From a virus, in the IMG/VR virus record IMGVR_UViG_3300047386_000096, positions 1-29,325 of that record: a stretch of DNA of 29,325 nt. One strand, given 5' to 3'. Within the stretch, counting starts at the first letter, position 1. The number at the start of each line of letters is the position of its first letter. This document shows positions 1 through 29,325 of the stretch, piece by piece. A program made the position numbers and the translations under genes. The notes beneath the pieces are model-generated. The model saw only the letters and a program-made list of their open reading frames with translations, was not told the origin of the DNA and ran no database searches.

Positions 1-697
1 CCCAGTTGTAGCAAACTGCAAATCTTTTATAGTCACTCGTACTATTGCCTATTTTCTGCAAATACCGCTGGCACTTCGCCAATGTCTCTCCGTAGCTTTC
101 GTGCGGGAAGTCGATAGCGCTGTCGCCAACGTTCAGGCAGACGCCTGTGATTTTCCCGCCATCTGGAAACCCGCCAAACTCCATGTTCATAAACAGATTG
201 TTTGCATTTGGGGATATACCCGTGGTGTCAACGGGTATCGTTACCCTTGTCCAATCTGAGTAGTTACCAAAAGAGTTAAATGTCGTTATATCTACATTAT
301 CAGTTCCGCTACCCGCCGAGTTTCTAAAGTTTATGTAGATAGAGGTGCCACTAAAGTCTCCCTTTAAGTACATGGAAAGAGTGTACATTTGTTGCGGGAA
401 AAAACCCTGACGTGTAAGCTCAACACCCGTGCCTAAATTGTTGCCGCCACCTGTTACATTAAAGAAAAGACTGTATTCAAAACCGTCTGGTGCATCTGTG
501 CTTCTTTCTATTGTACCAGTTGCTGATGGATTATATCTCCAAAATCTATCCGCTGTATAGTTAATGCCAGAACCCGCTGCGTGTGAGGTTCCTCTTTGCC
601 AGACAGTTAGACCACCATTCACCACCATGTTGGAGCCAGTGATAGCCCCATCGTCAACCTGATTGCCAAGATCGGCTAGTTGCCTTGCCTTGCTCAT
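1..697 (-). CDS. tail fibre/receptor-binding-like protein, 3' end outside window
   Basis: I translated this by hand. An ATG at 697-695 opens a frame that stays open for 232 codons to the window edge, so the C-terminus is missing. The start follows the upstream 83-aa gene in a TGACATG junction. The N-terminus (MSKARQLADLGNQVDDGAIT) and the phrase NMVVNGGLTVWQRGTS near residue 23 are typical of phage tail proteins. Residues 70-190 look like a beta-sandwich, carbohydrate-binding-like region. FPHESYGETLAKCQRYLQKI at 197-216 is a recurring phage-tail motif. The protein is last in the visible tail operon, where host-range proteins usually lie. The role in receptor binding is inferred. Confidence 0.8.
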   Translation of the reverse strand, partial: MSKARQLADLGNQVDDGAITGSNMVVNGGLTVWQRGTSHAAGSGINYTADRFWRYNPSATGTIERSTDAPDGFEYSLFFNVTGGGNNLGTGVELTRQGFFPQQMYTLSMYLKGDFSGTSIYINFRNSAGSGTDNVDITTFNSFGNYSDWTRVTIPVDTTGISPNANNLFMNMEFGGFPDGGKITGVCLNVGDSAIDFPHESYGETLAKCQRYLQKIGNSTSDYKRFAVCYNW

Positions 698-698
698 G

Positions 699-950
699 TC
701 ACACCTCTTGGCTTGCTAAGTGTGCGGCGTAAGCATCCTTAACCGCTTGGGTGTGAACTGCGTTACAGATAGCTTGAACCTCAGTGCTTTCACCTGTGAT
801 GTCATCGTTAGGTGCAACGACATGGCGTGAGAAGCTGCGGCTGATCTCTGCGTCACCATCAAAGATAACACGGGCAGAGCGAACCTGAATGTGTTTGTAT
901 GGCCCCACGATCTCGATTTTATCCTGTTCTGTGCGTTCTGTTAGTGCCAT
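699..950 (-). CDS. conserved small tail-operon protein, 83 aa
   Basis: The product is a soluble 83-residue protein with mixed charge and no membrane segment. The start has a good ribosome site (AGGAG, 8 bases upstream). The gene lies between two fibre-like genes and its stop is one base from the next start. Proteins of this kind occur next to tail-fibre genes in marine phages, but I do not recognise a named family. A minor tail component or a fibre assembly factor is possible. The gene call is firm and the function is unknown. Confidence 0.75.
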   Translation of the reverse strand: MALTERTEQDKIEIVGPYKHIQVRSARVIFDGDAEISRSFSRHVVAPNDDITGESTEVQAICNAVHTQAVKDAYAAHLASQEV

Positions 951-983
951 CTATTTTATCTCCTGTGATGGTTGGACTGACTA

Positions 984-1001
984 CCCTGTGATCCAACAGG
1001 G
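984..1001 (-). other. intergenic hairpin after fibre gene
   Basis: CCCTGT (984-989) and ACAGGG (996-1001) form a perfect 6-bp stem with a 6-base loop. It lies in the 56-base gap between the 330-aa fibre gene and the 83-aa gene. No T-run follows on the minus strand, so it is not a standard terminator. It may protect the 3' end of an RNA or weaken read-through. Confidence 0.35.
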
Positions 1002-1006
1002 GTTGG

Positions 1007-1999
1007 TTATGCTGATGTGTTGTAAGAGAAATTAAATCTAAAACGTGAGTTGCTATCTAAGTGTGTAACCCAATTGAGGGTAGTCATACCCCCAGTATTT
1101 CCATTGTCCCTAAAAAACCATATCTGTGTACTGCTTGGCGGGATCATGGACATGTAGTCTAAATTGGATATGTTTATTGCTCCACGTTCTATGTTTACGA
1201 ATACAGGGTGATAGTCTGTAGGGCCAGACGATTCAGACGCAAAAGGTAATCCCGTAACATAAAACTGTCCTGACCCGTTGGTGCCAGAATTACCATATAC
1301 TGTTCCTGATATGGTTACTGTACGCCCTATCTTTGTATAATGACCGCCCTGCAAAACATATGCACCTGAGTATTGATTAAAAGCAGGCGTCCAAGTCCCC
1401 TCCTCATAGTCATCCAGCTTATTAGCCGACCCAGTCCCGCCAAGGTAGACACCGCCAGACAGGTGGAGGTCTTTGAAGCGGTAACTAGGATGACCCACAC
1501 TTAGTATGTCATCTGTAGCAGTACCACTCCCATTTGTTGGCATTAACTCACTAGCTGTAAAGCGTATGCCTCTGTCTGTACCATAGACTGCAAAACGCCC
1601 AGAATTAGTCCCAATACTCCCCACAGAACTTCCTGATTTTTGCAGATCGATAATCGTTCCGTCTGAGGTGGCACGATCCACAGTCAAAACAGTTGAGCCA
1701 TCGTTGTCTACAGTTAGACCGCCAGTAAAGTTCTGGTTGTTTACAGTGAAGTCAGCAAACGTAATGAACTCAAGCACATCACCAGTTGCGGCACCAGATG
1801 TTAAAACAATGTCAGAGCCGTTTGCCGCCGTGTAATCGTCTGTCAGCTTAAGCAACACGCCGTTGAGGTACACTTGTATGAACTGACCGCCAGCCACATA
1901 ACCAATAGTGGCAAAGCTGGTCTGCCCAGAGGTAGCCGTGAACGTCTGCCGCGTTTGCGTGGCCTGTGGAACTGGTGCGGGGCCTATGTATCCTGACAT
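1007..1999 (-). CDS. tail fibre protein, 330 aa
   Basis: This is a modular fibre protein. The N-terminus MSGYIGPAPVPQ matches the first residues (MAGYIG) of the upstream fibre, which suggests a shared attachment segment. Residues 15-85 (TRQTFTATSGQTSFATIGY, followed by QVYLNGVLL) are the common phage fibre beta-structured domain. A TVGSIG-like repeat module follows near 110-130, and then YRFKDLHLSGGVYLG. LDDYEEGTWTPA near residue 195 opens a C-terminal module that I know from marine phage fibres. The start overlaps the upstream stop (TGATG or TAATG type), showing coupling. The assignment to tail fibre is good; the receptor is unknown. Confidence 0.85.
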   Translation of the reverse strand: MSGYIGPAPVPQATQTRQTFTATSGQTSFATIGYVAGGQFIQVYLNGVLLKLTDDYTAANGSDIVLTSGAATGDVLEFITFADFTVNNQNFTGGLTVDNDGSTVLTVDRATSDGTIIDLQKSGSSVGSIGTNSGRFAVYGTDRGIRFTASELMPTNGSGTATDDILSVGHPSYRFKDLHLSGGVYLGGTGSANKLDDYEEGTWTPAFNQYSGAYVLQGGHYTKIGRTVTISGTVYGNSGTNGSGQFYVTGLPFASESSGPTDYHPVFVNIERGAINISNLDYMSMIPPSSTQIWFFRDNGNTGGMTTLNWVTHLDSNSRFRFNFSYNTSA

Positions 2000-3099
2000 T
2001 ATAAAGCTCCTATGATGAACGCCAGTAGCTCGCTGTAGCGAACCCCAAGCCTAGTGCGCTCTGTAGCACCCTCTGGCGCTTCTTCTTGTGTGTCATATGT
2101 ATCGGTGCGGGTGTAGGCATCAGCGGCTTCTACAGCCTCAGAGACTACGTTGCCTTCTTCGTCAAGCACCTCTGCCACAGCTTCTACCGCTGGCACCTCA
2201 ACGTCATGCTCCCACCAAGTTGTAGAAATAAACATGGCGTAATCACCAGCGTCTAAACCTTCAGCCGCAAATGCTGCTTGTAGATCCTGTGCAATGATAC
2301 CGAAGTGTGTTCTGGCTTCATCGCCTTTCTCTGCCACTGCATCCTTCCAGCGGAATTTACGCAGCAACCCCTTGGCAGCTACAGCTACACGTTGTTCTGC
2401 GTCAGATAGCTCTGCAATGTCTTGCTTTTCGTTGCGGTCAGATGTTTGGATGGTTCCGTTGGTGGCGTAGATGTCATCGAAGCGCCTAGAGCTCGCTCCA
2501 AGATCAGATACATTATCTATTGTAGGATAAATTAAACTAGTGCCACCAAAGGCTAAGTTTGAGTTAGCTTGTGTATTTCCAGCAATGTATATACTAGTAG
2601 ATGAGCCGTTCCCAATGCTCCCCACAGTGGAGCCGTCTTTGGCGAAATAAGCAATAGCCCCATCAGTATTGGTTCTATTGAAAGTGGCGGCAGCACCAAA
2701 GCCTTGCTCAACAGTCAACTTAGATGAAGCAGTCGTAGTCCCCACCAGCAAGTTACCGCCGCTGATGCGCATGGCTTCTGAGCCGCCCATCTTTACCCTA
2801 AAGCTGCCTGAGCCAACATTACCGCTGTCAACATCAAAAGTAAAAGCACTGTTGCCCTGCTCAATATTAGAATAGTATCCAGCACTGTCACTATCTTCCA
2901 AACGTATTTGAGGAAATGTAGAAGAAACATGTAACTCAACGCTGGGCAAACTCGTCCCCACGCCCACCCGATTATTCGCGCTGTCAACGTGCAGGGTGCT
3001 TGTGTCTACCGTTAGATCACCGCCAATGTCAGCATCGCCGCCAACATTCGCAGCCGTGGTGCTAAGGTTTACCGCCTTGGTTCCAATGTAACCCGCCAT
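1999..3099 (-). CDS. tail fibre with C-terminal S74 intramolecular chaperone domain, 366 aa
   Basis: The N-terminus is MAGYIGTKAV. A repetitive beta-rich shaft covers residues 25-215, with phrases such as NNRVGVGTSLPSVELHVSS. The C-terminus carries the peptidase S74 / endosialidase-type chaperone signature: TSDRNEKQDI at 219-228, where the serine is the expected self-cleavage nucleophile, and HFGIIAQDL at 265-273. In this family the chaperone drives trimer folding and then cuts itself off. The protein ends soon after RYSELLAFIIGAL, with little of the usual final coiled coil. It is adjacent and coupled to the 330-aa fibre, with which it shares N-terminal and internal modules. Confidence 0.9.
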   Translation of the reverse strand: MAGYIGTKAVNLSTTAANVGGDADIGGDLTVDTSTLHVDSANNRVGVGTSLPSVELHVSSTFPQIRLEDSDSAGYYSNIEQGNSAFTFDVDSGNVGSGSFRVKMGGSEAMRISGGNLLVGTTTASSKLTVEQGFGAAATFNRTNTDGAIAYFAKDGSTVGSIGNGSSTSIYIAGNTQANSNLAFGGTSLIYPTIDNVSDLGASSRRFDDIYATNGTIQTSDRNEKQDIAELSDAEQRVAVAAKGLLRKFRWKDAVAEKGDEARTHFGIIAQDLQAAFAAEGLDAGDYAMFISTTWWEHDVEVPAVEAVAEVLDEEGNVVSEAVEAADAYTRTDTYDTQEEAPEGATERTRLGVRYSELLAFIIGAL

Positions 3100-3100
3100 C

Positions 3101-3409
3101 TTATGTTTGCTCCAGTACGCTGACGATCACATCCGTTGAACTGGCTGTATCGCTGGTGACAACCACGGTGTCTGTAGTTTCCAAGATGACCTTGCCGTCT
3201 AGCACTGACAGCGCTGAGTTGGCTGGGATCGGAGCGCCCTTGACCAAGTAAACCCCAGCGCATTGGACATCCACGGCAATCTGGCTGGTTGTGCGGTTTG
3301 CTAGGTTGCAGCCGATCACGACTGCCGTAGTCGAGGATGGAACGGTGTATGTCGTAGTGGCGCCGGTTCCGACGCTTGCTGAAGTATAATTTTTAAATGT
3401 ATTAGCCAT
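3101..3409 (-). CDS. small beta-rich tail protein, 102 aa
   Basis: The 102-residue product is rich in Thr, Val and Ser with alternating hydrophobic residues, as in a single beta-sandwich domain. It has no signal peptide or membrane segment. It starts MANTFKNYTSASVGTG and ends two bases before the next fibre gene start. Proteins of this type are common in tail operons of marine phages and may decorate the tail or fibre. The specific role is unknown. Confidence 0.75.
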   Translation of the reverse strand: MANTFKNYTSASVGTGATTTYTVPSSTTAVVIGCNLANRTTSQIAVDVQCAGVYLVKGAPIPANSALSVLDGKVILETTDTVVVTSDTASSTDVIVSVLEQT

Positions 3410-3412
3410 GAT

Positions 3413-3664
3413 TTACCCCAGAGCGATAGACAACGCCAAGGCTATTCCAGCCTCATCAAAGTCGGTTGTGTTGGATGTTGCAGCGGAGCCAAGGCCCAGC
3501 GTTGTGCGAGCCGCAGAGGCGTCAGCATCATCAATTAAAGAAGCCCCATATGTACTGATGGTGCTTGCCTCAACTTTGTCTGTGTTTAAATTTCCAAAGT
3601 TCGCATCGACTTCCGCGTGGGTTAGCGGTGAGCCTTTGCCAGCGCGGGTTACGATGGTTGCCAT
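3413..3664 (-). CDS. short tail fibre-like protein, 83 aa
   Basis: The N-terminus MATIVTRAGKGSPLTHAEVD, followed by NFGNLNTDKVEA, is the widespread phage fibre attachment phrase. DDADASAARTTLGLGSAAT at about residues 45-63 is another standard fibre repeat. In other phages these phrases sit in much longer fibres. Here the frame stops at 83 aa, so the gene may be a dedicated connector or a shortened remnant of a fibre. It is coupled to the upstream 137-aa gene by a one-base TAATG overlap. Confidence 0.8.
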   Translation of the reverse strand: MATIVTRAGKGSPLTHAEVDANFGNLNTDKVEASTISTYGASLIDDADASAARTTLGLGSAATSNTTDFDEAGIALALSIALG

Positions 3665-4077
3665 TAGTCGAGCCTTACCTTCAAGTTGCCAGATGAAATT
3701 CTAAACACATCGCCGCTTTCAATTAGCTTTGGCAAAGCAGTCGTGAAATCGCTAGGATCTGTAAGCTGCGCCCATGCCAGCCGATTGCCGCCGGTTACCG
3801 CATCGTAAATTGCTGCATAGGAAACCGTGCCGTAATCCGCTGTTGCGGTTGGGAATTCTATCGCAGTGGTTGTTGCCGCCTCAGTCGGGGTTGTGCCGCT
3901 AACTGTGAATGCCGCGGTTTGTCGTGCATATCCACCGCCAGAAACCTCTGTGCCGGCCGCGCTGTCACTGTCGGCGCTGGTATGAAGCCCAACGTAAAGG
4001 GTTGTTGGGGCGGTGTAAGCGTTACCGCCAAACACATGATCTAAAATCTTGTCCTCAAGGTAATCTGTAAAACTCAT
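3664..4077 (-). CDS. phage tail protein of the Gp80-like/tail-fibre-associated type, 137 aa
   Basis: The product reads MSFTDYLEDKILDHVFGG and then TTLYVGLHTSADS. It continues with a Gly-rich GGGYARQTAAFTVSG segment, FPTATADYGTVSYAAIYDA and GGNRLAWAQL. This order of motifs is typical of a short, beta-rich phage tail protein found next to fibre genes. The length suits that family. The start overlaps the stop of the adaptor gene (TGATG). The exact position in the virion is not known to me. Confidence 0.75.
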   Translation of the reverse strand: MSFTDYLEDKILDHVFGGNAYTAPTTLYVGLHTSADSDSAAGTEVSGGGYARQTAAFTVSGTTPTEAATTTAIEFPTATADYGTVSYAAIYDAVTGGNRLAWAQLTDPSDFTTALPKLIESGDVFRISSGNLKVRLD

Positions 4078-4694
4078 CAGTAACTCCTAATTTTAATGCG
4101 CCGCCCAGAACTACCGACTTTTGTGCGCTCACTTTCTGTATTTATATCATTTATAACCTTTTGATGCAAAGCCGCCCACACGCTGACCCTTGCATCATCG
4201 GCTAGATATGGTGCGCTATGCAACAATGCTCCATACAGATATGCATCAGGGAAATTTGTTAGCATCCAATTTGTTGCGGTGCTGTCTGACAATGCATCTA
4301 GCTTAGAATAGTAATAAAGCTCCGCGCTATACGCACTATCTGGCGTTGGGTACACCTCAAACTCACCAGCAGTAATCGCATAAAATTCTGGCTTGCCTAA
4401 AGTGTTATTGTTTGCGAAGCGCAGATTTTGCATTTCAGATACAGACACAAGCTCTAACAATTTGCCGTTGGCCTCTGAATGAAATCTAATTGGCTCTAAA
4501 AAATCGTTGGGAAACCCACTGTATTGGGTATCAATTTCAGCGGTTGATCTCTTTTCTTGCCGCCAGTGCCTTACCGTTCTGTTAAAATCAGCTTCAGCCA
4601 AAGCAACAAAGGTAGGGATAGTTGATGTTAGATCATCCCTGTTGAGAAAATCAGCTATGCTGGATTTTAACTCACTGTAATTTGTAATAGGCAT
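4077..4694 (-). CDS. head-tail adaptor protein (SU10-adaptor-like), 205 aa
   Basis: MPITNYSELKSSIADFLNR, then FVALAEADFNRTVRHWRQEKR, is the N-terminal helical pattern of adaptor proteins that bind below the portal in SU10-like podoviruses. KPEFYAITAGEFEVYPTPD and FPDAYLYGALLHSAPYL follow. I chose the internal ATG at 4694. A GTG at 4703 is also in frame, but it lacks a clear ribosome site. The gene overlaps the end of a 56-aa gene by 23 bases. Family and context (portal and capsid also SU10-like) agree. The role as head-tail adaptor is inferred from similarity in memory. Confidence 0.72.
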   Translation of the reverse strand: MPITNYSELKSSIADFLNRDDLTSTIPTFVALAEADFNRTVRHWRQEKRSTAEIDTQYSGFPNDFLEPIRFHSEANGKLLELVSVSEMQNLRFANNNTLGKPEFYAITAGEFEVYPTPDSAYSAELYYYSKLDALSDSTATNWMLTNFPDAYLYGALLHSAPYLADDARVSVWAALHQKVINDINTESERTKVGSSGRRIKIRSY

Positions 4695-4842
4695 TTTCTT
4701 CACTTTCTATTACTTTTACCAAATAACGCTTCTGCATTGTGCCAGTAGCCTCTTCCTTGATAACATCAATGCTTTTGTAAAATGGATCACTGCGCATTAA
4801 GCCCAGACCCATATCATCAACTTCCATTTCATATTCTGTCAT
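4672..4842 (-). CDS. small acidic protein, 56 aa
   Basis: This gene fills an apparent gap and was found by hand translation. ATG at 4842-4840 overlaps the upstream stop in an ATGA junction, and the frame is open for 56 codons to TGA at 4674-4672. The product starts MTEYEMEVDDMGLGLMRSD and is strongly acidic at the N-terminus. No family is recognised. Exact stop-start coupling with the gene before it and a short overlap with the adaptor gene after it argue that it is real. It could be a small virion or assembly factor. Confidence 0.7.
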   Translation of the reverse strand: MTEYEMEVDDMGLGLMRSDPFYKSIDVIKEEATGTMQKRYLVKVIESEENAYYKLQ

Positions 4843-5417
4843 TTTTTTATGCTCTCTAAGTATTCCACCAGTGACATCATTTCTTGCCCCAACGGTTGAA
4901 CCTCTTGCGGGATCACTTCGTTAAATTGAGTATATACATTTGGCCTATATTTTCTATTGCTTAAACCTAAATATTTGGCCTCTTTTGCAAGGCTCATAGC
5001 CCTACCTTGCACCATTGCGTTTACTTCTGGCGGTGAAAATTTCTTATCAAATGTTGCCAGTCTGTCCATTACCTCTTCACGCGCTAAGGGCATAAACTTT
5101 TTAAAATCTTCCGATACATCATAAAACCCTTCTGCTTCCGCTGGCGCTCTATGAATTACGCCACCTAACCCTCTTTCTGGTGTATATTCTGATGTTCCAA
5201 AATAGGATTGTGGCGGGTAAGGATCATATATGACCTCTGGCACTTCACCATACTTAGATAAGCGCGTTCCGTAAGCCAAATCACGTTCCATGCCACGAAT
5301 GTTAGGATTGCTTAAATGTTGCAATGGATCAATAACTGGACGCACTTCATCAGAGTAATGAAACAAATCAAGCAAGCCTCTTGCTAACTCTGAAACAGCT
5401 TTTAAACCTTTAGCCAT
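4839..5417 (-). CDS. hypothetical accessory virion protein, 192 aa
   Basis: The frame could start at 5429. I chose the ATG at 5417 because it sits in a TAATG junction with the upstream stop. The N-terminus is MAKGLKAVSELARGLLDLFHYSDE. The LFHYS phrase followed by IDP resembles the first strand of some ADP-ribosyltransferase-like domains in phage polyvalent proteins. The rest of the protein does not let me confirm this. The C-terminal half is helical and charged. It lies between a conserved HDMFGH-domain protein and the adaptor. Function unknown; the enzyme idea is a weak guess. Confidence 0.7.
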   Translation of the reverse strand: MAKGLKAVSELARGLLDLFHYSDEVRPVIDPLQHLSNPNIRGMERDLAYGTRLSKYGEVPEVIYDPYPPQSYFGTSEYTPERGLGGVIHRAPAEAEGFYDVSEDFKKFMPLAREEVMDRLATFDKKFSPPEVNAMVQGRAMSLAKEAKYLGLSNRKYRPNVYTQFNEVIPQEVQPLGQEMMSLVEYLESIKK

Positions 5418-6691
5418 TATTTGCCCCACTTCTTGATGATTTCGTCTAGCTCATCACGCTCAATACCTTTTGGCATACCCTGTGGATCTACAGCCCAATC
5501 TGGTAGCAAACCGGCCTTCTGATCGGCAAACACTGTATCAGCGCCCAAAGCGGTAGCATTCTGATCTGCGAATGGCCCGCTGTTTAACCAGCTATTTTGG
5601 CCGCGTGTCTCAGTTGTCATGGCCTTGCGAGCTTCTGGGCTAAACATCCTGCTATGCTCTAACCATGCGCGTTCTTCGCCTTTTGCTCTAAACTGCGGGT
5701 TTCCTGCGCCTAAATGCCCAAACATATCATGCACAACGCGGAAAGCGTCATTTGCAACAGCATCTTCCTTATCGCCAACTCGGCCAACAAAACCTAATAA
5801 TGGGTTGTCTGAAGCGTCAAACTCACCCGATCCGTAGCCAAAGTCAGTAGGGAATACAGTTAATTCCCTGTTCTCCACAACATCTTGATAACCCAGCGCG
5901 GGGCTTTTCGCGTATGGATCTGTCTGGCCTTCGCGCAAAAACTTGAAATCTATACCGGTATCTTTTAGCGCCTCGTACTGCGCCATAGTTTCGTTTTTTA
6001 GCGCCTCATACGCTGCTTTGACTTCTGGGTTGTCTGGATCGTGCTTCATGCGCTCATACGCTGCTGCGATATATTTAGCCCGCTGCTGATCTAATTCTGG
6101 ATATTCAATATATTCTGGAATATCTATGCCGGTTTCGTCCATATATTTGCGAGATGCGCTTTGCACTTCAGCAATCGGCCTAGACGAAAATCTGCCTTCA
6201 TCTGGAATGCCTACCGCTGCTGGTCTGCCCTTTTCTGGCAAATTCATAACATCAGGGTTTCCCTCTAATGTATCGCCAAGAAGATATGGCCGTGATCTTT
6301 TGACCATAGACCCAAACTCACCGGCTTTGTCTATCAATCCCGCAAAGGGTGCAGCAACCATTTCCAATGGCGCTTCATTCTGCATTGCCAGTAAATCACG
6401 ACCCAATCTCTCGCTTGAATTTTCGCCAAGATAAAATGGGAAGCCTTCCGCAGTTGATTGCACTGTTCCCGTAGTTAAACCGCTTACCGCCCTATATGCT
6501 GGTTCTAATGCACTAGCCACACGCAGCAACCCGTACAAAGGATTAAATGACCCCTGCCCGATCTCTCCGATTTCATCCAATTCAGATAAAGCTTTCTGCG
6601 TTGTCTGCCTACCGATACTTTCACGCGGGTCACGGTATTCTGGCTGTAAAGCGCCTCTGTTTTGCATAAGAAAATCTATAAAACTTGCCAT
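5417..6691 (-). CDS. virion-associated protein with conserved HDMFGH/TETRGQN domain, 424 aa
   Basis: I chose the ATG at 6691 (MASFIDFLMQNRG), which follows the upstream stop as TAAGATG with a GA-rich ribosome site. The N-terminal 170 residues look like a phage structural or ejection-associated segment. The C-terminal domain carries VHDMFGH (320-326), an EHSRMFS phrase (345-351) and TETRGQNSWLN (360-370). This His/Glu/Arg-rich set recurs, in my memory, in large phage polyvalent or injected proteins and may form an active or metal site. No reaction is known to me. The position in the late operon suggests the protein enters the virion or acts just after entry. Confidence 0.75.
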   Translation of the reverse strand: MASFIDFLMQNRGALQPEYRDPRESIGRQTTQKALSELDEIGEIGQGSFNPLYGLLRVASALEPAYRAVSGLTTGTVQSTAEGFPFYLGENSSERLGRDLLAMQNEAPLEMVAAPFAGLIDKAGEFGSMVKRSRPYLLGDTLEGNPDVMNLPEKGRPAAVGIPDEGRFSSRPIAEVQSASRKYMDETGIDIPEYIEYPELDQQRAKYIAAAYERMKHDPDNPEVKAAYEALKNETMAQYEALKDTGIDFKFLREGQTDPYAKSPALGYQDVVENRELTVFPTDFGYGSGEFDASDNPLLGFVGRVGDKEDAVANDAFRVVHDMFGHLGAGNPQFRAKGEERAWLEHSRMFSPEARKAMTTETRGQNSWLNSGPFADQNATALGADTVFADQKAGLLPDWAVDPQGMPKGIERDELDEIIKKWGK

Positions 6692-6692
6692 C

Positions 6693-7100
6693 TTATCTTT
6701 CCGACAAATATCTAAACAAACCGCGAGCAAACCCCATCTTAGTTGCGGGGCTTACGCCAGAATGTAAAAGTGTCTTTAGCGTATCCATTCCGACATTAAG
6801 GTTGTTTTTATCTGGATCTCTAAAATCGTCTAATTGATTTCTGAAATAATCCTCACCCGCCTCTGGTGTAAGGTCATACATACTACCAGCAAATAAACCT
6901 TTTTTTGGCCCCATATTTGTCATTTTTGACATCATATAAGTTTCTTGCGGGCCAGCAGGAATTGATTGCAACCTTTCTACAGCGCGTTTTAATGTTTCCT
7001 CACCATACATATGACCTTCAACGCCATCCTCTCTAGGACGATAAGCGTTGAAAGTATCACCTGTTATTTGTGCGTAAAGATCCCTAAAGCTTTCAGCCAT
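6693..7100 (-). CDS. hypothetical protein, 135 aa
   Basis: The product is soluble and helical, starting MAESFRDLYAQITGDTFNAY and ending FARGLFRYLSER. The middle is rich in Met, Gly and Lys (TYMMSKMTNMGPKKGLFAG). No domain is recognised. The gene begins directly after the TAG of the 87-aa basic protein and ends one base before the 424-aa gene, so all three are co-translated. It is probably a partner of the 424-aa protein or another minor virion component; this is inferred from order alone. Confidence 0.7.
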   Translation of the reverse strand: MAESFRDLYAQITGDTFNAYRPREDGVEGHMYGEETLKRAVERLQSIPAGPQETYMMSKMTNMGPKKGLFAGSMYDLTPEAGEDYFRNQLDDFRDPDKNNLNVGMDTLKTLLHSGVSPATKMGFARGLFRYLSER

Positions 7101-7364
7101 CTAACACTTCCACCTTTTACGCGCAGCCTTGCCCCGCTCACCCGTCCAGCCCTGTGATCTGGCGCAGAATGACTTTTTACGGGCCTTCTCTTTCTTCGTC
7201 TTTGGGCTAGGCGCAGGAGCCTTGAGATTGCTTCCTGTGGCCTTGTTATACTTTGCCCTGCCCTTAGCCGTTAAACCACCGCCACGCTTTACAGACAGCT
7301 TTTCTCCGCGCCCTACGGATAAGCTTGGGCCAGACTTTCGGCTTTTAGGTTTTGCTTTAGCCAT
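7101..7364 (-). CDS. basic Lys/Arg-rich small protein (DUF6321-like), 87 aa
   Basis: The protein is extremely basic, with the phrases GGGLTAKGRAKYNKATGSNL, APSPKTKKEKARKKSFCARS and a C-terminal ARKRWKC. This order (TAKGRAKYN, PKT, ARKKSFCAR, RKW.C) is a conserved small-protein family in marine phages that I know as DUF6321-like. The charge suggests DNA binding or a role in packaging or ejection, but no function is established. It is coupled to the upstream 291-aa gene by a TAATG overlap. Confidence 0.82.
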   Translation of the reverse strand: MAKAKPKSRKSGPSLSVGRGEKLSVKRGGGLTAKGRAKYNKATGSNLKAPAPSPKTKKEKARKKSFCARSQGWTGERGKAARKRWKC

Positions 7365-8239
7365 TACTGCATTGAACTCATAATCTGATTAAGTGCTTGC
7401 TGCTCTCTAAATTGCTTTTCTTCTAAAGGAAGCATTGCGTATGCCTCAACACCCATTGATTGAGCCACCGCATCACGCGCCATTTGCAGCATCATGTCCT
7501 GACCATAAGTAGTTTGAGCAGTATTGTAAGTTGATGGCACATCAGGAGCTTGACCCATTTTTTGCCCTGTCAAATAAGATGGCAAAGATGGCATTGTCCT
7601 GTTTTGCGGCATCACCATATCATAAGTAGAACCAGCTTGCTTAGACATACCATGATAATCTGCGCCCATTGGATCTACCATTGATGGTTGCGCATTAACT
7701 GTAGATGCCCCTGTGGATGCTGGCACCGGCGGCTCATAAAACCGGCCACCCTCATCATAATAACCAACGCGCTCGCTTTGATTGCCGGTAAGCATATTGG
7801 CTATATTGCCTAGACCACTAAATCCACCCGCGCCTCTAAAGCCACCACCGCTTGCCTGTGGGCCACCCTGATCGAACATATCAGCCATATCACGATAGCC
7901 AATTCTTTCACGCGGCACATCACCAGAACCTTTTGGCGCAACCTTCATCACGTTTAGAATATTGGATATTGGCCCACCAGCAAAATACGTTCCAGATTGG
8001 TTTTTGCCGCCACCATCAAACGCATCAGTAAACGCAGAGACATACTTGCCTCTATCGTCATAATAACCAAAACCACCACCGCGACTGCGCGTGATTGCAG
8101 ATTTACCAGTTTTTGTCGAAGGGTTTACATCTTTCCGACCGCCCTTGCCGCCAGAGCCAGACTTTGTTCTATCACTAGCTTTAGGGCTATCACCACCAAC
8201 AGGCTTTAAACCCTCTGGGCGTTTCTTAGGTCTTTTCAT
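7364..8239 (-). CDS. Gly-rich structural-type protein with GYYD repeats, 291 aa
   Basis: The first 55 residues are very basic (MKRPKKRPEGLKP and more). The middle is Gly-rich and carries three related phrases: GYYDDRGKY, RIGYRDMADMFDQGGP and RVGYYDEGGRFYEPP. The last 70 residues are Met/Gln-rich and helical. Similar low-complexity proteins with an MFDxGGP phrase occur beside terminase genes in marine phages. The function is unknown. The start overlaps the stop of the 16-aa peptide gene (ATGA), so translation is coupled. Confidence 0.75.
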   Translation of the reverse strand: MKRPKKRPEGLKPVGGDSPKASDRTKSGSGGKGGRKDVNPSTKTGKSAITRSRGGGFGYYDDRGKYVSAFTDAFDGGGKNQSGTYFAGGPISNILNVMKVAPKGSGDVPRERIGYRDMADMFDQGGPQASGGGFRGAGGFSGLGNIANMLTGNQSERVGYYDEGGRFYEPPVPASTGASTVNAQPSMVDPMGADYHGMSKQAGSTYDMVMPQNRTMPSLPSYLTGQKMGQAPDVPSTYNTAQTTYGQDMMLQMARDAVAQSMGVEAYAMLPLEEKQFREQQALNQIMSSMQ

Positions 8240-8286
8240 TTCTTCTTACCGCCCTTGCGGCCCTTTTTCTTGTATCCACAACGCAT
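8236..8286 (-). CDS. 16-residue cationic micropeptide
   Basis: This was found by hand. ATG at 8286-8284 is preceded by AGGA at a normal spacing and encodes MRCGYKKKGRKGGKKK. Its TGA overlaps the next ATG (ATGA). Ten of 16 residues are Lys or Arg. Short peptides of this kind (CGYKKKG-like) recur at this place in marine phages. Conservation, ribosome site and coupling support translation. It may bind nucleic acid or only serve to start translation of the 291-aa gene. Confidence 0.65.
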   Translation of the reverse strand: MRCGYKKKGRKGGKKK

Positions 8287-8289
8287 TTT

Positions 8290-8505
8290 TTATCCTGACA
8301 TAGTTTTTAAGAGACATTTGCCTGATTTCTTGCAAGCGCCCCTAGTCGGGCATTCTTTGCAAGGCGTAAAGTCTTTTGCAGTCTTAGCTGCATCTTTAAA
8401 ATCTTTATCTGAGGGAGCGCCAGAAGAACCCTTCTTACGCATTCGCTCACCAGATCCAGCTTTAATGCGTTTTCTTTTATTATGGATATTTTTGTATAAT
8501 GACAT
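8290..8505 (-). CDS. small basic Cys-containing protein, 71 aa
   Basis: The frame begins at 8544, but I chose the ATG at 8505 (MSLYKNIHNKRKRIKAGSGE), which has GGGG-type ribosome-site bases just before it and matches the usual start of this family. The N-terminal half is Lys/Arg-rich. The C-terminus has a four-cysteine cluster, CKECPTRGACKKSGKC, which could bind zinc. Proteins with the LYKNIHxKRKRIKAGSGE start are common next to terminase in marine phages. No function is known. Confidence 0.78.
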   Translation of the reverse strand: MSLYKNIHNKRKRIKAGSGERMRKKGSSGAPSDKDFKDAAKTAKDFTPCKECPTRGACKKSGKCLLKTMSG

Positions 8506-8545
8506 AGGAACCCCGCGCAGAGCATATATGCCGCACACTACCACA

Positions 8546-9805
8546 TTAGGCTATGCCGCGCAAATTCCTTCTGATTGGTTCACCCCAATCTTGTCGGGTC
8601 TGCTTTCCAACGGCCAAATATCGGAATGCATCAGCGCCGTGAGATGTCCAATCGTGTAGCGGCCTACCCCGCCAAGTTTTTAGTCTTTCATCAAATTCTC
8701 TGCGATATTGACGCAATGCTTCTATACCTCTGGCGCAATCTTCTTCATCAAACCAGCACCGTGCAATCATAGACCGCGCCGCTTGTATTCCGTCATCTAC
8801 AGCGAGCTTTGGCGCTATTGTTATGTCAGATATGCCCAGCGCGTCTAAAGTCTCTACACGGCTCTTTCCTGTGCCTAGCTCCTTCACTTGCACATCGTGC
8901 GGCAAAATATGCTCAGAGTAATGATAACCTTTTTCGCTAAGAACCTTTGCGTAGTGGTCTAAGCCGACCCCGCTGCTTTCATAATAATCTATGATGCGGA
9001 TCTCTTGCCCGACATATTGAGCAAAGAATATAGCCGTGCTGTCACCTATGCCAAGATCCCATGCGGTTGTAACACCTACGGCTGGATCGTAAGGCACATT
9101 TGTCACCCTGCCGTCAGATGTAGCTGTCTTCATTTCTTGTGCGTAGTATGCGCCTTGGATTGCTGCTTCAAAGCTGCACTCAAACTCTTGCTCATAACGA
9201 TCTTCGCCCATTGTGCGTTTAGCTTCTTCAAGCTCATCCGCGTCAAGAATATCTGTCTCAGACGCTTTGAACATCCTGCACCACCACTCAGGATGGCTCT
9301 TCGCATAATCGTACATCTCCCAAAATTCGTTCTTTCCTTTAGGCGTCCCAATTATTGTGGCGCGGCCCTTTCTATCTACGATAGCTGGCCTGATGACTGT
9401 GGGCCATGCTGATGCAGGAAAATCTGCCATTTCATCAAGCACTACCGCATCAAAATACAAACCACGCATAGCGTTGTAATTATCAGCGCCAAATAACCGA
9501 AATCTTGCACCATTGGGAAAGTCTATCCTTAGCTCGCTATGATTTACTTTGATGTGAGGAATGTCGCGGGTATATTCTAGCGCGTAATCCCAAGCGACTG
9601 CTTTTGATTGGCTAAGATACGGGGCTATATAAGCCACCCTGACGTTAGGTAGATCAATGGTTAGCGCATCTCTGATAAGATCATTGACCGCAGCTACAGT
9701 CTTACCAAATCGCCTGTGAGCAACCAATACTGCAAAACGCTCTGTTCTGTCGTGAAACTCTCGCGCTTGTAGTCTTGGCGTGTAGTCAATTTCTATGACT
9801 TCCAT
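8546..9805 (-). CDS. terL: terminase large subunit, 419 aa
   Basis: This is the packaging motor: an ATPase that pumps DNA into the prohead and a nuclease that cuts it. The Walker A-like HRRFGKT is at residues 30-36. Walker B VVLDE is at 121-125 and the coupling motif GTPKG at 153-157. The C-terminal RNase-H-like nuclease shows acidic residues in AWDLGIGDS (D250, D255), LPHDV (D304) and HGADAFRYL near the end. The length is slightly short but complete. The start overlaps the small upstream gene by 13 bases. Confidence 0.96.
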   Translation of the reverse strand: MEVIEIDYTPRLQAREFHDRTERFAVLVAHRRFGKTVAAVNDLIRDALTIDLPNVRVAYIAPYLSQSKAVAWDYALEYTRDIPHIKVNHSELRIDFPNGARFRLFGADNYNAMRGLYFDAVVLDEMADFPASAWPTVIRPAIVDRKGRATIIGTPKGKNEFWEMYDYAKSHPEWWCRMFKASETDILDADELEEAKRTMGEDRYEQEFECSFEAAIQGAYYAQEMKTATSDGRVTNVPYDPAVGVTTAWDLGIGDSTAIFFAQYVGQEIRIIDYYESSGVGLDHYAKVLSEKGYHYSEHILPHDVQVKELGTGKSRVETLDALGISDITIAPKLAVDDGIQAARSMIARCWFDEEDCARGIEALRQYRREFDERLKTWRGRPLHDWTSHGADAFRYLAVGKQTRQDWGEPIRRNLRGIA

Positions 9806-10083
9806 TTGATGACAAACTCATGCTCGCCTTGTGCGCCAGATCCCGTAACCTGTAATGGCAGAACCTTTCCCATAAGAGCCATGAAGGCAGTTGGGTTTGC
9901 TTCTGCTTGCAGTTGAAGATAGGCAACCATGCCACGTTTACCACCGGCTAATTCAGCAGCTTCTAATATAGCATCCTTTAAAAGCTTACTGTTTTTATTC
10001 TTAGCGCCTTTGGGTCTGCCCTTACCAGCAGCGGGCGGTTTACTTTTCACTATGTTAGTGTCGGCTTCAACTTCTGGTTGCAT
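9793..10083 (-). CDS. putative terminase small subunit, 96 aa
   Basis: The product is a short basic protein. GKGRPKGAKNKNSKLLKDAI lies near the N-terminus, followed by a helical segment (LEAAELAG, GMVAYLQLQAEANPTAFMAL). Its place just ahead of the large terminase, with overlapping ends, is that of a DNA-recognition subunit. The GRPKGAKN phrase is common in such terminase-linked proteins. It is shorter than most small terminases, so the assignment rests mainly on context. AAGGA about 9 bases upstream supports the ATG. Confidence 0.65.
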   Translation of the reverse strand: MQPEVEADTNIVKSKPPAAGKGRPKGAKNKNSKLLKDAILEAAELAGGKRGMVAYLQLQAEANPTAFMALMGKVLPLQVTGSGAQGEHEFVIKWKS

Positions 10084-10140
10084 AAGTCCGTCCTTAGAGG
10101 GTGCGTCTATATGTTGTGTATAGTATGCTAAGAACCACTA
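10084..10140 (-). promoter_or_regulatory. possible late promoter ahead of terminase operon
   Basis: On the minus strand this gap holds TTCTTA, a 17-base spacer, then TATAGA, and next the AAGGA ribosome site of the 96-aa gene. The core TACTAT-N8-TATAGAC also occurs in the early promoter at 14861-14881 with the same spacing. It lies just after a strong terminator, where a new transcript must begin. Agreement with sigma70 hexamers is only moderate, so another polymerase or activator could be used. Confidence 0.4.
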
Positions 10141-10188
10141 AAAGAAAAGACCCCCCTCGTTGCAGTGCGAAACCTAGCCAGAGGGGGG
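10141..10188 (-). terminator. intrinsic terminator of the replication operon
   Basis: CCCCCCTC (10151-10158) and GAGGGGGG (10181-10188) form a perfect 8-bp GC-rich stem. On the minus strand the stem is followed by TCTTTTCTTT. This is the expected form of a Rho-independent terminator for leftward transcripts from the 162-aa gene. It isolates the replication genes from the terminase operon. Confidence 0.8.
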
Positions 10189-10229
10189 AGTTGAGCAGAT
10201 TGAGGGTAGGACGCTCAATTAAAAGTCTA

Positions 10230-10718
10230 TCACGCCTCAAAGCGTTTTGCAAAACCTATTGCCTCGCGGTATGGCAGGAGATCCTGATCGGTTACAAGCC
10301 CTCTCTCTACCAGTGCTTCGCCCATCTTACCGTTGACCCAATTATCACCGACAGGCTCGCCGCGTTTAATTCTATCAGCATTGATCTTGTAAGTGTCGGG
10401 CTTCCAAGGCCCAGAGGCAACCTCACGGCCACTGGCTTTATCAAAGCAACTCTTAATAGCCGCTGCTATGTCAGAAGCTTTAGGCCATGAGCGTGAAGTG
10501 TGAGCCGCCTTAATCTTTAGCGCTGCGCGTTCAAACGTACCTGCAAGATGATCTGGCGTAGTCTCGTTTGGGAAAAGCTGGTTAAGAGCCTTTGCCGTTA
10601 CATCAATCTCATCTTGCTGCGCTGTCTCGCTGCTACGCAAATGGCTAGGGATGGCATAGCTGCTTAACATTGCTGCGAGATGCCGCTTAATCATTTCTAC
10701 TCTTTGACCATAATCCAT
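10230..10718 (-). CDS. hypothetical partner of replication protein, 162 aa
   Basis: The product is soluble and mostly helical. It starts MDYGQRVEMIKRHLAAMLSS and has HTSRSWPKASDIAAAIKSCF near the middle. The phrase SWPKASDIAAA resembles segments in phage proteins that sit after O-like replication genes. The gene directly follows the winged-helix protein, with ends touching at 10718, so the two are coupled. A helicase-loader (lambda P-like) role would suit the position, but no motif proves it. A terminator lies immediately downstream. Confidence 0.7.
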   Translation of the reverse strand: MDYGQRVEMIKRHLAAMLSSYAIPSHLRSSETAQQDEIDVTAKALNQLFPNETTPDHLAGTFERAALKIKAAHTSRSWPKASDIAAAIKSCFDKASGREVASGPWKPDTYKINADRIKRGEPVGDNWVNGKMGEALVERGLVTDQDLLPYREAIGFAKRFEA

Positions 10719-11398
10719 TATACTGTCTCCCGTTTTGCTTGCTCAATATTTGTCATAGCTTTTTTGTAGCTATCAGATTTCTCACCATGCAGTGATTTGA
10801 AAAACCATTCAACCTCTATGCTCTGCCATCCCTTTTCTTCGCACATAGCCAAGGCATCAGATGGCTCACCACCACCGACGAAGATCCACCTTAATTTCTC
10901 AGACAATCTTTTAGCAGCCGTTGCTGTAAGCGGTTTCTTGATAGATTTGCGATATGAAATGAAACTGTCAGCAGCTTCTTCATTCATCAACCAAGTAGAT
11001 AAAATATCTCTAATATTATTACTTTGTTTATTAACTGGTTTATTATCTGGTATAGGTTCGCCCTCTGGGGCCAATCCATTTGCCCTGTGGGGCAGATCGA
11101 CTTGCCCTGTGGGGCAGTACCACTTAGTCCTATCGTAACCTGATTTATTAAACGAACCAGAGATAATAAGACCGGCATTCTCAAGCGCAGCCAGTGCTGT
11201 TCTGATCTGCTTTGCCGATAGGTATGGAAACAACTGCTCAAACGCTGAGATGCTGTTATACGTCCAGTAAGCGCCCTCATGCTTATGACGATTATTCGCT
11301 GCATTTTTCTCTGTCCAGAACAGAATGTTTTGATAAATGACAGCAGCGTTGACGCCTACAGCGCAAGCAATTGCTGGATTGAAAGTGTGATTTGACAT
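10718..11398 (-). CDS. phage replication protein, winged-helix (O-like), 226 aa
   Basis: The N-terminus is a winged-helix domain with phrases shared by many phage replication initiators: ACAVGVNAAVIYQNILFW, YWTYNSISAFEQLFPYL, SAKQIRTALAALENAGLI, then YDRTKWYC near residue 90. A variable linker follows. The C-terminal helical part (residues 130-225) may contact host helicase or a loader. The likely role is to recognise the phage origin and recruit the host replisome, since no polymerase or helicase is visible here. AAAGGGG precedes the ATG. Confidence 0.8.
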   Translation of the reverse strand: MSNHTFNPAIACAVGVNAAVIYQNILFWTEKNAANNRHKHEGAYWTYNSISAFEQLFPYLSAKQIRTALAALENAGLIISGSFNKSGYDRTKWYCPTGQVDLPHRANGLAPEGEPIPDNKPVNKQSNNIRDILSTWLMNEEAADSFISYRKSIKKPLTATAAKRLSEKLRWIFVGGGEPSDALAMCEEKGWQSIEVEWFFKSLHGEKSDSYKKAMTNIEQAKRETV

Positions 11399-11404
11399 CT
11401 TGAC

Positions 11405-11470
11405 CCCTTTAAATTTAAGTCCTCACAAGCTATAAGGGGTTATATGTGTTCTCCAACACTGTTTACCCCT
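11405..11470 (-). promoter_or_regulatory. leader/promoter region of the replication operon with nested hairpin
   Basis: AGGGGT (11435-11440) pairs with ACCCCT (11465-11470). Inside it, GTGTT (11446-11450) pairs with AACAC (11455-11459) around a CTCC loop. On the minus strand TTGGAG, a 16-base spacer and TATAGC overlap this structure and could form the promoter of the replication gene. The arm GGGGTTATATG resembles half-sites in the repressor region. It may be an operator; this is inference. Confidence 0.4.
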
Positions 11471-11472
11471 AC

Positions 11473-11502
11473 GAACCGTCAGCATGACCACGCTGGCGGT
11501 TC
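11473..11502. terminator. hairpin after repressor gene, possible terminator
   Basis: GAACCGTCAGC (11473-11483) pairs with GCTGGCGGTTC (11492-11502), an 11-bp stem with one G-T wobble and an 8-base loop. It begins two bases after the repressor stop on the minus strand. No T-run follows on that strand. On the plus strand TATTATTT follows. It may end or attenuate the repressor transcript. Confidence 0.5.
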
Positions 11503-11504
11503 TA

Positions 11505-11690
11505 TTATTTCTGGCGCTCAAAATAATCTGACAAACGCTCTACTGTTTCGTAGCGGATTTTGCCAACGCCCTTCCGCACATTGTATATAGTCCAGCGCGA
11601 TAATCCAGTAGCATCTGCTATGGCTTGTACTTGACGATCACCAAGCATCTGCTGGATCTTATCAAGTCGGTACATTGTACTAGCTTCCAT
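11505..11690 (-). CDS. small HTH transcriptional regulator (Cro/CI-like), 61 aa
   Basis: The frame extends to 11726, but I chose the ATG at 11690 (MEASTMYRLDKIQQMLGDR) because GGAG lies 8 bases upstream. Residues 20-45 (VQAIADATGLSRWTIYNVRKG) form a helix-turn-helix. There is no C-terminal cleavage or dimer domain, so it is Cro-sized. It is divergent from the recombination operon and sits downstream of putative operators, which suits control of the early switch. No integrase is visible, so a lysogenic lifestyle is not shown. Confidence 0.82.
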   Translation of the reverse strand: MEASTMYRLDKIQQMLGDRQVQAIADATGLSRWTIYNVRKGVGKIRYETVERLSDYFERQK

Positions 11691-11710
11691 TTTTTTCACT
11701 CCAAAAACAA

Positions 11711-11777
11711 TTATGGGGTTGTGCATAAACTACAATGCTGCTAGGTACAACCCACAAAATGCAAATGGGGGTACGAA
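11711..11777. promoter_or_regulatory. divergent early control region with operator-like repeats
   Basis: This is the gap between the divergent repressor and early operon. GGGTTGTGC (11716-11724) faces GGTACAACCC (11744-11753) as an imperfect inverted repeat. TGCATAAAC occurs at 11722-11730 and again at 11779-11787. TACAAT at 11731-11736 could serve as a -10 box. GGGGG just before 11778 is a ribosome site. The repeats are candidate binding sites for the 61-aa regulator. No hexamer pair is strong enough to fix the promoters. Confidence 0.45.
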
Positions 11778-11963
11778 ATGCATAAACATCCAACACCAGC
11801 AGAGATCCAAGCTGCTATCGTAAAAGCTATGATTGAGATGGCTGTAAAAGAAAACATTTCAACGCATACTGTGAGCCGCATGATTAAGGCTGTAGAGACA
11901 GGCGTTAAAGCTGCAAACTTTCACCATGATTTAACCAAGGAGATTGCCGGCTATGCAAGCTAA
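11778..11963 (+). CDS. small early protein, 61 aa
   Basis: This is the first gene of the rightward operon. The product is a short helical protein starting MHKHPTPAEIQAAIVKAMIE. A segment near the middle (KENISTHTVSRMIKAVETGV) could form a helix-turn-helix, but no family is recognised. GGGGG precedes the ATG. The 3' end overlaps the start of the ERF-like gene by 11 bases. Its position next to the switch suggests an early regulatory or anti-host role, which is only inferred. Confidence 0.7.
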   Translation: MHKHPTPAEIQAAIVKAMIEMAVKENISTHTVSRMIKAVETGVKAANFHHDLTKEIAGYAS

Positions 11964-12561
11964 TAAATTTCACCAAGCAATGGATCTTGTTGCTGAACTC
12001 AATAAATCGCACGGCGTAAAGCAGCGCGGCGGCAAGCAATACACAGAGGTTGCCAAGCGCGTAGAGGCATTCCGCATGTCATTCGGCGGTGACTACGGTA
12101 TCACGACTGAGATTGTGCATAACGATGGCAAGACGGTTATTGTGCGGGCTTTGATTGCTGACAAGGATGGCTTTGTGGTTGGATCTGGTCTTGCTGAAGA
12201 AATACGCGGATCATCACATATTACCAAAACGTCTGCGGTAGAGGTTTGCGAGACTTCTGCTATCGGGCGGGCGCTTGCCAGCATGGGTATGCATGGCGGG
12301 CAATATGCGTCATCTAATGAGATGGATGGCATATCTCGCAAGGAAGCAGCACACGCTGAACAGTCTAAGCCAGCAATGGAATTAGACATAGATGCTAGAG
12401 TAGATGCATCAATTGAATTTTACAAAAACTGCACTGCGTCAGCTTTTGAGAAGTTTGAGCCTAAATTTAAAAAGCTCATCAACAGCACGGGGCTAACGTC
12501 AAATCAATATGACGCGCTTTTTGTTGCAAACAATAACCGCAAATTGGAGCTAGGAATATGA
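11953..12561 (+). CDS. ERF-like single-strand annealing recombinase, 202 aa
   Basis: I chose the ATG at 11953 because AAGGAG lies 10 bases upstream. A TTG at 11944 is too close to that site. The body carries VGSGLAEEIRGSSHITKTSA followed by ETSAIGRALASMGMHGGQYA, and ends with a helical region. The TSAxExxETSAIGRALA pattern matches phage ERF-type annealing proteins by arrangement. Such proteins bind single strands and anneal complementary DNA. The next gene is SSB, overlapping by 4 bases, which strongly supports a recombination role. The exact subfamily is uncertain. Confidence 0.7.
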   Translation: MQANKFHQAMDLVAELNKSHGVKQRGGKQYTEVAKRVEAFRMSFGGDYGITTEIVHNDGKTVIVRALIADKDGFVVGSGLAEEIRGSSHITKTSAVEVCETSAIGRALASMGMHGGQYASSNEMDGISRKEAAHAEQSKPAMELDIDARVDASIEFYKNCTASAFEKFEPKFKKLINSTGLTSNQYDALFVANNNRKLELGI

Positions 12562-12914
12562 AAGCAATTACTATTGTTGGGCGTCTCACCAAGGACAGTG
12601 AAGTTCGTCAGAACGACAAAGGGGGATTTGTCACCTTTTCTGTCGCAGTTGATGATGGATGGGGAGAAAACAAAGGCGTGATGTTCTTTGATGTATCTTA
12701 CAACCGCACACAGGTAGCGCAGTATTTAACCAAAGGTACGCAAGTAGCCGTGACAGGCGATTTAAAGACCCGTGAGTACAACGGCAAGACCTTCTTAGGT
12801 GTCAGGCCATCAGAAGTTAAGCTGCTTGGTGGGCGTTCTGCGGAGCCGGTAAAGTACACCGATCATCAAGCTCCAGCGCCCAATAGTGATGTGGATGACG
12901 AAATCCCCTTTTAG
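12558..12914 (+). CDS. ssb: single-stranded DNA-binding protein, 118 aa
   Basis: An OB-fold runs from MKAITIVGRLTKDSEVRQND to about residue 100, with FFDVSYNRTQVAQYLTKGTQ and VAVTGDLKTREYNGKTFLGV. The C-terminal tail is acidic and ends DDEIPF, the usual tip that recruits partner proteins. It coats single strands during replication and recombination. The ATGA junction couples it to the annealing protein. It is shorter than bacterial SSB because the linker is brief. Confidence 0.95.
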   Translation: MKAITIVGRLTKDSEVRQNDKGGFVTFSVAVDDGWGENKGVMFFDVSYNRTQVAQYLTKGTQVAVTGDLKTREYNGKTFLGVRPSEVKLLGGRSAEPVKYTDHQAPAPNSDVDDEIPF

Positions 12915-12924
12915 GGGCTAATCA

Positions 12925-12978
12925 GGGGGTGGGTCAAGTTTGGCAATGGTGCATAAGCTTGGCAGGAAGCCCACCCCC
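12925..12978 (+). other. long-loop GC hairpin downstream of ssb
   Basis: GGGGGTGGG (12925-12933) pairs perfectly with CCCACCCCC (12970-12978), enclosing a 36-base loop. The loop contains two similar copies of AAGYTTGGCA (12937-12946 and 12955-12964). No T-run follows, so it is not a classical terminator. It may be a regulated RNA structure, a protein-binding site or an mRNA end protector between ssb and the 71-aa gene. Confidence 0.5.
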
Positions 12979-13003
12979 ACAATCATGTGTTTAGGAGAAA
13001 ACA

Positions 13004-13219
13004 ATGGAATTTAAAATTGATAAAAAAGTGCCAATGCCGACTGCTGGCCGCGCTGGTAAATGGCGTGATATTTTGAATGAAATGAAGAAAGGCCACAGCA
13101 TTTTATTAAATAAAGGCAATGAAAGAAATGCAATGTGGGCCGCTGCAAAAAATTTGGATATAAAAATAATCACCAGAACAGAAGGTGACAAAATCAGAGT
13201 TTGGCGGGCAAGTGCCTAA
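13004..13219 (+). CDS. small conserved early protein, 71 aa
   Basis: The product is a basic 71-residue protein: MEFKIDKKVPMPTAGRAGKW, then ILNEMKKGHSILLNKGNER and IKIITRTEGDKIRVWRASA. The pattern of a short strand, a Met-rich helix and a C-terminal RVWR phrase is common in small phage early proteins, sometimes classed as DUF7303-like. No function is known. AGGAG precedes the ATG at a good distance, and the 3' end overlaps the next gene by 8 bases. Confidence 0.75.
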   Translation: MEFKIDKKVPMPTAGRAGKWRDILNEMKKGHSILLNKGNERNAMWAAAKNLDIKIITRTEGDKIRVWRASA

Positions 13220-13607
13220 AATTCAAGTTCAACTAAGAAGCGGGCAGCTATTGCCCGTTTCCCAATACGATGCACAGCGCATGGAAGATTTTGCTGATGG
13301 TCAAGTTTTTAACCTGACATCTACCGGCAAGAGATCCAACCCGCATCACAATCTCTATTGGGCGGCGCTGCGCAACGTATGCAAAGACACTGGCAAATGG
13401 CCCACAGAAAAACATCTGCACGATGAGCTAAAATTTGCGTGTGGCTATTACTCAATGAAATACAATGAAATGGCTGAAGAGTTTATGCGTATTCCAAACA
13501 GCATTTCGTTTGATCAGATGAGCCAGCAAGATTTTATGAAATATTTTGAGGCAGCTATGGAAAAGCTATCGGAGGCAATAGGATATGACCCACTCGCCGC
13601 TAGATAA
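13212..13607 (+). CDS. DUF1367/NinB-like recombination-associated protein, 131 aa
   Basis: The frame begins with a GTG at 13185. I favour the GTG at 13212 (MPKIQVQLRSGQLLPVSQYD) because GGCGGG precedes it and overlap is smaller. RSNPHHNLYWAALRNVCKDT and PNSISFDQMSQQDFMKYFEA match the shape of DUF1367 proteins found in lambdoid recombination regions, with some likeness to NinB. Such proteins help process recombination intermediates, but the biochemical role is not settled. It lies between SSB and two nuclease-like genes. Confidence 0.7.
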   Translation: MPKIQVQLRSGQLLPVSQYDAQRMEDFADGQVFNLTSTGKRSNPHHNLYWAALRNVCKDTGKWPTEKHLHDELKFACGYYSMKYNEMAEEFMRIPNSISFDQMSQQDFMKYFEAAMEKLSEAIGYDPLAAR

Positions 13608-14067
13608 CGAGGACAAGCTTAGTTGGTGCGCACTTGGCGAGGAGCAGGAAGTGGAATTTATAAATGCGCACATCTTCAAGGATACTGTGTTAAGCATGAA
13701 CCCAGAAAAGGCATTAGACAAATACACCTTTGATATGCGTATCAACATGCCTTGCGACTTAAAGACAATCCGCACTCCTTGGATATATGCACAAGATAAG
13801 TTTAGCATTGACCCAAACCACGCAGTCTCAATCAATCAAAAAGACTTGCGCAGATATGCTCAACTTTACCCGAACATCGTAATCGTTTTTGATGTAAGCT
13901 TCACTGCATATCAAGCAATACATTTCGGCACGATAAGCCACTTCCGAAAAATGCTCAAAGATGGGGATATGCACAAACACGAATATCAGCATAGGAAGAA
14001 TGACATGCAAGGAAACGCAAAAATCAGCTATGTGTTTGATATAACTAAACTACCAATATTGAGATAA
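13585..14067 (+). CDS. PD-(D/E)XK-type phage endonuclease, 160 aa
   Basis: The N-terminus has an acidic helix, GEEQEVEFI (18-26). YTFDMRINMPCDLKTIRTPW at 47-66 gives D50 and D58-L-K60, the classical PD-(D/E)XK arrangement. SINQKDLRRYAQLYP at about 82-96 follows. Small phage proteins with this same order (INPEK, D, DLKT, TP, NxKDxxRY) are common and usually left unnamed. It should cut DNA, perhaps as a resolvase-like or processing nuclease. GGAGG precedes the start, which overlaps the previous gene by 23 bases. Confidence 0.78.
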   Translation: MTHSPLDNEDKLSWCALGEEQEVEFINAHIFKDTVLSMNPEKALDKYTFDMRINMPCDLKTIRTPWIYAQDKFSIDPNHAVSINQKDLRRYAQLYPNIVIVFDVSFTAYQAIHFGTISHFRKMLKDGDMHKHEYQHRKNDMQGNAKISYVFDITKLPILR

Positions 14068-14072
14068 GAAGA

Positions 14073-14399
14073 ATGGCAAATCTTGCGAACAAACCACCGT
14101 TGGGCCTAAAAAAGCCTAAAGACAAAAAAAGCGTAAAGTTTTTGCGATGGGTAAGAGAACAGCCGTGCTGTGTCTGTGAGAGGTTTGGGGAAGTGCAGAA
14201 AAGCGCTACCCAAGCCCATCACCCGATCCATGATCGTCACGGCACTGAGAAGCGCCCAGATACAAGTTGTATCCCTTTATGTGAAGGACATCATCAGGGT
14301 CTTTTTGACACATCCAAAATCGCGCTGCATCGTGAACCGAAACTTTGGCGCGAAACTTATGGGCCAGATTACAGTTACTCCCACTCAACCGAAATATAG
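14073..14399 (+). CDS. HNH/Ref-type (DUF968-like) nuclease, 108 aa
   Basis: FLRWVREQPCCVCERFG (about 24-40) gives a CxxC zinc knuckle. TQAHHPIHDRHGTEKRPDTS and PLCEGHHQGLFD complete a His-Me-finger site (AHH, then CEGHH). This matches short phage HNH-like proteins of the Ref/DUF968 group, which nick or cut DNA with help from recombinases. It is the last gene of the rightward recombination operon. The last 25 bases overlap the 3' end of reverse-strand RusA. Confidence 0.85.
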   Translation: MANLANKPPLGLKKPKDKKSVKFLRWVREQPCCVCERFGEVQKSATQAHHPIHDRHGTEKRPDTSCIPLCEGHHQGLFDTSKIALHREPKLWRETYGPDYSYSHSTEI

Positions 14400-14800
14400 A
14401 GAACTGGCCCGCGCTCAGGATGACAATACACTTTTCTGGCTCTGATGCTGTGAACCTGTTTGTCATCCAGCACTACCTTCCCAACAATCCCGTCAAGCGC
14501 AGCCTTAACAATGTTATCCAAATCAGGCTTGCTCATATGGCGTATGGCTCCATATTCGGCTTCTAGGCGCTTCATCTTGGGCCATGACTTAGGTATGTCC
14601 ATGAAGGCCACCAGATCAACGTGTACGGGCCTGTCTGTCGGCTCTAGGCCATGCTGTTTCATAGCTGACCATGCTGCTGCTTGAATACGAGCCTCATACT
14701 CTTTTGTCTTGGGCGGGGTGTAGGTGTGACCAGTGCGCGTAAAGCGTGGCCTACCCTTTCCTTGGGGCTGTCCTGACACTTGGATCTCAACTTTATTCAT
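14375..14800 (-). CDS. rusA: RusA-type Holliday junction resolvase, 141 aa
   Basis: KPDLDNIVKAALDGI at residues 91-105 is the RusA signature, with D93 and D95. LDDKQV at 111-116 adds the third acid (D112 or D113). The N-terminus GQPQGKGRPRFTRTGHTYTP is also typical. RusA homodimers cut four-way junctions, clearing recombination intermediates before packaging. It is the only minus-strand gene inside the plus-strand early block, and its 3' end overlaps the HNH gene. The ribosome site is weak. Its promoter must lie in the AT-rich 14801-14840. Confidence 0.93.
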   Translation of the reverse strand: MNKVEIQVSGQPQGKGRPRFTRTGHTYTPPKTKEYEARIQAAAWSAMKQHGLEPTDRPVHVDLVAFMDIPKSWPKMKRLEAEYGAIRHMSKPDLDNIVKAALDGIVGKVVLDDKQVHSIRARKVYCHPERGPVLYISVEWE

Positions 14801-14840
14801 AGCTGGATAATATTTTTTTTAATTTATTTGTCTACCCCCC

Positions 14841-14897
14841 TTGAACTGTAGGCCATAAGCTACTATCTATCATGTATAGACAACAAGGAGAACCCAA
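14841..14897 (+). promoter_or_regulatory. repeated early promoter/leader, copy 1
   Basis: It begins TTGAACTGTAGGCC and runs exactly 41 bases to AACAAGGAGAA, the ribosome site of the 98-aa gene. Copies 2 and 3 at 15684 and 16461 have the same start, the same 41-base spacing and the same leader. TATAGAC at 14875-14881 lies next to the ribosome site. TTGAAC could be a -35 box, but the -10 box is uncertain. Conservation over three sites is the main evidence. Confidence 0.65.
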
Positions 14898-15194
14898 ATG
14901 AACGGCATGTACACTTTCAACAAAGAAAACTGGTCAGGCGAAGAAGCAACTATTTTTGTTAAAAACAATTGCTTTGAATTTCACGGTTACAACTTTGAGC
15001 TTGAAGCCCGCGAGTATAATTTTAATGGCGAAAAAATCACAGATTACGTTGTACATGCAGACGATTGGGATTGCCCATTGTTTACTGTCAAAAATGACTG
15101 CGAAGGCGGGTTTTGGTGCGAGAACAACGGCATTGAGCGCCAAGGCGAAAACCCATTTATCGTAGCGGCTCAAGTCGCGTCTATGACACTTTAA
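14898..15194 (+). CDS. small early protein, 98 aa
   Basis: The product is acidic, rich in aromatic residues and Asn, and starts MNGMYTFNKENWSGEEATIF. It has four Cys (in NNCFEF, DWDCPL, NDCEGG and FWCENN). No domain is recognised. AAGGAG 7 bases before the ATG fixes the start. It is the first gene of unit 1 and is separated from the cysteine-peptidase-like gene by a UACG hairpin. Small early proteins like this often modify the host, but nothing here shows how. Confidence 0.75.
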   Translation: MNGMYTFNKENWSGEEATIFVKNNCFEFHGYNFELEAREYNFNGEKITDYVVHADDWDCPLFTVKNDCEGGFWCENNGIERQGENPFIVAAQVASMTL

Positions 15195-15200
15195 TCAACA

Positions 15201-15214
15201 GGGGCTACGGCCCC
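15201..15214 (+). repeat. C(UACG)G hairpin, copy 1
   Basis: GGGGCTACGGCCCC folds as a 5-bp GC stem closed by a UACG tetraloop, which belongs to the very stable UNCG class. The same core recurs at 15652 and 16082. No T-run follows here, and the next ribosome site is about 10 bases downstream. It probably shapes mRNA stability or the ratio of the two genes rather than ending transcription. Confidence 0.75.
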
Positions 15215-15234
15215 GCAACGCTCTGGAGGGCAAC

Positions 15235-15642
15235 ATGACAAACTCAAACTTCACTTACACCGATGGCGGGCGCTCCGCTTCTGGCCGAAAAGGCTCCGCT
15301 GGCGACTGTGGTGTTCGCGCTATGGCAATCGCTTTAGACCTCTCTTATGAGGATTGCTACCGCGAACTCGCGCAAGCTAACAAAGACGCGGGTGGCAAAA
15401 AGTCTGCTCGCAACGGGCTGAAAAAAACCGTCTATGAAAAAGTGCTGAATAAGCATGGCTGGTTTTGGAAGGCGGCTCCCAAGTTTGATGGGCGTAAAGC
15501 CAAAGCCTCTGACACAGAGGGCGTCTGCATCGCTCGCATGGCGGGCCACTACTGCGCTGTCATTGAGGGAATTCCTCACGATACTTTTGATAGCTCCAAC
15601 AAGATGGTCTACGGCATCTGGGTTCACGCAATCAATCATTAA
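15235..15642 (+). CDS. cysteine-peptidase-like early protein, 135 aa
   Basis: GDCGVRAMAIALDLSYEDCY (23-42) places C25 at the start of a helix, as in papain-fold enzymes. MAGHYCAVIEGIPHDTFD (102-119) supplies H105 on a strand and D116 further on, in the order Cys-His-Asp. The YEDCYREL phrase after the Cys helix also suits small phage proteins of this group. No substrate is known; it could cut or modify a host protein. GGAGGG precedes the ATG. Assignment to the fold is by motif reading only. Confidence 0.68.
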   Translation: MTNSNFTYTDGGRSASGRKGSAGDCGVRAMAIALDLSYEDCYRELAQANKDAGGKKSARNGLKKTVYEKVLNKHGWFWKAAPKFDGRKAKASDTEGVCIARMAGHYCAVIEGIPHDTFDSSNKMVYGIWVHAINH

Positions 15643-15651
15643 AAATAAATT

Positions 15652-15672
15652 GGGGCTACGGCCCCTTTTTTT
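15652..15672 (+). terminator. intrinsic terminator of early unit 1 (UACG hairpin copy 2)
   Basis: The same GGGGCTACGGCCCC hairpin as at 15201 is here followed at once by seven T (15666-15672). That makes a complete Rho-independent terminator, 9 bases after the cysteine-peptidase-like gene and 12 bases before the second promoter copy. Confidence 0.88.
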
Positions 15673-15683
15673 ATCTTTAGGGG

Positions 15684-15741
15684 TTGCAATGTAGCCCGCA
15701 ATCCCCCATATTCGATTTATAGGCAACAAGGAGATGACCTA
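15684..15741 (+). promoter_or_regulatory. repeated early promoter/leader, copy 2
   Basis: TTGCAATGTAGCCC begins the block, and AACAAGGAG follows 41 bases after its first base, as in the other two copies. CATATT lies 17 bases after TTGCAA and could be the -10 box. TATAGGC precedes the ribosome site. It directly follows a terminator, so a new transcript is expected here. Confidence 0.65.
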
Positions 15742-16074
15742 ATGGAAAACGCAATGAACAACTTAATGGCCGCAATCAAATCTGATTACAGAAAATGGCA
15801 TGGTGACAAACTAGATGACATCAAGAGCCGCATGATCGCTGAGTTTGAAGATAACCTGTCTTATAAGGTTGGCCCAAAGTATATCAAAATCACTACTAAA
15901 ACCCGCAATCAAGAAATGGTCTGGGGTTTTGTGATGAAGGCAGATGACGCCAAGTTTCAAGCCGGTGACATTCTCAAGGCTGCTGGTTGGTCAGCACCAG
16001 CCCGCAATAAAGCGCGTGGCAATATTTTCAATGACTATAAAATTCAATGGACAGGCCCAAACTACTTGGTTTGA
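15742..16074 (+). CDS. small early protein, 110 aa
   Basis: The product is basic and soluble. It starts MENAMNNLMAAIKSDYRKWH, has KVGPKYIKITTKTRNQEMVW in the middle, and ends QWTGPNYLV. The central segment looks like beta strands carrying a Gly-Phe-Val phrase (WGFVMK), and KFQAGDILKAAGW is a helix cap. Similar short proteins occur in marine phages, but I cannot name the family or give a function. The AAGGAG leader fixes the start. It is the first gene of unit 2. Confidence 0.75.
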   Translation: MENAMNNLMAAIKSDYRKWHGDKLDDIKSRMIAEFEDNLSYKVGPKYIKITTKTRNQEMVWGFVMKADDAKFQAGDILKAAGWSAPARNKARGNIFNDYKIQWTGPNYLV

Positions 16075-16080
16075 TAATCA

Positions 16081-16096
16081 GGGGGCTACGGCCCCC
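16081..16096 (+). repeat. C(UACG)G hairpin, copy 3
   Basis: GGGGGCTACGGCCCCC has the same core as the copies at 15201 and 15652, with one more base pair (6 bp). It lies 6 bases after the stop of the 110-aa gene and is followed by ACTACAG, not a T-run. As with copy 1, it lies between two genes of one unit. Confidence 0.75.
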
Positions 16097-16119
16097 CACT
16101 ACAGCGACAGGAGAACGCT

Positions 16120-16395
16120 ATGAAAATCACTAAAGCAGCCATTCAAGAACTAGCAACGCAGTCAGTCAAAGACCAGTATGCTATTGAGGCAGACAAAGCC
16201 ATTTATCTGGAAAGTGTAATTGATGCTGGCGGGTTCGACATCAGCTTAACTGATCGCCCAGCGCAGTGGGATCGCTGCATTGATTGGCTTTCTGATATGA
16301 TGGGTGGCAATCCTTTAGACAGCTTTCCAGATGCACCTTTAAAATTCAAAATGAGCTACGGCCCTGATGGTGATGTGCGACTGGCAAGGCAATAA
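16120..16395 (+). CDS. small early protein, 91 aa
   Basis: The product is acidic and helical. It starts MKITKAAIQELATQSVKDQY and contains DRPAQWDRCIDWLSDMMGG near the middle. There is one Cys and no membrane segment. I recognise no family. AGGAG about 7 bases before the ATG supports the start. It is the second gene of unit 2 and is followed by an intrinsic terminator. Confidence 0.75.
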   Translation: MKITKAAIQELATQSVKDQYAIEADKAIYLESVIDAGGFDISLTDRPAQWDRCIDWLSDMMGGNPLDSFPDAPLKFKMSYGPDGDVRLARQ

Positions 16396-16417
16396 CTGAC
16401 AGCAGTCTATACCCAAG

Positions 16418-16459
16418 AGTTTGCTATTTACCTAAAATGGTTTTTAGCAAACTTTTTTT
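16418..16459 (+). terminator. intrinsic terminator of early unit 2
   Basis: AGTTTGCTA (16418-16426) pairs perfectly with TAGCAAACT (16445-16453), giving a 9-bp stem with an 18-base loop, followed by six more T (16454-16459). It lies between the 91-aa gene and the third promoter copy, which starts only two bases after the T-run. Confidence 0.88.
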
Positions 16460-16460
16460 C

Positions 16461-16516
16461 TTGATGCGTAGGCTGTAACGTGTATGATGCCAAACATGGT
16501 CAACAAGGAGAACACC
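16461..16516 (+). promoter_or_regulatory. repeated early promoter/leader, copy 3
   Basis: TTGATGCGTAGGCT starts the block, and AACAAGGAGAA begins exactly 41 bases after the first T. TATGAT lies 16 bases after TTGATG and makes a fair -10 box. The block drives the longest early unit, up to the terminator at 18148. Confidence 0.68.
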
Positions 16517-16783
16517 ATGAGCTACAATTGCAAACAATGTAAAGGCACGGGCCTTATCAGCTACTCACACCAGCACAACTCGTTTGATGACAGTGTGACC
16601 ATAACAGAGGCTTGTGACTGCAACACAGGCCCAACCGATGCTGAAGTTGATATGCTCAACGCGCAGCTTAAATCTGCTTCGCTCTATGGCACGTTAGATG
16701 AGATCATCAAGATCGTGCAAAGCATCAAGCACACTCCAACGCGCAACCAGCTATGGCGCAGCTATGGAGTTATAAATGACTAA
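16517..16783 (+). CDS. DnaJ-type zinc-knuckle small protein, 88 aa
   Basis: I chose the ATG at 16517 because of the AAGGAG leader; an in-frame ATG at 16484 lies inside the promoter. MSYNCKQCKGTGLISYSH gives a CxxCxGTG knuckle like those of DnaJ. ACDCNTG at about 33-39 gives two more Cys, so a single zinc site is possible. The C-terminal half is helical (LNAQLKSASLYGTLDEIIKI). No full DnaJ domain is present. It may bind host chaperone or nucleic acid; the role is unknown. Confidence 0.75.
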   Translation: MSYNCKQCKGTGLISYSHQHNSFDDSVTITEACDCNTGPTDAEVDMLNAQLKSASLYGTLDEIIKIVQSIKHTPTRNQLWRSYGVIND

Positions 16784-16868
16784 TTGGGTACAAGACATCA
16801 TCATCACTGCGGCGATTGCTGCGGTGGTGTTAGGCTGGATCTTTGGCGTTAGCATGGGGTGGATGTGA
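16776..16868 (+). CDS. 30-aa membrane micropeptide
   Basis: This was found by hand. ATG at 16776 overlaps the end of the zinc-knuckle gene and the frame runs 30 codons to TGA at 16866-16868. The product starts MTNWVQDIIITAAIAAVVLG and continues WIFGVSMGWM, a single hydrophobic helix of about 22 residues after a short polar start. The TGA shares a base with the ATG of the GIY-YIG gene. Coupling on both sides and the clear helix support translation. A role in host membrane interference is possible. Confidence 0.6.
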   Translation: MTNWVQDIIITAAIAAVVLGWIFGVSMGWM

Positions 16869-17242
16869 TGTCATATATCATAGGCTATAGCGGGCCATAT
16901 TATGTTTACTGCTTCATGAACGATGAAGATGAATATTTATATATCGGCAGAACCAAAGATATTCATCAACGCGTTGCTCAACACAAAGGATCAAAGCATT
17001 GGTTCTCAGAGGTTAAAAAAGTTTACTGTCAAGAAATTTTTACTGACCAGTATTACGAGGTAAATGACCATGAGCGCACTTTGATTGATTTTTTTAAGCC
17101 AAAATACAACAAAACCATTCATAAACAGCCAAAACTAGAAACGCCGCCAATTTATAAATGCGAGTTTATTGAAGCAAAGCATTCTATAGTTAGGGTTTTA
17201 GAAGGCGAAGAAAATGCTGATGTTTATTGGAATTATAATTAG
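16868..17242 (+). CDS. GIY-YIG family endonuclease, 124 aa
   Basis: I chose the ATG at 16868, after GGGGTGG and sharing a base with the upstream TGA. The domain shows YYVYCF (11-16, the GIY strand), YIGRTKDIHQRVAQH (25-39, with YIG, Arg and His) and HERTLIDFFKPKYNK (68-82, with the catalytic Glu E69 and N81). Such single-domain nucleases cut DNA, either as homing enzymes or against host DNA. No intron or split gene is seen beside it. A C-terminal tail of about 40 residues is unassigned. Confidence 0.88.
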   Translation: MSYIIGYSGPYYVYCFMNDEDEYLYIGRTKDIHQRVAQHKGSKHWFSEVKKVYCQEIFTDQYYEVNDHERTLIDFFKPKYNKTIHKQPKLETPPIYKCEFIEAKHSIVRVLEGEENADVYWNYN

Positions 17243-17257
17243 AAAAGTGAAGAGATT

Positions 17258-17446
17258 ATGAATTTATCTGAACCAGTTTTTATGGCGTTTGTCATTTTCT
17301 CATCACCAGACGAATGCAAGGCGTTTTCTGAGTATTATGATCTTGAGCGGATCTTTCTGCCTCAGTGCGTAGAAATGGGCGGTGAAGCAGATTACCGCCG
17401 CACTATCCCAAACATCAAACCAAGGCCACGGCCAGAACAGGAGTAG
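17258..17446 (+). CDS. small early protein, 62 aa
   Basis: The product starts MNLSEPVFMAFVIFSSPDEC and continues with acidic and aromatic residues (AFSEYYDLERIFLPQC), ending with a basic, proline-rich tail (NIKPRPRPEQE). It has three Cys. The first 15 residues are hydrophobic but too short and interrupted for a sure membrane helix. No family is recognised. The ribosome site is GAAGAG-like. The gene lies between the GIY-YIG nuclease and an HTH gene. Confidence 0.6.
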   Translation: MNLSEPVFMAFVIFSSPDECKAFSEYYDLERIFLPQCVEMGGEADYRRTIPNIKPRPRPEQE

Positions 17447-17450
17447 TAAA

Positions 17451-17711
17451 TTGGAAACTTGGGCAGAAATCCGCAACCGTCACCAGCAAGAAAAGATTGC
17501 TTTGGTCAAATCACTTGCTGATGATTACACTTATTCAGAGGCTTCAGATATTCTCGAATGGGATGCTAAGAGCCTTGTGAGATTTTGCCACTATTGGCAG
17601 ATCAATTTTAAACGCAGCCAAAAGGGGGGGTACATTAATGCAGAGCCTTACATCAGCCGATCACGCACATTTGCGGTTTCTGCGGGGTCAAGTAGATCGT
17701 TTGCAAGATGA
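17451..17711 (+). CDS. HTH-type small protein with TTG start, 86 aa
   Basis: AGGAG lies 7 bases before a TTG at 17451 and no ATG is suitable, so I chose TTG. The start is METWAEIRNRHQQEKIALVK, and DDYTYSEASDILEWDAKSLV near residues 24-43 forms a helix-turn-helix. A similar layout (WxEIRxRHQ then HTH then WRxxRQG) occurs in small phage DNA-binding proteins. The last 24 residues look random. They overlap the next gene by 74 bases, just after a G7 run, so the natural C-terminus is in doubt. Confidence 0.65.
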   Translation: METWAEIRNRHQQEKIALVKSLADDYTYSEASDILEWDAKSLVRFCHYWQINFKRSQKGGYINAEPYISRSRTFAVSAGSSRSFAR

Positions 17712-17826
17712 AAGCTTTAGGCTAGATCCGCACCCCAACGTCAAACAAGACTTGGAACGCGCCAGATCAGAATTAAAATCATTTATCTTATCACTACAAA
17801 AAGAAGGAAAGAACATTCATGGATGA
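17638..17826 (+). CDS. small coiled-coil protein, 62 aa
   Basis: The product is helical and charged. It starts MQSLTSADHAHLRFLRGQVD, and heptad-like leucines run through the middle (LERARSELKSFILSLQKE). The G-rich stretch 17624-17630 provides a ribosome site 7 bases before the ATG. The first 74 bases overlap the HTH gene in the +1 frame. It may be a separate protein, or the true C-terminal part of the HTH protein if one G is lost or slipped. Confidence 0.65.
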   Translation: MQSLTSADHAHLRFLRGQVDRLQDESFRLDPHPNVKQDLERARSELKSFILSLQKEGKNIHG

Positions 17827-18127
17827 AACCGTGTTAGCCGCCAGAATGAGAGAGATGGCAAAAGCAGATATGAATTACGTTAAAAGCAAGGAAAGCTGGG
17901 GAAACAACCCAAGCTGGGGCAAGGTTGAGGAATACGAAAAAAAACAAAAACAAGGCGGGCGTATGGGAAGGCCAAATGGCTTTAAGACCAAGATTAATGA
18001 GCGCTTAGAAAAAGGTATGACCACAGACCAAATTGTGGCAGAATTGAATTGCAGCCGTAACATTGTCAATCAGTACCGGCGAAAACGGCGATTAGCTCAG
18101 AATGCTGCGTCCTCCCACGCGGCATAG
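17819..18127 (+). CDS. HTH DNA-binding protein, 102 aa
   Basis: The N-terminal half is charged and helical (MDETVLAARMREMAKADMNY). A basic hinge (GGRMGRPNGFKTKINERL) follows. The C-terminal helix-turn-helix is MTTDQIVAELNCSRNIVNQY (about 72-91), then RRKRR. This is the layout of a small sequence-specific DNA-binding protein, perhaps a late-gene regulator or a nucleoid-like factor. Its gene ends the early block. AAGGAAAG precedes the ATG, and it overlaps the gene before it by 8 bases. Confidence 0.75.
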   Translation: MDETVLAARMREMAKADMNYVKSKESWGNNPSWGKVEEYEKKQKQGGRMGRPNGFKTKINERLEKGMTTDQIVAELNCSRNIVNQYRRKRRLAQNAASSHAA

Positions 18128-18147
18128 ATGAAGGGTCAAACCTTCTC

Positions 18148-18188
18148 CCCCGTCACTATCTTCTCCTTGTGTAGTGGCGGGGTTTTTT
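18148..18188 (+). terminator. intrinsic terminator of the rightward early block
   Basis: CCCCGTCACTA (18148-18158) pairs with TAGTGGCGGGG (18172-18182), an 11-bp stem with one G-T wobble, followed by six T (18183-18188). It ends unit 3 before the convergent leftward lysis genes. Read from the other strand it lacks a T-run, so it mainly stops rightward transcripts. Confidence 0.9.
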
Positions 18189-18252
18189 CGTGGGGCCAGC
18201 AAGTTCATCACAACCCTGTCACAGTTTCCTATGAGCCAGCCCCGACTTTTGT

Positions 18253-18681
18253 TTATGACCAATCCTTAACAGCGAAGCAAGGGCAAGCTTTTCTTGCATA
18301 GGAATTATGCCCAGATATTTCTTTGATGCTGGGAAACTTGCTGCTATATTCTACAATTAATTCACGCAAAGCTGTTTCTTGCTCTGGCGTAAAGTTATCC
18401 AGAAAATCATCGTCAGCGCAGCCACCACGGCCACCCACTAGGCTTACCCCTATGGATGACTTGTTTCGGCCCCTACAGTGCGCCCCAGAGCGCTCTACGG
18501 GCCTACCATACCCCACAGAACCATCACGGTGAATGATTGCATGGTAGCCAATGTCAGACCAGTTACGCTCTTCAACGTGCCACCGTCTAATTTCTTTCAC
18601 CACATCTTCAACGGATCTATCAGCATACCAGTTTGGATTTGTTGCCGTGCAGTGAATTATAATCTCGTTAATCTTTCTCAT
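18253..18681 (-). CDS. endolysin: N-acetylmuramoyl-L-alanine amidase (T7-lysozyme-like), 142 aa
   Basis: The enzyme cuts the amide bond between muramic acid and the stem peptide. EIIIHCTAT gives zinc ligand H10, and Y46 in DIGYHAII is the catalytic-type Tyr. SGHNSYARKACPC gives H125, K131 and C133, spaced as in T7 gp3.5 (H122, K128, C130). The length also suits T7 lysozyme. There is no signal peptide, so it needs the adjacent holin. T7 lysozyme also inhibits its RNA polymerase, but no such polymerase is seen here. Confidence 0.95.
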   Translation of the reverse strand: MRKINEIIIHCTATNPNWYADRSVEDVVKEIRRWHVEERNWSDIGYHAIIHRDGSVGYGRPVERSGAHCRGRNKSSIGVSLVGGRGGCADDDFLDNFTPEQETALRELIVEYSSKFPSIKEISGHNSYARKACPCFAVKDWS

Positions 18682-19073
18682 TTGGTTAAGCCTTTCTGCT
18701 TCTCATATGTCCTAAGACCACCAATTCCTAACATGCCGCCAAGAACAGTCAAAAGCGTTCCCATATCAAACTCTGGCAATGGCGGGATTTGTGTGCCGGT
18801 CAGCGCAACGACAAAAAGGGCAACAGGCTGACCAATAAAATGCCAACCAAAAGCAAGCCCACAGATCCAACCAATGAAAGGACGCCAGCCGCCTTTAAAA
18901 GCTGATCCACTTGCTGCTTCTGCTGCGTTGACTTGTATCTGAGCGAGGGCCAAGCTTTGCGCGTGTTTAGATGACATGGTGGCAATCTCGTGCGCGAGCT
19001 TTGCCTTTTCGTCAGCATCAGGAATGAACTTGTCTAAGAGGCCAGTGACCGGCGCTATCAGCTTGTCAATCAT
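18678..19073 (-). CDS. holin of the 3-TM gene-transfer-agent type, 131 aa
   Basis: The N-terminal 55 residues form an amphipathic helical region (MIDKLIAPVTGLLDKFIPDA). GGWRPFIGWICGLAFGWHFI at 61-80 and QPVALFVVAL at 82-91 are membrane segments, and LLTVLGGMLGIGGLRTYEK at 107-125 is the conserved C-terminal helix. This pattern is the GTA_holin_3TM family. The protein forms the inner-membrane hole that releases the amidase. It overlaps the amidase gene by 4 bases. Confidence 0.92.
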   Translation of the reverse strand: MIDKLIAPVTGLLDKFIPDADEKAKLAHEIATMSSKHAQSLALAQIQVNAAEAASGSAFKGGWRPFIGWICGLAFGWHFIGQPVALFVVALTGTQIPPLPEFDMGTLLTVLGGMLGIGGLRTYEKQKGLTK

Positions 19074-19273
19074 TTCTTCTCACTCCCAAGCCACACGGCT
19101 ATCGTTCCTGTCATCGCTCCGCTGACCACTGAAATCATTGCAGATTGCTGCGTTGACAAGTCATCCAAGCTCATTCCCCACTCAATCACGCGGATATACA
19201 TAATGGTCATAACAACCATCATGAAACGTGGCATGAGCTTGTATTGCAAAATCTTTTCAAAGGTATTCGCCAT
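19070..19273 (-). CDS. small two-TM holin-like membrane protein, 67 aa
   Basis: MPRFMMVVMTIMYIRVIEWG (14-33) and ISVVSGAMTGTIAVWLGSE (47-65) are hydrophobic segments around a conserved DLSTQQSA turn. Marine phages often carry this small protein beside the 3-TM holin. It could be a second holin or an antiholin, but the family's role is not firmly known to me. The 3' end overlaps the holin gene by 4 bases. Confidence 0.8.
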   Translation of the reverse strand: MANTFEKILQYKLMPRFMMVVMTIMYIRVIEWGMSLDDLSTQQSAMISVVSGAMTGTIAVWLGSEKK

Positions 19274-19274
19274 A

Positions 19275-19529
19275 TTACACCTCTATGTTTATCTTAGTTC
19301 CTTGCGGTCTATCCGCTGTAGTCTTGGCCCCAAACCTATCATAAGCTTTGCCTAAGTCCAACTTTTGTTCTCTGAGCGCTTCTAGGTGCGTGTGGTTAGC
19401 CCTATGCTCCTTTGCCACCCTTTGCTCCACCAGATGCGTTTCTATGCGCTCACGCGTCTGCGTTTGCTGGTGTATGTCAGATCCTACGTTAAATGGCGCA
19501 GTTCCTACGCCGCTTACACCGTCAGCCAT
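19275..19529 (-). CDS. hydrophilic coiled-coil small protein, 84 aa
   Basis: The N-terminus MADGVSGVGTAPFNVGSDIH is flexible. The middle (RERIETHLVEQRVAKEHRAN and onward) is a charged helix likely to form a coiled coil. There is no membrane segment or signal. It lies between the lysis proteins and a membrane-tailed 160-aa protein, and starts directly after that gene's stop. It may be an internal virion or lysis accessory protein; no family is recognised. Confidence 0.7.
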   Translation of the reverse strand: MADGVSGVGTAPFNVGSDIHQQTQTRERIETHLVEQRVAKEHRANHTHLEALREQKLDLGKAYDRFGAKTTADRPQGTKINIEV

Positions 19530-20012
19530 TTACCACCACCCAGCGCCCAAGCCTGTCAACCATGTGCCAAGTCCAATGATTGCCGCTAGCATGACCAGCA
19601 ATAAAATAACCAATAAGGTTTCAAAGAATGCGGCTTTGCGCTCTTGCTGCTTGTAAAGCGTAGCTTCCCGCTCTGCTTTTATCTTGCGGCGTAGCTCTAC
19701 CATCTCGCGCCATGTGCCATAGCCAAAGCGATTGTTCAGCATTTGCTGTAAGTCTTTCTCTTGCTCTGCCAGCTTCTTTTGATGAATGATTATCTGCAAG
19801 GCTTCTTGCTCTACAGATCCAGACGAAAACAGCTTAGTGAAAATAGGCGGGTTCTTACGCTGTTGCTCTGCGCGGCCAAGATCCGCTGCTGCGCCATACC
19901 ACTTGCCAAGCTGGCCCGCTACATCTTCTAGCTCACGGCCCGCATAAACCATTTTCTTAACAAGATTGTACGCTTGCGTAGCCCCCGCAATAGCAGTGAT
20001 CGGATCAATCAT
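19530..20012 (-). CDS. internal-virion-like protein with C-terminal TM, 160 aa
   Basis: I chose the ATG at 20012 (MIDPITAIAGATQAYNLVKK), which overlaps the upstream TGA in an ATGA junction. Residues 20-110 are charged and helical. FETLLVILLLVMLAAIIGLG near residue 130 is a strong membrane helix. Proteins with the MIDPIxAIAxAT start and an FTKLFSSGSVEQEAL segment are common in marine podoviruses. They are often left as hypothetical, sometimes as internal virion proteins. A spanin role is possible but unproven. Confidence 0.78.
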   Translation of the reverse strand: MIDPITAIAGATQAYNLVKKMVYAGRELEDVAGQLGKWYGAAADLGRAEQQRKNPPIFTKLFSSGSVEQEALQIIIHQKKLAEQEKDLQQMLNNRFGYGTWREMVELRRKIKAEREATLYKQQERKAAFFETLLVILLLVMLAAIIGLGTWLTGLGAGWW

Positions 20013-20182
20013 GTATCTCGCCCCACAATGATATATCCCAAGCACTTAGCATCAGGATGGATGCGATATGTTTTCGGGTAATGGTAATAAAATGACGGGC
20101 GCGGGCAGCGATACCGGCAAGCCTTATACATGATCCCGTGTGGAAGCATTCCAAAGGCGATGTATGTGAGGGCGCAAATCAT
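20009..20182 (-). CDS. Cys-containing small protein, 57 aa
   Basis: This gene fills an apparent gap and was found by hand. ATG at 20182 opens 57 codons, and its TGA overlaps the ATG of the 160-aa gene (ATGA). It starts MICALTYIAFGMLPHGIMYK and contains CRYRCPRPSFYYHYPKTYRI. The tail has KCLGYIIVGRDT. It has four Cys and many Tyr and His. Similar CRYRCP proteins occur, as I recall, in marine phages. The function is unknown. Confidence 0.68.
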   Translation of the reverse strand: MICALTYIAFGMLPHGIMYKACRYRCPRPSFYYHYPKTYRIHPDAKCLGYIIVGRDT

Positions 20183-20213
20183 GGCCCAATTATATCACAT
20201 TTTACTTGACAGC
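20183..20213 (-). promoter_or_regulatory. extended -10 promoter candidate for the lysis cassette
   Basis: On the minus strand TGATATAAT (20189-20197) is a perfect extended -10 element. The matching -35 site is weak. It lies only 6 bases before the ATG at 20182, so a transcript would be nearly leaderless for that gene and normal for the next ones. It could raise lysis-gene output late in infection. Confidence 0.45.
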
Positions 20214-20414
20214 TAAATTCTGAATATCGCGCCGCATCTCTTTTTGATCGTCACGCATTTCTTTTAACAGTTCATGCATCATGTCTGTTTTTTGCTCAAG
20301 AAGCTTGATCTGAGATTTACTGGTTAGAAGATTGTTAATTATCCACCATGCTGATGCACCGACAGCGCCCGCTATGGCTATTAGAAAGCCCATATAATCT
20401 TCAATAAACTTCAT
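20202..20414 (-). CDS. single-TM small protein with coiled coil (lysis/spanin-like), 70 aa
   Basis: I chose the ATG at 20414 (MKFIEDYMGFLIAIAGAVGA) because AGGGCG lies about 6 bases upstream; the frame opens at 20435. The first 30 residues form a membrane helix (GFLIAIAGAVGASAWWIINN). The rest is a charged coiled coil (KLLEQKTDMMHELLKEMRDD). The topology suits an inner-membrane spanin-like or holin-like protein, but no lipobox partner is seen. It lies near the lysis cassette. Confidence 0.72.
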   Translation of the reverse strand: MKFIEDYMGFLIAIAGAVGASAWWIINNLLTSKSQIKLLEQKTDMMHELLKEMRDDQKEMRRDIQNLAVK

Positions 20415-20424
20415 TATTCGCGCC

Positions 20425-20712
20425 CTAATAACCATGAACCATCAGCTTGCTGTAATCACCAGAGAGTAATTTTCCTTTGACATATTCAGAAAACTCTGGA
20501 GAACCTAATTTTAATCCGCTTTCTTTAAGCCACATCTCCGCAACGACAAAAGGAATTGAAGTAACGTGGCGCATATCTGATTTACGGTTATGACCGTCTA
20601 TTTGCTTTTCCTTGTTAAAATCCAAAATGGCGCTGACATCCTGAGAGCGGTTTATAATCAGCTTGTCATCTTCTGTTTTATAGGAAGTATTTAGGCTTAG
20701 ACTATCAGTCAT
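20425..20712 (-). CDS. conserved small structural-operon protein, 95 aa
   Basis: I chose the ATG at 20712 (MTDSLSLNTSYKTEDDKLII), inside the overlap with the preceding 56-aa gene; the frame opens at 20760. NRSQDVSAILDFNKEKQIDG near residue 20 and a helical segment (FVVAEMWLKESGL) form a pattern I know in marine and other phages behind the capsid genes. The C-terminus SGDYSKLMVHGY is typical of that group. The role is unknown; a head-completion or internal protein is possible. Confidence 0.75.
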   Translation of the reverse strand: MTDSLSLNTSYKTEDDKLIINRSQDVSAILDFNKEKQIDGHNRKSDMRHVTSIPFVVAEMWLKESGLKLGSPEFSEYVKGKLLSGDYSKLMVHGY

Positions 20713-20875
20713 CTTTTTTCTTCTTTGGCTTTTTAGGCTTTTCTTCTGCCCGCATAGCAAACTCTAATGACATCATTAACTTTGCTTCTTCTGCTGAAAC
20801 GTCAACAATGTCGCCCATTTTTGCGCGTACACCATCAACAAACGGGCCTCTATCAGTGATAATTTTAATTTTCAT
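20705..20875 (-). CDS. small head-operon protein, 56 aa
   Basis: This was found by hand in the gap after the capsid gene. ATG at 20875 has GGAAGG just upstream, and 56 codons end with TGA at 20705. The product starts MKIKIITDRGPFVDGVRAKM and ends in a basic tail (EEKPKKPKKKKDD). Short proteins with an MKxKII start and a GD-V motif (MGDIVDVSAEEAKLM) often follow the capsid gene and are thought to be head-completion or decoration proteins. It overlaps the next gene by 8 bases. Confidence 0.75.
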   Translation of the reverse strand: MKIKIITDRGPFVDGVRAKMGDIVDVSAEEAKLMMSLEFAMRAEEKPKKPKKKKDD

Positions 20876-20897
20876 ATCAACCTTCCATAAGAATAGA

Positions 20898-20913
20898 GGG
20901 GCATCTCTGCCCC
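20898..20913 (-). other. hairpin just after the major capsid gene
   Basis: GGGGCA (20898-20903) and TGCCCC (20908-20913) form a perfect 6-bp stem with a 4-base loop. On the minus strand a weakly T-rich CTCTATTCTT follows. It may be a leaky terminator or an mRNA end that keeps capsid transcripts more abundant than those of downstream genes. Confidence 0.5.
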
Positions 20914-20928
20914 CCTACTATGCCTTAT

Positions 20929-21888
20929 TTAGCTTACATCAGCAATGACGCCGTGCGCTTTCTCTGAAGTAACCTGCAAACCCCACTCAGCAGAAATCAA
21001 GCGGCGCTCTGACAAACCAGTGCGGGCCAATGGCTTCTGGTTAGCAGTTTGCAGATACGCAATCTCAGCGTAGCTTGGATCAAGCACGAACACATCACGC
21101 GAGCGAATGTGACGGGCTGGAACAATTTGCAACTCACCAAAATCTGAGATGTAAACATCAATTGCAGCGTTCAGCTTGCTATCTTCTGCTTCTTTGTAGC
21201 GCGTAGCGTTACCTGTGAATGTAGAGATAGTTTGCTTCTGAGAAGATCCGCAAAGGACGATTGAAGGCGTTGCACCCTCATCCCAACAATCAGCGATAAC
21301 CCCTTTAAGGAGCGCTTCTGTGATTGCTCTTTGAGTGCCATCAGTAGCAGCAGCATTTGGATAACCAGATGTTCCTGATCCTGATGTAGTACCGTCTGCA
21401 CCGCCTGTGCCCCGTGCAGCGTTAGTGGTCAAGAATGCTGGCAAACCAGCAGTAACGCGAGCCGTACCAGACGCCCCAGCATTTCCCGCCACATTTGACA
21501 GACACATCTTTTCCATGTCTCGCTTCATTTCAGACAACTTATAGGCGACTTGCTTAGCTACTGTCTGAGCATTGGCAACACCATTAACCGCTTGGTTTGT
21601 ATCGGAAACCTCTACAACCTTAGCGCTAATGTTTGTGTAGTTGCCTTTTCGCACTGCGTTTGTCGGCGCAGAATTAGACAGCCCAACATCACCCTCTATT
21701 TGAGTGTTTGTCGCTGCTGCGGCCAAATCTACTTCAGACCATTCGAAGTAAGTATTATCAACGCTGCGCGTTCCAATAGCAGACATAAAAACAGTTTCAA
21801 GAGGTGACACTGATGCTAAGGCTTCAGATAAATCCTCGCGGATTGTTGAAACATCATATGTTTCATTTGTATTTGCAGTAACAGCCAT
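20929..21888 (-). CDS. major capsid protein (SU10/DUF5309-like, HK97 fold), 319 aa
   Basis: This is the main shell protein. The N-terminus MAVTANTNETYDVSTIREDL then SPLETVFMSAIGTRSVDNTY, with WSEVDLAAAA, is typical of the SU10-type DUF5309 group. MKRDMEKMCLSN (about 121-132) and VYISDFGELQIVPARHIRSR followed by VFVLDP are further conserved phrases. A Gly/Ser/Thr-rich insert lies at about residues 155-185. AAAGGA precedes the ATG. The scaffold gene lies just upstream, in the usual order. Confidence 0.92.
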   Translation of the reverse strand: MAVTANTNETYDVSTIREDLSEALASVSPLETVFMSAIGTRSVDNTYFEWSEVDLAAAATNTQIEGDVGLSNSAPTNAVRKGNYTNISAKVVEVSDTNQAVNGVANAQTVAKQVAYKLSEMKRDMEKMCLSNVAGNAGASGTARVTAGLPAFLTTNAARGTGGADGTTSGSGTSGYPNAAATDGTQRAITEALLKGVIADCWDEGATPSIVLCGSSQKQTISTFTGNATRYKEAEDSKLNAAIDVYISDFGELQIVPARHIRSRDVFVLDPSYAEIAYLQTANQKPLARTGLSERRLISAEWGLQVTSEKAHGVIADVS

Positions 21889-21912
21889 TGCCGTATCCTT
21901 TCATTGCAAAAG

Positions 21913-22893
21913 TTAAGAGAGTAGAAAATTAGCAACATCATCAATGCCGCCTCTTTTCTGCATCTGCGCTCTAGCTTGTTTAGATTTTGTAACTTTTCCT
22001 GCCGTTGCTGCCCGCTTTGCTGCCGGTTTTACCACAGGCCGCGCACCTTCTGCTTTTTTAGTAGCAGCGGTTTTGGTTTGCTGTAGCTCACGCCATTTCA
22101 AAGCATCGCTCAAGATCATAACTTCTTCAGCCGTTTTCACAGTAGAAATCTGCTCATTTGTCAGATCATAGTGCTTCTTTGCTTTAGTAGTCATTTCCTT
22201 GATAAATACAGTGCGCTTTTCGGGATCAGCAAAATCAGGCATCCATTCCTGCAAACGCATGGCTTGCTGTTCAAGAAACTGATTGTGTTGCTGTTCTTCT
22301 TGGGCGCGCTGCTGTTGCGCAACATATTGAGCCTTTCGGTCAAAATCATTACGCTTATCAACGGCACGGCGATATTCTGCCTCTGCTTCTAAATAACCTA
22401 GAGGGTCACTAGCGCGTAGTTCCTCTGATGGATATTGTGGCACAGGCGGTATTTCACCGCTTTGGATTTGCTGCATCATCTGTGCAAGCATTTGACGCTC
22501 TTGGGTCACTTTCTGAGTTACTTCCTCAACTTGCTTTTTAGCTTCAGCAGCTTCAGCCATGCCCTTTTGGATATACTTTTGCCCTGAGTACCCGCGTTTG
22601 AGTTCATCTAGGCTTACCTCTTTTTCTTCGCCATCTACTCTGACGCGATAAATAGGTTCCTCTTGAACTTCGCTTTCTTCAGCTTCTTCGTATTCCTCAT
22701 CCACGCTTTCTTCACTGGCTTGGATCTCAGTGTCATCCACAACTTCAGCTTGAGCTTCCACCGCTTCGGGCTGATCGTCATCAGTTACCTCTACAGCATC
22801 TTCTATAGCTTCTTGCGGATTTGGGGCTTCTATAATCAAATTTTCGGCAATAGCCCCTAAGTCATTGCCGTTGATTGGGTTAGTCGTGTCCAC
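21913..22893 (-). CDS. capsid scaffolding protein, 326 aa
   Basis: The frame opens at 22962, but I chose the GTG at 22893 (MDTTNPINGNDLGAIAENLI) because AAGGGAAAG lies just upstream. Residues 10-75 are strongly acidic (EDAVEVTDDDQPEAVEAQAE). Then comes EPIYRVRVDGEEKEVSLDEL and a long Gln/Glu-rich coiled coil at 100-220. The C-terminus is basic (KPAAKRAATAGKVTKSKQAR), as scaffolds have for capsid binding. It should guide shell assembly and then leave. It overlaps the upstream gene by 14 bases. Confidence 0.88.
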   Translation of the reverse strand: MDTTNPINGNDLGAIAENLIIEAPNPQEAIEDAVEVTDDDQPEAVEAQAEVVDDTEIQASEESVDEEYEEAEESEVQEEPIYRVRVDGEEKEVSLDELKRGYSGQKYIQKGMAEAAEAKKQVEEVTQKVTQERQMLAQMMQQIQSGEIPPVPQYPSEELRASDPLGYLEAEAEYRRAVDKRNDFDRKAQYVAQQQRAQEEQQHNQFLEQQAMRLQEWMPDFADPEKRTVFIKEMTTKAKKHYDLTNEQISTVKTAEEVMILSDALKWRELQQTKTAATKKAEGARPVVKPAAKRAATAGKVTKSKQARAQMQKRGGIDDVANFLLS

Positions 22894-23128
22894 GGTGCTT
22901 TCCCTTCTTTTGAAGGAGCTTAACTGCATCCACATCGGCTTGCAGTAAGCTCTCAATTGCATTTAAGGCCCGCAGAATTGCGTGTGCCTCCTCGCGGTTG
23001 GATACGTCATCCTTACCGCTACTTGCGAAAACACTTTTTTGATGTTCTCGCAAATCCTCTATGGTTTCTCTAAACCAATCATTTTGCAGCAGAGATTGTG
23101 AGCGCTTGCCCCTTGTTTCAATATCCAC
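22880..23128 (-). CDS. small protein between portal and scaffold, 82 aa
   Basis: The start is a GTG at 23128, inside the last 11 bases of the portal gene, with GGGAATGG before it. The product (MDIETRGKRSQSLLQNDWFR, then LRALNAIESLLQADVDAVKL) is helical and charged. Proteins of this size and pattern often lie between portal and scaffold in podoviruses. The role is unknown; an assembly helper is possible. Confidence 0.75.
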   Translation of the reverse strand: MDIETRGKRSQSLLQNDWFRETIEDLREHQKSVFASSGKDDVSNREEAHAILRALNAIESLLQADVDAVKLLQKKGKHRGHD

Positions 23129-25217
23129 CGGCCATTCCCATCATTTGCGCATTATGCTCACGAATAGCGTTTTGCTCTTGCTTTACGCCCTCTACGTCAA
23201 CTGCTGCGCCGTACTTGCCAAGGATCTCAGCAACCTTAATTGCAAGATCTTGCACCATCTCATCACGCTGAAGATCGTCATCCATGCCAAGCTTGTGCAT
23301 TTTATACTGCTGATCCATCTGCGCTTTTGCCATGTCAACTTGCGCTTTTGTCTGAGCTTTCATTTGCTCCGTTTGCAAGAATGCAGCATTTGGATCTTGT
23401 TGCTGCTGCGCCATCATAGCTTGCTGCTGCTGCGCCATTGCCATCATTTGCTGCTCAATTTCCATCGTCATCGGCATAAAATATCTGTCAGCGTTTCTAA
23501 TGCCACCCAAAGCCAACATGTCAGCCATTGTGTTGCGTAGCTGTGTGAGCGTCACAATGCCGTTCTGCGGGCCGTAAGTCTGATATACTTGCTGCTGTAT
23601 AGCAAATGCTTGTTGCAGCGCTGCTGCCCGCTCATTCTCGCGCCCTGTCCCTATTCCGACATTAACAATCAAATCCATTTCCGCATCCCATGCTCTAGGG
23701 TCTACGGGAACAAAAGAACCATTAAGGCGCATCAACTGCTCATCATCAGTGTGTTTGACCATCAACTCCAACATGCGCCGAAACAATTGACGCATACCAC
23801 CTTCAGCGAAGTTGCGGGCTATAACTTCAGCTTGACCTGTTTGGCCCTCTTGAGATGCAGCAATCGCTGTCGCTGTCGAAGATTTCAAAACGTCTGGATC
23901 AAGACCTTGCGCCATTTTGCTAACGCCGGTTTTGTTATCTACCAATTGGTCAAAATACTGCATGGCCGGTAAAGTTTGACCAGCCGTGAAAGGAACAGTC
24001 ATTTCTGTCACCGCTGCCGGTGATTTAACCCTTACAATCCTGCCTATTTCATTGTTTAAAAGGTCTTCGACTGCAACTTGCCCGTCTACAATTTGCAATG
24101 CTGGATTGTTAGTCAGCGCCACGTTGTCCAAAACACCTCGCAGCATCGCTGTAGCAGCGTCCTGATCGTCCATGACCAGATCTACAAGAGAAGTGCCAAA
24201 GAAAGCATGTGGCTCTGGATCGCACTCAAAAATAGCGTATGGAATGTGATCTGCTTCATAAAAATTTAGCAGCTTGTAGGAAGATCCAGCGCACAGAAAT
24301 TGATACAAGACCGGCACACCCGATCCTTCTATATCGAGCTCCATATATGCTGTTGTTACAGTTATTTTTTTAGACGCTGTAGAGGTGTTCTCATCATCGT
24401 CATCTGTGGCATACCCACGGCGCTCAAATTCGGCCTCATCATCCATTGTACTGTAGTCAGATCCATCAAGACCAGCCAAGTCATCTAAGCTAAAACCCAT
24501 AGCCAAAAGATCAGAAACCCGCATTTCTGTGCTGTGTCCAATACAGTAACAATTATCAACAGAGCGGGCATTTCTATCTACAAAGAAATCTTCTGGCGGT
24601 ACACTTTCTATGCATAGATCACCATGAGGCATTGACCGTGCAATTTTAACGTCATGCTCTGGGGTTTCTATTTCCATTCCCATCTCATCTACGGTGATGG
24701 TCATGCGGGCTTCATGCTCTAAAACCTCTACATCATCTTCTTTGACAATAACAGTAAATGCCTCATCAGTAAGATTGGTGAACGTGTGGATCTCTGTTTC
24801 CATGTTGTCTTTGTGGTAAACGTAAGCAATCCCCGCCTTCTTCACCATAGCATCTTGAAAAACATCGTTCAGCACACGATACCCATCATGCTGCTGAAAC
24901 TTGTAACTTATATATTGCGTAGCCTGTTCTGCTGATTGCACATCTTCTGGCCCACGCGGCACAAACTCAACAGGCTTTTCGCTTGTCAAAAAAATGCGTT
25001 GAATAGATGGCTTCATGCCACGCACGACTTCACGGCACTTAGTTGCTACAACCCTTGACCGACCTTCTTCATAGCCAATATCAACTTCCCCATCAAAGTA
25101 CCGTTGAGCTTTAATTCTTTGAGGCGCTATTTCACCGTCTATGAAATCCACCGCATCTTGAATTGCTTTGGAAACAATGCTTTCAATCTGTACTTCGTCT
25201 AATGGTTCTAAACGCAT
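23118..25217 (-). CDS. portal protein (SU10/P22-like), 699 aa
   Basis: The dodecameric portal is the DNA gate and the terminase docking site. The N-terminal half has AQRYFDGEVDIGYEEGRSRV then VVRGMKPSIQRIFLTSEKPV, a pattern I know in podovirus portals. IPYAIFECDPEPHAFFGTSL (about 326-345) and FDQLVDNKTGVSKMAQGLDP (about 424-443) are conserved crown and stem phrases. The C-terminal 130 residues are Gln/Met-rich and helical, like the barrel domain of P22 portals. AAAGGA precedes the ATG. Confidence 0.93.
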   Translation of the reverse strand: MRLEPLDEVQIESIVSKAIQDAVDFIDGEIAPQRIKAQRYFDGEVDIGYEEGRSRVVATKCREVVRGMKPSIQRIFLTSEKPVEFVPRGPEDVQSAEQATQYISYKFQQHDGYRVLNDVFQDAMVKKAGIAYVYHKDNMETEIHTFTNLTDEAFTVIVKEDDVEVLEHEARMTITVDEMGMEIETPEHDVKIARSMPHGDLCIESVPPEDFFVDRNARSVDNCYCIGHSTEMRVSDLLAMGFSLDDLAGLDGSDYSTMDDEAEFERRGYATDDDDENTSTASKKITVTTAYMELDIEGSGVPVLYQFLCAGSSYKLLNFYEADHIPYAIFECDPEPHAFFGTSLVDLVMDDQDAATAMLRGVLDNVALTNNPALQIVDGQVAVEDLLNNEIGRIVRVKSPAAVTEMTVPFTAGQTLPAMQYFDQLVDNKTGVSKMAQGLDPDVLKSSTATAIAASQEGQTGQAEVIARNFAEGGMRQLFRRMLELMVKHTDDEQLMRLNGSFVPVDPRAWDAEMDLIVNVGIGTGRENERAAALQQAFAIQQQVYQTYGPQNGIVTLTQLRNTMADMLALGGIRNADRYFMPMTMEIEQQMMAMAQQQQAMMAQQQQDPNAAFLQTEQMKAQTKAQVDMAKAQMDQQYKMHKLGMDDDLQRDEMVQDLAIKVAEILGKYGAAVDVEGVKQEQNAIREHNAQMMGMAGGY

Positions 25218-25227
25218 GTTGCTTCCT

Positions 25228-27501
25228 TTAATCTAACAATCCACCAGCACGGCGTTCTGTTTCTTTTTGACCGGCACTGCCTAAGATTACAGCAATTTCA
25301 TTAGCAAGCATTTGATTTTCTTCTTGCGTTCTAACTTTTCCTCGCAGTGCATCTTGCATAATTTCAACAGCCTTTAGAGCTTTATCTGTTCCCCGATCAG
25401 TTAAGGCTCTAGCAATGTCGTTGTAAATAGCTGTTCGTCTGCTATCCACCATCTCATCAGTGAAGCCCGTCAAATCAGAAACAATCTTTTGCGCTGCCTC
25501 AAAGGGTTTGCCTTGCAGCAAAGAACTTGCTGGCCCAAATTGTGTTTGATCTTCAATGCTTTTTTGTGTTGATTGCCGAATAGCTGTTTGAGATCCCTGT
25601 CTAAACTGACTTCTCACTAAAGCAGACTGCGCCACCTCATCAATTTGTTTAAGCATATCGGGTGCTTGGTTGCCTAAAATCATAGTAATTTTTTCACGCG
25701 CTGCATCAGAAGATGTTAAGCGGTAAAATGCATCAAGCTGTCTGGCCTCTAAATCTGGGTCACTAGGAACGCTTTTAACATCTTTCAATACTTTCTTGAT
25801 GTACTGGCTTAACCCCATTCTTAAAGCTTGTGTTTGAGCATCAGAAGGATTTGAACCAACAACATCAAAAACATCTTCAATTTCTGTTTGGGGTTTCAAT
25901 GCATCACGGCCCAATTTAAAAGCAGTTTGTTCCGAAATTGTATCGCCACCTAATTTTACTGCCTCATCATACAAACGTCTATTTGTTTGAGGATCAATAA
26001 CCGCTTCACCTAATGCTGATCTAAGCTGCCTTGCAAGTCTAGCATACCGATCACCTCTACTTGTTAATCTGTAAGTGCTAGGATCTCTGTTTTGTTCCGC
26101 TAAGGATTGCAATGCTCTTTTAAGATAATCCAATTGCTGCACATTTGGCTGTTCAGTTATGCTTCTAATATTACCAGCAGCGTCAACATTTATTTTAAGC
26201 TGTTGGTTTTTTATGCCCGCAGACAACATATCAGCATTTGCTTCTTCAAACGCTTCTTTTAAAGTTTTACTATCAATTCTTGATATAACGTCCTCAATTG
26301 CCAAACCTGTTCTGTCTGCGTAATTTATCGGAAACTTATAAGCTGCATCATACGCAGTTTGTCTTTGATCCCTTGTCGCATCATAAATTTTGTTTACCGC
26401 TTCTCTTGGCCCAAGGGGTGCATCACCTAAAGTATCTGTTAAAGTTTTTTCAAGATCACCCTTAACTGCACCAGCCCGTGCCTCTAGGGCATCACCAATC
26501 GTCTGTGATGGTTGTGGGCCAGATTGCCCAGCCGCATCAGCCAGCGCCCTAGCCGCAACGCCCGCATCAACAAGCATACCTTGCTCACCAGCTTTTTTAA
26601 TGGCGTCAGAAGCAGATTGTAAATTGCCACCTTGGTTAAAAGCATTTTTTATAACCATTGCAGCGCCACGGGAAATCCCCAAAGCAGATGCAATCATTGG
26701 CACATCGGATTTACGCAAGACGTCTAAAATATTTCTTCCAGCAGCACCAACAACCGGCAACCCTGCTCCTACCGCAGCGCCAGTTGCCCCACCGATTGCT
26801 CCACCCTTTAAGCCTTCTGTAAGCCTTCGACCCTGTTGAGCTTCACCAGAAGCTTGGATGGCTCCTGTCACCGCACCAGAACCAGCAGCAGCAAGTGAAC
26901 CTCGCGCAACATTTGTAAGCATACCCTTTGATGGATCTCCTGCTAAAAATTTAGCAAGTTGTGGAAACCTCATAGCTAAGGCAGCAGCTTCAGCAACACC
27001 TACTCCCGCTTGCGCTGCAAATGTTTCTATTGGGCGCTCTGCACGTTGTGCAGAAGATATTGCCCGCATAGCAGCTTGCGCGTCATTGCCAAAAAATTTT
27101 CCCGCTACTTCATCTAAATAAGAACCCGCGCCAAATCCCATAGACTGACTTGCTGCCATTACCGGCCCTGTCATTCTGCCTAATGGCGATTGTTCTTCAG
27201 CCGCACTTAAAACCATTTGGTTTGCAAATTGTGTTGTGGCTTCCTTTTCACCCATATTTTTAGCTTTAAATTCAGCTATTTTATCTGGATCTGATGATGA
27301 AAAACCAGAGCCAACAAAAACTTCTTTGCCACTTGGATATTGCAAAATAGCACTGCCATCTTTGTTCCTAGCAGAAACAATAGGTTGTGTCCTCATGTCA
27401 ATTCTATCAGACATAGACAAAGCTTGCTCTGGAGAGTTAGCAACAATTCGCACTAAACTGTTGGTTTCCTTCATACGAATGAAGTAAGGTTTTTTAGCCA
27501 T
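25228..27501 (-). CDS. ejection/internal virion protein, 757 aa
   Basis: The N-terminal 65 residues form a small domain (MAKKPYFIRMKETNSLVRIV) like a degenerate ligand or packaging segment. Residues 200-256 are a Gly/Ala-rich zipper (GGAIGGATGAAVGAGLPVVG) that could insert in a membrane. The rest is long, helical and Gln/Asp-rich, with no enzyme motif that I can see. Size and place beside two other ejection-type genes fit a protein injected with the DNA to form a channel. The start overlaps the previous stop (TAATG). Confidence 0.82.
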   Translation of the reverse strand: MAKKPYFIRMKETNSLVRIVANSPEQALSMSDRIDMRTQPIVSARNKDGSAILQYPSGKEVFVGSGFSSSDPDKIAEFKAKNMGEKEATTQFANQMVLSAAEEQSPLGRMTGPVMAASQSMGFGAGSYLDEVAGKFFGNDAQAAMRAISSAQRAERPIETFAAQAGVGVAEAAALAMRFPQLAKFLAGDPSKGMLTNVARGSLAAAGSGAVTGAIQASGEAQQGRRLTEGLKGGAIGGATGAAVGAGLPVVGAAGRNILDVLRKSDVPMIASALGISRGAAMVIKNAFNQGGNLQSASDAIKKAGEQGMLVDAGVAARALADAAGQSGPQPSQTIGDALEARAGAVKGDLEKTLTDTLGDAPLGPREAVNKIYDATRDQRQTAYDAAYKFPINYADRTGLAIEDVISRIDSKTLKEAFEEANADMLSAGIKNQQLKINVDAAGNIRSITEQPNVQQLDYLKRALQSLAEQNRDPSTYRLTSRGDRYARLARQLRSALGEAVIDPQTNRRLYDEAVKLGGDTISEQTAFKLGRDALKPQTEIEDVFDVVGSNPSDAQTQALRMGLSQYIKKVLKDVKSVPSDPDLEARQLDAFYRLTSSDAAREKITMILGNQAPDMLKQIDEVAQSALVRSQFRQGSQTAIRQSTQKSIEDQTQFGPASSLLQGKPFEAAQKIVSDLTGFTDEMVDSRRTAIYNDIARALTDRGTDKALKAVEIMQDALRGKVRTQEENQMLANEIAVILGSAGQKETERRAGGLLD

Positions 27502-28535
27502 TATTGATCCTCAATCGTATTTCCACTAGGAGATGTTGTAGGGCTTTGAGCCTGTTGTTTTTCTAGCCTTTTTCTTTGCTCTATATAATCATCGGTTCCA
27601 AAAATCGGGTTTAATTGTTGAGCAATTCTTTGAGCTTCTGCTGACGCATAGTTTTGACCTTCACCGGCAGATGCCATCATCAACCTTGTTGCCAATTGTC
27701 TATTTAAACGCTTTTGGTTAATTGTCGCAGGATCATCAAAAGGTTGTGGGAAATACTGTTTATTAGCATTTTCAAATTCACTTTCAGCAATTGCAGCGCC
27801 ACTTTCACGCCTTAAAATAGCATTAACAAAATTTCTTCTAGCTTGGTCATACTGTTGAAATTCTGGACTTATTATTGCGTTTCCAAATATTGGCACTTGT
27901 GCTGCTAAACTTTGAAAAAGATCGGTTCCCACGCCTTCAGTCGCAGACAAAGTTGCTTCAGCCATCTCCATACGACCACCGTAAATCATAGACGATGCTT
28001 CGCTTTCTTTAACATTAATTGAGCTTGGATCTATTCCAGATATAATTTCGTATTGACCCGTTTCGGGATTAAATCTGCGGATCGTTGCTGTGTCTTTGCC
28101 TTCATGAATTACTTGTCCAGTTGTACGGTCAACTAGATTTTTACCTACAACAACATACCTATTTTGCGACAACCTTGCATTGTTTAAATCCCTAGCTTGT
28201 AAATCAGACAAATACCCGCCGAAAGCTTGTGAACCATCTACCGCCCCAGCTTGAACTGCGGCTAAATATCTAGCTGCTATCGTATCACCCGCATCAGCCC
28301 GTTTCTGTAGCTCCGCTATAGTGCGGTTGCGAGCCTGACCTTTCATTCTAGCTTGACCAGACTGCATCATTTGCTGCCGGTAATTAGCAGATTGCGGGTT
28401 CATAGGGTTTAAAACAGATGCAGCCATTCCCAAGCGGTTGGCAAAGTTTAGGCCGGTCTCCTCATCTGGACGCCTTACACGATCAAGTAAACCTAATAGG
28501 CCGCTTCTAGGTGCTTGGTTTGGGTTCATACTCAT
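27501..28535 (-). CDS. DNA ejection-associated structural protein, 344 aa
   Basis: GLLGLLDRVRRPDEETGLNF opens a helical N-terminal region rich in Gln, Met and Ala. A beta-rich middle (NRYVVVGKNLVDRTTGQVIH, then GQYEIISG) follows. QYDQARRNFVNAILRRESGA and FENANKQYFPQPFDDPATIN at about residues 226-270 are conserved phrases that I know from ejection proteins of many podoviruses. The role in making or loading the ejection channel is inferred from this family. GAGG precedes the ATG by 8 bases. Confidence 0.85.
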   Translation of the reverse strand: MSMNPNQAPRSGLLGLLDRVRRPDEETGLNFANRLGMAASVLNPMNPQSANYRQQMMQSGQARMKGQARNRTIAELQKRADAGDTIAARYLAAVQAGAVDGSQAFGGYLSDLQARDLNNARLSQNRYVVVGKNLVDRTTGQVIHEGKDTATIRRFNPETGQYEIISGIDPSSINVKESEASSMIYGGRMEMAEATLSATEGVGTDLFQSLAAQVPIFGNAIISPEFQQYDQARRNFVNAILRRESGAAIAESEFENANKQYFPQPFDDPATINQKRLNRQLATRLMMASAGEGQNYASAEAQRIAQQLNPIFGTDDYIEQRKRLEKQQAQSPTTSPSGNTIEDQ

Positions 28536-28546
28536 CTAAAAATCCT

Positions 28547-29325
28547 CTAAGCGAATTGACCAGCCGCCATAAGATAGTCAAGAAATCCTGCGTTATAACC
28601 TTGCTGCTGACCCTGCAAGTTAGGAACACCAGACATAGCGCCCAAGAACGTAGCCAATCCCTGCTGTGGAGCGCCGGTATATCCCGCATATTGTTGCTTT
28701 CCAGCGTTGATAAGATCTTGCATCATTTGACGCTGCTGCTGGCCTTGCTGCATTTGCTGTTGCTGTATTGCCTGACCGTAACCAAACGATTGACCACCTA
28801 AACCAGCCATTTGCTGCGCTGCACCCAAACGTGTACCCATTGCAGCTTGTTGAGCAGCAAGATTTTGTGATTGCGCAGAAGCCCTTTGACCGGCCGCATA
28901 CTGATTAGCTGCCGTTTGAGCAGCAACATCCTGCCCTGCGAGGCCAAGAGCAGTATTGTACCCCTGCTGACGCATTCTGGTAGCCGTGTCAGCCATTTGC
29001 TGAGTATAACCCTTCATAGCTTCGCCCATAGCAACACCATGCCGCGAACCGCCAAAAGCTCTGGCCTGTTGCGCTTGAGCATCTAGCTGGTTCATTCCCA
29101 ACTGCGCTTGCGTCCCAATATCTCGCATAGATTGCTGAACAACCTGTGTTTCATACGGATTTGTATATGGAGAAAGATTTGTTCCAGCTATTTGACCGGC
29201 CTGATAACTCTCAGGCGTAATCCCCATTGGAGTAAAGCCTAAGCCTTGCTGAGTAGTAGCCAAAGCTGCTTGCTGCGCACCAGAAGCTTGCTGGTATGGA
29301 TTTGCAGCCATTTGTGGGTTTGCAC
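28547..29325 (-). CDS. ejection/internal virion protein, 5' end probably outside window
   Basis: The first ATG is at 29311, but the frame is open upstream to the window edge (codons reading ANPQ, then MAANPYQQASG). The repeated ANP phrase suggests the true start lies beyond 29325. The visible 254 residues are Gln/Ala-rich and helical: NPYETQVVQQSMRDIGTQAQ, then ARAFGGSRHGVAMGEAMKGY and a MQQGQQQRQMMQDL stretch. This composition is typical of the small ejection protein that travels with the 757-aa and 344-aa proteins. It has no enzymatic motif. Confidence 0.8.
   Translation of the reverse strand, partial: ANPQMAANPYQQASGAQQAALATTQQGLGFTPMGITPESYQAGQIAGTNLSPYTNPYETQVVQQSMRDIGTQAQLGMNQLDAQAQQARAFGGSRHGVAMGEAMKGYTQQMADTATRMRQQGYNTALGLAGQDVAAQTAANQYAAGQRASAQSQNLAAQQAAMGTRLGAAQQMAGLGGQSFGYGQAIQQQQMQQGQQQRQMMQDLINAGKQQYAGYTGAPQQGLATFLGAMSGVPNLQGQQQGYNAGFLDYLMAAGQFA

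Follow-up and report, generated by a model that had tools for sequence, protein, structure and literature searches.

Phages often swap accessory genes, and one can seldom see where a newly acquired gene obtains a functional 3′ end and a start signal. In the window, by which we mean the whole 29,325-base stretch of marine phage DNA analysed here, the hairpin sequence GGGGCTACGGCCCC was found in three exact copies, all on the + strand (15201-15214, 15652-15665 and 16082-16095), and a T-run follows only the middle one. The question raised by this locus is what one hairpin does in gaps of two kinds, and whether it takes part in the exchange of the genes next to it.

Results

Hairpin copies and gene order in the window

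The core of the third copy gains a sixth pair, so that this hairpin extends from 16081 to 16096, and the positions given by the original prediction (15201, 15652 and, with the extra pair, 16081) were correct. The count over the whole window stayed at 3 when two mismatches were allowed; 0.08 copies were expected in shuffles, and 3 were reached in 0/100 of them. The three hairpins, named hp1, hp2 and hp3, were also the sole UNCG hairpins in the window with at least five pairs and at least four G-C pairs. The Rfam scan gave no match to known RNA families.

Three promoter/RBS-like repeats and a second, unrelated terminator divide the region into two complete two-gene units on the + strand. Unit 1 is opened by P1 (14841-14891; repeat family D1) and continues with gene A (14898-15194, 98 aa), hp1 (15201-15214), the gene B leader, which holds an RBS and the ATG (15215-15237), gene B itself (15235-15642, 135 aa, phrog_3754) and hp2, an hp1-type hairpin followed by T7 that forms the intrinsic terminator of the unit (15652-15672). 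Unit 2 has the order P2 (15684-15734), gene C (15742-16074, 110 aa, DUF7717-like but under the Pfam cut-off), hp3 (16081-16096), a leader with RBS and ATG (16097-16122), gene D (16120-16395, 91 aa) and an AT-rich hairpin with T7, its likely terminator (16415-16460, z −5.7). P3 (16461-16511), with 61% identity to P1, then opens the next unit.

Three forms of joint are therefore found: promoter and RBS (14841); UNCG hairpin, T-run, promoter and RBS (15652-15734); and UNCG hairpin and RBS alone, which is the form of hp1 and hp3 and has neither promoter nor terminator. Both of these intercistronic hairpins have a UACG loop and start 6 nt past a stop codon, hp1 after the ORF 14898-15194 and hp3 after the ORF 15742-16074, and from their ends it is 20 nt to the ATG at 15235 and 23 nt to the ATG at 16120. 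This agrees with the earlier suggestion that they lie between genes of one unit near a ribosome site. A G+C-rich hairpin with a T-run, as expected of an intrinsic terminator, was found at hp2, and 16415-16460 was also counted as one; hp1 and hp3 lacked the T-run both in the window and in the relatives. The idea of alternating spacers and terminator thus held for the order joint, terminator, joint, but it had omitted the second terminator and the P1, P2 and P3 repeats.

Phage, host and neighbourhood

Matches to phage families were obtained for the late genes of the window (portal, scaffold, capsid, terminase). The closest portal protein, at 48%, belongs to Octadecabacter Antarctic DB virus 2, which makes a roseobacter-type bacterium the probable host. 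No UNCG hairpin was found between the genes of that virus, the nearest annotated phage, and the leader and the whole region gave zero matches against GenBank phages, which leaves metagenome contigs as the only source for the close group here.

The hairpins sit in a block of small + strand genes that adjoins RusA, SSB and NinB/Orf-like recombination genes. The variable block is flanked by a GIY-YIG endonuclease-like gene (16859-17242) and an HNH/DUF968-like gene (14073-14399). The family of gene B (phrog_3754) also occurs, at about 34% identity, in large phages of Sinorhizobium, Myxococcus and Tunturiibacter. Elsewhere in the window, a 15-nt motif resembling TGRGRTTRTGCAYAA occurs at least four times (11714-11728, 12108-12122, 13780-13794 and 13962-13976; families D4 and D17) and is possibly an operator. 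A perfect-looking 11-bp hairpin, GAACCGTCAGC/GCTGGCGGTTC, separates two minus-strand genes at 11473-11502; the scan called it a + strand terminator, and it could function as an operator or terminate transcription in both directions.

Conservation in relatives

RusA-anchored loci from IMG/VR were used as relatives, and they retained the order of the hairpins. The T-run was present at hp2 in 12/12 loci, at hp1 in 0/13 and at hp3 in 0/11, so the predicted restriction of the T-run to the middle copy extends beyond the window. The loops were UACG or UUCG, with UGCG once. Leaders were also selected without reference to the hairpin, by the sequence on its 3′ side, and most of them still had it, with stems GGGGC/GCCCC, GGGGAGC/GCTCCCC, GGGGC/GCTCC or GGGAGC/GCTCCC (GAGGC/GCCTC in a sister leader) and with UNCG loops apart from a single CCCG.

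Among 21 hairpins, whose rows are related by descent and were mostly picked as hairpins, the covariation score was 0.339 versus 0.188 in shuffles, a value reached by 0/500, and the score was halved when the partner was shifted by one column. The third stem pair occurs as G-C, G-U and A-U. In contigs chosen solely for holding the 14-mer, 47/164 hairpins with a UNCG loop were intercistronic and lacked a T-run, versus 1/156 hairpins with the antisense loop; the same strand control in the relatives gave 34/73 versus 1/68. As the relatives share ancestry, their counts, here and for the T-run, are not independent. The distance from stop codon to hairpin was 6 or 7 nt in 32/97 and 32/50 of the no-T-run hairpins located after a stop codon in the two sets, and it peaked there, while terminators were more spread. 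Since the stems covary, the loop stays UNCG and intergenic copies are nearly all on the coding strand, the UNCG hairpin is, as judged from these comparisons, an RNA element. The compensatory changes that the original prediction had named as support for RNA function were thus found, with UNCG kept, and its claim that one hairpin type is both terminator and intra-operon RNA element is supported by the T-run classes together with this conservation.

A long UNCG hairpin was also seen ahead of a gene of about 690-730 aa in three related phages (L312 at 6594, − strand; L316 at 1637, + strand; L314 at 2082, − strand), and the differences between their stems are paired.

A portable leader

The hp1-type leader, consisting of hairpin, RBS and ATG, precedes at least five unrelated genes, namely B (MTNSNFTY...), MTINEL..., MTKLKIKSINHGET..., MK[IL]NKSHGSPHDRGG... 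and MSKLSSFTTTD.... It sits either after a stop codon or directly behind a promoter. In many contigs it lies immediately 3′ of TTAACA-N16-TATAAATCAACA, a good promoter match, so there the hairpin would be the extreme 5′ end of the mRNA. Within the window's own group, three members (L151, L154 and L156) lack the slot-1 gene, and P1 is followed by CAACA (or CAACACA) and then by the hairpin. In the other members the insertion between P1 and the hairpin consists of an RBS, a gene and its stop codon, with four different slot-1 genes in all; three genes other than A occupy its place. The hairpin is kept right behind the promoter when the upstream gene is absent, and its placement therefore makes it part of the downstream gene's 5′ leader no less than of the gap. 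The original prediction had included neither this point nor the sharing of the leader by unrelated genes, nor the hairpins as borders of gene exchange.

Exchange was also seen on the other side of the joints. Several relatives have an 87-aa gene instead of gene B, and the hp3 leader is common to three different downstream genes. The hairpin is not essential, since some B homologues (L131, L137 and L141) have an RBS leader without UNCG hairpin. The possibility that the hairpin is a property of gene C was rejected, as C homologues in other phages (48-60% identity) lack the hairpin and have promoters of their own.

A second, weak hairpin with the RBS in its loop can be drawn in both leaders, GCUC(UGGA)GGGC at 15220-15231 for gene B and AGCG...CGCU at 16103-16119 for hp3. 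Small hairpins with the Shine-Dalgarno sequence in the loop occur in the leader types of the group, as GCUC[UGGA]GGGC, GGCU[AGGA]GGCC, AGCG[..]CGCU and, in the diverged L246, AACGA[AGGGAAA]UCGUU; the L246 leader shows a compensatory change in this hairpin. As a general leader trait, the arrangement is only marginal by sequence counts: it was found 16 times versus 10.9 in shuffles (P 0.04), and control leaders gave 98 versus 88.8. Folding z-scores of single leaders were modest (mean −1.6), because shuffles of short G+C-rich pieces fold too.

Gene exchange at the joints

Exchange borders were taken as block ends in pairwise comparisons of 12 relatives. As far as the hp3 leader, block ends fell at the RBS of P1, which forms the left border of slot-1 gene exchange, at the RBS of P2, or in a zone around a hairpin that reaches about 10 nt upstream and 31 nt downstream of it; downstream of hp3 they occur within genes too. 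Of 133 distinct block ends, 53 were no more than 30 nt away from a hairpin, versus 19.6 expected. The position of borders alone is no proof of guided recombination, because swaps survive only between genes.

One relative preserves a junction directly. When L238 was compared with L158, positions 1-418 matched 1-418 and positions 405-1544 matched 1141-2272, and the overlap of the two blocks is exactly GGGGCTACGGCCCC. The junction in L238 lies within the 14-nt hairpin, where the left flank of hp1 is fused to the right flank of hp3; the 736 bp separating hp1 from hp3 are missing, and the extra C of hp3 is unpaired. A deletion between direct repeats, or an exchange at the hairpin, would explain this state, and short-homology recombination is the cause that we infer for such junctions.

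Discussion

From conservation as RNA, the T-run/no-T-run split, the portable leader and the junctions at hairpins, which can be read from the compared sequences, we propose that the hairpins are structured gene joints that punctuate the mRNA and are also sites of cassette exchange, a reading to which we give an even chance. When a stop codon occupies the A site, about 6-7 nt of the mRNA downstream lie under the ribosome, so a hairpin with a 6-7 nt spacing would fold close to the border of the terminating ribosome, shortly past the stop codon. Without a T-run, this exonuclease-resistant structure would most likely close the upstream cistron against 3′ exonucleases, and the 5′ leader of the next gene would be structured and insulated; a hairpin with a T-run would end the unit instead. 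Both modes are known for operon hairpins, 3′ protection at malE and 5′ protection at papA, with function measured (PMC5927463). At the DNA level the same short sequence would be the point where cassettes are swapped, inserted and deleted, and an incoming gene would thereby obtain a ready 3′ end and start signal.

A wider form of this proposal is more tentative. Marine phages might share the hairpin-RBS leader as a standard adaptor, which would insulate interchangeable unrelated genes by folding just outside the terminating ribosome and, by its fixed sequence, guide short-homology cassette exchange.

Alternatively, as the original prediction had considered in part, the hairpin could act on mRNA stability or processing only, like malE-malF or papBA, and thereby set the ratio of neighbouring proteins; its coincidence with swap borders would then have no other cause than the survival of swaps between genes. 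Intercistronic position and RNA-type conservation are what such an element would have, and in E. coli there are established cases of hairpins that guard the 3′ or the 5′ portion of an operon (PMC5927463). But the L238 junction inside the 14-nt hairpin and the identical leaders ahead of unrelated genes call for exchange at the hairpin sequence, and we regard a pure stability element as possible but doubtful. It is improbable that hp1 and hp3 are weak or decayed terminators which have lost the T-run and only attenuate transcription: hp2 with its T7 does have an identical core, but the T-run is absent at hp1 and hp3 in every relative examined, and the hairpin is retained directly behind promoters, a senseless place for a terminator. 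A DNA element without RNA role, either a recombination site or a protein-binding palindrome, would suit the junction inside the hairpin and the nearby RusA, NinB/Orf-like and SSB genes, but the strand bias (47 versus 1 and 34 versus 1) and the conserved UNCG loop favour RNA and make it slightly less probable still. Chance recurrence of a G+C-rich palindrome, conceivable for a core of merely 14 nt, is refuted by three copies against 0.08 expected and by conservation across many contigs.

Compared with known systems, the preferred reading of structured joints that also serve exchange is closest to phage T4, in which intercistronic UUCG hairpins were reportedly described by Tuerk et al. in 1988. 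Our scan of T4 (NC_000866) found stable UNCG hairpins between cistrons, some with a T-run and some directly before an RBS, so they are used both ways as in the window, and hp1 and hp3 are likewise stable hairpins with a C(UNCG)G loop that separate same-strand genes. However, the intergenic loops of T4 are UUCG, and its hairpins stand nearer to the stop codon, mostly at 1-6 nt.

The PeSLs (promoter early stem-loops) of T4-like phages are presented as mobile regulatory cassettes in PMC4503421, which cites Arbiol 2010 and Comeau 2014. By that account they place a stem-loop and a promoter between genes, in a region where shuffling is intense; hp2 with P2, a putative promoter, has the same layout by sequence, and the L238 junction and the block ends attest gene shuffling at the motif. 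In contrast to the PeSLs as described there, hp1 and hp3 have no promoter and are intra-operon hairpin-RBS joints, in another phage group.

In cluster K mycobacteriophages, SAS elements are a conserved RBS block before unrelated genes, and about half have inverted repeats just upstream (ESAS; PMC3203893). The hp1-type leader is similar as a conserved RBS block ahead of unrelated genes, but ESAS have 17-bp imperfect arms, a variable spacer and no UNCG tetraloop hairpin, and their sequence is unrelated to that of the window. The 13-bp GGGATAGGAGCCC of SAS was not found before start codons here; the leaders read GCAACGCTCNGGAGGGCA, GCAACGGCTAGGAGGCCA or ACTACAGCGACAGGAGAACGCT. With malE-malF and papBA the window shares a stable intercistronic structure without T-run, but function was measured there and would have to be deduced here, and a role in gene exchange is not described for them.

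Hairpins as joints or terminators, and gene shuffling at stem-loops, are thus already known from T4; what appears new is a hairpin-RBS joint within an operon, together with a junction that the sequence shows directly to lie inside the hairpin. In this phage group the joints are legible, since one hairpin-RBS part recurs in front of unrelated genes and the junction in L238 has remained within the 14 nt of the hairpin. How RNA punctuation and gene exchange are connected would therefore be testable within one small region.
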